Shown here: positions 1 to 42,255 of the stretch, piece by piece
Layout: each line of letters starts with the position of its first letter
Numbering within the stretch: position 1 is the first letter of the stretch
Made by a program: the position numbers and the translations under genes
The notes under the pieces: model-generated
Database searches by the model: none
What the model was told of the DNA's origin: nothing
The model's input: only the letters and a program-made list of their open reading frames with translations
IMG/VR virus record: IMGVR_UViG_3300037882_001682
Location: 1-42,255 of that record
Source: a virus
Reading direction: 5' to 3' (one strand)
DNA length: 42,255 nt

Positions 1-567
1 ATGAATAATAGACGTTAGTAAATCTTGTCTAAGTGGAAACGCTATATCATCATCATAACAATTATCATCAGATAATTGTAAATCTATTATTTCTTCGGGG
101 TTCTCCCAGTAAGATTGAAGATGTAAGAATTTCAATCTTTTTGCATTAATTATGTAAACGTAACCGTTCTCATAAAAGTATCTAATGTCATTATTACCAA
201 ACCTATCATATTTTAAATTATAGATTTGATTAGACTCTATGTAACTTATATTACGAGAAAAACCCACCCCGCCTACAAATAGGAAGGGTGAGTTTGTTTT
301 TGTTTTAATAGGAACAGGTATTTTATTTTCTGTTCTTTTAATAGTACAATCAAATTCAATCAAATGAGTTAAAGATTTATCTACATCTATTAACTTAATT
401 GTAAAAGATTGTATAGAATTTTTATCAACACCATTCCTATTAAAATCGTCTCGTAATAGTTTACTACGATAATATTTAACAGCAAACTTAATTTCACTTA
501 TAAACACATCGTCTTCTGGCCTGTTAAGAGTACCAGCAATATAGTAAGCTATTTCGTTTAATGTCAT
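1..567 (-). CDS. Partial crAss-like connector/ring-type structural protein (N-terminal 189 residues)
   Basis: An open frame starts at an ATG at 567 and runs off the left edge without a stop, giving 189 residues beginning MTLNEIAYYIAGTLNR. The opening (MTLNE-A-I), a following KF-V-YYR-LLRDDF stretch and a phage late-gene context resemble a conserved virion protein of crAss-like phages that I recall from the head-tail connector or ring region. That identity rests on memory of the family, not on a search. It begins 5 bases after the stop of the small lipoprotein gene, so it is the next cistron of the late operon. The C-terminus lies outside the window. Confidence 0.6.
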   Translation of the reverse strand, partial: MTLNEIAYYIAGTLNRPEDDVFISEIKFAVKYYRSKLLRDDFNRNGVDKNSIQSFTIKLIDVDKSLTHLIEFDCTIKRTENKIPVPIKTKTNSPFLFVGGVGFSRNISYIESNQIYNLKYDRFGNNDIRYFYENGYVYIINAKRLKFLHLQSYWENPEEIIDLQLSDDNCYDDDIAFPLRQDLLTSIIH

Positions 568-572
568 TATTA

Positions 573-818
573 TTAATTTAATAATAAAATATGCCCAACA
601 GGGTAATCTATAGAATCACGTAAGAAAGAATGATACCCGAATTCAATTTGGGTACGATGTTTATTAGTATTATAGTTTTTTAATTTATATCTAAAATACC
701 CCGGTGTTTCTGACTTTGTTTTTTTAATTACAATAAATTCCTTAGTATAATAACTAGGAATACAAGAATTAAAAATAGTAAGAACAAAAATAAACATTAA
801 GATTTTTATATTTTTCAT
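573..818 (-). CDS. Small predicted lipoprotein, 81 aa
   Basis: The protein begins with a charged start, a hydrophobic run and then FNSC, a Bacteroidota-style lipobox with the acceptor Cys at residue 19. The mature part is only about 60 residues, basic and aromatic, with no domain I recognise. A lipoprotein would go to the inner face of the outer membrane or to the periplasm, not to the virion. It sits between the signal-peptide protein at 832-1791 and the connector-like gene, spaced 5-13 bases from each, so it is co-transcribed with late genes. A role in changing the host surface, such as superinfection exclusion, is inference only. Confidence 0.6.
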   Translation of the reverse strand: MKNIKILMFIFVLTIFNSCIPSYYTKEFIVIKKTKSETPGYFRYKLKNYNTNKHRTQIEFGYHSFLRDSIDYPVGHILLLN

Positions 819-831
819 ATTTTGTTTGTAT

Positions 832-1791
832 TTAATTCCTTATCCAATCCATTCCTATTTGTTTAGATAAAGACGTAGTTAAAACCATAATTCCAATATC
901 TATAAAATGGTGTATTACTTTTTCGTTCTCCCTCATACCCATAGCATATAACCCACCCCCGCCAATATACCAAAATTTACGAATATCGTCAGCAGTATGA
1001 TAAAAATCTACTACCCCGTAGATTTCTTCTAACTGATTTTTTTCTTTTGCATGAGAAAGACTGCCAAAGTAACCATATTTGTTCTTAGTCCAACCCTTAC
1101 GTTCAAAACTAGTTCTGTTATCAAACTCAAATCCTTCGACAGCCCCGTCTATGAAAGACGCAAAAATTAATACCAATAATCCTTCAACTTTTCGTTCTCT
1201 AAAATCATAACGTAAAGTTTTACTTGGTTTATAATTACTACCAAATATAGGCATACTCACAGCAGCATTTATATTCCAATCACCTTTTAATCCCATGTCC
1301 ACACCTATATTATAAGTCAAATTAGGTGTGGTGTGAAGCAAAGATATTTGTGAAGGTATCCTGTATCCTTTTTGATTTTTGTAGTCAAAGTAGAAGGGGT
1401 ACAGCATTATCCTGCTATTTCCTGATTCCAGTAGTTGCGCACCTAATTTTACCGTGGCAAACTGCTCTGTTGCGTTTGCTGTCAATGCCCCGTCAAACGA
1501 TATGCCCTTTTGCTCCATCACATACCGTACTCCGATTTTATTGTTGAGGTCTTGCTGTACCGTGATGGACAGGCTTTTGTTTGCGTTTACCTGTGCGGAA
1601 CACACAAATGATATGAGCAACAACAGCATGGTTGCTATGCTTCTGACGAGCTTGTACCCGTCCTGTTTCATGTCATATTTTATGTCACGTTTTTTTGCTT
1701 TCAATTCAGTTTCATCTTTTGACTTTACCAGCACATTCTTTGTGATGTGCGGATACCTGATGTTTTTAAATATTAGCGTTATGACCATCAT
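832..1791 (-). CDS. Secreted or outer-membrane-like protein with internal signal-type segment, 319 aa
   Basis: The start ATG overlaps the TGA of the upstream gene in an ATGA arrangement, so translation is probably coupled. Residues 1-48 are charged and look cytosolic. A hydrophobic segment at 49-67 ends in CSAQ, a typical Bacteroidota signal-peptidase site. Met41 would be an alternative start giving a classical signal peptide. The rest alternates polar and aromatic residues, as in a beta-rich or beta-barrel protein, with a GGGG stretch late. Base composition changes at about codon 140: the N-terminal half is GC-richer like the neighbouring fibre gene, and the C-terminal half is AT-rich like the rest of the phage. 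Function is unknown. Confidence 0.6.
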   Translation of the reverse strand: MMVITLIFKNIRYPHITKNVLVKSKDETELKAKKRDIKYDMKQDGYKLVRSIATMLLLLISFVCSAQVNANKSLSITVQQDLNNKIGVRYVMEQKGISFDGALTANATEQFATVKLGAQLLESGNSRIMLYPFYFDYKNQKGYRIPSQISLLHTTPNLTYNIGVDMGLKGDWNINAAVSMPIFGSNYKPSKTLRYDFRERKVEGLLVLIFASFIDGAVEGFEFDNRTSFERKGWTKNKYGYFGSLSHAKEKNQLEEIYGVVDFYHTADDIRKFWYIGGGGLYAMGMRENEKVIHHFIDIGIMVLTTSLSKQIGMDWIRN

Positions 1792-2846
1792 AGACGTGCT
1801 TTGCCGCTCACTACAACCCTTGCTCTATTGTTTGGATATGAAGGTGCGCCATTCACTCGATATGTTACATTCATCTCATTTGTACCATTCGCCCGGACAC
1901 GCCTAATGTCAATCGGCATTGTTCCGGGAGACGCAAGGGGCGTTTCCTGTTCCATGCCTATGCCAACAATGTCAAGTTCAGAGGAAAATGACAGTCCGGG
2001 TATTGCGGACAAGTTAACCGTTATCGTGTTTCCGCCGCTGGCAATGTTGACCCCAATCTCCACCATGAACGAAAAATCAATCCACCCACCATTCACGGTA
2101 TAGAAAAAACTATCTGGTATGGTTGCCAATACCGTGTCCAGACCGGACACGGTCGTTGTGGGGTCGATGGATTTTGTACTTACCGTAGTAAGTATATACC
2201 CTTTGTCAACCAACGTCCTGTCTGTATAATTTGCAGCATAATCCGCTGCGTACTTAATTCCAAGATTTGTGGATGTTATGACAAAATCAGCCGCCGTTGC
2301 TGAAATTTTCCTTGTAGTCGCACCAGAAGTATATCTATATTCTGTTTCATTATTAGACGCCCGCAATACACTCTGCATTGATGCAGAGTTGGTTTGTATT
2401 TTTCCTTCAGTTCCGCTGGACTCTATCGCATTCCTTATGTTTCCAGTACCATCGTTTGTTCTAATACCTATATTCCCCCAGAAATAAGGGGAATAATAAA
2501 ATCCATAATCCAGATTATTACCAATTCTTCCTGAAGCATCAGGAAAGTGACCTATGTAAAAATCTTGGTCAGCAGTTGTGAAATTTCCAGTCTTTACGTG
2601 GGTAATTGTATTTTGTAGAGAATCGCTACGATCGTACACACCGTTCCTATCCCGAACCAATGAATCAGCCCTGACCCCAGTTGTATTCCCACCCGGTTGG
2701 TTAACAACTACATAGCTTCCAGCAGCCAAACTACTTGGATTGGTAACAGGATAACCGCCTTGCGCTGGCAAAACAGTAGAAAATAGGGCAATAATGATAG
2801 CAACTATTACCACTGGAATCCAATATTTGATATTTTTATTTTTCAT
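1788..2846 (-). CDS. Putative tail fibre-like protein with N-terminal hydrophobic anchor, 352 aa
   Basis: Residues 9-28 form a strong hydrophobic segment (signal peptide or anchor) ending near LPAQG. The remainder is rich in Gly, Thr, Ser and Asn. The stretch around GVRADSLVRDRNGVYDRSDS resembles trimeric fibre shafts, and the C-terminal part looks like a beta-sandwich. It lies between the tailspike-like gene (7 bases away) and the gene at 832-1791 (4-base overlap). The whole gene is GC-richer than the phage average; my hand count of 1861-1980 gives about 48% GC against about 32% at 6001-6060. This fits a recently exchanged receptor-binding gene. Fibre identity is inferred from composition and position. 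Confidence 0.6.
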   Translation of the reverse strand: MKNKNIKYWIPVVIVAIIIALFSTVLPAQGGYPVTNPSSLAAGSYVVVNQPGGNTTGVRADSLVRDRNGVYDRSDSLQNTITHVKTGNFTTADQDFYIGHFPDASGRIGNNLDYGFYYSPYFWGNIGIRTNDGTGNIRNAIESSGTEGKIQTNSASMQSVLRASNNETEYRYTSGATTRKISATAADFVITSTNLGIKYAADYAANYTDRTLVDKGYILTTVSTKSIDPTTTVSGLDTVLATIPDSFFYTVNGGWIDFSFMVEIGVNIASGGNTITVNLSAIPGLSFSSELDIVGIGMEQETPLASPGTMPIDIRRVRANGTNEMNVTYRVNGAPSYPNNRARVVVSGKARL

Positions 2847-2853
2847 AATTTGA

Positions 2854-5313
2854 TTATTTTACGTTGGTGTTACGGACGATGGGTGTAATCATCTCATTCA
2901 CATCACTATCAACCACAGTAGAATTAGAAAAAACACTAAGGCAATTGGCTGAGACCGGAGCAGTAACAATGTTCGCTATCGGGGCTGATGTGCCGGACAG
3001 TAAAACAGTATTGCGAAGGTTTATTTCTGAATTGGTAGTAATGGCAGTTTGGTTGGTGCAGTTAAAAATTGCATCATTTATATATATAGCCCTACTCGCT
3101 GATAATCTTACTACCGGAGCATTGTTGGATGTATATCTTCCCGAAATCCACCACTCTCCCGATGTACTTGCGGCGTAATTTTGAAACACAGCTTTTGATG
3201 AACTGGTATTCGTCCAATTTTTTACATCAAATCTCCAGATGTCGTTTGATGCAATAGTTGAAGAATAGATCGGAGCATTACTATACCCCTTTTGTATTTT
3301 CACAAATGCTTGCATAAGGTTTGGCGAAGCCGTGCCGGTAGTTGAAAACAAAGACATGGTATCACCACTCCTATCGTTAAGTTCGCCTATTTCAAAACTC
3401 AAAAACTTATTATTTCCACTCCCGCTACTATTTCTTGCAAATATTTTACCCCTGCCATTAAGGAACGTAGCATAAATGGTTCCCGGATTTATGGTAAACC
3501 TATCTGCTTTAAATTCAACGTGGATACTGTCCCCTGTCATTCCCGCTCCACCGTATGAAAAAACACACCCCACAGTCCCACTCACAATATATTCTTTACA
3601 TTTTACTGATAAAATGCCTCCTGTAACGCCGTTATCGACTGTCATTGCCTGTCTGCTTCCTCCATTTTGGTGGATTGTTTCAGCCTGAACATTAAGCGTT
3701 CTTGTCCTTAAGAACTCGCCTATGTTGTTATTATTTTTCATCTTTGTTTTTACTAAAATATCTACCCGTGGCGATGTTCTAAAGAAAAATCCGCCCCCTT
3801 GACAGTTTGTTTCAAAAAGTTCAATAAAAACAGAACCCCCTGCTGCTGTGCCCAAGTCAAACAGCAAATCCATACCCCCAGAACCTGTTTCTTTAACAAT
3901 GCCGTTTCCTATAATTGAGCATGTTCCGCCAGAGGTGACAACCCCAAAAATGCTTTGTCTATGAGAAGAAGCGTTCTCTATTGTGACTCCTTTTTCAAGG
4001 ATATAGGTGACACCTTCATCCCACATATTTATGTGGGACTGATTGCTTCCCGTAGCAATAACATCGCCACCACCACCCGTATCAGATATAAAATATCTTG
4101 CTGGATAAACATAAACAATATCACCAGAAATAGCACTGTCTCTGGTTTGCCAAACATGGCAAAAAGGACGGGTGTGGTCGCCTACCGTGGCACTCGCAGA
4201 ACAATTTGGGTTACTTTTCGACACATACCATATTCTACCGTTGTTTATTCGTGGGACATCTGTAATCCCCGTAAAATAATCAGTTCCGTCATTCCAGATA
4301 AATGCGCTGTCGTTTGAATACGTAGTGCTGTCTATACCACCACCCCCCAAATCGTTCATTGAGGATAACACTATACCCTCTGCACCATCTGTGATGGTCA
4401 TCCAACTGTAATAAATAAGCGTACCAGCAGATACGTTAGTGACCACATTAGTCATATCCCATTTTCCAAAAATAGAGTTCCAATTAATAGTAACTGTACT
4501 ATCATTGTTATTTTGAATTCCTATCACAAATATCTCACCCGCAGCTTGTGCATTAATATTAGTTGGTGCAGATATAGTAGCTGTTGTTCCATTTGTAGGT
4601 AATAATAACTGGGCTTTATTATTTAAATTAGCATTAAATAGTAATGTATTTCCTGATACACTTATAGTTGTAGAAGCTAATTGACCATTTTCAAAGCTTC
4701 TCCTAGTCATAGTAGTATTATTTGTTTTTTCAAACTTAGCACCTCTTGTTGTTGACCAGACAGTTTTATTTATAGGTATAGAGGCAAACGTTGCGCCATT
4801 AGTAAAAGTAGTAAAAGAATCTGTTGTAATATAATCAGTACCCAGATTTCCAGTAACCTTCATGTTATGAATTTCAATAGATGAAGCTAAACTAGGGGGA
4901 ATTCCACTTCCTGCATTATCCCCTTGTCTAGGCATGGGAAACAAACCTTTAGCCTCTCGACCAACAGCTACAATGTCCCCGTTATTTAAAGCTGAAACAC
5001 CTAAGCCTTCGTCTGGACTGTTTACTCGTACATTAAACCCACCAGCATTCGATGAATTAATTAATGTAATTACATATCTAGCCCCATCTCGAAATATAAC
5101 ATCATTAACAGCAATGTCACTACCAGCCCAAGTTCCATTGACTTCAAAGCGAGGGCTACCAGTAAATCCTGTTAAAACAACTGTATAATTACTAGAACCA
5201 AGACTAGTAACACTACTAATATTTCCAAATCCTGCAAATTGTTCATTAACAGTTTGCCCCAAAATAAGAAAAGGAAGTATTAAAAATATAAAATTAATTA
5301 TATATTTTTTCAT
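2854..5313 (-). CDS. Putative tailspike with right-handed beta-helix and signal peptide, 819 aa
   Basis: The first 20 residues (MKKYIINFIFLILPFLILGQ) are a textbook Sec signal peptide, odd for a virion fibre. Residues 21-330 contain short beta-rich repeats. Around residue 365 the sequence RIWYVSKSNPNC starts a segment with the pattern of phage pectate-lyase-like spikes, ending in SGDIVYVYPARYF. A long stretch of Asn/Gly-rich beta rungs follows to about residue 790. The gene is a composition mosaic: the 5' part, about 4350-5313, is AT-rich like the phage, and the rest is GC-richer. Its position after the fibre gene at 5324-6652 supports host recognition. Substrate and enzymatic activity cannot be read from the sequence. 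Confidence 0.65.
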   Translation of the reverse strand: MKKYIINFIFLILPFLILGQTVNEQFAGFGNISSVTSLGSSNYTVVLTGFTGSPRFEVNGTWAGSDIAVNDVIFRDGARYVITLINSSNAGGFNVRVNSPDEGLGVSALNNGDIVAVGREAKGLFPMPRQGDNAGSGIPPSLASSIEIHNMKVTGNLGTDYITTDSFTTFTNGATFASIPINKTVWSTTRGAKFEKTNNTTMTRRSFENGQLASTTISVSGNTLLFNANLNNKAQLLLPTNGTTATISAPTNINAQAAGEIFVIGIQNNNDSTVTINWNSIFGKWDMTNVVTNVSAGTLIYYSWMTITDGAEGIVLSSMNDLGGGGIDSTTYSNDSAFIWNDGTDYFTGITDVPRINNGRIWYVSKSNPNCSASATVGDHTRPFCHVWQTRDSAISGDIVYVYPARYFISDTGGGGDVIATGSNQSHINMWDEGVTYILEKGVTIENASSHRQSIFGVVTSGGTCSIIGNGIVKETGSGGMDLLFDLGTAAGGSVFIELFETNCQGGGFFFRTSPRVDILVKTKMKNNNNIGEFLRTRTLNVQAETIHQNGGSRQAMTVDNGVTGGILSVKCKEYIVSGTVGCVFSYGGAGMTGDSIHVEFKADRFTINPGTIYATFLNGRGKIFARNSSGSGNNKFLSFEIGELNDRSGDTMSLFSTTGTASPNLMQAFVKIQKGYSNAPIYSSTIASNDIWRFDVKNWTNTSSSKAVFQNYAASTSGEWWISGRYTSNNAPVVRLSASRAIYINDAIFNCTNQTAITTNSEINLRNTVLLSGTSAPIANIVTAPVSANCLSVFSNSTVVDSDVNEMITPIVRNTNVK

Positions 5314-5323
5314 GTATTTTTTA

Positions 5324-6652
5324 TTAAAAATTAAAGAACACTAAAGATGCACTAGCGCCTAAAGCTGTTGTATAATTTTGAATTTCTATTTCAATATCAC
5401 CATTAGCTACTGCTGTTACTCCAGGAAGTAAATTAGTCGCCCCTGTTGTTACAGCATATCTTTGAGGATTAACTCTTGTTATGGGTGTAGTGCCATCCCC
5501 GTTATTCGCCATGTTTACACCCCATATATGTTTAGGTGGCCTAGCATCAGTACCAGCTGTATTAGTATTAAAAGGTCGAGTACCGCCAAAATTAAATGCT
5601 ATATAACAATTAGCCCCGGGGTTTTGGGCTGTTGTACTATAAATTTGACCAGATATAATATCTACACCATTCGGAATAGTTACTACCCATTCTGTTGTAT
5701 TTGTTCGAGCAAATGTAACACCAGCAGCAGTCGCTGTTACAATCATACCATTACCAGCATCATAAGTTGTTTGACTACCACCCCCACCCGGGGCAGAACT
5801 AGAACCTATTTGATGTAATACAGTAGGGCCAGCCTGAAATGCGTAACTACGAGCTACTCCAGAAGGAATAACAACAGCACCTATATCAGTTCCGTCAACT
5901 CCTTTATAAACACTATGAAAAGTAATAGTTCTATCGGCTCCGCTTGCACTTATATTTATTACATAAAGTTCGCCATTAACGGTATTTGTAGGGGCAGCTA
6001 ACGTTCTATTATCCGTAATACTTAACAGAGCATAGTTGCCATTATTAGTATTCCATGTAACAGTAGCAGCGTCAGTTAACGTTTGAATAGCTAATTTACC
6101 AAAATCAGAAGCAGACATTAAACCATTAACTGTAGTTGTAGCTAAAACTATAATATCTTTTAATGCTTGAAATGCTTGTTTTATAGTTAAATTAGTTAAC
6201 ACAGGTAAACCAACCCCACTAAATGCCCCGAGGTTTACACTACCTTCAACAAGGCCCGTTAAAAGAATTAAATCATCAATACTAAGTATAATTTGCGTTT
6301 CAGGTACAGTTAAGTTTTTAACGTTAGCCGTAACTCCTGTATCATTTCCCTTTAAAGTGAAAGATGGCATTTGTGCCAGATCATTGTTTCCTACTGAATT
6401 AGTATTATAACTAATAATAGTACCACCCCCACTTATAGTTATATCTCCGTAATCCCCATCTGTTAATAGCCCTCCACCACCACCTGCAACAGAGTTTACA
6501 TATCGAATCATTAATAACAACACAGAGCCTAACTGTGACCAACCTACATCTATATTAGGATTAGTAATATAGGCTTTAATTAACCCCTCTATATCAGATA
6601 ATGTAGGCACACCATTAAATACAATAGATTTACTTATAATTTCACGTCCCAT
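5324..6652 (-). CDS. Tail fibre-type structural protein, 442 aa
   Basis: The N-terminal 55 residues look like a virion attachment domain. A glycine-rich linker (AGGGGG) follows near residue 57, then LLTDGDYGDITISGGG and NDLAQMPSFTLKGNDTG. That motif pair is common in phage tail-fibre shafts, where 'GDKGDITVS' and 'KGNNTG' elements recur. The C-terminal half alternates short hydrophobic and Thr/Asn segments typical of trimeric beta folds. There is no signal peptide, unlike the next three genes, so this is the best candidate for the fibre that anchors to the particle. It lies 10 bases from the tailspike gene and 6 from the gene upstream. Confidence 0.7.
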   Translation of the reverse strand: MGREIISKSIVFNGVPTLSDIEGLIKAYITNPNIDVGWSQLGSVLLLMIRYVNSVAGGGGGLLTDGDYGDITISGGGTIISYNTNSVGNNDLAQMPSFTLKGNDTGVTANVKNLTVPETQIILSIDDLILLTGLVEGSVNLGAFSGVGLPVLTNLTIKQAFQALKDIIVLATTTVNGLMSASDFGKLAIQTLTDAATVTWNTNNGNYALLSITDNRTLAAPTNTVNGELYVINISASGADRTITFHSVYKGVDGTDIGAVVIPSGVARSYAFQAGPTVLHQIGSSSAPGGGGSQTTYDAGNGMIVTATAAGVTFARTNTTEWVVTIPNGVDIISGQIYSTTAQNPGANCYIAFNFGGTRPFNTNTAGTDARPPKHIWGVNMANNGDGTTPITRVNPQRYAVTTGATNLLPGVTAVANGDIEIEIQNYTTALGASASLVFFNF

Positions 6653-6658
6653 TTTATT

Positions 6659-7327
6659 TTATTTTATTAGTTTGTCTAATTCTCCATTTAATAAATTAAA
6701 TGAATCAATACCATTTTTAAATAATATATCAATACCTAATGCATAATTACTAAAAATAGTATCAACTTTATAAAGTGTTCCAGTATATTTACCACCTCTA
6801 ATAATTTCTTCAGTATGACGATAATACATATTAGTATAATAAGCTCTCCAATTATGGAGTTTATTAACTACTATATTAATATCCTTCGTATTTCCGCCGT
6901 ACTTTATTAATTCCTGTCTAATAGCATTGTTGATTTCAGTATTTAAAGTAATAGTTTCTTTAGAAAACAAAATTACTAAATCATCTTCTATTACATCTTG
7001 CTCTAATTTGTCTAAAACACTCACTATAAAGTTATAATAACAATTAGAAATAATTGAAATATACTTAAAGAAAATTTCAGCTTTAATAGGAGAAACAAAA
7101 TTAACTGAATCTTTAAATTCGTCGGAAGATTTATAAAAATCTAAACGAACTAATAATCTATGTTTTCTCAAATCATTTAGTTCTAAAATTTCTCTGTCTT
7201 GTAACCGTCTTAAAAAATAATTTGTTAGACCTATTTGCCAGTTTTTACTCTTAAAAACAATAATTATACTTCCAAAAAATGTAACTAAAAGACTAATAAG
7301 AGTAATTTCTAAAGCATCTAAATTCAT
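6659..7327 (-). CDS. Membrane-anchored protein of unknown function, 222 aa
   Basis: Residues 6-25 are a single hydrophobic membrane span (LISLLVTFFGSIIIVF). A long charged, probably helical domain rich in Leu, Lys, Asp and Ile follows. I recognise no motif. The gene lies between the neck-type genes and the fibre cluster and shares their strand and spacing. One N-terminal span plus a cytosolic helical domain would fit a regulator of lysis or a host-membrane protein, but nothing in the sequence decides this. Confidence 0.65.
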   Translation of the reverse strand: MNLDALEITLISLLVTFFGSIIIVFKSKNWQIGLTNYFLRRLQDREILELNDLRKHRLLVRLDFYKSSDEFKDSVNFVSPIKAEIFFKYISIISNCYYNFIVSVLDKLEQDVIEDDLVILFSKETITLNTEINNAIRQELIKYGGNTKDINIVVNKLHNWRAYYTNMYYRHTEEIIRGGKYTGTLYKVDTIFSNYALGIDILFKNGIDSFNLLNGELDKLIK

Positions 7328-7350
7328 AATAGTTATGTGTTATATATTAG

Positions 7351-7686
7351 TTATGGGTCGTCATAGCCAAAATTATTAACAATATCGTCTATGTTAATCC
7401 CTGTACATGAGAAGCATTTTTTGTATTCGTCATAATTTATTTGTTCTTTGTATTCATCTAATGTAATACTAGTATAAGGACTATTTACTCTACTAAATAA
7501 TAATTGTCCAAATAACATAGCTGCCATATACTTTTGCATACTAGCAAAACCTTTATTATCAAATTCTAAATAACATTCTTTTTTTATAATAGATAAAGTT
7601 AATGCTTTCACTTTATCCTTTATAGGGAAAAACCCAGTAGCATAAGCAATATTATCAGTTGTAATTACAGGAGGTAAGCTAATCAT
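7351..7686 (-). CDS. Small hypothetical late protein, 111 aa
   Basis: No motif is recognised. The first half is mixed; the second is acidic and carries two Cys as CFSC near residue 93, followed by an Asp-rich tail. It overlaps the 3' end of the 166-aa gene by 8 bases, so the two are translationally coupled and probably work together. Its place between the 337-aa virion protein gene and the fibre genes suggests a small tail or neck component. This is positional inference. Confidence 0.65.
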   Translation of the reverse strand: MISLPPVITTDNIAYATGFFPIKDKVKALTLSIIKKECYLEFDNKGFASMQKYMAAMLFGQLLFSRVNSPYTSITLDEYKEQINYDEYKKCFSCTGINIDDIVNNFGYDDP

Positions 7687-8179
7687 TACAATTACAATAA
7701 TCTGTTGATTGTTTAATGATTTGGCTTATTACATACAAATCATCTAAATCAGTTGTACTTAAAGTGCTAAATTGCCAACCAGTTACATAAGAAGAGTTTA
7801 ACAAAGATAAAAAAGTAAACCACATTAATACAATAGCATTAAAGTCGTATTTAACACTAACATCTTTTCCTTCATCACAACCGCAACCGCAACCGCAATC
7901 TACTTCTTCACAAATTAAACTTTTTATTTTTGACAATAAGCAAGATTCAAAACCACAATAAACTATAATTTTAAAATTAGTTCCTACATCTGTATCAGTA
8001 AGAGTGTAAACACCATCAGCCAAAGTTAAACTATATTCACCACTTGAAGGTACTATAATAGTTTCTTTTAGCAAAAGCGTTTTATCGTCTTGTAATAACT
8101 TAACTTGGACACTTGTAGCTATACCTGTATTTACGGATAAATTAAAAGAACTACAAGATGTTTGCACAATAGTTAGCAT
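7679..8179 (-). CDS. Cys-rich small late protein, 166 aa
   Basis: Residues 1-95 look like a small beta-sandwich domain (SVQVKLLQDD through GEYSLTLADGVYTLTD). A striking cysteine cluster (CEEVDCGCGCGCDEG) follows at about residues 90-104, then a mostly helical C-terminus ending CNCND. The cluster could bind a metal or cross-link a virion part; neither is shown. Similar 'beta domain plus Cys cluster' proteins occur in Bacteroidota phage structural operons as far as I recall. It overlaps the next gene by 8 bases and is preceded by a terminator hairpin, so part of its transcription must pass that terminator. Confidence 0.65.
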   Translation of the reverse strand: MLTIVQTSCSSFNLSVNTGIATSVQVKLLQDDKTLLLKETIIVPSSGEYSLTLADGVYTLTDTDVGTNFKIIVYCGFESCLLSKIKSLICEEVDCGCGCGCDEGKDVSVKYDFNAIVLMWFTFLSLLNSSYVTGWQFSTLSTTDLDDLYVISQIIKQSTDYCNCND

Positions 8180-8183
8180 AATT

Positions 8184-8227
8184 AGTTAAATAAGAGAGGG
8201 GATAACCCTCTTACGAAAGTTATCCCC
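8184..8227 (-). terminator. Rho-independent terminator after the 337-aa virion protein gene
   Basis: On the minus strand GGGGATAAC and GTTATCCCC pair perfectly (plus coordinates 8198-8206 and 8219-8227) around a 12-base loop, followed by TCTCTTATTT. It lies 14 bases after the 337-aa gene and probably limits read-through into the small tail genes. Confidence 0.8.
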
Positions 8228-8241
8228 GTTAATTAATTTAA

Positions 8242-9255
8242 TTATTCACTAAATTCCCCCTCTGGGCTACCGCCAGAACCTGTTTCAGGAGCTTGAGAAA
8301 GCAAGCCGAGAATAGTATCGAAAGTTGCAATTAAACCATCTCCTGTAGCAATTGCTACAATTGCATGATTAATTGTTGCATCTTTTACATAAGCACCTAC
8401 GTTATGTTCTGTTTTCCATTTGAAGTTGTAAGTCACAAAATTAGTAGCACCAGTGAACATTAATTCAGAAGGTTGTTTCCACCACAAATGTTGTTGACCC
8501 ATGCTAGCTGATTTTCCACGAGTAGTGATATCAGCTTCTGCTTCAAGTTGAGCTAATTGTGCTAGAGTGCCCTGACCTTGTACAACTGTTACTGAAGTAC
8601 CATTACCATTTTTCCAAATAGTAGCATTGGCAAATAATTCAGCATAACCAACTTCAAATGCTACACCAAAATCCTTAGCAGTTAATGTGATACCAACATT
8701 AACACCAGTATCAACAACAGGGGCTGCAACAACAATACTTTCAACATTGTTATTAATCAAAGCAACCATCTTTGCTACTAGGGTATGTTGTGTTTCGCCA
8801 ACTGCTACGGGAACTTCATAAGTCAATTTATCTCCAGATTGATAAACCCCAGTAATTTTACTAATCCTCAAAAAAGCTCTAGTATCAGTAACCAGAGTTA
8901 CAGGAAGATTCAATGAACCGTTACCCGCGCTGTTTTCACCAACAATAGTTACTTGTTTTGCTGGAGCAACATAAGCTGTTTTAAGTTGATGAAAAGCATT
9001 ACGGTCAATTGGGGCTGTCTTAATCGCAGCACGACCGTCCAAAGAACCGCAGGCAATTACAAACTGCTGTGTGCCTACCAAAGAAGCAGCTAACGTAGCT
9101 GCTGTTACTAATACGTTTTCTTCAGTAAATACAGCAATAGCACCAGGTGCTAGCAAATTTATTTCATAAATATTAGCAATAGTTCCACCTCCTGTTTTGG
9201 CAGCGTAAGCTACACCGGGTTTTGCTACTACTAAGTTCAAATACTCATTAATCAT
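8242..9255 (-). CDS. Probable abundant virion protein, 337 aa
   Basis: The protein is rich in Ala, Val, Gly and Thr, with few charged runs and no membrane span, like beta-rich virion proteins. A mixed motif GKSASMGQQHLWWKQPS lies near residue 245. The coding sequence is visibly GC-richer and uses more GCT/GCA/GTT codons than its neighbours, and it ends at a strong terminator. Both are signs of high expression. It follows the 366-aa gene with an 8-base overlap. An auxiliary capsid, head-fibre or tail-tube role would fit the position, but I cannot assign one. The C-terminus is acidic and Gly-rich (GSGGSPEGEFSE). Confidence 0.7.
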   Translation of the reverse strand: MINEYLNLVVAKPGVAYAAKTGGGTIANIYEINLLAPGAIAVFTEENVLVTAATLAASLVGTQQFVIACGSLDGRAAIKTAPIDRNAFHQLKTAYVAPAKQVTIVGENSAGNGSLNLPVTLVTDTRAFLRISKITGVYQSGDKLTYEVPVAVGETQHTLVAKMVALINNNVESIVVAAPVVDTGVNVGITLTAKDFGVAFEVGYAELFANATIWKNGNGTSVTVVQGQGTLAQLAQLEAEADITTRGKSASMGQQHLWWKQPSELMFTGATNFVTYNFKWKTEHNVGAYVKDATINHAIVAIATGDGLIATFDTILGLLSQAPETGSGGSPEGEFSE

Positions 9256-10348
9256 TTTCTTTGTTTATTAAATTAAAGTTATCATGTTGTTGTGCTTGAA
9301 ACGCAAGCGCGCAAGCATCACTAACGATTTTAGAAGAAACATGGTCTAATGTGTCTCTTGTTCCTAACTCTGGGTTTTTGTTCATCTCGTAATTAATCAT
9401 ATTAGGCTTTCTATAAAAAACCAATTCTAAATTAAGAGGAACGAATCCTTTAGATTTGATATAAATTTTGTCTCCTTTTAAATATAAAAGAGGGGAGTGT
9501 TTGCTACTTTTCCCAAACGGATTTTTTTGTAATCGCCCAAATACTTCAGTATCCGCTATCCGACAATCAGATTTACAGACCTTTAAATTTTCTGTTGTTG
9601 CTACACTTTTCTTTAAAACCCTTTCTGCTGCTGACACAGAATCAGAAACTCCAGAACCATAATCAAATATAATATTACTTAATTTATCTGTTTTATCTAA
9701 GGTAACGAAGATAAACGAATTAGAAATATAAATATTATCAAATCTTTCCCAGTACACAGCAACTCTCGTACCACTTAAAACACGATTTACTTCTTGAAGA
9801 ATTAAGTTTATTAAATAAAACTGATATTCCAAAACAACAGCCACACTTGTATGTTGTGCGAGTGTAAATAAATTTATATTAACTGTACTAGTATCGGGTT
9901 TTATAAAATCCCCAGAGATTTTAAAAGTCAGATTAGAACTCCCGAACATAGAATTATTAAATGCTATGGCCACAAATTGATAGGATTCCGCAACTTCTTC
10001 AAAATCATTTACTGGGTCTGCACAACAATAATACTTTAAATTTTCTGCTAAATCGTTAAAGTAATTGGGGGGTAAAAAGCTATAATAAAGTTCATCATCA
10101 TCATCTTCCTTATAAACAGGGAGAGAAACTATCTCCTGTAAAGGAGATAGTTCTTCTAACCTGATTGTAGAATTTTTGATTCCGCCTGTCTCACTTCTTA
10201 TTTCATCTGTTCTTGTTTTTACATAAGATAAATAAGCTTTATTTAAAAACCAATCTATTTCATATATTTCTAAATTACGAAATTTAAATGAAGAAAGTGA
10301 GTTGTAGGATAGATCGAACTCTATATGTAATTCTTTTACAGTTTTCAT
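9248..10348 (-). CDS. Putative neck/ring structural protein, 366 aa
   Basis: A full-length late-operon gene that overlaps both neighbours (4 bases upstream, 8 downstream), so the head-to-neck genes are tightly coupled. The N-terminus (MKTVKELHIEFDLSYNSL) is followed by mixed alpha/beta sequence with an acidic DDDD run and a CC pair. The last 60 residues contain MNKNPELGTRDTLDHVSSKIVSDACALAFQAQ, a helical end. I recognise no catalytic motif. In crAss-like phages the genes after the capsid protein encode auxiliary capsid and ring proteins; this assignment is by position and size only. Confidence 0.65.
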   Translation of the reverse strand: MKTVKELHIEFDLSYNSLSSFKFRNLEIYEIDWFLNKAYLSYVKTRTDEIRSETGGIKNSTIRLEELSPLQEIVSLPVYKEDDDDELYYSFLPPNYFNDLAENLKYYCCADPVNDFEEVAESYQFVAIAFNNSMFGSSNLTFKISGDFIKPDTSTVNINLFTLAQHTSVAVVLEYQFYLINLILQEVNRVLSGTRVAVYWERFDNIYISNSFIFVTLDKTDKLSNIIFDYGSGVSDSVSAAERVLKKSVATTENLKVCKSDCRIADTEVFGRLQKNPFGKSSKHSPLLYLKGDKIYIKSKGFVPLNLELVFYRKPNMINYEMNKNPELGTRDTLDHVSSKIVSDACALAFQAQQHDNFNLINKEND

Positions 10349-11283
10349 TGACCGTCGATTGCTGCTAACTTAGCTTCTAACGTCATCTTAATTAGCTCGT
10401 TTTTAGCATCTTTAAGGAATAAAATAGCTTCGCTAATATTACTTCCGATAATGTTTCCTTCATAACCAATTAAAGTACTCCCCACAGGTTGTGTAAGAAT
10501 ATTACTGTTTATTGCTCTTTGTACAAACGCCTTAGACAACAAATCTTTGTCTTTGACAATTCCCAAAAATTTTGCAGGGTTTTCTTCAGCAAGTTTCGCT
10601 AAAACAAGCATATTAGTATCAGCATCTTTCGACACTGTTTCATTATATACATATAATACGCTATTTGCTTTAACTTGGTCTTCACGAAGTGAAATCCTCG
10701 CCATTGTTGCAGCATCTTTCATTTTTTGTAAAGTCAAATCTTTTTGTTTTTGTTCTTTTTCATTCCATAGAACAAAATTGATTTTATTCGACTTTCCAAT
10801 GTCTGCTTCTGTATTGGCTACTCCTGAATATTTTAGGCAATATTTCCACAGAATATAATCTTCTACATTCCTTGGCCGCCATTCTGTCTCACTTAAATGT
10901 TCAATAGAACAGTCAAGTCGCTTACCAGTGGCGGGGATAGAAATTGAAATATTACACCAATATTTTTCTAATACTTTATTAAAATCAACAGAAGAAGGGC
11001 TAATACCAATTATTTGTGGCATTAATTTGTCTCGTTCTTTCTCATCTTCAAAAATATATAGACCGAGTGGTTTGGTAGTTCCTGCTTTAAATGAAGACCC
11101 TATTTTATAGATATATTCATCTGCTGGATTATATCCAATGTCTTTAGACGGTAGTGGACTCTTTTTGTGTACTCTGTGAATAACAATAATACTCTCTACT
11201 GTAAAAGGATAAGTTTTTGTTGGCTTATCTTCAACAATATTTGATGACGGTACTGTACCAGTACCTTGATTATTTTGTACCAT
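10345..11283 (-). CDS. Head-associated protein downstream of capsid, 312 aa
   Basis: The start is MVQNNQGTGTVPSSN, a flexible polar N-terminus. A folded domain of about 130 residues follows, with YIYKIGSSF, GLYIFEDEKERDK and WRPRNVEDYILWKYC. Next is a long helical, charged stretch (about 165-215) and a helical tail. It is the first gene after the major capsid protein, 38 bases away, and overlaps the next start by 4 bases. Genes in this position in crAss-like phages encode conserved virion proteins. I recall this type of sequence as a crAss-like head protein but cannot name its role. Confidence 0.65.
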   Translation of the reverse strand: MVQNNQGTGTVPSSNIVEDKPTKTYPFTVESIIVIHRVHKKSPLPSKDIGYNPADEYIYKIGSSFKAGTTKPLGLYIFEDEKERDKLMPQIIGISPSSVDFNKVLEKYWCNISISIPATGKRLDCSIEHLSETEWRPRNVEDYILWKYCLKYSGVANTEADIGKSNKINFVLWNEKEQKQKDLTLQKMKDAATMARISLREDQVKANSVLYVYNETVSKDADTNMLVLAKLAEENPAKFLGIVKDKDLLSKAFVQRAINSNILTQPVGSTLIGYEGNIIGSNISEAILFLKDAKNELIKMTLEAKLAAIDGQ

Positions 11284-11321
11284 AATAATTTATAATATTA
11301 TTTTATACGGTTTTTAAAAGA

Positions 11322-12809
11322 TTAGGAGATACTAGGCAAAAGTTTAAAGCAATGGCTGTCTCTAAAAATTTGAATGCCGCAAGTGGCTAAAAAGTGGATA
11401 CTCGAAGCATCTTGCTCGGTGGCAAGATTTAAATACTTACCGTTTCCATTATAAGAATCATAACTTTGACCTTTCACTAGAGACATACCTTGTTCCAAAC
11501 CGCGAATTTCCATCCTACCCTTCTCATAGATATACCTTACATTAGGTATGCCATCATAACGAGATTGGTCTAAGAAATAATATTCGTAACCTGTTAACGG
11601 AAGTCCTGTTTCTGGATGTAGCGGTGAGTTATTTGCATAACCACCATTGTCTAACATTGGAAGTTTTTTAATAGTGATTATGTTTCCATCAATATGCTCA
11701 TAGCTACGGAAATAACCACCAAGGCGCAATCCACCGCCCGCACTTGTAACAAACTTATCACCTACCGATTCAGCAACGAGTTTAAATACACGAGAATCTT
11801 TCATTGCATTATCAAATTCGATGAAACCACCTTGCCCGGTGTACATCACAATGTCCCTTTTACCTTTATAATCAGTTGCACCACGGAAAACGTCCCCAAT
11901 TACGGTACTAATCTTAGTATCAGTAAGTTTAGAATAAGTGTCTTGATTTACAATTTGCTGCATTACCCCCGCACCATAAGGGATAGGTTGGTTTAAAACA
12001 GGGTCAAGGTGAGTAATTACCCCATTCTCGTTCCTGTTATATAAGGAAGTCCAAAGATGTTCTTCTTTGGCTGCCATCCACTCAAGCATCTGCTGATATT
12101 CGTACCAATCAATAAATAGATTGGTAGTCCCACCTGACTTATTCATCAAACGAAACTCAACAACTTTATTTGAAATATTACCAGCAAGACGGTAAGATTG
12201 ACGTAGAATAGAAATCTGATTACGCTTCTTACCAGGGTATTGGGAATGACCATAGTTACCTAAGCTATTACTTTGAGTAACAGCTACACCACCAACAGCA
12301 CTAACAAAAGTACCGGGAGTTAACTCTGTGTAATCCAAGTAAGCATCGTTGGATGCACCCAATAATTGAAATTGATAACGCATGTGACCCCCAACAGGCA
12401 CAGGTTCACTATAAACCTTAACCATCTTACCGTTAGGTAAACGTGTTGACTGACCATTACGCAGCCAACCATCTTCTAATACTAGAAAAAACGGGGAAAA
12501 ACCTAAACCAATTTTGTCACCAGCCCCATAACCGTGACTAACAATTTTACTCGTAGTTTTACGTTTCCCAATAAAAGGAAATTCATATTCCACATTATTG
12601 ATTTCAGTAGCGGCCTGCATACCTCCTTCTTGTCCCATAGACAAGAATGTAAGAGGAAATTCATCCGCCCATGCTCCCATCGTAAATACGATAGATGGAA
12701 TAATTAAATCTGGCTTTTCCATATAAGCACGAGCCAGACTTGTTTGGTCTGTAAACCTACTTGCATCGAAACCCTCGTTATGTACAATAACTTGACTCTT
12801 ATAACTCAT
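11322..12809 (-). CDS. Major capsid protein, crAss-like (HK97 fold expected), 495 aa
   Basis: The sequence matches the crAss-family capsid pattern as I know it: start MSYKSQVIVHNEGFDASRF, then ARAYMEKPDLIIPSIVFTMG, EYEFPFIGKRKT-S-IVS near residue 75, PGKKRNQISILRQSYRLAGNI near 195, YNRNENGVI, PIPYGAGVMQQI, MYTGQGGFIEFD-AMK, LGGYFRSYEHIDG-I and LDQSRYDG-PNVRY. About 495 residues is the usual family length. It forms the icosahedral shell. It follows the acidic head-assembly gene by 12 bases, in the conserved order TerL, portal, assembly protein, capsid. This is the firmest marker of the phage lineage in the window. Confidence 0.93.
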   Translation of the reverse strand: MSYKSQVIVHNEGFDASRFTDQTSLARAYMEKPDLIIPSIVFTMGAWADEFPLTFLSMGQEGGMQAATEINNVEYEFPFIGKRKTTSKIVSHGYGAGDKIGLGFSPFFLVLEDGWLRNGQSTRLPNGKMVKVYSEPVPVGGHMRYQFQLLGASNDAYLDYTELTPGTFVSAVGGVAVTQSNSLGNYGHSQYPGKKRNQISILRQSYRLAGNISNKVVEFRLMNKSGGTTNLFIDWYEYQQMLEWMAAKEEHLWTSLYNRNENGVITHLDPVLNQPIPYGAGVMQQIVNQDTYSKLTDTKISTVIGDVFRGATDYKGKRDIVMYTGQGGFIEFDNAMKDSRVFKLVAESVGDKFVTSAGGGLRLGGYFRSYEHIDGNIITIKKLPMLDNGGYANNSPLHPETGLPLTGYEYYFLDQSRYDGIPNVRYIYEKGRMEIRGLEQGMSLVKGQSYDSYNGNGKYLNLATEQDASSIHFLATCGIQIFRDSHCFKLLPSIS

Positions 12810-12821
12810 TGTTAAAAAATT

Positions 12822-14081
12822 TTAAACTAAATTATTTAATCCAAATTCATCTAAATTTCTAATTCCTTGATTAGCTTTAGGAACTTTTGTATTAGTTACA
12901 CTAGGTATAACTACTACTTTTTTTCCTAATTTTTCAGCTTGCATGCTTAACGCTTTAACTTTAACCAATGAATCAATATTAAAATCTTTATAAATTAAAT
13001 AATCTAAAATCAATTGTTTGTTAATATCTAATTCTTCACTTTTAATTTCAACTAACGATTTGTTACCCTTTACAGGGGTACTAAGAAAATTATAGAAATT
13101 GTCTCGCTCGTTTTCAGGAATACTAATTAAACCAAGGTTACCATTTTTTACAGTGGCGTTAACTTTAGTCCAATAATCCGTAACTTCCTGATTTCTAGCA
13201 TCAATTAATTTCTGATTATTTTCGTTAGCCTTCTCCTCATTAGCTTTTTGCCATTCTTTTAATTTACCAAGGGCTTCTGTATATTTATCATTTAGTTTTC
13301 CACCAGCTTCATAACTATCAATGATTTCGTTAGCTGTATCTTGTGGGTTACCATATACTTTAGTTAGTAAATCTTTAATGACATTCTTACGATTAGCAAC
13401 ATCAGATTCCGGGTAGGCAACATTCTCATAATTAATTACTTGTGTTTTACGAGTAAAAAATGAGTTATCGTCACCGCCAGCATTTCTATGTAAAATATAC
13501 TCTTGAATTACAGGAGATTGAGCAAGAAAACCCTCAATTACTTTTTTACTTTTATGTTCAACTACAATGTCATTAATTTTATTTAATGAATCAACAGAAT
13601 CATCAAATTCAATATCATTACCCGTTTCGTCTTTAAAAGTAATACCGTTATCCCTGTAATATGATAGGAGTTGTTGAGTTGAGCTTTCTGTATAAGAAAC
13701 TTGACCTGTTTTTTCATCATAGTCAAACGTTCCTTTTTTGCGAACAACTTCACCTTTATCATTAACTAAATCCCCTTTATCATTTACATAAAGTTCGTTA
13801 CCTTCGTTACCCTCGTTTTCAGGGTCTTTTTTGTCAGCTTCTGCTTTTTTTTCTTCCTCTGTTTTATCTGCTGTTTTGTTCTTATTAGTATCAGCACCTG
13901 GTAGAACTTCGGCACCGTTATCTTTATTCTCGTCAACAGGTTCTTTCTTTTTATCATCTGTTGAACCAGGAACAAATTCATCAAAAGGACGAGTTGTACC
14001 AGCAGCTACACTAGCTAAGTCAAAATCAAAATTACCATTATCAGGAGTACCACCTCCAACTGGTTTATCTAATTCAGCCAT
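12822..14081 (-). CDS. Acidic head-assembly (scaffold-like) protein, 419 aa
   Basis: Residues 1-130 are low-complexity and highly charged, dominated by Asp, Glu, Lys and Asn. The remaining about 290 residues are helical with coiled-coil character (KWQKANEEKANENNQKLIDARNQE near 275). This architecture, and a location between portal and capsid genes, is that of capsid-assembly scaffolding or capsid-morphogenesis proteins of tailed phages. No protease motif is visible. It begins 5 bases after the portal stop and ends 12 bases before the capsid start. The function is inferred from architecture and gene order. Confidence 0.7.
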   Translation of the reverse strand: MAELDKPVGGGTPDNGNFDFDLASVAAGTTRPFDEFVPGSTDDKKKEPVDENKDNGAEVLPGADTNKNKTADKTEEEKKAEADKKDPENEGNEGNELYVNDKGDLVNDKGEVVRKKGTFDYDEKTGQVSYTESSTQQLLSYYRDNGITFKDETGNDIEFDDSVDSLNKINDIVVEHKSKKVIEGFLAQSPVIQEYILHRNAGGDDNSFFTRKTQVINYENVAYPESDVANRKNVIKDLLTKVYGNPQDTANEIIDSYEAGGKLNDKYTEALGKLKEWQKANEEKANENNQKLIDARNQEVTDYWTKVNATVKNGNLGLISIPENERDNFYNFLSTPVKGNKSLVEIKSEELDINKQLILDYLIYKDFNIDSLVKVKALSMQAEKLGKKVVVIPSVTNTKVPKANQGIRNLDEFGLNNLV

Positions 14082-14086
14082 GATTG

Positions 14087-16510
14087 TTATTTTTTATCAA
14101 ATTTATTTTTATTCATTTGTGCTATTCGTTCAGCACTTTCCATCTTACGTTTCTCCATTTCTAATTTAGCATTATTAAAACGTTGTTGGTCGTTAAACTT
14201 ACTCATATCCATTTGACCTTTATTTAATTTCATAGTACGGTCAATATGTCTATCTACGATTTCCTGTGAATCATCTACACCATTTACATCTTTATCGGTT
14301 CCAGCGTTAAAACTATCGCTTGTTATTAAAGCAACTTCAATGCTAGTATCAGCTTTTAACTGTTCCCTAGCCATTGCCTGTTTATCTTTATTAACTTGTG
14401 TTTGTTGTTTTAATTCTTCTACTTCTCTTTGACCGTCAATTATCTGCTGTTGTTTCTCCAATTCAAAGTTCTTTTGGATAGCATCCGCCTTAGATGCAAG
14501 TTCTTTAATTTCTTCAATACTTTTAGAACCAACAATATCAATTAATGTTTTATTGTCTGTGCCATTTTGTGCCATTGGTTGAAGTAATACTTGCTTAACC
14601 AATTCCATGTTTTCTCGCTCTTCAAACGAATTAACAACAAAAACATTATATTCAGTTGACATAATCTGAATAGGGTCAACATCCATCATAGCTATTTGCC
14701 CATAAGAATTAACAAGAATACCTTGTTTACCTTTAGCAAATGCAAATTTAGCGTAGTCAATTAAACCATTTAACTCTCGTTCAATAAATCTTTCAAATTG
14801 TGCAGCAAGATTCTTAGTAGAGACGGTAGAACGATAAACAGCATTTTGTGTGGTGGCTTTGCCATCACTTGCTAATTGTTCGCCGTACCTTTGTCTGTTA
14901 AAACCAACTCTATCCCACCACTCATTTTTAATGCTAGTCATTAATGCATACATATCTGCCATATACTTACCCAGGCTCATATCAATCTCTTTCATAGCCT
15001 GAATAGCTTGTGCAGCCTTACTGTCTTGTTCATTAAAAAACGCAACACCGAAAGCGTGAATGTTATACATCCATCTATCAACATCCCAACCTTTAATACT
15101 AGGTATTAAACCTAATGGGAAGAGCATTAATTTATCCTTATTTCTAGCTAGAGATAATTCAAAACGGTAATGAAGAATATTGTATAAAATCTGGTAAGGA
15201 AGTCCATCTTTTACAACTGATTGAATAGTATCAGTATAACTATAACCCCTTTTTACTTGATTATAAGGAAGTTTACATATACTAGTATTATTAACTTCGT
15301 TACGTTGGACAAGACAAGGGCCATAATATAAATATTCGGTGTGTTTAACACTATCTACTGTATGATTATTATTAGTAGTTTCATAATTATCAACCAATCT
15401 ATAGATTTCCCATATTTCATTTTCCCAAACCCATTCAATACTAACATCACCTTTTTCAGTTTCTAAAACATAAGTTTCATCAACTTCCATTTTCTCTTCC
15501 CCAAAATCAGTTTTGTATGTTAATTTTCCTCTTTTGGTTAAAGTCTTCCATACTATGTGTTCAACTATTAATGTACCGTCATAAGGTACATTATAATCAA
15601 CCCCATTTACAGAGGTGTTCCAACCTCGTGTTCTATCAATACCATTAGATAACCCTGTACCTAAATTAAACTTGGTACTGTTTGTTGGGTTAATTTGTGA
15701 TAAATAATCTATCTGGGCGTCTGATAAACTCTCTCTAAATCTATCTATAATTGTGTTAGGTGCCCAATATCGGTAAGCAACACAACCGGCACAATCTTCA
15801 AGATAAGGTGAACTTTCATCCCAACCAACACCTATGATATTAGATGGATGAATTGTTTCATAAATAACATCGTCGTGATTAACAGTTTTAAAAGTAGCAG
15901 GACGACCGCAAACTAAATAATCATAAAAGAGTTTTTGTAGTTTATCAGACAAATTCTGACTACGTTTAACTCTTTCAAGAACTACTCTAGCATCCTTAGT
16001 TTTTTTAGCATTATAATTTAATAAAACACTACTTTCTATTTCAGCTATATTTAAATCATCCTTAGCTTTGTCCCCTGTTAATCTAGCAGCAAACATACTG
16101 CGTATGCGATTATTTACTTCTTCATTTATCCCCTCTTTTATCTCATTCACACTGTCAGCATTACTACCAACAATTATTTGATTGATTGGTGTTTCTTCCC
16201 TCTCCCCGAGCAACCTGTCAATAATAGGTTTAATAATATCGTAGTTTCGGACTTTAGCCGGGTATTTCGTATAAGAAGCGTTTTTAGTATTAAAAGGATT
16301 TTCTACATACTTATAATCTTCACTAACAAGGTTACCATCAGCTATTCTATAAAGTGAATCTATTTCTGTTCTATTATTAAAACCAAAACCAGCGTTACTA
16401 CTAAAGAACTCGGCATTTGCGATTATCCAATTGGGAACTTTATTTCCTTCTTCTATTTTTAGCTTATCATCTAGAGATAGTTTTTGAAGCGGATAAATGT
16501 TATTCGTCAT
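14087..16510 (-). CDS. Portal protein, crAss-like, 807 aa
   Basis: At 807 residues it has the size of crAss-family portals and sits directly between TerL and the head-assembly gene. Segments consistent with portals include the early RNYDIIKPIIDRLLGERE helix, a central region from PYQILYNILHYRFELSLARNKDKL to DRWMYNIHAFGVAFF, and the long helical C-terminus with coiled-coil Lys/Gln/Glu repeats (ELEKQQQIIDGQREVEELKQQTQ). The portal forms the dodecameric DNA channel at one capsid vertex and docks the terminase. The final 60 residues are Met/Lys/Asn-rich, as in other portals with extended tails. Confidence 0.88.
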   Translation of the reverse strand: MTNNIYPLQKLSLDDKLKIEEGNKVPNWIIANAEFFSSNAGFGFNNRTEIDSLYRIADGNLVSEDYKYVENPFNTKNASYTKYPAKVRNYDIIKPIIDRLLGEREETPINQIIVGSNADSVNEIKEGINEEVNNRIRSMFAARLTGDKAKDDLNIAEIESSVLLNYNAKKTKDARVVLERVKRSQNLSDKLQKLFYDYLVCGRPATFKTVNHDDVIYETIHPSNIIGVGWDESSPYLEDCAGCVAYRYWAPNTIIDRFRESLSDAQIDYLSQINPTNSTKFNLGTGLSNGIDRTRGWNTSVNGVDYNVPYDGTLIVEHIVWKTLTKRGKLTYKTDFGEEKMEVDETYVLETEKGDVSIEWVWENEIWEIYRLVDNYETTNNNHTVDSVKHTEYLYYGPCLVQRNEVNNTSICKLPYNQVKRGYSYTDTIQSVVKDGLPYQILYNILHYRFELSLARNKDKLMLFPLGLIPSIKGWDVDRWMYNIHAFGVAFFNEQDSKAAQAIQAMKEIDMSLGKYMADMYALMTSIKNEWWDRVGFNRQRYGEQLASDGKATTQNAVYRSTVSTKNLAAQFERFIERELNGLIDYAKFAFAKGKQGILVNSYGQIAMMDVDPIQIMSTEYNVFVVNSFEERENMELVKQVLLQPMAQNGTDNKTLIDIVGSKSIEEIKELASKADAIQKNFELEKQQQIIDGQREVEELKQQTQVNKDKQAMAREQLKADTSIEVALITSDSFNAGTDKDVNGVDDSQEIVDRHIDRTMKLNKGQMDMSKFNDQQRFNNAKLEMEKRKMESAERIAQMNKNKFDKK

Positions 16511-16545
16511 TGTAATACATTTTATACTATTATTTTATTAGTTTA

Positions 16546-18867
16546 TTAGAAAAAATCTCTATTCCAGAAATCATCGGCATTTACATTTGTATTAGCCTCA
16601 AGATTACCTACAAAATTTTTATCAATTGCTTCTCTTTCAGCGTATGCACCAATAATAGCAGCACTAACACAGTCAAAATTACCTTTAGTTGTCCACATGA
16701 GCAACTCTCTAATAAAACGCCTACTCATCAGGTATTCCGCAAATATATAAGGTTTATCAAAATCACTTCCTGAACTCACTACCCAACCCAACATATCTCG
16801 AAACAATCTAGCACCTTCTGCTTTTCTCCCTGCGTTTTTTGCAATACTAAAACCAAAATTTCTACCAGTTTTTCCTGCTAATTCTTTTAATGAAAACAAA
16901 TCAGGTTCAGGCATTAAATATTTAGTAGCTTTCCAATGTTTAAAATCTTTAATTACGTCCCCCCTATCATTCTCAAAAGCTAAACCTTCTATAACATTAT
17001 AACGCTCACAAAGATATAATAATTGTCTGTTATATTCTTCTGTAGTATTCGGACGACCAATCCAAGTAGCTACGATTCGGCAACCTCGACCAGGAGTTAT
17101 ATTATTAATTCTTTCATATACTAAAGCAGCCCCAGTAGAATCTCGCATAGTAACTTCGCCGCCTTCCCCGTCTTTATCCGTAGCATAAGGGTCATGCCAA
17201 ATACCATAAAGCCCAGCAGGAACTTCAAATTCTGTTCTATTATCGTAATTCCTTTGTATTACAAAAGGAGGTGTGTACTCAACAATACAACCATGCATAT
17301 CATAGTTGTCAGGTAGTAATGAATTTACATCATATAGTTCAGGATGTGTAGGTATGCCTAAAGATTCTAATTCTTCGTTAGAAGTGAATTTAACTTTACC
17401 CTGTACTTTATCATAACGTCCGCATCTACCAAGACTACTATATAGAGGGTCACGCTCCATTCTGTCTAAAGCGTCATTTAATATTTTAGCATAAGGAGAA
17501 AATATATTATTACTTTTCCGGAAAAGAGCTTTACTAGGTTCTGTTACACGTTCAGCATCCCATCTTTCAAAATCGTCTGGGTTACTGTTAGTCTTTTTTT
17601 GTTGTCTTTTTCTTTCGTGTATTTCTTGTGCACTTTCGTACAAAGAATTACCGTGTGAATCCATCCCACCTCCTTCATAATTCATTAAGTGAGAATAAAA
17701 CATACCACATGCTGTACCTTTTTTACCTGTATCAAATACATTATCAAAAGGTAAACAATTCGCACTAAGAGGCTTGTAAAAAAAACTAGCAAAATCTTGA
17801 TAATCAGCTTCATCAGAACCGATAGTGGCCCAAAAAGTGTGCTGCCCTACGACATATCCACCTGTTTCAGCAGTGGAACTAGTAGCTTCATATGTTTTAG
17901 CTAACAAAGGATTACTACCACTTTCTTCCCATTTAAATTTCTTTGCTTTAATACCTCTCGCAACGTCTGGATTATCTTTACAAGTTAAAGCTAACACCGA
18001 ACTAAAGAAACCCTCTTTCGTACCATCTTTAAGTTTATAACCTGAAATCAATTCTTTTGTAGTGTCAGTAAGTCTTTCTTTAGCCCAGTCAGTATGCTTA
18101 TTAATAAAGTCTGAATATTGCTTAACCATATAAAACAATTTGTCTTTCTTGGTTAAGTATTTCTCATCATAAGCAATTAGAACTGTATTACTACCTGGAA
18201 TTAAATCATAAGTATTGAAAGCATCCCAACCCCCTACGTAACTAAAACCCTTACGACGGGCTTTGAACACAATCATATCCATACCGATACGACTAGCAAA
18301 ATTATCAGCTACCCAATAGTGGTAGTGCCCGTCCCAGAAATCAGGGAAATCATAAATACTATCAGCAACTTCGTTTTGTTTCAACCCTTGTAAAAGATTG
18401 TCCAGCTTAATTTGATTTTCAACCCCGCTTGCTATCTCAACACTTATACTATCTTTTACTGTTAACCCTTTTTCATCAGGGTCTTTAGTTCTATTTATAG
18501 GCCCGTAATTCAAATGCCCGTACATAGTCCCCGGAATCCAAATATTGATTAAATCTTTATTACTTATTCCCCCACCTTTTTTAGTAGCTATTGGAAGTGT
18601 AATTCCATATAATCTTCTATATTCTTCCCTATCCCACCATAGTTTCCAATTACGGGCGTCTCTAACAGGGTCTAAATCATTATATTTTCCGTATTTCTTA
18701 AATTCATTAGCAGCTTTACTAATTATTTTAGTATTGTAAAATTCGATAGTATCATCCCATTTATACAATTTGTATTTTCTATAATAATCAGCAACGAATT
18801 TTAATGATGTAGAAGGGTCATTCATTTTAATTTCATCACCAAAATTCATATCAAATACTGTTGTCAT
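16546..18867 (-). CDS. Terminase large subunit (packaging ATPase/nuclease), 773 aa
   Basis: The motor pumps DNA into the procapsid and cuts it. The ATPase part has an arginine-type Walker A variant, KARRKGFSY at residues 202-210, and FKWEESG at about 311-317 as Walker B with catalytic Glu. It is followed by ATIGSDEADYQDF near 347-359. The nuclease part shows GIWHDPYATDKDG (acidic residues), GLAFENDRGD and a late NFDCVSAAIIGAY with Asp, as in the RNase H-like terminase fold. About 770 residues is usual for crAss-like TerL. Two terminator hairpins lie just upstream, so it probably heads a separately controlled late transcript. Confidence 0.93.
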   Translation of the reverse strand: MTTVFDMNFGDEIKMNDPSTSLKFVADYYRKYKLYKWDDTIEFYNTKIISKAANEFKKYGKYNDLDPVRDARNWKLWWDREEYRRLYGITLPIATKKGGGISNKDLINIWIPGTMYGHLNYGPINRTKDPDEKGLTVKDSISVEIASGVENQIKLDNLLQGLKQNEVADSIYDFPDFWDGHYHYWVADNFASRIGMDMIVFKARRKGFSYVGGWDAFNTYDLIPGSNTVLIAYDEKYLTKKDKLFYMVKQYSDFINKHTDWAKERLTDTTKELISGYKLKDGTKEGFFSSVLALTCKDNPDVARGIKAKKFKWEESGSNPLLAKTYEATSSTAETGGYVVGQHTFWATIGSDEADYQDFASFFYKPLSANCLPFDNVFDTGKKGTACGMFYSHLMNYEGGGMDSHGNSLYESAQEIHERKRQQKKTNSNPDDFERWDAERVTEPSKALFRKSNNIFSPYAKILNDALDRMERDPLYSSLGRCGRYDKVQGKVKFTSNEELESLGIPTHPELYDVNSLLPDNYDMHGCIVEYTPPFVIQRNYDNRTEFEVPAGLYGIWHDPYATDKDGEGGEVTMRDSTGAALVYERINNITPGRGCRIVATWIGRPNTTEEYNRQLLYLCERYNVIEGLAFENDRGDVIKDFKHWKATKYLMPEPDLFSLKELAGKTGRNFGFSIAKNAGRKAEGARLFRDMLGWVVSSGSDFDKPYIFAEYLMSRRFIRELLMWTTKGNFDCVSAAIIGAYAEREAIDKNFVGNLEANTNVNADDFWNRDFF

Positions 18868-18883
18868 AACTGTTCATTTAACA

Positions 18884-18942
18884 TAAATAAAAATGCCCAG
18901 AGCATAAGCCCCAGGCACGAAAAACACATAATCCCATGTGTC
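18884..18942 (-). terminator. Tandem terminators between the 89-aa gene and terL
   Basis: Read on the minus strand, ACACAT-GGGATT-ATGTGT followed by TTTT comes first (plus 18925-18942). A second hairpin, TGCCTGG to CTGGGCA with two G-U pairs (plus 18894-18917), is followed by TTTTTATTT. The pair separates the early-looking genes upstream from the packaging/head operon. I see no promoter consensus in the remaining 16 bases before terL, so either read-through/antitermination or a phage-specific promoter is needed. Confidence 0.8.
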
Positions 18943-19211
18943 TATTGTTTTTTGAATAGATTAATTATAAATTTAACCCATTTAGGTACTTCATAAACTA
19001 ATGCTACGATTCTTGTTTTTACTTGCAGAATCCGTTCTTCTTTGTTAGCATCTTTTACGATAACTTCTATAACATGTCCTGACAATTCATCCACTGTTTT
19101 AATCACGGCCTCAATAGGTGGTTTTGTAATACCATTTGGGTATACTAATACCTTTCTACCAATATCAGCTAATGTTGCTTTAGTCCCTGTTGTTGAAATT
19201 ACTTTAATCAT
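18942..19211 (-). CDS. Small basic hypothetical protein, 89 aa
   Basis: A compact protein with predicted beta strands (TLADIGRKVLVYPNG, HVIEVIVKD, RIVALVYEVP) and an amphipathic basic C-terminus (WVKFIINLFKKQ) that could touch a membrane or nucleic acid. I do not recognise the family. It lies 21 bases after the Acb2-like gene and its stop abuts the first of two terminators. It therefore ends the short operon that begins at 21910. Confidence 0.6.
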   Translation of the reverse strand: MIKVISTTGTKATLADIGRKVLVYPNGITKPPIEAVIKTVDELSGHVIEVIVKDANKEERILQVKTRIVALVYEVPKWVKFIINLFKKQ

Positions 19212-19232
19212 TGTTTAATTATATTTAATTAA

Positions 19233-19580
19233 TTATTTTTTATAAGTGCCTAGTGTGCCAGCTTTCTTACGATTATATTCACGTTGATACAAACGTAACA
19301 TAGCTTCTTCTATCGCTGTAATAGCTAATGAAGTTTCATGTGAAGCTAGTTGACCAACATTAACAGAAACTAAATGTTGCCTACATACTTCAAGTAACTG
19401 TTCTACTAATACACCGTCTTGTTTAGGTAATGTATTTTCTTCTGTCACAATAGAACCACGAACAAAATCAATATCTATCACTTTTCCTGATAATACTATT
19501 CCTTTTCCTTCTTCTACTGAATATAAAGGAACAGCGTATTGATGTTCTGCTAACTTTTCTACAATTGTCTTGTCACTCAT
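19233..19580 (-). CDS. Acb2/Tad1 hairpin-domain-like protein (candidate cyclic-nucleotide sponge), 115 aa
   Basis: The C-terminal half is two helices: about 56-73 (GVLVEQLLEVCRQHL) and about 80-105, where SHETSLAITAIEEAMLRLY matches the 'E-SLA(I/L)T-LEEAM-W' signature I know from the Acb2/Tad1 hairpin domain. The ending RKKAGTLGTYKK resembles the 'ARGVEGT-K' tail seen in Bacteroidota phage members. Known members sequester cyclic nucleotides or related signals made by CBASS and Thoeris defences. The N-terminal 50 residues are a short beta-rich region not needed for that call. Neighbours are a PD-(D/E)XK nuclease gene (3 bases upstream) and the 89-aa gene. The family call is from motif memory; ligand and activity are inference. 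Confidence 0.62.
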   Translation of the reverse strand: MSDKTIVEKLAEHQYAVPLYSVEEGKGIVLSGKVIDIDFVRGSIVTEENTLPKQDGVLVEQLLEVCRQHLVSVNVGQLASHETSLAITAIEEAMLRLYQREYNRKKAGTLGTYKK

Positions 19581-19583
19581 TGT

Positions 19584-20594
19584 TTAATTATTTTTAATTG
19601 TTTTATTTTTGTGCCACTCAAACAGTTTTTTAATATCAGCTTTCTTATATTCGATATTATAAAATTCTGGTGGCAACTCTATTCTTTTCCCGTTAATCAA
19701 TAAGGGTTCGTAATCTTCATCGAGTTCAGGTCTTAAATGAACTAATACTGCGCCTTTAAATTCAAAGTTCCAACACTCACACAAAAACCCATAACCACTT
19801 AGCTGTAAAGTATAACCATTTCCTTTACTCTTCTTTATGTGTTTTAAAGGGGCTAAAAACCTTTCATCTTTTTCAACAAATTCAGAAGTTTTTACTTTCT
19901 TAGTTCTATCTTTATTCCAGTCTTTTTTGTAGTACCCTGACCTAAATTCTAATTTATGTTTATTAGTTTTCCAATCAAATATAACTATCTGTTTCCCTTT
20001 AACTAGAAGCAAATCTATTGTACCTGCTATCTTATAGTAAGAATTGTAAACTCTTTTTTCAGCATATAATATCCAACTATTCTTAATGTAAATCTCTAGT
20101 TTTTCATAAATAGCTTTAGGTAATTTATTTAAATCACTTTCTTCTAATTGTTTTAAACTAGTAATCTTTAATCTAAACCCTCTTGATTGTATATCGTGTA
20201 TCTTAATGGTTTCAGTACTATAAACACTATTTATTGCTCCTTCTAGCTGTTCGTGTCTTTCTGTTCCCCAGATACAACTTTCTTCTGTTGTGTCTTCCCA
20301 CTCTTTAAGAATTTGCGCGTAGGATACGCTAGTTGATAATACACCACATTGTAAGGCAGGAATACTGTATTTACAGTCAATCCCCCTTATCTTTACACTT
20401 ATTTGTCTATTAGCAGCGGGTTTAACTATATAGCCGCTTCTTTCTAAAGATTTATACCAAGCCCAGTATTCAGAATCAAATTTGGGTTCTATCTGTGATA
20501 AAACCTGTGTCATTGAAGTATAAACTTCATTGTACTCATCAGTATATTTATGATGTTTTACATCAAATCTTATATCTCTAATTTCACTTTTCAT
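19584..20594 (-). CDS. PD-(D/E)XK family nuclease, 336 aa
   Basis: The order of motifs is that of Cas4/RecB-like PD-(D/E)XK nucleases: GTERHEQLEG at 110-119 (motif I helix), AEKRVYNSYYKIAGTIDLLLV with Asp194, IFDWKTNK with Asp207 and Lys209, then YTLQLSGYGFLCE near 260 (the Q-x3-Y element). These residues would bind the metal and cut DNA. crAss-like phages usually carry such a nuclease in the replication or recombination set. Its start overlaps the stop of the 221-aa gene by one base. I see no Fe-S cysteine cluster. Confidence 0.85.
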   Translation of the reverse strand: MKSEIRDIRFDVKHHKYTDEYNEVYTSMTQVLSQIEPKFDSEYWAWYKSLERSGYIVKPAANRQISVKIRGIDCKYSIPALQCGVLSTSVSYAQILKEWEDTTEESCIWGTERHEQLEGAINSVYSTETIKIHDIQSRGFRLKITSLKQLEESDLNKLPKAIYEKLEIYIKNSWILYAEKRVYNSYYKIAGTIDLLLVKGKQIVIFDWKTNKHKLEFRSGYYKKDWNKDRTKKVKTSEFVEKDERFLAPLKHIKKSKGNGYTLQLSGYGFLCECWNFEFKGAVLVHLRPELDEDYEPLLINGKRIELPPEFYNIEYKKADIKKLFEWHKNKTIKNN

Positions 20595-21259
20595 TATGTA
20601 TCTTTTGGCATAATAATATAACCTGGTTTCTCTCTGCCTCCAAATCTCTTAGAACCTACTCTTTCTATTTGTTCCTTATACTCTTCCCGTACTTTCAATT
20701 CTAATTTTTCAATATCCCCAATAGTCTTAGCGATATTATTTACAATATTAAGTAAATCTCCAATATTGTTTTTAATTGCGGAATTAAAAGTGTTTATTTG
20801 ACTAATAACCTTACTGGTTTCTATTGTATCATTTGATTCGGCAGCCAATTCTGTTAACTTATCTATATTAAGTTTAAGAATTTCATTTTGTTTAGTAATA
20901 TCTACTAAAAAATTAGTTGCTTGTCTTAAAGTTAATTTAGCTGTAATTAAAGCTGAAATACTAGGTGATAAATTTTGTTGTATCTCAACATATTTATCAA
21001 TAGCCGCAACAACTGTTTTATTAGTAACTAAACTAGGAAACACCCCGGATTCCTTTATAGCTTTAATGCTTCTTTCTTCTTCTTGATACCCTGCCAGCCA
21101 ATTTTCACCGCTCCAATCTGCCATAAAAAAAACGTACAATAATACAGAACTATTGTACGTTTTACTTTCTATCAGAGCTTTAAATTCGGGAGTACCAAGT
21201 ATATAAGAATTAGAAACTTCAATATCATTAGTAGTTTTATTTATAGTAAAAAGTTTCAT
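20594..21259 (-). CDS. Coiled-coil hypothetical protein, 221 aa
   Basis: Residues 1-60 are mixed and include FFMADWSGENWLAGYQEEER. The centre, about 70-200, is long, helical and heptad-like with many Ile, Leu, Asn and Lys, so a coiled-coil dimer is likely. The C-terminus is basic and Gly-rich (RVGSKRFGGREKPGY). No catalytic motif is recognised. The one-base overlap with the nuclease gene suggests a shared task in DNA metabolism, but this is only positional. Confidence 0.65.
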   Translation of the reverse strand: MKLFTINKTTNDIEVSNSYILGTPEFKALIESKTYNSSVLLYVFFMADWSGENWLAGYQEEERSIKAIKESGVFPSLVTNKTVVAAIDKYVEIQQNLSPSISALITAKLTLRQATNFLVDITKQNEILKLNIDKLTELAAESNDTIETSKVISQINTFNSAIKNNIGDLLNIVNNIAKTIGDIEKLELKVREEYKEQIERVGSKRFGGREKPGYIIMPKDT

Positions 21260-21282
21260 TGTATTATACTATGTATTTAGTA

Positions 21283-21510
21283 TTATAATAGAAAGCTGTA
21301 TAAACTCTTTCTATTATTGTTAAAAGAAACCATTATTGTCCTTAAAATATTAACTTCAGGAATACCTTTACTTCTAGCTTTTTCTATAAAAGAAAAAGCC
21401 TCCTTAGCATCAACAGGGCTATTCTGAATATAATACGTCTCCCATTTTGTCAATAGGAGGGCTACATTCAGCCCTTCCAAAGTTTCCGTTCCAATATCTA
21501 CTGTTGTCAT
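21283..21510 (-). CDS. Hypothetical protein overlapping the 163-aa gene, 75 aa
   Basis: This frame starts inside the 3' end of the upstream gene and shares 92 bases with it in another frame, an unusually long overlap. The protein looks genuine outside the overlap (KEAFSFIEKARSKGIPEVNIL is a good amphipathic helix). The start could be later than the first ATG, or the two frames could be one gene with a frameshift. I recognise no family. Confidence 0.45.
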   Translation of the reverse strand: MTTVDIGTETLEGLNVALLLTKWETYYIQNSPVDAKEAFSFIEKARSKGIPEVNILRTIMVSFNNNRKSLYSFLL

Positions 21511-21910
21511 TGATAATATCCAATTTAAAATTCAATGACGCAAAGATACTGCTATTATATGATAAGTCAATAACTTTAGCTATATTTTTCTTTGTCGCTT
21601 CTTGTTTTTGTCTATCAACTTTAGCAGCTAATTTGTTAGCTTTCTTTTCAGCAAAGAACTCTTTTAAATTGTCTTGACGTTTGCTGCAATCTTTGTGTTT
21701 AAAAGTACCTAGTCTTCTAAGTTTAAAAGGACTACCGTGTAAAACACATTGAAAGCCGTACTCAAACACACCTATTTTTATAATTGTTAAGGCATCCGCA
21801 ACGCTTAAATCTAAACCCGTAGCCTTTTTAACGGCTGCCCTTCCTTTAGAGGTCAAATTAGCCAAATCACTAAAATCCACTACATCCTTTTTAAATTCTT
21901 TCTCTTTCAT
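21419..21910 (-). CDS. Possible HU/IHF-like DNA-binding protein, 163 aa
   Basis: Residues 22-75 have a helix (SKGRAAVKKATGLDL), a second helix (VADALTIIKIGVFEYGFQCVLHG) and then FKLRRLGTFKHK. The spacing resembles the HU/IHF order 'helix, DA...L..G, (R/L)-LGTF'. The C-terminal half is Lys/Asn-rich, without the clear HU arm. crAss-like phages are known to encode an IHF-related virion protein, which makes the idea reasonable but not proven. It is the first gene of the leftward arm, next to the divergent control region, a common place for a nucleoid-type regulator. Confidence 0.4.
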   Translation of the reverse strand: MKEKEFKKDVVDFSDLANLTSKGRAAVKKATGLDLSVADALTIIKIGVFEYGFQCVLHGSPFKLRRLGTFKHKDCSKRQDNLKEFFAEKKANKLAAKVDRQKQEATKKNIAKVIDLSYNSSIFASLNFKLDIINDNSRYWNGNFGRAECSPPIDKMGDVLYSE

Positions 21911-22005
21911 TTAATCTAACTATTGAATATACTAATATGGAGCAAATATGCAGGAAAAAAATGGAACTACAAAACATGTTAAGGTTAATTTTAAGCATGT
22001 AAAAA

Positions 22006-22036
22006 ATTGTAGAAATTTTAAAAGAGTTTATCTTTG
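22006..22036 (+). promoter_or_regulatory. Bacteroidota-type promoter for the right arm
   Basis: ATTG at 22006-22009 and TATCTTTG at 22029-22036 are separated by exactly 19 bases. The -7 box fits the Bacteroidota consensus TAnnTTTG fully and the -33 box differs from TTTG by one base. Transcription would start near 22043 and run through the GC hairpin and operator-like boxes into the gene at 22445. Confidence 0.65.
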
Positions 22037-22063
22037 TGTTTCAAACTTTGTCCGGTAATACGC

Positions 22064-22095
22064 GTGTGCGGGCATACGTACACGCGCCCGCACAC
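22064..22095. repeat. GC-rich perfect inverted repeat
   Basis: GTGTGCGGGC (22064-22073) and GCCCGCACAC (22086-22095) form a perfect 10-bp stem with a 12-base loop. The pocket of nearly pure GC stands out in a region otherwise over 75% A/T. No U-run follows, so it is not a simple terminator. Confidence 0.8.
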
Positions 22096-22254
22096 ATTAA
22101 ACCGCAATTATATAGAAAAATTATAATAATTATATAATATATAATATAGATAATAATATAAATAATAATATAATAAAGATAAAAATAAAAAATAAAAATA
22201 GTATTTATAAATAAAAACATTTTCCCTGTAAAGATAAAGATGTTGTAAAAATAA

Positions 22255-22384
22255 TAACAGTTTTCTTAGAAGTGCATAGATATAGAATTTAAAATTTAAT
22301 ACTGTTAATAATACTGTTAATAATATAGATAGAGTTATTACTGTTACGGGTCTTCCAAATGAGAAATCAGTTATAATAACAGTA
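22255..22384. promoter_or_regulatory. Cluster of TACTGTTA boxes (operator or iteron candidates)
   Basis: Exact TACTGTTA occurs at 22300-22307, 22312-22319 and 22339-22346. The exact reverse complement is at 22377-22384, and a one-mismatch reverse copy is at 22255-22262. The first two are a 12-base tandem repeat. The boxes lie upstream of the first rightward gene, where a repressor or initiator protein could bind. Confidence 0.55.
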
Positions 22385-22444
22385 TTAATTTTAAATTAAC
22401 ATCTTATCATTTACTGGGAGAATTTAAAACAATTAAAATTAATT

Positions 22445-22903
22445 ATGAAAGAAGAAATTAAAGATTTAGGAAATACATCCATCGCAGATGTAAAGAAAAC
22501 AACAAGTGATGTTGAAGTCTTTGGTAATGGTGACGCTTGGTTATTAATTTGTAAAGCTAGTAGTAAATCTCAAGGTTGGATGAAATCTACTAAAGCCATG
22601 GAAATTAAAGGTCAAGGTTGTTTAGTTCAAGTAACAACAGAACATCGTAGTAATGGTTTGACTCAAGTAACAGCGTGTAGTGATTCCGTTACATTTGTAC
22701 CAGGTGTTAGAATAGATACAATAACAGATTGTTCTAATGTAATAGAAAGAAAACTTGTTAATATGTATCCTATGATATCACCAGTAAATCCATCGCTGAC
22801 TGAAATAAAAGAAAAAAATGAGAATGATGATATAGTTGCTAAACCTTTAGCCTATATTGGTGAATCTGATAAAACAACAAGAATATTAGACAAAAAAATC
22901 TAA
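22445..22903 (+). CDS. First gene of the right arm, unknown function, 152 aa
   Basis: The protein has a short charged N-terminus, then a compact domain at about 24-90 rich in short strands (DAWLLICKASSKSQGWMKSTKAM, then GCLVQVTTEHRS, LTQVTACSDSVTFVPG) and a polar acidic C-terminal tail. No motif is recognised. It is the first gene of the rightward arm behind the promoter and TACTGTTA boxes, which suggests early, high expression. The start is supported by a GGGAGAA-like element about 20 bases upstream. Confidence 0.7.
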   Translation: MKEEIKDLGNTSIADVKKTTSDVEVFGNGDAWLLICKASSKSQGWMKSTKAMEIKGQGCLVQVTTEHRSNGLTQVTACSDSVTFVPGVRIDTITDCSNVIERKLVNMYPMISPVNPSLTEIKEKNENDDIVAKPLAYIGESDKTTRILDKKI

Positions 22904-22909
22904 ATAATT

Positions 22910-23029
22910 ATGGGAACCACAAATGCACAGTTAGTAAATAGTCTTACAAACTTTAGATTAAAAATCGATGAATTATATAAGAATCTACTTCTACTAGAAA
23001 GTAGTGAATATATTATTGATAGATATTGA
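22910..23029 (+). CDS. Small helical ORF, 39 aa
   Basis: An ATG six bases after the previous stop opens 39 codons ending in TGA. The peptide, MGTTNAQLVNSLTNF followed by RLKIDELYKNLLLLE, is strongly amphipathic helical. Tight spacing and good helix character favour a real gene. There is no recognised function. Confidence 0.5.
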   Translation: MGTTNAQLVNSLTNFRLKIDELYKNLLLLESSEYIIDRY

Positions 23030-23051
23030 TACACAAAGATTCAAAATTAAC

Positions 23052-23159
23052 ATGCTCGTTCAGTTTGCTTATAAAGACCTTTACGATGCTAAATCGTGGT
23101 TAGGTTGGGAACTAGGTAGAATGAGGGATAGCATTTGTGTAGCAAGTGACGGTATTTAA
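23052..23159 (+). CDS. Small ORF, 35 aa
   Basis: An ATG opens 35 codons ending just before the terminator at 23173. The peptide contains YKDLYDAKSWLGWELGRMRD, a plausible helix with two Trp residues. Size and lack of relatives keep this uncertain. Confidence 0.4.
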   Translation: MLVQFAYKDLYDAKSWLGWELGRMRDSICVASDGI

Positions 23160-23172
23160 TATTTAATAAAAT

Positions 23173-23209
23173 AAAAAGCTGGTATGATTCATTTCATACT
23201 GGCTTTTTT
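23173..23209 (+). terminator. Rho-independent terminator
   Basis: AAAAAGCTGGTATGA pairs with TCATACTGGCTTTTTT through two G-U pairs, and the U-run is part of the stem end. It closes the first transcription unit of the right arm and excludes the upstream ATG at 23184 as the start of the next gene, because that ATG lies inside the hairpin. Confidence 0.85.
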
Positions 23210-23222
23210 AATAAAAACAACA

Positions 23223-23459
23223 ATGGAATTTTTGATGGAATCGTTAAAAAATATATTAATGTGGTTATCTGTATTAAGTATCCCTTTTGACATTTTTATT
23301 ATTTATTTAATTTTATTTAAACTGAAAAGTAATAAAGACGATAGTAAAAAGAATGAGGATGATATAGAAAATACAGAGGCATATCAGAATATGCTAGAAA
23401 AGATGAAGCGGAGAATAGAAGAACAAGAAAAATATGAGAATGGTACTAATTACTTTTAA
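23223..23459 (+). CDS. Single-span membrane protein with charged tail, 78 aa
   Basis: I place the start at 23223 (MEFLMESLKNILMW), after the terminator. The longer frame from 23184 would begin inside it. Residues 8-30 form a hydrophobic span (ILMWLSVLSIPFDIFIIYLI). The rest is a highly charged helix with many Lys and Glu. The layout suggests an inner-membrane peptide with a cytosolic coiled coil. It could act on the host membrane or lysis timing, but no family is recognised. Confidence 0.6.
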   Translation: MEFLMESLKNILMWLSVLSIPFDIFIIYLILFKLKSNKDDSKKNEDDIENTEAYQNMLEKMKRRIEEQEKYENGTNYF

Positions 23460-23481
23460 AACAAAATTAAATTAATTAATT

Positions 23482-23814
23482 ATGATAAAATCATATAGAA
23501 AAAAACCGGTTGTAATACAGGCATTACAATTTACTGGTGATAATTATAAAGAATGTAAAGCGTTTATAGGTGATAATTATGATAACACATTGGATTATCC
23601 AAATATAAAAACATTGGAGGGAACGATGGCAGTTGACCGATGTGATTATATTATAAAAGGAGTTAATGGAGAATTTTATCCTTGTAAACCAGATATTTTT
23701 AGAAAAACATATAATTCTGTTGATAGATTAACTTTCAAAGAAAAATTAGATGATATTGTTAAATCAATGAAGGTTTGTATTAACCGTTTTATAAATGATA
23801 ATTTTTACTTTTAA
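23482..23814 (+). CDS. Conserved phage protein of the 'KKPVVIQA' type, 110 aa
   Basis: The start [21 protein letters not shown] and the later [24 protein letters not shown] match a small protein found in many phages and prophages. There the consensus is roughly 'KKPVVIEA-Q' and '[22 protein letters not shown]'. Family function is unknown. The C-terminal 25 residues extend beyond the usual end. Here it is one of the early small genes. Confidence 0.75.
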
Positions 23815-23834
23815 TTTAATTAAACGAAATAACA

Positions 23835-23927
23835 ATGGGAATAGGATTAATTATTTTGATAGCTTTATTATTATACTTTACAATAGGTGGTATTCTAAAC
23901 TCTAATACAGAATTAGGTAACAATTAA
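23835..23927 (+). CDS. Single-span membrane peptide, 30 aa
   Basis: An ATG eight bases after an AT-rich spacer opens 30 codons. Residues 3-20 (IGLIILIALLLYFTIGGI) are one hydrophobic span followed by a short polar end. It is the first of several such peptides in this arm. Function is unknown. Confidence 0.5.
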   Translation: MGIGLIILIALLLYFTIGGILNSNTELGNN

Positions 23928-23982
23928 AAAGATAGGTACTGATGAAACTAAATAATACGAACTAAGAGACGATGCTTATGGT

Positions 23983-24057
23983 ATGATGATTGCTTTAAAT
24001 TATTTATATTATAAGTATAAACTTAAAAAAGGTGATGAAACGTGTTTGGGGAAATAA
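23983..24057 (+). CDS. Short ORF, possibly 5' part of a broken gene, 24 aa
   Basis: ATG ATG opens 24 codons (MMIALNYLYYKYKLKKGDE...). The same frame also reads well upstream of the ATG (YELRDDAYG), back to a TAA. It overlaps the next ORF by 23 bases in another frame. Together they look like one former gene separated by a frameshift and a stop, or two minute coupled genes. Confidence 0.35.
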   Translation: MMIALNYLYYKYKLKKGDETCLGK

Positions 24058-24148
24058 GAGTGTAGAATTTCCTTGTAAAGAAGTTTTAATAGTAAGTGAA
24101 GAGGAAAAGGAAGAAATTGAGAAGTATTTTGATGAAGAAAATAATTAA
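24035..24148 (+). CDS. Small acidic ORF, 37 aa
   Basis: An ATG inside the previous short ORF opens 37 codons. MKRVWGNKSVEFPCKEVL is followed by a Glu/Lys-rich helix (SEEEKEEIEKYFDEENN). The composition is clearly protein-like. Function unknown; see the note on a possible frameshift with 23983-24057. Confidence 0.5.
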   Translation: MKRVWGNKSVEFPCKEVLIVSEEEKEEIEKYFDEENN

Positions 24149-24212
24149 AGTACTAAAATAAAATAAAAGGAGTGTAAATAAATTTTTTAGTATAAATTAA
24201 AATACGAATAAA

Positions 24213-24467
24213 ATGTCATTAACTTATAAAGAAATTTATCAGCAATTAAAAGATGAAAAAATACCTTATGGAAAATTAAATCCAGTTAAAGGGGATATTA
24301 TAAAAAGTAGACAAACTGGAATGATATTAGAATGTAATGGAAATCCTTATGGACATGAAAATACATTTGCGGGTACAGTTAAAGAACAAGGAGATGGGAA
24401 ATATCCAGTAGGACATTATAGTTTTAATTGGGATAATTCAACTTTTAATTTTAAAGTTGTTAATTAA
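24213..24467 (+). CDS. Hypothetical early protein, 84 aa
   Basis: A soluble small protein with an N-terminal helix (YKEIYQQLKDEKIPYG) and a beta-rich remainder with many Gly and Asn (GMILECNGNPYGHEN, YPVGHYSFNWDN). No family recognised. It stands alone between an AT-rich spacer and the first copy of the ACTAAGTTT repeat. Confidence 0.6.
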   Translation: MSLTYKEIYQQLKDEKIPYGKLNPVKGDIIKSRQTGMILECNGNPYGHENTFAGTVKEQGDGKYPVGHYSFNWDNSTFNFKVVN

Positions 24468-24518
24468 TTTTTTGGTAAAAATTTTTTGATGGAAGATATT
24501 ACTTGCGTGAGGTACCCT

Positions 24519-24546
24519 AATCAATAAGCCCCTACTAAGTTTTGAG
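24519..24546 (+). repeat. Degenerate first copy of the ACTAAGTTT intergenic repeat
   Basis: AATCAATAAGCCCCT followed by ACTAAGTTTTGAG resembles the two stronger copies at 24953 and 25584, with several substitutions. It is 60 bases before the ATG at 24606. A phage-specific promoter or RNA leader element are both possible. Confidence 0.5.
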
Positions 24547-24605
24547 AAACAATACCCCCGTATCATGTTTCATCAACCATTTCTCAACCTTTAATTAATA
24601 ATCTC

Positions 24606-24734
24606 ATGTCTGGAAATACTACTACAACAGTAAAGAAACTTAGTGATATGGATAACTATATCTTTGTTCTCGGTAGCTATGTCTATCAGAAGAAAGATGG
24701 TGTTGTACTTCCAGCACGTCCAAGAAACAGTTAA
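24606..24734 (+). CDS. Small soluble ORF, 42 aa
   Basis: An ATG opens 42 codons (MSGNTTTTVKKLSDMDNY, then IFVLGSYVYQKKDGVV). The coding sequence is less AT-rich than surrounding spacers, as in other well-expressed genes here. It follows repeat copy 1 and is followed four bases later by a perfect hairpin. Unit structure repeat-gene-hairpin supports it being real. Function unknown. Confidence 0.55.
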   Translation: MSGNTTTTVKKLSDMDNYIFVLGSYVYQKKDGVVLPARPRNS

Positions 24735-24738
24735 TTAT

Positions 24739-24776
24739 ATGATGCTGCTTGTATGTCTATAATACGGCAGCATCAT
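24739..24776 (+). terminator. Terminator-like hairpin
   Basis: ATGATGCTGC (24739-24748) and GCAGCATCAT (24767-24776) form a perfect 10-bp stem. Only a weak U stretch follows, so it may also protect the transcript end. Confidence 0.65.
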
Positions 24777-24789
24777 TAATCTTATCACA

Positions 24790-24894
24790 ATGGAAATATC
24801 TAACAACAACTACAAGGGCTCAGGTTGGGACATTATAATTATTGTGCTACTTCTCATTGGGCTTACCTTGTACACAATCAAGTGTAATTTCTAA
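24790..24894 (+). CDS. Single-span membrane peptide, 34 aa
   Basis: The ORF begins MEISNNNYKGSGW and continues into a hydrophobic span (DIIIIVLLLIGLTLY), ending in KCNF. It sits between two terminator-like hairpins. No family is recognised. Confidence 0.5.
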   Translation: MEISNNNYKGSGWDIIIIVLLLIGLTLYTIKCNF

Positions 24895-24906
24895 GCACGA
24901 ATCGAG

Positions 24907-24940
24907 TAGAACTATTGATGTTAATTCATTGATAGTTCTA
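24907..24940 (+). terminator. Terminator-like hairpin
   Basis: TAGAACTAT and ATAGTTCTA pair perfectly, and the inner TGATG/CATTG adds five more pairs with two G-U. It closes the 34-aa gene. A TTAA follows instead of a long U-run. Confidence 0.6.
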
Positions 24941-24952
24941 TTAACCACTTGT

Positions 24953-24993
24953 CCACAATCATAACCACCAACTAAGTTTTGAGTTAGTGATAA
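24953..24993 (+). repeat. Intergenic repeat, copy 2
   Basis: Bases 24953-24979 are identical to 25584-25610 (27 of 27, core ACCACCAACTAAGTTT), and both continue with AGTGATAA after a short variable part. Both lie between a terminator-like hairpin and the next coding unit, the position of a promoter. A 12-codon frame begins at 25001 just after this copy but is too short to call. Confidence 0.8.
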
Positions 24994-25080
24994 AACAATT
25001 ATGATTAGGCCAATTGTAATTGAGTGTAAGCCCGCTTAGCCCGTGGCTAGAATATCTGTAATAATAACGGGCGATGAACA

Positions 25081-25254
25081 ATGATTATCACTTCACTAAT
25101 TCACTTTGGATATGTTCATGGGATTATAATTTGTAGTACAGTTGCTATACTGAATAGACAAGCTACTATTAGTAGTGTTCGACCTTTAGTAAGTATGGTG
25201 ACTGTACTTTTAATCTCATTATCTTTTACAGGGAAATCTTTCACCATTAAATAA
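25081..25254 (+). CDS. Putative membrane peptide, 57 aa
   Basis: An ATG opens 57 codons with a moderately hydrophobic N-terminus and a stronger C-terminal span (LVSMVTVLLISLSFTGK). The DNA of codons 19-43 also forms a 16-bp hairpin (25136-25207), so the sequence may be conserved for RNA structure rather than protein. It ends 7 bases before the next gene. Moderate doubt applies. Confidence 0.4.
   Translation: MIITSLIHFGYVHGIIICSTVAILNRQATISSVRPLVSMVTVLLISLSFTGKSFTIK
25136..25207 (+). ncRNA. Long wobble-rich hairpin, copy 1 of the ACAGTTGCTAT family
   Basis: GTACAGTTGCTATACT (25136-25151) pairs along all 16 positions with AGTATGGTGACTGTAC (25192-25207), including three G-U pairs. The loop has a second small hairpin around CTACTATTAGTAG. 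TTTTAATC follows. It lies 54 bases before the gene at 25262. A closely similar hairpin lies before the gene at 27743. Confidence 0.6.
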
Positions 25255-25261
25255 TAATCAT

Positions 25262-25516
25262 ATGGCACAACTGTTTATTGGTATCATTGAAGATACTAAA
25301 GGTAATGTATTACATGAACATTTTGCTGAAAATGCAGATGATACATGTCACATTGATATTTGGGATGATGAAAAACCAATCATTCAAGGTGAGTTCCGTA
25401 AATGGCATCATGTTGAAAGATTGGTTCAAGAAGAACATCCTACGTTAAGAACAATAAGATATGAAGCAGGTAATGTTTCTGCTAAATGGCTTATTAATGT
25501 CTTATCACGTAAATAA
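25262..25516 (+). CDS. Hypothetical acidic early protein, 84 aa
   Basis: A soluble acidic protein (IEDTKGNVLHEHFAENADDT, then IDIWDDEKPI) with a basic helical C-terminal part (RKWHHVERLVQEEHPTLR). No family recognised. It is preceded by the wobble-rich hairpin and followed by a terminator-like hairpin and repeat copy 3. Confidence 0.6.
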   Translation: MAQLFIGIIEDTKGNVLHEHFAENADDTCHIDIWDDEKPIIQGEFRKWHHVERLVQEEHPTLRTIRYEAGNVSAKWLINVLSRK

Positions 25517-25542
25517 ATGCTTAGTCGGTTTCAATTCTTATA

Positions 25543-25570
25543 AAGAGCTACAAGTAACATTGTAGTTCTT
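25543..25570 (+). terminator. Terminator-like hairpin
   Basis: AAGAGCTACAA and TTGTAGTTCTT pair along 11 positions with one G-U pair, and ATTTGTTCTC follows. It closes the 84-aa gene. Confidence 0.65.
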
Positions 25571-25583
25571 ATTTGTTCTCTAA

Positions 25584-25623
25584 CCACAATCATAACCACC
25601 AACTAAGTTTAGGATAGTGATAA
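25584..25623 (+). repeat. Intergenic repeat, copy 3
   Basis: Identical to copy 2 over 25584-25610, then AGGATAGTGATAA. It sits 51 bases before the start of the well-expressed-looking gene at 25674, which makes a promoter function attractive. Confidence 0.8.
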
Positions 25624-25673
25624 CATGTTGTTACTGTCCATTACCGTTTCACAATTTTAAACGTTTTACTATT

Positions 25674-26315
25674 ATGACTGCTGAACAATTCACAGCGTTC
25701 CTTGCTAACCTTTCTGTTGGCACATTCCTGAACAAGACAGCTTATGCTGGTCTTACTGCTGACCAAAAAGCTGATTATGATGTTAGGGCATCTCAAGTTG
25801 CTATGGCTTTTAGGGCTAAGAATCCAAATGGTCTTACCGTTTCTTTCCCGATTGACAATATCAATACTACTGAAAAGGGTGTTGCTATTGTTGTTCATCC
25901 TGCCGTTGCACCGACGAAGAACAAGGTATTCCAGTACGCTGGTAACTACGTTGCTAACATGACCAAGAAAGCTGGTATTCCTGATGTGGCTACGTTGAAC
26001 CTCATTCACGCATCCTCGTTGGATGATAATTACCTTCAAACTACATTCGTTGTAGCTATCAAAGGTGAGAGTTACACCAATCGTTCTACTGGCGAAATCA
26101 AGCAGTACGAATCAACTACGCTCCGTAATGTAGATGATTCGATTGTACTTGGTGTCACCGCAAAGAACATGCTGAAGGAAGTTGCTATGGATGAACTTCG
26201 CAATGCTATTCGTGGTGCTTCAAAGTCTGTTCCAATCAATCGCAATCGCATTGCTGTTGATGCAGAGCCAGAAGTGGAACACAACGAAGAGCCTGCTGCT
26301 GAAGAGCAACTGTAA
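25674..26315 (+). CDS. Candidate single-stranded DNA-binding protein with acidic tail, 213 aa
   Basis: I choose the ATG at 25674 (MTAEQFTAFLANLSVG) because the 19 codons before it overlap the repeat leader and look non-coding. The protein has a central beta-rich region (TVSFPIDNINTTEKGVAIVVHP; NYLQTTFVVAIKGESYTNRST) and ends in an acidic tail (AEPEVEHNEEPAAEEQL). A beta core with an acidic C-terminal tail is the build of phage SSBs such as T7 gp2.5 and T4 gp32. The gene is GC-richer (hand count of 25921-25980 about 43%) with favoured codons, consistent with an abundant product. The SSB role is inference from architecture and expression signs. Confidence 0.5.
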   Translation: MTAEQFTAFLANLSVGTFLNKTAYAGLTADQKADYDVRASQVAMAFRAKNPNGLTVSFPIDNINTTEKGVAIVVHPAVAPTKNKVFQYAGNYVANMTKKAGIPDVATLNLIHASSLDDNYLQTTFVVAIKGESYTNRSTGEIKQYESTTLRNVDDSIVLGVTAKNMLKEVAMDELRNAIRGASKSVPINRNRIAVDAEPEVEHNEEPAAEEQL

Positions 26316-26324
26316 GCTGTAATG

Positions 26325-26370
26325 AATAGTGTGTGATTGCCTCAACGGTAGTCGCACACTATTTTGTTTT
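26325..26370 (+). terminator. Strong Rho-independent terminator
   Basis: AATAGTGTGTGA pairs with TCGCACACTATT with one G-U pair (26325-26336 and 26352-26363), followed by TTGTTTT. It ends the transcript of the SSB candidate. Confidence 0.85.
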
Positions 26371-26425
26371 ATTTCCAAAGTGAGGACGTAACTAATTTAA
26401 ACATACATCAACAATAATAACAATA

Positions 26426-26719
26426 ATGGCAGATAAAAAGACATATCAACAAAAACTCTTCAGTTCAATTGAATACCTGATTCAAAACGGCTTTCGTTGT
26501 AAAGACGAGTTTGGAGAGTTTTTGAATGAAAGTGATACAAATGATATTCTAATGGATATGGGGCTTGAAAGAGTTACTCACATTAAAACAGAGTACCAAA
26601 GAGTCATTGATGAGAGACAAGAAACTCTTAATAGTATTAAGCCTGTTTTTAACAGGGTAATGCTGACAACGGGGCTGGGGCATTTGAAGATGAGGGGTGG
26701 GAAATGTTTAATTGGATAA
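26426..26719 (+). CDS. Hypothetical helical protein, 97 aa
   Basis: The protein starts MADKKTYQQKLFSSIEYL and is mainly helical and charged to about residue 75. The last 20 residues are basic and Gly-rich (GLGHLKMRGGKCLIG). No motif is recognised. A terminator hairpin follows at 26771. Confidence 0.6.
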   Translation: MADKKTYQQKLFSSIEYLIQNGFRCKDEFGEFLNESDTNDILMDMGLERVTHIKTEYQRVIDERQETLNSIKPVFNRVMLTTGLGHLKMRGGKCLIG

Positions 26720-26770
26720 TTTAATTACTTTAACAATAGGTTGAAGTGAGGGTTTTTCTCGACGTATTAG

Positions 26771-26799
26771 GTAACGGTGGGAAACTGCCGTTACTTTTT
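26771..26799 (+). terminator. Rho-independent terminator
   Basis: GTAACGG and CCGTTAC (26771-26777, 26788-26794) pair perfectly and are followed by TTTTT. Confidence 0.85.
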
Positions 26800-26824
26800 G
26801 ATTTAGATTCTTTTTAGATTTTTT

Positions 26825-26923
26825 ATGACAAAGAGGACGGTGTTGACCGTGAGGCTGGGGCTACAAGCCTTAATAGCCTTATTAGTAATATACCATTTAA
26901 TAAATAAGATATATTACCGATAA
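26825..26923 (+). CDS. Membrane peptide, 32 aa
   Basis: The 32-codon ORF, MTKRTVLTVRLGLQALIALL followed by VIYHLINKIYYR, is basic at the N-terminus with one hydrophobic span. It is preceded by a U-rich spacer and a terminator. Such peptides recur in this arm. No family is recognised. Confidence 0.45.
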   Translation: MTKRTVLTVRLGLQALIALLVIYHLINKIYYR

Positions 26924-27267
26924 ACCTTTTTATATAAATCAAATCTCTTTTACTCCTTTAAAACCTAAATAACAATAATGATATGTTGAGTATTTACGGT
27001 TCTCCACCGACCTCAACTGAATGAGATTACCCTCGTTCCTTTTCTTTCCTTTTATGGCTTTTCAAAGAACTTTACTCGGGGTTAGAGGGGTAATACTCTA
27101 ACCACTTTTTCAATCTCTCAAAACGCTTTAAAATCCTTTTTAAACCCAAAAACAAATTCAATTAACACAATTGAATCAACAAATAAAAAGATAACTATAC
27201 TAACAGTATATACTACTATTAATATAGTTCCTCCACCATCAAAATCAGTAATATAAAATATTTAAGC
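26924..27267 (+). other. Non-coding stretch with two hairpins
   Basis: No convincing gene. It contains a terminator (GGTTAGAG/CTCTAACC at 27080-27103 followed by ACTTTTT) and a smaller hairpin TTCAATT/AATTGAA at 27157-27175. The part before the terminator (about 26980-27079), including a C/T-rich patch near 27030-27055, could be a short RNA. The last 90 bases are plain A/T-rich leader. Confidence 0.55.
27080..27110 (+). terminator. Rho-independent terminator
   Basis: GGTTAGAG (27080-27087) pairs with CTCTAACC (27096-27103) around an 8-base loop, followed by ACTTTTT. Confidence 0.75.
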
Positions 27268-27416
27268 ATGTTTTACTTTGTTGTGGCTATTGCTAATTTA
27301 GTAATTCTTAAACAAAGCACTTCTTTAGGTGAGACAATATTTTTGCCACAGCAACAGTAGGCTCAATTATGGGAATGATTGTATTTCATCCAAATTGGCC
27401 ATCAAAACCAGAATAA
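27268..27416 (+). pseudogene. Two-span membrane peptide split by an apparent -1 frameshift
   Basis: The ATG frame at 27268 gives 30 residues (MFYFVVAIANLVILKQSTSL) and stops with TAG at 27360. From about 27340 the -1 frame reads FATATVGSIMGMIVFHPNWP and stops at 27416. Joined at the T-run of ATATTTTTG, the product would be about 49 residues with two hydrophobic segments. Explanations are a one-base deletion in the run, a sequencing error or ribosomal slippage; the run is a weak slippery site. The joined reading is inference. Confidence 0.45.
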
Positions 27417-27553
27417 CCCTAACAAAGATTTTCATGGGATTATGAAGCCTGTTTGTATCAGACATAAGACTACGATAACAACAGAATCCAACGATAGCCT
27501 TCAAATACTACAGTAATGTAGGGCTAATTGTTTTGAGTTATTGTTACCTAATG

Positions 27554-27569
27554 GTACAACAGGTTTCTT
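27554..27569 (+). repeat. 16-base direct repeat, copy 1
   Basis: GTACAACAGGTTTCTT is identical at 27554-27569 and 28065-28080. Both copies lie in non-coding leaders, so a shared processing or translation signal is possible. Confidence 0.65.
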
Positions 27570-27635
27570 TTTCTTTTATTTAAAACATCGCCGTATTTTT
27601 CTTATAGTTTTTGCAGGCACAAGAAAAACTATTAA

Positions 27636-27716
27636 TACAGTTGCTATTGTGAAAGATATTGAAACTATTACATAGTAATGGAATCATGTAAATCATAAGT
27701 AACAATAGTGACTGTA
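27636..27716 (+). ncRNA. Long wobble-rich hairpin, copy 2 of the ACAGTTGCTAT family
   Basis: TACAGTTGCTATTGT (27636-27650) pairs along all 15 positions with ACAATAGTGACTGTA (27702-27716), with two adjacent G-U pairs as in copy 1. The loop again contains ACTATTA...TAGT, which can form a small hairpin. TTTTTCACC follows, and the next gene starts 27 bases later. Confidence 0.6.
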
Positions 27717-27742
27717 TTTTTCACCTCTTAAATAACAAATCA

Positions 27743-27997
27743 ATGACATTAACAATATCACAACATCCGTCTGGGGGGTTTATTTTAAACATACCAATCA
27801 TACAACAAATGGTAATACGCACATTTGAACCATTTAAGACATGGAATAATGGTAATTCAATACCACTTACAGTAGAAATGGAATTTTCAAGAGAACCATT
27901 TAACAGAGACTTAGACTACTTTGAAATGTGGGTGAAAATGACTGCATTGGCTTCAAGAACTGCTGATGCCAGTAATTTAGTCGTTGTGAGAAAATAA
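27743..27997 (+). CDS. Hypothetical early protein, 84 aa
   Basis: A soluble protein beginning MTLTISQHPSGGFIL, with alternating strands in the first half and a helix near the C-terminus (LDYFEMWVKMTALASRTAD). No family recognised. The wobble-rich hairpin directly upstream may control it. Confidence 0.6.
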   Translation: MTLTISQHPSGGFILNIPIIQQMVIRTFEPFKTWNNGNSIPLTVEMEFSREPFNRDLDYFEMWVKMTALASRTADASNLVVVRK

Positions 27998-28064
27998 AAT
28001 GGTCAGTTTCTAATCATTAAAAACATGTCAAATGCGATGTGCGCAGACATCTAACATAGTCTTA

Positions 28065-28080
28065 GTACAACAGGTTTCTT
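28065..28080 (+). repeat. 16-base direct repeat, copy 2
   Basis: Second identical copy of GTACAACAGGTTTCTT, 22 bases before the ATG at 28103. A small hairpin GATGT/ACATC lies just upstream at 28036-28051. Confidence 0.65.
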
Positions 28081-28102
28081 ATCACGCTAATTAATTAAAA
28101 TC

Positions 28103-28288
28103 ATGTTCAAGATTAAATTTAATAATAAAACAGAACTAAGAGAGTTTGCAGAAGATATTCTTGGTCATAACTATAAGATAAATGGCCTAATATTAGAAAT
28201 CGATGATTCTCATGGTCAGACAGTAACATCTGTTATGGCAAAATATTATAATGGTACGTTGGTTGAAGAAAACAACCAGGCCAGTTAA
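28103..28288 (+). CDS. Hypothetical small protein, 61 aa
   Basis: A small mixed protein: MFKIKFNNKTELREFAEDIL, then INGLILEIDDSHGQTV and a C-terminus VEENNQAS. The fold could be a small alpha/beta domain. Its stop codon lies in the loop side of the hairpin GCCAG/CTGGC (28280-28301), so the mRNA end is structured. Confidence 0.55.
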   Translation: MFKIKFNNKTELREFAEDILGHNYKINGLILEIDDSHGQTVTSVMAKYYNGTLVEENNQAS

Positions 28289-28567
28289 GGTATAATCTGG
28301 CACACATCTCTAAAGTAGGAATTGAGATGTTTAATATAAATATAGTACGGTTCAATCCCGTCTAATACTGATTACTATAACCATAGTACATTCAGTAGTA
28401 TTTATAAAAGGTTCCTGCACCGTGCGTCTTACGGTATCTAAATGTCTAAGAGTAATTAACTTAGACTAAATCATATCACAGTTTAGGTACGCCTATTAAC
28501 TCCAAAATGGAGACGAATTAAAAACAGGAGGACAAAGAATCAATGACGATTGATTTGCCCTGTTTTT
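28289..28567 (+). ncRNA. Candidate structured RNA ending in a forked terminator
   Basis: No gene is visible, but hairpins follow each other closely: ACATCTC/GAGATGT (28304-28330), a T-arm-like ACGG-TTCAATC-CCGT (28347-28361), TACTAT/ATAGTA, ACCGT/ACGGT (about 28419-28435), GTCTAAG/CTTAGAC (28444-28466) and CTCC/GGAG (28500-28512). The end is a terminator in which AAAACAGG pairs with CCTGTTTTT and an inner AATCAAT/ATTGATT forms a second arm. The density of perfect stems argues for a processed RNA rather than spacer. Identity unknown; it is not a normal tRNA. Confidence 0.55.
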
Positions 28568-28880
28568 ATTAATATAAATAATTCAAATTTAGATTATGTT
28601 TTAACATGCCCCAGTAATGGAGGATGTAGGCTGATTAAATTCAGATAAGTTATAGTTTACAGAATTGTGTTTTAACACAATTCTTGATAATCCAATACTA
28701 TAACGATGGCATCAAGTTGGATACTTGGATTTTGTATAAGCGGGGGTGACTGACAGACGGTTGCTGATATTAGGTTATACAATCTTATTCAATTTTGTAA
28801 AAAGCTATTACTTCATTGAAATTGTGCAGCCACAGTAATGTGGTAACATTATATATTAAACCAATAAAATCCTTGTAATT
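28568..28880 (+). ncRNA. Candidate structured RNA containing the UUGGAUA-loop element (copy A)
   Basis: An 8-bp stem GTTATAGT/ACTATAAC (28649-28656, 28697-28704) encloses a perfect 10-bp hairpin (28661-28684). GATGGCA follows at once at 28705-28711, then a hairpin CAAG-TTGGATA-CTTG (28713-28727), then a further 8-bp stem TTGTATAA/TTATACAA (28732-28739, 28775-28782). ATCCAA at 28690-28695 is complementary to the TTGGAT of the loop, which would make a pseudoknot. The same order occurs at 31455-31597 with different stem sequences. GUAA-loop hairpins flank it at 28611-28620 and 28830-28843. Confidence 0.6.
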
Positions 28881-29045
28881 ATGATTAACTATAAGAAAGC
28901 TGTTAAAATTACAGCATTTATTATCGGAATAGCTGCAATTATTTTATTTTTAACTACAAATAATCTAAAAGTAGCTATATTAGCTGGTATAATTTCTGTT
29001 AACTTTATCCATAAACAAATTATTAAACTTCATCATGTCAACTAA
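28881..29045 (+). CDS. Two-span membrane protein, 54 aa
   Basis: A 54-codon ORF (MINYKKAVKITAFIIGIAAI start) with hydrophobic spans at about residues 9-25 and 29-44, the second containing KVAILAGIISVNF. It ends KQIIKLHHVN. It overlaps the next start by 11 bases, so the two genes are coupled. A holin-like or inner-membrane role is possible; no family is recognised. Confidence 0.6.
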   Translation: MINYKKAVKITAFIIGIAAIILFLTTNNLKVAILAGIISVNFIHKQIIKLHHVN

Positions 29046-29520
29046 AATAAAACCAATACAACTGTGTACATTCCAGGGTCATATTATGTTGTTGTGTAAA
29101 AACCATTACAAATACAATGACTTTTTTGAAGCCCTTAAAATGATATGGGCTGTTAGATGCGGTTATGACTATACATTGACATCAAAAGATGCATTATCTT
29201 ATATAGCAGATGATTTATATGATATAATAAGGAAATGTCAACCGGAAAAGTTACCTTATTTGATGGAAACAATCCATAAAGAAGTAACAAATCCAGCGTT
29301 TTGTAAACCTACAATGACACCTATCGAAGCTATCATTTGGGAATATAAGAGTATAATTCATAGAATGCAGATAAAAGAACTTATTGAGGAAAAATACGAA
29401 CCTATTATCCTATTACCAAAACCTCAAGGTAGAATATTTAATCGTATTCTTAGAGGTAGCGGTAAACATACGGATTATTACACAATTACCGAAGCTGATA
29501 ACAACAAAACATTGAGTTAA
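29035..29520 (+). CDS. Hypothetical helical protein, 161 aa
   Basis: A mostly helical soluble protein with several Cys (LCTFQGHIMLLCKNHYKYND) and a segment YDYTLTSKDALSYIADDLYD. The C-terminus is basic (RIFNRILRGSGKHTDYY). I see no catalytic signature. The start overlaps the membrane gene by 11 bases, which is a reason to consider them partners. Confidence 0.6.
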   Translation: MSTKIKPIQLCTFQGHIMLLCKNHYKYNDFFEALKMIWAVRCGYDYTLTSKDALSYIADDLYDIIRKCQPEKLPYLMETIHKEVTNPAFCKPTMTPIEAIIWEYKSIIHRMQIKELIEEKYEPIILLPKPQGRIFNRILRGSGKHTDYYTITEADNNKTLS

Positions 29521-29627
29521 TCTGAACTATCCTTGTTTGGATTAATTCAATGATTTTGTTTCTGAATAAATGCTACGAGAACACTTATTATTTATCAAAC
29601 AATTAACCATTTAAAATTGTAACGGAT

Positions 29628-30005
29628 ATGCAATTTCAACTAACTCACGACTTTAGGAAACAGACCGTTGAGGTGCTGTTTACAGCACAATTGTTTAAAT
29701 ACAATGTTGTTAAAGCATTTGAATCAACATTTACACGAATTGGTGGAACAATGGATGATAAAGGTCTTTGGACATTTCCTTCTTTTGTCTCTTCATCATT
29801 ACTTCAGGAAATTATCAAAAATACTTGTTTTGTATGTGGCGGTTTAATGAAAGACTCCACGGCTATGTTACAAGGGGAATGTTATGTAGAATCATATGAC
29901 AATTTTGTTAACACTTATCAAGGTGTAATTAAGCACCTTAATAACAACGACACAAAGCAGATAAAAGTAAGAAAATGTTCATCTTGTGGACATTCTCATA
30001 CATAA
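29628..30005 (+). CDS. Zinc-ribbon protein, 125 aa
   Basis: Two CxxC knuckles are clear: Cys67/Cys70 (CFVCGG) and Cys117/Cys120 (CSSCGHSHT), so a four-cysteine zinc site is likely. The N-terminal 60 residues are mixed alpha/beta with GGTMDDKGLWTFP. Zinc ribbons in small phage proteins often bind RNA polymerase or nucleic acid, but the target here cannot be read from the sequence. It ends four bases before a structured non-coding stretch. Confidence 0.65.
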   Translation: MQFQLTHDFRKQTVEVLFTAQLFKYNVVKAFESTFTRIGGTMDDKGLWTFPSFVSSSLLQEIIKNTCFVCGGLMKDSTAMLQGECYVESYDNFVNTYQGVIKHLNNNDTKQIKVRKCSSCGHSHT

Positions 30006-30246
30006 TACAGGTTGCAATCTTAATATTAAACCATGACTGATGGTTGGAGGTAATATACAGTTAGTCGAAGCAACTATTCTTATTGGATAGGAAGTAGCGG
30101 GCTTAAATAACTCTAATACGGATTAACTACTGATAAAATAATCTCCCAGTAAATTGTAATCGATGGGAGATTGAATCAATTACAACAACAAACAAAACAA
30201 AACTTATTCTTATTAACTAAGTAAGTCTTTACAATAGGCTATTTAT
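30006..30246 (+). ncRNA. Structured non-coding stretch
   Basis: No gene is visible in 241 bases. Perfect stems include AACCAT/ATGGTT, AGTT/AACT near 30059-30075 and TTCTTAT-TGG-ATAGGAA near 30078-30096. A 9-bp stem AATCTCCCA/TGGGAGATT (30140-30172) probably ends the upstream transcript. It may be a small RNA or a long structured spacer. Confidence 0.4.
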
Positions 30247-30519
30247 ATGCTTAAATTCTTGGGCAATCTGATTACAGGTAAAGCATTGGATAATAAGATA
30301 AGTTTTGTTTTGTTTAAATTAAATAACATGGAACAAGATATAATAAAAACTGTAACAATTGTTTATGAAAACAAAGCAGTAACCCTAGAAAAAATATTAC
30401 AGGATATTGATAAATCATACGGATTACAAGATTATAATATCACAGCTTTTAAACCTGATTTCGTAATAACACTAATTAATAAGATTATTGAATACGAAAA
30501 GGAAAGAAAAACAAAATAA
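30247..30519 (+). CDS. Hypothetical protein, 90 aa
   Basis: A helical protein with an amphipathic N-terminus (MLKFLGNLITGKALDNKI) that could contact a membrane, and a basic C-terminal helix ending in KERKTK. No motif is recognised. It is separated from its neighbours by about 50 bases on the 3' side. Confidence 0.55.
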   Translation: MLKFLGNLITGKALDNKISFVLFKLNNMEQDIIKTVTIVYENKAVTLEKILQDIDKSYGLQDYNITAFKPDFVITLINKIIEYEKERKTK

Positions 30520-30570
30520 CATAAATAAACATCTGGACACACTATTTTACTAATTATACATACTATTAAA

Positions 30571-31197
30571 ATGAAACTATTTATTTTAGTTATTTTTACT
30601 ATTTTCTCCACCTTATCTTTTACGGGGAAAACACAATGCACCGTTGATTTAGGTCAACGTGATGTAACTAATGACCAAAATGTTTACCAAATCAGTTTTA
30701 GTGAGTTGCCTAAAAATACCTGCTATCCCTTAGTAGATAGTCATTATATCGCTATTACTGTTTATTGTGAGGGTTACACGGAGAAACTAACGATGGCTTC
30801 AACGGACACTCTTAAAATAGAAATAAATAACAGCGTTATTATTTTTATGCGTGTCGTTTGGGTAAGACCCAATGGTAGTAAAAGTGTTACTATATATCCA
30901 CCGTTATGTTTAAATGACGGGGCAGGCGAAGATTGTTTTAACATTATTGAAGATGTTATTCCACCAGCATCACCTGTTGTACCTAGTATTACATTAGAGA
31001 ACTATGTGATAACAAGTAACATTCCCGGTGTACTAGTAGTAGTAACATATCCTTCTTATACTCCTATTTTAGTAATAGATTTTGCTCAACCTTTTGAGTA
31101 TAATTTCCTGTTTACAACACCCCAATTAATTGGATTACACCGTATTTATATGGTAACCAGTAGCCAAACTTATGATTTAGGTGTTGTAGATTTTTAA
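30571..31197 (+). CDS. Secreted protein of unknown function, 208 aa
   Basis: The N-terminus MKLFILVIFTIFSTLSFTGK is a Sec signal peptide with cleavage expected around residue 20-22. The mature protein has Cys at about residues 23, 51, 65, 113 and 121, a Pro-rich linker (VIPPASPVVPS) near residue 135 and a beta-rich C-terminal domain resembling small Ig-like secreted domains. Export to periplasm or surface is likely. In this early-region setting it could alter the host envelope, but that is inference. Confidence 0.65.
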   Translation: MKLFILVIFTIFSTLSFTGKTQCTVDLGQRDVTNDQNVYQISFSELPKNTCYPLVDSHYIAITVYCEGYTEKLTMASTDTLKIEINNSVIIFMRVVWVRPNGSKSVTIYPPLCLNDGAGEDCFNIIEDVIPPASPVVPSITLENYVITSNIPGVLVVVTYPSYTPILVIDFAQPFEYNFLFTTPQLIGLHRIYMVTSSQTYDLGVVDF

Positions 31198-31210
31198 AAA
31201 TAATACAATA

Positions 31211-31381
31211 ATGCCAGGCAAGAAATACAATAGTAGTGACGATAATAATGACGATAAGCAACATAATGATAACGAATATGTTCCTACGGTTTATAACTGC
31301 ATCGTATGTTTAGATACAGAACGAGTTAAAGAGGGTAAAACAGAAATAGTCTGTCCTTATTGTATGCCGATGCTTGGTTAA
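31211..31381 (+). CDS. Small zinc-ribbon protein, 56 aa
   Basis: A 56-codon ORF with a polar Asp/Asn-rich first 22 residues and two CxxC pairs, Cys30/Cys33 (CIVC) and Cys48/Cys51 (CPYC), typical of a zinc ribbon. It ends at the border of the large structured RNA locus. Partner and target are unknown. Confidence 0.6.
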   Translation: MPGKKYNSSDDNNDDKQHNDNEYVPTVYNCIVCLDTERVKEGKTEIVCPYCMPMLG

Positions 31382-32119
31382 CATTTTTGTTAATTTCAAT
31401 TGATTTAAAATTACACTCGAAAGAGAAAATAATTGTCCTATTATATAGGAATAAACGACTATCATCTGACCCTTGTATATAGCAAGGTAAATTGGATATA
31501 TCCTTTAAAATAGTCGTGATGGCAGCCAGTTGGATACTGGCGTTTAATATATCGTAAAAAGAGAAGCTCAAAGTTTGTACATTAAGGCACGAGTACAATT
31601 GCTTGCAAAGTTCTTTGGTATGTTATCCTAATATAATTATATAAAGTACACATATGATTATATATTGTGCGGAGACTACAAAAGAGTAGTCTGTTATTAA
31701 AAATTAGCGAGGACGCAAAAGACCAGCTATACAGTCTGACTAACTGTTGATTATGTTGAACCTCATTTAAAAGTCTATGAGGCTGCTGGAATAGATATAC
31801 TGCTGGACAGCAGTAATGAAATGTTCTTATTAATTATAGAACTATAAGTTACAAACTTAGTATTATAACAGACAAGCTGTTTATAGTAAATATCTTGTAG
31901 GGATAATAGCTGTTACTAAGAGTCATGTTTATCAGTATCATTAATAACTGTTAAAAACTAATTGTATAATTACATAACGAGGGTTATGTTGAAAGGTCTG
32001 CTTCTTTAATGACCACGATAGATTATAAGTCCGAGCATAAAATCTATTTATACAATTAGATGTAATACCATAGCGTTGATGTTTGAAAAACTAACGGAGT
32101 TGTGGTATTACTTCTTTTT
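31382..32119 (+). ncRNA. Large structured RNA locus, about 740 nt, ending in a terminator
   Basis: There is no gene, but strong stems run from end to end. It starts with TCCTA/TAGGA and then copy B of the UUGGAUA element (31455-31597). AGACTAC/GTAGTCT, CCTCAT/ATGAGG, CTGCT/AGCAG, GTTCT/AGAAC and ACTATAA/TTATAGT follow. A perfect 12-bp stem at 31958-31969/32048-32059 encloses three hairpins like a cloverleaf. A 9-bp terminator stem (32062-32070/32103-32111) with TTCTTTTT ends it. Size and phage/tRNA neighbourhood recall the large ornate RNAs GOLLD and ROOL, but I cannot show identity. It may be one RNA or several. Confidence 0.65.
32062..32119 (+). terminator. Rho-independent terminator of the structured RNA locus
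   Basis: GTAATACCA and TGGTATTAC form a perfect 9-bp stem around 32 bases and are followed by TTCTTTTT. It marks the 3' end of the non-coding transcript and isolates it from the gene at 32172. Confidence 0.85.
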
Positions 32120-32171
32120 AAACTAATTTAATTAACAATTAACAATTAACAATATTAAACTTAAACCAGTT

Positions 32172-32831
32172 ATGGAAAGTAAAATGAAATGTAAAGTAGT
32201 TATGCTTGCTACTAATAAAATTCAAGCAAATGGTATTCAAATTATTAAGAATACTGGAAGATTACGTTTACCTATTACTGGCGCTGAATTACGAAGAATT
32301 GTAAATAATAATACAAATTGGAAACCACAACATCTTTATCTTATTTCTAATGAAGAAATTAAAGATGGTGATTATTGTGTTTGTGTAAAAAAATTTGGTG
32401 TTTTATTTACAGATGGTACTGAACATAAATTTAATCAACTTATTAAAGTTGAACATGAAGCGTATTATCAAGTAAATAAAACTGATTACAAAAAAGTAAT
32501 AGCTACTACTGATACTACTCTTAATCTTCCACTTATACCTCAATCATTTATTGAAAAATATGTTGAAGTTAACGATAAGATTGATGAAGTTATGGTTGAA
32601 ACTGAATTAATTGAATCTGACAAATTCTGGTTTAAACAGTTTCCTGATTCTGTACACGATAAACATTACAAGGTTAAAACTCGAAAAGATAATACTGTTA
32701 TTATCTCTAAAGTTAAAGATATTTGGAACTATGATGAACATTGTACTGATATGCAGTATTACATGGAATATTGTCAATCAAATAGTTATGTTACACCACA
32801 AAAATGGTTAGCAGAACTTAAACATTATTAA
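32172..32831 (+). CDS. Conserved Bacteroidota-phage type protein, 219 aa
   Basis: The sequence has the layout of a protein family I recall from many Bacteroidota phages: a short strand-rich start (KVVMLATNKIQANGI), then PQHLYLISNEEIKDGDYCVC near residue 52, a central variable part with PLIPQSFIEKYVE, and an ending WNYDEHC...TPQKWLAEL. Function of the family is unknown. The stop TAA is followed in the same frame by another long open stretch, noted separately. Codons strongly prefer T or A at the third base. Confidence 0.65.
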   Translation: MESKMKCKVVMLATNKIQANGIQIIKNTGRLRLPITGAELRRIVNNNTNWKPQHLYLISNEEIKDGDYCVCVKKFGVLFTDGTEHKFNQLIKVEHEAYYQVNKTDYKKVIATTDTTLNLPLIPQSFIEKYVEVNDKIDEVMVETELIESDKFWFKQFPDSVHDKHYKVKTRKDNTVIISKVKDIWNYDEHCTDMQYYMEYCQSNSYVTPQKWLAELKHY

Positions 32832-33191
32832 GTTATAAAAGATTTATTTTATACACAATTTGATAATAATCTATTTTGGATTATTGGTTATGATTATCTT
32901 GATAATAATGATAATGTTTGGAAAAATATAAAATATCTTATTAAATATACCTTGAAATTTGCTTGGATTGCTAAATGTAATCCATTTAAGGTTAAATCAT
33001 TTAAAAATGATAGACCGCCAAGGTATCAATATATGAGAGTATTTTATGTTACAAAATCGTTAACTATAGATAACATACCAAAAGATACTTATTTTATTGG
33101 AACTGTTACAAAAGAAATAAGAGAAAAAAGAAATTCTCCTTATACTGTTGAACAATTACAATGGAATATGTGGAAATGGCTAACTTATTAA
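32832..33191 (+). CDS. In-frame ORF without ATG start directly after the TAA, up to 119 aa
   Basis: The frame of the 219-aa gene continues after its TAA for 119 codons to a TAA at 33189-33191, and it reads like protein throughout (VIKDLFYTQFDNNLFWIIGY near the beginning, WIAKCNPFKVKSFKNDRPP later). No ATG occurs in the first 60 codons. The possible starts are TTG at 32952 (79 aa, MKFAWIAKCNPFKVKS if initiated there) or an unusual start. Alternatives are readthrough of TAA or a former 340-aa gene broken by a stop. No function recognised. Confidence 0.5.
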   Translation, partial: VIKDLFYTQFDNNLFWIIGYDYLDNNDNVWKNIKYLIKYTLKFAWIAKCNPFKVKSFKNDRPPRYQYMRVFYVTKSLTIDNIPKDTYFIGTVTKEIREKRNSPYTVEQLQWNMWKWLTY

Positions 33192-33201
33192 TTTAAAAAT
33201 C

Positions 33202-33552
33202 ATGAATTTAATATTATCTAAAAAAACAGTAAAAATTGGTGATGTTCTTATTAGAACAAACCGCAATAAAAATAATGATGGGTCATTTATAAACACTCCA
33301 AGAATAGTTATTTTTATTACCGATTCATCTATATCTACAAGAGGTTTCGATAATGAACACCTTATTCCAATGGCTTTTGAACCTTGGAATGACGGTTATT
33401 GGAAAAAACTAAACAAAAGAGAAATCAATGTTTTAACAGGTAAATTAATAGATAAGCGAAAAAGTCTTATCTATGATATACTTGTAAAAGATGATTTTAA
33501 TCCAATTTATGCTGAGAAGTTGGCAGATACAATAGCAAACAAAGTTTTTTGA
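33202..33552 (+). CDS. Hypothetical protein, 116 aa
   Basis: A mixed alpha/beta protein: strands VKIGDVLIRTNRN and PRIVIFITDSS, the segment HLIPMAFEPWNDGYWKKL, and a helical C-terminus (NPIYAEKLADTIANKVF). No motif recognised. It lies 10 bases after the gene without ATG start and is followed by a terminator hairpin. Confidence 0.6.
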   Translation: MNLILSKKTVKIGDVLIRTNRNKNNDGSFINTPRIVIFITDSSISTRGFDNEHLIPMAFEPWNDGYWKKLNKREINVLTGKLIDKRKSLIYDILVKDDFNPIYAEKLADTIANKVF

Positions 33553-33578
33553 GTTGCTAATCAACAATTACATTATTG

Positions 33579-33636
33579 AAAGCGGCGGATTCGGTAAATA
33601 ACATTCAGTAAGAAAAGAACTGGGTCTGCCGCTTTT
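33579..33636 (+). terminator. Hairpin after the 116-aa gene
   Basis: AAAGCGGC (33579-33586) pairs with GCCGCTTT (33628-33635), and the U-run TTTT overlaps the stem end. CAGT/ACTG forms an inner hairpin. It acts as a terminator or as the start of the tRNA-region transcript. Confidence 0.6.
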
Positions 33637-33671
33637 AGTAGAAAATAAACACCATTTACCTTCAAGAGAAT

Positions 33672-33767
33672 GGAGTAATACTGCAAATTCATTGATACTG
33701 TTATTTTGTGGTGGTGATGACAGTATCGTGTTAGTAATAACAAATGAATGTGGTATTATTCCTTTTT
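33672..33767 (+). ncRNA. Nested hairpin RNA ending in a U-run before tRNA-Arg
   Basis: Three coaxial stems are visible: GGAGTAATAC with GGTATTATTCC (33672-33681, 33752-33762), ATTCATT/AATGAAT inside it, and GATACTGT/ACAGTATC at the centre. TTTTT follows directly and then tRNA-Arg starts. The unit of about 96 nt looks like a complete small RNA or an elaborate terminator. Confidence 0.5.
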
Positions 33768-33840
33768 GGCCTATTAGCTCAACGGATAGAGCGGCTGAGT
33801 TCTAACCAGCGGGTTACAGGTTCGATTCCTGTATAGGCTA
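33768..33840 (+). tRNA. tRNA-Arg (anticodon UCU)
   Basis: The cloverleaf is complete: acceptor GGCCTAT/ATAGGCT with a G-U first pair, D stem GCTC/GAGC, anticodon stem GCTGA/CCAGC, loop GTTCTAA with UCU at positions 34-36, T stem ACAGG/CCTGT with loop TTCGATT and discriminator A. Oddities are an A31-C39 mismatch and G at position 32. CCA is not encoded. It would read AGA codons, frequent in this AT-rich genome. Confidence 0.9.
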
Positions 33841-33951
33841 CGATTTAATAATGATAAACCATAATTTGTAATAGGGAAAATATCAGTTAAAGTCTGATTG
33901 TTAGTGTACCTAATATAGTTTAAGTGACAAAAACGTACCTATTACATTTAC

Positions 33952-34037
33952 GCCCAGGTGGTGAAATTGGTAGACACGCAGGACTTAAAATCCTGTGGCC
34001 AGTAATGGCCGTGCGGGTTCAAGTCCCGCTCTGGGTA
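33952..34037 (+). tRNA. tRNA-Leu (anticodon UAA)
   Basis: A class II tRNA: acceptor GCCCAGG/TCTGGGT, anticodon stem CAGGA/TCCTG with loop CTTAAAA (anticodon UAA), long variable arm GGCCA-GTAA-TGGCC, T stem GCGGG/CCCGC and discriminator A. It reads TTA, a dominant leucine codon in the phage. Confidence 0.94.
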
Positions 34038-34043
34038 CGTTCA

Positions 34044-34110
34044 GGAGATAAATAATAGTATGTAGCAATAAGGACTAACTTGGAGAGCTTATACTATTAT
34101 CCTCCTTTTT
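34044..34110 (+). terminator. Terminator of the tRNA transcript
   Basis: AATAGTAT pairs with ATACTATT, and the outer GGAG pairs with CTCC, followed by TTTTTATT. It begins six bases after tRNA-Leu and ends 28 bases before the next gene. Confidence 0.75.
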
Positions 34111-34138
34111 ATTAATAATACAACACAATCCATACATT

Positions 34139-34384
34139 ATGTTAATTTATAACAAAGAGGCAACAATAAAATCGGTATATGTAATAGAGGCGTGGGTATT
34201 AACCATATACTATTATATAGGTAACCAGTACTGTGAAGCTCAAATAGAACTTACGGAGGATGAAATACAAGAAAGATTTGGTCATACAGAACCCTCTTGG
34301 CTAATAAGACAATCACTAAACATAACAATTCAATTTTTTGAAGATTCATTTGGAAATGAGATGAGCACAATAGAGTTGGACTAG
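34139..34384 (+). CDS. Hypothetical small protein, 81 aa
   Basis: A small acidic protein: beta-rich start (IKSVYVIEAWVLTIYYYIG) and an acidic helical second half (ELTEDEIQERFGHTE). The TAG stop shares its last base with the first base of the tmRNA, so there is no spacer between coding and RNA gene. The 5' end of tmRNA must be cut from this message. No family is recognised. Confidence 0.6.
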   Translation: MLIYNKEATIKSVYVIEAWVLTIYYYIGNQYCEAQIELTEDEIQERFGHTEPSWLIRQSLNITIQFFEDSFGNEMSTIELD

Positions 34385-34707
34385 GGGGTGTATTGGTTTC
34401 GACAGGTAATTTTGGTTATCATTCGCATCTGGATGAGTATGCTATCCACAAGTTAAGCATATAAACAATAAATGGCACAACTCATAATGAAGTTCCGGTT
34501 ATTAATATGTTTTCTGCACCATCTCGTATGCGTGTAGCTGCATAATATAGGTTTTCTTTATTTTTTAGTATTAATATAAAAATAAAGTGGTGGAGAATGT
34601 ACTGCTGTACGTTCCTATGTTTACCAGTTTCTCAAACTGGGTAAGATGCTAAATAAGAATGATAATGCTGGTTATTCTGGACGGGGGTTCAAGTCCCCCC
34701 ACCTCCA
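34384..34707 (+). ncRNA. ssrA: tmRNA (transfer-messenger RNA), one-piece
   Basis: The 5' end GGGGGTG followed by TATTGGTTTCGACAGG is diagnostic. The 3' part has T stem GGGGG-TTCAAGT-CCCCC (34683-34699) and CACCTCC-A (34700-34707), which pairs with the 5' seven bases through one G-U. Together they make the alanine-type acceptor half; a final CCA is not encoded. The resume codon is GGC at 34474 and the tag frame ends TAA at 34543-34545: 23 residues, starting Gly-Thr-Thr-His-Asn-Glu and ending Arg-Met-Arg-Val-Ala-Ala. tmRNA rescues stalled ribosomes and tags products for proteolysis. Host Bacteroidota tags are about 9 residues, so this one is unusually long. Confidence 0.95.
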
Positions 34708-34716
34708 CATAATTAC

Positions 34717-34760
34717 AATAGTCCTATTACTCTTTCTAACGATTGAGTAGTAGGATTATT
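34717..34760 (+). terminator. Terminator of the tmRNA
   Basis: AATAGTCCTATTACTC pairs along 16 positions with GAGTAGTAGGATTATT, with two G-U pairs, and ATTTAAC follows. It begins 10 bases after the tmRNA. Confidence 0.75.
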
Positions 34761-34785
34761 ATTTAACACAACAAAATTTATAACT

Positions 34786-35070
34786 ATGTTTAATCAATTT
34801 ACTAATTATTTTTTAATGTTTATTCTTGTTTCGTTTTATATTGGTACTGTTATTCGTTTTTATCAATATATGCTTAATCACAATGATAACAATATCCGAT
34901 ATAACAATTATAAAATATTTGCTTTTATTTGGTCTTTAATACTAGCACCGACAGCTTGCTTTTACGGTCTTATGAATATTATTGCTGATAATTCCGAAGA
35001 ACAAGAAGAAAAGCAAGAAAGTCTAATGAGTGGCTTTTCCACTTCTGTATCTGAATTAGATAATGATTAA
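34786..35070 (+). CDS. Two-span membrane protein, 94 aa
   Basis: Two hydrophobic spans at about residues 8-27 (FLMFILVSFYIGTVIRF) and 45-65 (FAFIWSLILAPTACFYGLM) are joined by a polar loop with many Asn. The acidic C-terminus (DNSEEQEEKQE) is cytosolic or periplasmic. The fold is holin-like in general terms, but the gene sits with replication genes rather than next to the endolysin. It overlaps the next start by 8 bases. Function unknown. Confidence 0.6.
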   Translation: MFNQFTNYFLMFILVSFYIGTVIRFYQYMLNHNDNNIRYNNYKIFAFIWSLILAPTACFYGLMNIIADNSEEQEEKQESLMSGFSTSVSELDND

Positions 35071-35554
35071 TTTTAGTGGTTTAGGAGAGCTATTTAACAA
35101 GAAAACCGAAGTAATTAGTTCTTCTAAACCTAAACCAATTAAAATTAAGGTAGAAAAAAATAGTTTATTGACTAACAAACTTAGACGAATAATTAGTAAC
35201 CCTAGTTCATATTCTAATTCCGATTTTATAATCTACGACACTATTCTACCTTTTCTCGATTATTACATTAATATTAAAGTTGTCAAAGAGGGAAAATTAA
35301 ATCCTCAAAAAGTACAAAATGTAATAACCACTAAAGAAAACTTAGTAATACGATTTACAAACGATATACAAATAGTATGTTGGTTTGAACCAAACTTTAC
35401 TAAACGATTCTTTACAGTTAATCAAGGAGAACGAAAGTTTGAATGGTTAATAACGGACGATGATGGCATACATTATGAATATGATTTAATTAATGTCCTT
35501 TTAGATTTAGATTCTTATGAAAAACGGAATAAAGGAAACGTTAACAAACGCTAA
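35063..35554 (+). CDS. Hypothetical protein, 163 aa
   Basis: The N-terminus is basic and Ser/Lys-rich (SSSKPKPIKIKVEKNSLL), followed by a mixed alpha/beta domain (FIIYDTILPFLDYYINIKVV; IQIVCWFEPNFTKRFF). No motif recognised. Overlaps of 8 bases on the 5' side and 38 on the 3' side show a tightly packed operon. Confidence 0.6.
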   Translation: MINFSGLGELFNKKTEVISSSKPKPIKIKVEKNSLLTNKLRRIISNPSSYSNSDFIIYDTILPFLDYYINIKVVKEGKLNPQKVQNVITTKENLVIRFTNDIQIVCWFEPNFTKRFFTVNQGERKFEWLITDDDGIHYEYDLINVLLDLDSYEKRNKGNVNKR

Positions 35555-35924
35555 GATTACCAGAAATAAATTCTTTAAATACTGGGAAAGTAAAGGGCAC
35601 ACAATAGACAAATTAAAACTATTTTTAGAATATCCAATAGAGTTACAGTTAGGAGTAATGATAGAATTTTTATCGTTACAAAATATCGGGCTAATTGGAT
35701 ATAAAGATAGTTTTGATTTGTATGTAATAAGAGAAGAACTTCTCCCTGAAAAAGATAGGGAGTTAATTTCTAACAAATCTCATTTTGTTTACGAAATGAG
35801 AGACGATATTGTTTTTATTAACGACAACAAAAAACATAAACACATAGGAGTTAAAACAATTATGGATGGGTATATGATAGCCATTTGTACTGCTATAAAT
35901 TGGATAAACTATGACACAAGATAA
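35517..35924 (+). CDS. Hypothetical protein, 135 aa
   Basis: A helical first half (KITRNKFFKYWESKGHTIDK) and a mixed second half including FVYEMRDDIVFINDNKKHKH. The first ATG overlaps the previous gene by 38 bases; the next Met (residue 48) would leave only the second half, so the early start is preferred. No family recognised. It overlaps the 45-aa ORF by 14 bases. Confidence 0.6.
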   Translation: MKNGIKETLTNAKITRNKFFKYWESKGHTIDKLKLFLEYPIELQLGVMIEFLSLQNIGLIGYKDSFDLYVIREELLPEKDRELISNKSHFVYEMRDDIVFINDNKKHKHIGVKTIMDGYMIAICTAINWINYDTR

Positions 35925-36048
35925 TTTTGAAATAGGTGAAGTAGTTGTTCTAAATAAAGGAACAGCATCAGAAAGTCAAGTAGTGGTATGTTATCAGACA
36001 CCAAAAAAGAAGTTTACAATAATAAAAGCTAAAGAACACCCCAGATAA
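35911..36048 (+). CDS. Small beta-rich ORF, 45 aa
   Basis: A 45-codon ORF (MTQDNFEIGEVVVLNKGTAS start) with a strand-turn-strand pattern like a small SH3-type barrel: GEVVVLNKG, SQVVVCYQTPKKKFTIIKA. The 14-base overlap with the preceding gene supports coupling. No family recognised. Confidence 0.5.
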   Translation: MTQDNFEIGEVVVLNKGTASESQVVVCYQTPKKKFTIIKAKEHPR

Positions 36049-36089
36049 TAAATGGTCAACTTTAATTAGTAATTTAACAAAATTGAAAA

Positions 36090-36257
36090 ATGATTAAAAT
36101 AAATGTTTACATAAACAATATGTTTTACGATGTCGTAGGATTTTCTGAAAGTGTATATAATAATTTAGAAAAAGGTACTAATGTAATTATAGATAATAGT
36201 AATTATACAGTATCTTCAAAAACTGATAATAACTTATATATAGATGATACTAACTAA
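36090..36257 (+). CDS. Small ORF coupled to the helicase gene, 55 aa
   Basis: A 55-codon ORF (MIKINVYINNMFYDVVGF start) rich in Asn, Asp and Tyr. Its last 14 bases overlap the helicase start, so both are translated together. No motif recognised. Confidence 0.5.
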   Translation: MIKINVYINNMFYDVVGFSESVYNNLEKGTNVIIDNSNYTVSSKTDNNLYIDDTN

Positions 36258-37686
36258 TTGTCAAGAAAAGTCACTTGATGCACTTATAGAATGGTATTAT
36301 AGTGACCAAACTACTGCTAGTCTTATTGGTGCTGCCGGTACAGGTAAAACAACATTAGCTAAGTATTTCTTAGATAAAGTTAAACCTAAGTGTACTGTAA
36401 CTGCACCTACACATAAGGCTAGGTTTGTTATACAAAGGTCTGTTGGGCGGCCTAGTGAAACCATACAAAAAATCCTAGGGTTTCAACCAGATTTTAATAT
36501 AGAAAACTTTAATATTAATTCACCTGTATTTGCCATGAAAGGTAAAGTAAAAATGCAGGGGGATTTATTATTAATTGATGAAGCTAGTATGGTCAATAAA
36601 GACCTAAAGGATTATCTTGAAGTATTATCAAAAGATTTTGATTTTAAGATACTCTTTATGGGGGATAAACGACAGTTGCCCCCAGTAGGTGAAACTAAAG
36701 CAAAAGCCTTTAGTGATGTTGAATGTATTACTGAACTTAGAACACTTGTACGTCAGTCTAATATTAATCCTTTAATGTTTATATTACTTGCATTACGCCT
36801 TGATATTGCTTTTTTATGTAATGAAGATGAGCCTGAAACATTTCAGAACCTTGTCGAATTATGTGAAAGTAGTGTATTAGATGTGAGTGTAGATGATATA
36901 ATTAAGAATAAGGGGCAGTTATTTAAATTTATGTTGCAAACGAATGTTTGTGGCATAAAAGACAGTCAAGGTGTTTCTTTTATCAGAAATGCTAACGAAT
37001 TTAAAGAAAACATTAAACTAGAGTTTGAGGCTGATAAAGAAAACACAAGGTTATTAGCTTTTACTAATAATAGAGTTACTCAATGGAATAATTTTATTAG
37101 GAATCAGATTGTAAATCCTAGTGAAAAAGAACACATCGTTAAAGGCGATGTACTAATGGGTTACATGAATAATGGTTGCATCTATAACGGGTGTGATTAT
37201 CTTGTAAAAGAAGCTAACCCAATGGAATTTGAGGGGATACCAGTATATAAAACCGTTTTAAACGAAGTTGGTACTGATTTTAACAGTAGTATATATACGG
37301 TACGATATACAGAAGAAGATGCTTATGAAAAGTTTCAATCTGCACATGAAGCTAATCATAAACGGGCAAGAATAATGAGGGGGGATAACTGGCAGACTTA
37401 TTATGATTGGCGTAAGCAATTTAGTGTTCCTATTAATATGAATACTGATGATTATGTTCATCCAGAACTAATGATTGAGCCTAATAATCTTCCTAAAAAA
37501 GATGTTGACTACGGGTATAGCATTACCATCCACAAATCCCAAGGAAGTACATTTAATAATGTTCTAATTGATGTTGATGATTTAGTTAAGAACGTACTTA
37601 AAAGGGATAAAATTATGTTCTATAAGCTCCTTTATGTAGCGGCAAGTAGAGCTAAAGGTAGATGTATCATTTATTTTCCTAAATAA
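36244..37686 (+). CDS. Dda/RecD-type SF1B DNA helicase, 480 aa
   Basis: Walker A is GAAGTGKTT at 29-37. Motif Ia is TAPTHKAR near 53-60. Walker B is IDEASMV at 111-117. Motif III is MGDKRQLPPVGE at 139-150. Motif V is ITIHKSQGSTF near residue 425, and motif VI LLYVAASRAKGR near the C-terminus. This set and the 480-residue length match Dda-like 5'-3' helicases that start replication forks in T4-type phages and are common in crAss-like phages. A mid-protein insert (about 200-300) carries the 1B/2A linker. It precedes three small genes and the endolysin/polymerase part of the operon. Confidence 0.93.
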   Translation: MILTNCQEKSLDALIEWYYSDQTTASLIGAAGTGKTTLAKYFLDKVKPKCTVTAPTHKARFVIQRSVGRPSETIQKILGFQPDFNIENFNINSPVFAMKGKVKMQGDLLLIDEASMVNKDLKDYLEVLSKDFDFKILFMGDKRQLPPVGETKAKAFSDVECITELRTLVRQSNINPLMFILLALRLDIAFLCNEDEPETFQNLVELCESSVLDVSVDDIIKNKGQLFKFMLQTNVCGIKDSQGVSFIRNANEFKENIKLEFEADKENTRLLAFTNNRVTQWNNFIRNQIVNPSEKEHIVKGDVLMGYMNNGCIYNGCDYLVKEANPMEFEGIPVYKTVLNEVGTDFNSSIYTVRYTEEDAYEKFQSAHEANHKRARIMRGDNWQTYYDWRKQFSVPINMNTDDYVHPELMIEPNNLPKKDVDYGYSITIHKSQGSTFNNVLIDVDDLVKNVLKRDKIMFYKLLYVAASRAKGRCIIYFPK

Positions 37687-37692
37687 CATGAA

Positions 37693-37965
37693 ATGACAAT
37701 ACAACAATTATTTCCTAACATAATTACAGTTCCTGAGTCTTATATTTATGCACTTCAACCTTTATTAAATGAAAAGAAAATTCATATAGAAAAGGTGTTT
37801 CAAAAAATGATGAAAGATAAAGAATATGAGTTAGCTTTAACTGGGGGTAATTTACCTGACGAAGCTAGAACAACTCCTTATATCTTTCTAAGTGCATATC
37901 GTAATAAAGGAATTGATTATCTTTATAAACTAATTTCAAAAATTATCGACAATGAAAAAAAGTAG
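37693..37965 (+). CDS. Hypothetical helical protein, 90 aa
   Basis: A helical protein beginning MTIQQLFPNIITVPESYIYA with a second helical stretch KIHIEKVFQKMMKDKEYELA and an end SKIIDNEKK. It lies 6 bases after the helicase stop and overlaps the next gene by 14 bases. No motif recognised; a helicase accessory role is a positional guess. Confidence 0.6.
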   Translation: MTIQQLFPNIITVPESYIYALQPLLNEKKIHIEKVFQKMMKDKEYELALTGGNLPDEARTTPYIFLSAYRNKGIDYLYKLISKIIDNEKK

Positions 37966-38350
37966 ATTTAAACAGACAACACAATCTAAACTTGAAAAAC
38001 GATTCACTTCATTAAATAACTCTTTGAGTTCTGGACTTCGGATTAAGAAATCTAGAAAATTCGGAACAGGTGGTAGGTATGAACATATTGTTCTTGCTAA
38101 TTCAACAATGACTATAAAAAAGGAGATAGAGTTAGTCCGTAAAGCACTTCAAAACCCTTATATTCATGTCAGCAAACACGGTGCTATTAAATCTCTAATA
38201 TATCGTGAAATGTTGGTAAAAAGTGGAAAAAGTCCAGAAAAAGTTATGGCAATGGAGCAACAATATGATGCTTATTATGGGCATTTAGAACCACAAGGAA
38301 CACGTTATGGAAAATTCCCTATTCGACAACGAATTACAGGAAACGCCTAA
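37952..38350 (+). CDS. Basic hypothetical protein, 132 aa
   Basis: Strongly basic, with many Lys and Arg in the first 45 residues (MKKSRFKQTTQSKLEKRF; RIKKSRKFGTGGRY), so nucleic-acid binding is likely. The rest is helical (IKKEIELVRKALQNPYIHV; YREMLVKSGKSPEKVMA). No family recognised. It overlaps both neighbours (14 and 44 bases). Confidence 0.6.
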   Translation: MKKSRFKQTTQSKLEKRFTSLNNSLSSGLRIKKSRKFGTGGRYEHIVLANSTMTIKKEIELVRKALQNPYIHVSKHGAIKSLIYREMLVKSGKSPEKVMAMEQQYDAYYGHLEPQGTRYGKFPIRQRITGNA

Positions 38351-38666
38351 ACGCTTTTCCGATTTAGTTAATTTACATCCTAATTCGTGGATTCATAAAG
38401 TAAGAGAAATTAATCTTTTTTATACGGGTTATTCTCTTATAGATTGTTTCATAGTTTTAGATGTAAATCAACAAGCTAATCTTCAAGCATTTATAGCATT
38501 CAATAATCAAACAGGTTTAGGTGTCTTTACAGGACAACCTAAAGATGTTAATTATTGGTACTATCGTTATATTGAACAATCTGTAAGAGATACTATTCCT
38601 TTTTATAGATTAGTAGCTCCTATCACGATTGAATATGATATAACGGAAACAATTGCTTGGAATTAG
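38307..38666 (+). CDS. Hypothetical protein, 119 aa
   Basis: Starts inside the end of the 132-aa gene (44-base overlap) with MENSLFDNELQETPKRFSDL. The body is mixed alpha/beta with many aromatics (VNYWYYRYIEQSVRDTIPFY). The stop is 12 bases before a strong terminator, so this gene closes a transcription unit. No motif recognised. Confidence 0.6.
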   Translation: MENSLFDNELQETPKRFSDLVNLHPNSWIHKVREINLFYTGYSLIDCFIVLDVNQQANLQAFIAFNNQTGLGVFTGQPKDVNYWYYRYIEQSVRDTIPFYRLVAPITIEYDITETIAWN

Positions 38667-38677
38667 TTTAATATAAG

Positions 38678-38720
38678 AGAACTGGTAATTAGATTTTATA
38701 TCTAGTTACTAGTTCTTTTT
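38678..38720 (+). terminator. Rho-independent terminator
   Basis: AGAACTGGTAATTAGA (38678-38693) pairs along 16 positions with TCTAGTTACTAGTTCT (38701-38716) with G-U pairs, followed by TTTT. It separates the helicase unit from endolysin and polymerase. Confidence 0.85.
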
Positions 38721-38732
38721 AAATTACAACAA

Positions 38733-39278
38733 ATGAGACTATTTTTAATTTTAATTTTAATTCTAGTTTATCCTTTACAGGGAGAAGAAAGAATAACTAA
38801 AATTAAATTAGTAGAAGCTCCTATTACTCCTGTTATTGATGTTCTTTATAATTCTTGTATAGAACACCTAAAAGAAAGAGAAGGGTTTAAAAGTAATCCC
38901 TATAAATGTCCGGCGGGGCAGTTAACAATAGGCTATGGAACAAAAGCAAAACAAATTAAAGAAGTAAATGAGCAGCAAGCAGATAGTTTATTAAGAATAG
39001 ATTTCGATAAAGCTATAAATAAAGTATCAAATGAATTTATTGATTTTGATTGTAATAAAGTTTATGCTTTAGCTATGTTAGTTCACAATGTGGGTTTTAA
39101 GAACTTTAAATATAATAAAAATGGTAAATATACTAAATTGTATTTACAGTTGAAAGATAATGAAAAACCTACAAATTGGTTGAAGTTTAATAGAATCGGA
39201 AATAAAAAAAGTAAACGATTAATTAAATCAAGAGAGTATGAATATACAATCTATAATAATAGCGGGGGTTCCTTATAA
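38733..39278 (+). CDS. GH24 lysozyme-type endolysin with signal peptide, 181 aa
   Basis: The catalytic triad of phage lysozymes, E-8aa-(D/C)-5aa-T, is present as Glu50, Cys59 and Thr65 in EREGFKSNPYKCPAGQLTIG, followed by YGTK. The N-terminus MRLFLILILILVYPLQGEER is a Sec signal peptide or signal anchor, so export needs no classical holin pore; a pinholin-type or SAR mechanism is possible. It cuts peptidoglycan glycan strands for lysis. Its place beside DNA polymerase rather than in the late arm is notable. The next gene overlaps its 3' end by 41 bases. Confidence 0.88.
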   Translation: MRLFLILILILVYPLQGEERITKIKLVEAPITPVIDVLYNSCIEHLKEREGFKSNPYKCPAGQLTIGYGTKAKQIKEVNEQQADSLLRIDFDKAINKVSNEFIDFDCNKVYALAMLVHNVGFKNFKYNKNGKYTKLYLQLKDNEKPTNWLKFNRIGNKKSKRLIKSREYEYTIYNNSGGSL

Positions 39279-39600
39279 ATTAGTTAACGATACTACATAT
39301 TATAATGACACTCCAGATGAAGTTATTAAAATTCTTGAAACATATAGACAAAAGAGGGGTTATGAAAATAATACAAGACTTGTATTAGACTATGGCAATA
39401 CTGAAACTGGTAAAAGTTGGAGAGAAATTTATAATATTACTGGTTATATAGGTAAGACAGGCGGGAAAATGAAAATGCCTATACTTCTGTATAGCAGTAG
39501 AAGTTTAGGAGGTGGTTTGATATGTACTAATAAAATAGTAAGAATATTAACTGCTAAAGGTAAACAAATTCTCTACTCACACAAAAACTATCATATATGA
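39238..39600 (+). CDS. Conserved hypothetical phage protein, 120 aa
   Basis: The core, NNTRLVLDYGNTETGKSWRE followed by GYIGKTGGKMKMPILLYSSR, resembles a small conserved phage protein with 'R--YGD--TG--W-E----GYIGRS-G--K-PLL' and a late GGG turn (SLGGGLICTNKIVRI). Function is unknown in all members I recall. It starts inside the endolysin gene (41-base overlap) and overlaps the polymerase start by four bases. Confidence 0.7.
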   Translation: MNIQSIIIAGVPYKLVNDTTYYNDTPDEVIKILETYRQKRGYENNTRLVLDYGNTETGKSWREIYNITGYIGKTGGKMKMPILLYSSRSLGGGLICTNKIVRILTAKGKQILYSHKNYHI

Positions 39601-41051
39601 TATATTTTGTAACTAATCGTAATAGTAATCAATACCAAATATCAGATGAACGTATTGAGATTATAGATGAACAAAAAGGTCAAATGTTTTATCAAGAATT
39701 AATAAAGATTGATAAAGTATTAGCATTAGACTTTGAAGCATCTGGTCTTGAAATATTTCAGTTAACACCACTACTATTAGCAATAGGAACTAAAGCTACT
39801 CAATTAGTTATAGATTGTACTACTGTTAATGTATTAAATGTAATTGATAAGCGAATTGAAGATACTGAAATTCTTGGTCATAACATTAAATATGACTTAA
39901 AGATACTTAAAGTTCATTATAATATACACCTTAAAAAAGTGTATGATACAATGAATGTAGAGAGAAAAATATATCAAGGTGCTGGTAAGTCTGTTGATAA
40001 TCCTTTTGGTATGTTATTTGGTCTAGCTGATGTAACTCAACGAAGGCTTAAATATCTACCAGAAACTATGTCAACTAAAGAAGAAAGTAGAGAAAGGTTT
40101 ATAGGACAGACTAAAAGTAGTTATATACCTATTGACCAAGATATAATTTATGCTGCTAGTGACGTTACTTACTTGCATGATATTAAAGCCGCCCAAGAAC
40201 AAGATATTGAGAGGTTTAATTTGGGTTTTTATATTAATCAGATTTCAAATCCTTTAAATCTAACAGTAGCAGATTGTGAACTTAGGGGTTTTACATTTGA
40301 TATTGTTAGTTGGAAAGAATTGATAGTTAAGAATAAGAATAAACAGTTTGAAAAGGCTTGTGTTCTTGATGAACTATTAATTAAATATCGTGATGAATTC
40401 TTACAAGGGGAAGATAGATTATTATTAGTTGGCGGTGAATATACACGAAAAAGGGTTAGACACCCAGAAGCTAATAAGATTGGTTTATTTGGTGATGAAG
40501 TTATTGATAAAGATTACTATGGTAAAGCTAGTAAACCTAAATTTAATACAGGAAATATTAATTGGGATAGTAGTGAACAAGTAGTAGATGTTTGTGCAAG
40601 ACTTAAGATACCTCTCCCTATAAATGATAAGAAGATTGGTGCCGCAGTTCCAAGATTGATTAAACATAAAGATAGAAAAGGTGGTTTAACTGTTAAAATT
40701 GATAAAGGTAATTATACCTTTACAACTGATAAACAAGAACTAGCTTTAATGGTTTCTGAAAATCCTAAACTACCTGCTAAAGATTTTTATCTAACTTTAT
40801 CTGAATATCGTAAGTATTCACATTACATTAGTTCTTTTGGTGAAAACTATATTGATAAAGTAAACCCTATTACTGGTAGAATACATACTTTATTTAGGAC
40901 AGAAAATAGTGAAACGGGAAGATTTCAAAGTGGTGGGGGTCGTAAGAATCCAGAGTATTATAATGCACAAAACATTCCTAGGGATGGTGATTTTAGACAT
41001 TGTTTTATAGCTACTCCTGGTTATAGTATAACTACGTGTGACCTTAGCGGT
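39597..41051 (+). CDS. polA: DNA polymerase family A, exon 1 (485 aa, interrupted in motif A)
   Basis: The proofreading exonuclease has ExoI LDFEASG (Asp45, Glu47), ExoII GHNIKYDL (Asp100) and ExoIII YAASD (Tyr185, Asp189). The polymerase part shows TGRFQSGG, AQNIPRDGDFRHCF and ends TTCDLSG, the start of motif A (usual form D-x-S-x-x-E with the metal-binding Asp). The frame stops two codons later at TGA (41055-41057). After Gly485 the sequence becomes group I intron, so ligated exons should restore motif A and the rest of the palm, which lie beyond this window. It copies the phage genome. Confidence 0.92.
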
Positions 41052-42255
41052 AAATGAAAAACTTTCTACATAATTTTATACTTTGTGATTTTTTATCAAA
41101 TAAATTGCGATATTTGTAGTGATAAAAATTTTAAACTATTAAAAATTATGTAATTATGAGTAATGTATTTAAAGATGCAAATCTTAACAATGAAATTAAA
41201 GTTATAACTTCAGAGGGGTTTACTTTAAGTGTAGAAGCTAAACATAATCATACTGGTAGAAAAGATTATGAAGAAAAATTTGGTGAAAGACGAAAACAAT
41301 TAGTTCAGCTTTTTAATGAAGGTAAAAAAGCAAGTGAAATAGCAGAATTATTAGGTATGCATCCCGCTAATGTTACTAGATATTTAAAACGAGCTGGATT
41401 AAAAACACCAGATAGAAGTGAAGCACAAAGAAGAATACATATTAATTATTTTGAAGATTATAATAATAGAGAAGTTTCTTATTGGATTGGTATGTTAGCT
41501 ACTGATGGTTGGATAGATGAACAAAGACAACGGATTCAATTATCATTAAAAGACAAAGAACATATTGAAAAATTTAATAAATTTTTAGGTGGTGTTATGT
41601 CTGTAAATAGTACAGAAAATCAATGGAGACTAGTATTTAGTCAACCTGATACTTGTAAATCATTAGTAAGTTACGGTGTAACTGGATGTAAATCGTTGAC
41701 GTTAAAATTAACTATTCCAATAACATGGGATATGTTAAGAGGTATAATAGACGGAGATGGTTGTTGGAGTAGAATAAACACTTATGGCGTTTGTTGTAGT
41801 ATAGCAACATGTAGTTATGAATTTGGTAAACAAATTTATATGTTTTTTAAGTCTAATGATATTACACCAGTAGTAAGTAAACAAGTAAAAGATAGATTGA
41901 ATCCTCTTTATGATATACGAATTAATAAGAAAGAAGATATTGCAAAATTAATAACAAACTTATATAAAGATGCTCCGATTTATTTAGACAGAAAAGTAAT
42001 CAAAATAATGCAATTAATTGATAATCCTTCTTTTAAATCGGAAAGTGCCGCCCAATAATGAAAATTATTGGTAAAAAGACCTTAAATTCAAGGAAGTCCC
42101 GCATTGGATAATCTTGAGCGAAATCTATCAACCTATAATATTATAGGTAATAATAGAATTAGATAGAGACGTGCAGAGACTATAATAGGTCAATCTAAGT
42201 ATCATAATATGATATAAGATTAAGGAATAGTCCAAGTGTTGAAAGCACTGGCGGA
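41052..42255 (+). other. Group I intron in DNA polymerase motif A, continuing past the window
   Basis: The 5' splice site is U41051 of GCGGU, which can pair with an internal guide GCCGC at 42047-42051 and gives the required U-G at the cut. P2 is CAATAAT-GAAA-ATTATTG (42053-42070), P6 TCTATC/GATAGA with P6a CCTATAAT/ATTATAGG (42132-42147), and P7 GACTAT/ATAGTC (42178-42183, 42227-42232). P8 is AATCT/AGATT and P9 AGTG/CACT (42235-42249). The string GTGCAGAGACTA is typical of group I cores. The open reading frame sits in the P1 loop. The 3' splice site lies at or beyond the edge. Confidence 0.88.
41156..42058 (+). CDS. LAGLIDADG homing endonuclease in the intron, 300 aa
   Basis: Residues 47-80 are a helix-turn-helix (QLVQLFNEGKKASEIAELLG then MHPANVTRYLKRAG) for target binding. 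The two LAGLIDADG motifs are WIGMLATDG at 110-118 and LRGIIDGDG at 194-202, with catalytic Asp117 and Asp201, so one chain forms the pseudo-dimeric enzyme. It cuts intronless polymerase genes and spreads the intron. Its stop TAA (42056-42058) lies inside intron stem P2 and its last codons overlap the guide sequence, so translation and splicing compete for this RNA. HTH-plus-LAGLIDADG fusions are known in phage introns. Confidence 0.9.
   Translation: MSNVFKDANLNNEIKVITSEGFTLSVEAKHNHTGRKDYEEKFGERRKQLVQLFNEGKKASEIAELLGMHPANVTRYLKRAGLKTPDRSEAQRRIHINYFEDYNNREVSYWIGMLATDGWIDEQRQRIQLSLKDKEHIEKFNKFLGGVMSVNSTENQWRLVFSQPDTCKSLVSYGVTGCKSLTLKLTIPITWDMLRGIIDGDGCWSRINTYGVCCSIATCSYEFGKQIYMFFKSNDITPVVSKQVKDRLNPLYDIRINKKEDIAKLITNLYKDAPIYLDRKVIKIMQLIDNPSFKSESAAQ

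Follow-up and report, generated by a model that had tools for sequence, protein, structure and literature searches.

A candidate duplicated two-hairpin RNA module in the noncoding DNA of a crAss-like phage

The phage record and the setting of the two copies

The window, that is, the whole stretch of DNA analysed here, is a linear virus contig of 42,255 bases. The families matched by its portal protein and its major head protein are phage families with crAss-like phage relatives; the major capsid protein is 42-46% identical to the closest relatives found in IMG/VR and ~34% identical to its nearest named relatives, the Intestiviridae (Crassvirales). The DNA polymerase ORF (39597-41057) is only 486 aa long, with a family match that starts at about residue 666 of 1445, and the 5' part of this gene may be split or encoded elsewhere.

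The element described below occurs twice, in intergenic DNA ahead of two tRNA genes and a tmRNA gene (Table 1). The noncoding stretches that hold the two copies are 590 and 790 nt long and lie near these genes, the nearest tRNA being >2 kb from copy 2. Compared with shuffled sequences, they gave folding z values of -3.6 (copy 1 stretch) and -4.56 (copy 2 stretch), and the similarity between them is limited to a 34-nt core. A further noncoding stretch of 1 kb (26720-27742) contains several terminator-like hairpins, and its two halves have folding z values of -4.3 and -4.7.

Table 1. Coordinates of the two module copies and of the features around them
Feature	Position	Strand	Remarks
Noncoding stretch around copy 1	28572-28880	+	3' of a hairpin with a T run (~28520-28571)
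Copy 1 P1 5' strand, GTTATAGT	28649-28656	+	sequence, shuffle test, pair count
Copy 1 hairpin within P1, AGAATTGTGT/ACACAATTCT	28661-28684	+	10 bp
Copy 1 ATCCAA, P2-loop complement	28690-28695	+	proposed pseudoknot, 6 bp, shuffle p 0.012
Copy 1 P1 3' strand, ACTATAAC	28697-28704	+	sequence, shuffle test, pair count
Copy 1 junction GATGGCA	28705-28711	+	invariant
Copy 1 mini-ORF, MASSWILGFCISGGD then stop	28706-28753	+	overlaps module, rival reading
Copy 1 P2 hairpin, TCAAGT-TGGAT-ACTTGG	28712-28728	+	
Copy 1 downstream stem, TTGTATAA/TTATACAA	28732-28782	+	28732-28739/28775-28782, 8 bp, module membership uncertain
Noncoding stretch around copy 2	31382-32171	+	terminal hairpin with T run near 32066-32120
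Copy 2 P1 5' strand, ACGACTAT	31455-31462	+	sequence, shuffle test, pair count
Copy 2 hairpin within P1, CCTTGT/GCAAGG	31471-31487	+	
Copy 2 TATCC, P2-loop complement	31499-31503	+	proposed pseudoknot, 5 bp, shuffle p 0.073
Copy 2 P1 3' strand, ATAGTCGT	31510-31517	+	sequence, shuffle test, pair count
Copy 2 junction GATGGCA	31518-31524	+	invariant
Copy 2 mini-ORF, MAASWILAFNIS then stop	31519-31557	+	overlaps module, rival reading
Copy 2 P2 hairpin, GCCAGT-TGGAT-ACTGGC	31525-31541	+	
Copy 2 downstream stem	31575-31580/31593-31598	+	6 bp
Two tRNAs and tmRNA	33768-34710		
tmRNA (phage)	34384-34708		23-residue tag GTTHNEVPVINMFSAPSRMRVAA

Architecture and compensated pairing

An earlier reading made from the sequence alone had described two copies of one RNA architecture in this region, and both its positions and its sequences were confirmed. 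The module lies on the + strand at 28649-28728 (copy 1) and 31455-31541 (copy 2), and in each case an 8-bp stem, P1, encloses a hairpin; next comes GATGGCA, an identical junction of 7 nt, and then P2, a second hairpin. P1 abuts the junction and consists of eight Watson-Crick pairs in both copies, just as that reading had it when it noted first stems that differ and yet pair fully, while 12 to 22 nt separate the inner hairpin from the P1 3' strand. The 7-base TTGGATA loop is indeed invariant, but in the minimum-energy fold its two outermost bases, U and A, pair with each other, so that P2 is a 6-bp hairpin with a UGGAU loop. A TTGTA-type stem had been counted as a further common part; the gap that separates it from P2 is 3 nt in copy 1 and 33 nt in copy 2, and it is thus not clearly the same element in both.

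Between the copies, 8 of the 14 pairs are changed on both sides and none is broken, which bears out the description of compensated stems around invariant unpaired bases. For this count, the loop of the copy 2 inner hairpin was shortened by 7 nt, which aligns the P1 strands without padding and leaves the paired bases unaltered. The compensation signal was lost when the partner strand was slid by 1 to 3 columns, and the observed pair score was reached in 3 of 500 shuffles. Within the 24-nt core formed by the junction and P2, all four differences make up two compensated P2 pairs (chance ~6e-4). This compensation had been called the covariation that is the hallmark of a functional RNA; the compensation stands, as strong pairwise evidence from two paralogues in one genome, which is distinct from phylogenetic covariation, since two rows from a single genome do not allow a phylogenetic test.

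The remaining comparisons with shuffled sequence concern the placement and the stability of the parts. A P1 stem abutting the junction has a dinucleotide-shuffle p of 0.00025 in copy 1 and 0.004 in copy 2, and the window contains the combination GATGGCA..TTGGATA at exactly two places, against none in 100 shuffles. When noncoding segments of the window and of three relatives, ~12 kb in all, were scanned with a descriptor free of sequence terms, the two copies were the sole matches, with 0.7 expected by chance in shuffles. Folded whole, copy 1 has a z of -3.4, and copy 2 is not unusually stable (z -0.58). On these results, we are confident that the RNA element is real.

The proposed complementarity between the P2 loop and a strand just before the P1 3' strand (ATCCAA or TATCC) is likewise real, but it is of modest significance in both copies (Table 1) and its pairing is unchanged between them, so a pseudoknot here shows no variation. 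From the sequence, a pseudoknot between the P2 loop and this inner strand is plausible. The copy 2 strand can alternatively close a local hairpin, GGA-UAUA-UCC, and docking may therefore face competition from a different fold.

On their + strand, the noncoding stretches hold four TTGGATA sites. Besides those in the two P2 hairpins, a third one, at 30077-30100 in the intergenic stretch 30006-30246, has a loop-like setting (CTATTCTTATTGGATAGGAAGTAG) and is possibly a degenerate relative of P2.

Searches for further copies and comparison with known RNAs

Scans with the full Rfam library gave no family match for either copy, in agreement with the sequence-only reading, which knew of no such family. 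Exact-pattern scans of IMG/VR and GTDB contigs gave no convincing further copy; the GTDB scan returned 60 matches against ~60 expected by chance, none of them with P1 and P2 like those of the window. Among the candidates set aside, two have full P2 matches inside open frames (L351 and L331), and another forms P2 through wobble pairs, with a weak P1 92 nt away (L149). Two covariance models built on the module, R1 and R2, were used on ~65 viral records in total. R1 gave weak matches in two crAss-like records (W09 and W02), where P2 is broken or deleted and annotated genes are overlapped, and nothing above noise was found with R1 on helicase-bearing loci and records or with R2. R1 also found none in 395 genomes of the Chitinophaga phylum, a search with stricter filters and no positive control; the model and pattern negatives as a whole lack a positive control from beyond the window, and the collections covered may not include near-identical records. 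Nucleotide BLAST against phages and plasmids gave no match.

Conservation in related phages had been named as a check on the element. The closest relatives (capsid identity 42-46%) lack it altogether and so neither confirm nor break the pairing; in the three nearest, read whole or nearly so, the module is absent. These three also have strongly folding noncoding stretches in a comparable region, and these align with those of the window only at the level of AT-rich noise. Since it matches no catalogued family and no copy was found in the other sequences searched, the module is probably a new phage RNA.

One crAss-like relative (record G005, loci L298 and L299) carries a duplicated structured element of its own, at ~38430-38691 and 39551-40213, which spans 45 nt at 80% identity, has compensated stem changes and is unlike the module of the window in sequence. 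A noncoding stretch of the same relative holds a 102-nt tRNA match (L298, 17694-17795, - strand), whose length suggests that it has an extended variable arm or contains an insert.

In layout, the module most closely resembles the ZMP/ZTP (pfl) riboswitch (RF01750), in which two sub-domains are joined by a linker and a pseudoknot connects the loop of the second hairpin to the internal junction of the first arm (PMC10687018). The module likewise has a P1 arm that encloses a hairpin, a linker, a second hairpin and a putative loop-to-junction pseudoknot. A covariance-model search with RF01750 gave no match above the family cut-off in the record, with a control match in 2 of 14 genomes. In the ZTP structure, it is the 5' side of the junction that carries the pseudoknot strand. 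The invariant complementarity found in both copies of the module involves the other junction strand, on the 3' side. Its linker has a fixed length and sequence of 7 nt, and the neighbourhood has no known gene of purine or one-carbon metabolism. The layout is shared and the sequence and the family match are not; by analogy, the module may work like a ZTP-type aptamer.

Theta (HDV-like) ribozymes of gut phages are small pseudoknotted RNAs found in tRNA-bearing phages (PMC10879173). Those associated with tRNAs lie within 5 nt of the tRNA, unlike copy 2 of the module, and no HDV-like Rfam match was found in the record. The HDV-like fold is a nested double pseudoknot in which the P3 3' strand adjoins the P1 3' strand. 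That nested layout is not seen in the module, where the helix order differs and the inner hairpin is set apart from the P1 3' strand. The TwoAYGGAY motif has hairpin loops with a YGGAY-type sequence. The module shares this type of sequence in its hairpin loop, but in the context UUGGAUA and in single hairpins 2.8 kb apart. The name TwoAYGGAY is listed without an Rfam number in PMC2864571, so the motif may be absent from the library searched, from which no match was reported.

A docked module and its rivals

We hypothesize that this phage lineage carries a duplicated RNA module of two docked hairpins, an orphan among known RNAs, whose two copies have a common partner, a reading to which we give a probability of about 0.5, the module being known from two copies in one genome with no homologue in the sequences searched. 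P1 with its inner hairpin would form one arm and P2 the second, hinged to the first through GAUGGCA. The P2 loop, through GGAU, would dock into the inner strand AUCC beside P1 and bring the helices side by side, with the linker crossing P1 to give a compact two-helix body. The invariant junction and loop could then serve as a shared recognition surface on stems that are a free scaffold. We infer transcription of both copies, in two separate noncoding phage transcripts or leaders ahead of the tRNA and tmRNA genes, as well as the docking pseudoknot and the binding of one common partner, which may be a protein, a ribosomal component or a small molecule.

The main rival is a leader-peptide element, since the ATG within GATGGCA, which the sequence-only reading overlooked, opens a 12-15 codon ORF (M-A-x-S-W-I-L-x-F-x-I-S) and offers an explanation of the invariant bases through coding. 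The start would be flanked and controlled by P1 and P2, ribosomes that translate the ORF or stall on it would refold the RNA and so regulate the sequence downstream, and the invariant bases would in part be codons. The frames are open in both copies, 9 of 12 residues are identical, and two of the changes are synonymous (AGC/TCG for Ser, CTT/CTG for Leu). Such a match with open frames has a chance of 0.0034 under 10 random substitutions, and the four codons outside P2 have a chance of 0.007; the residue match is not negligible, even though it was noticed post hoc. Against this, the start contexts come 25th and 31st among 73 noncoding ATGs and score below ~94% of the window's genes, so they resemble noncoding ATGs rather than the starts of the phage's genes. 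Codon use is uninformative, and neither it nor the start context supports translation. A hairpin crowds the start codon on each side, and all matches to the mini-ORF pattern elsewhere lie within longer open frames. Finally, seven of the conserved codons are degenerate, and five of these have no synonymous change although P1 has fully diverged, which we take to point to constraint at the nucleotide level. Overall, we regard a leader peptide as rather unlikely. Still less probable is a combination of the two, in which a new class of docked two-hairpin phage RNA, aptamer-like or regulatory, also encodes a conserved peptide of 12-15 residues in its core, with folding and translation coupled, twice in one crAss-like phage.

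The copies might instead be sub-domains of larger ornate phage RNAs, with the module as one docking element. ROOL (RF03087) and GOLLD are phage noncoding RNAs, often near tRNA islands, that contain pseudoknots and kissing loops (PMC12286853), and the length, tRNA/tmRNA proximity and strongly negative z values of the two noncoding stretches would suit RNAs of this kind. Their folds are far larger than the module, however, and the two stretches are dissimilar outside the 34-nt core; in the copy 1 stretch, the module is preceded by a terminator-like hairpin. The ROOL search gave no match, a weak result as no control genome matched either, and the full Rfam scans, ROOL included, gave none at any threshold used. 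We consider this origin unlikely. Chance hairpins around a short repeated sequence are highly improbable: stems form readily in AT-rich DNA, and copy 2 as a whole is not unusually stable, but the P1 shuffle tests, the P2 compensated-pair test and the descriptor scan all oppose such an origin. A CsrA sponge was also considered on account of GGA in the loops.

We found no paper on structured RNAs of crAss-like phages in a literature search joining these phages with noncoding RNA, and such RNAs seem little described. A module kept twice with a free scaffold and fixed unpaired bases is a concrete entry point. A single binding partner common to both copies is predicted from it, and it defines a construct of 80-90 nt for probing. 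If the mini-ORF were also translated, it would be a compact phage case of overlapping RNA and peptide constraint.

CAGTAATG occurs five times on the + strand (27511, 28612, 28833, 31811 and 34000) and not at all on the - strand, always in noncoding or tRNA DNA, and at four of the five sites it forms a hairpin with a GUAA (GNRA) tetraloop, the variable arm of tRNA-Leu included. A T-arm-like sequence, GTACGGTTCAATCCCGTC, is found in noncoding DNA at 28289-28400, where ARAGORN found no tRNA, and an exact 16-mer, GTACAACAGGTTTCTT, is present at 27554 and 28065, in two noncoding stretches.
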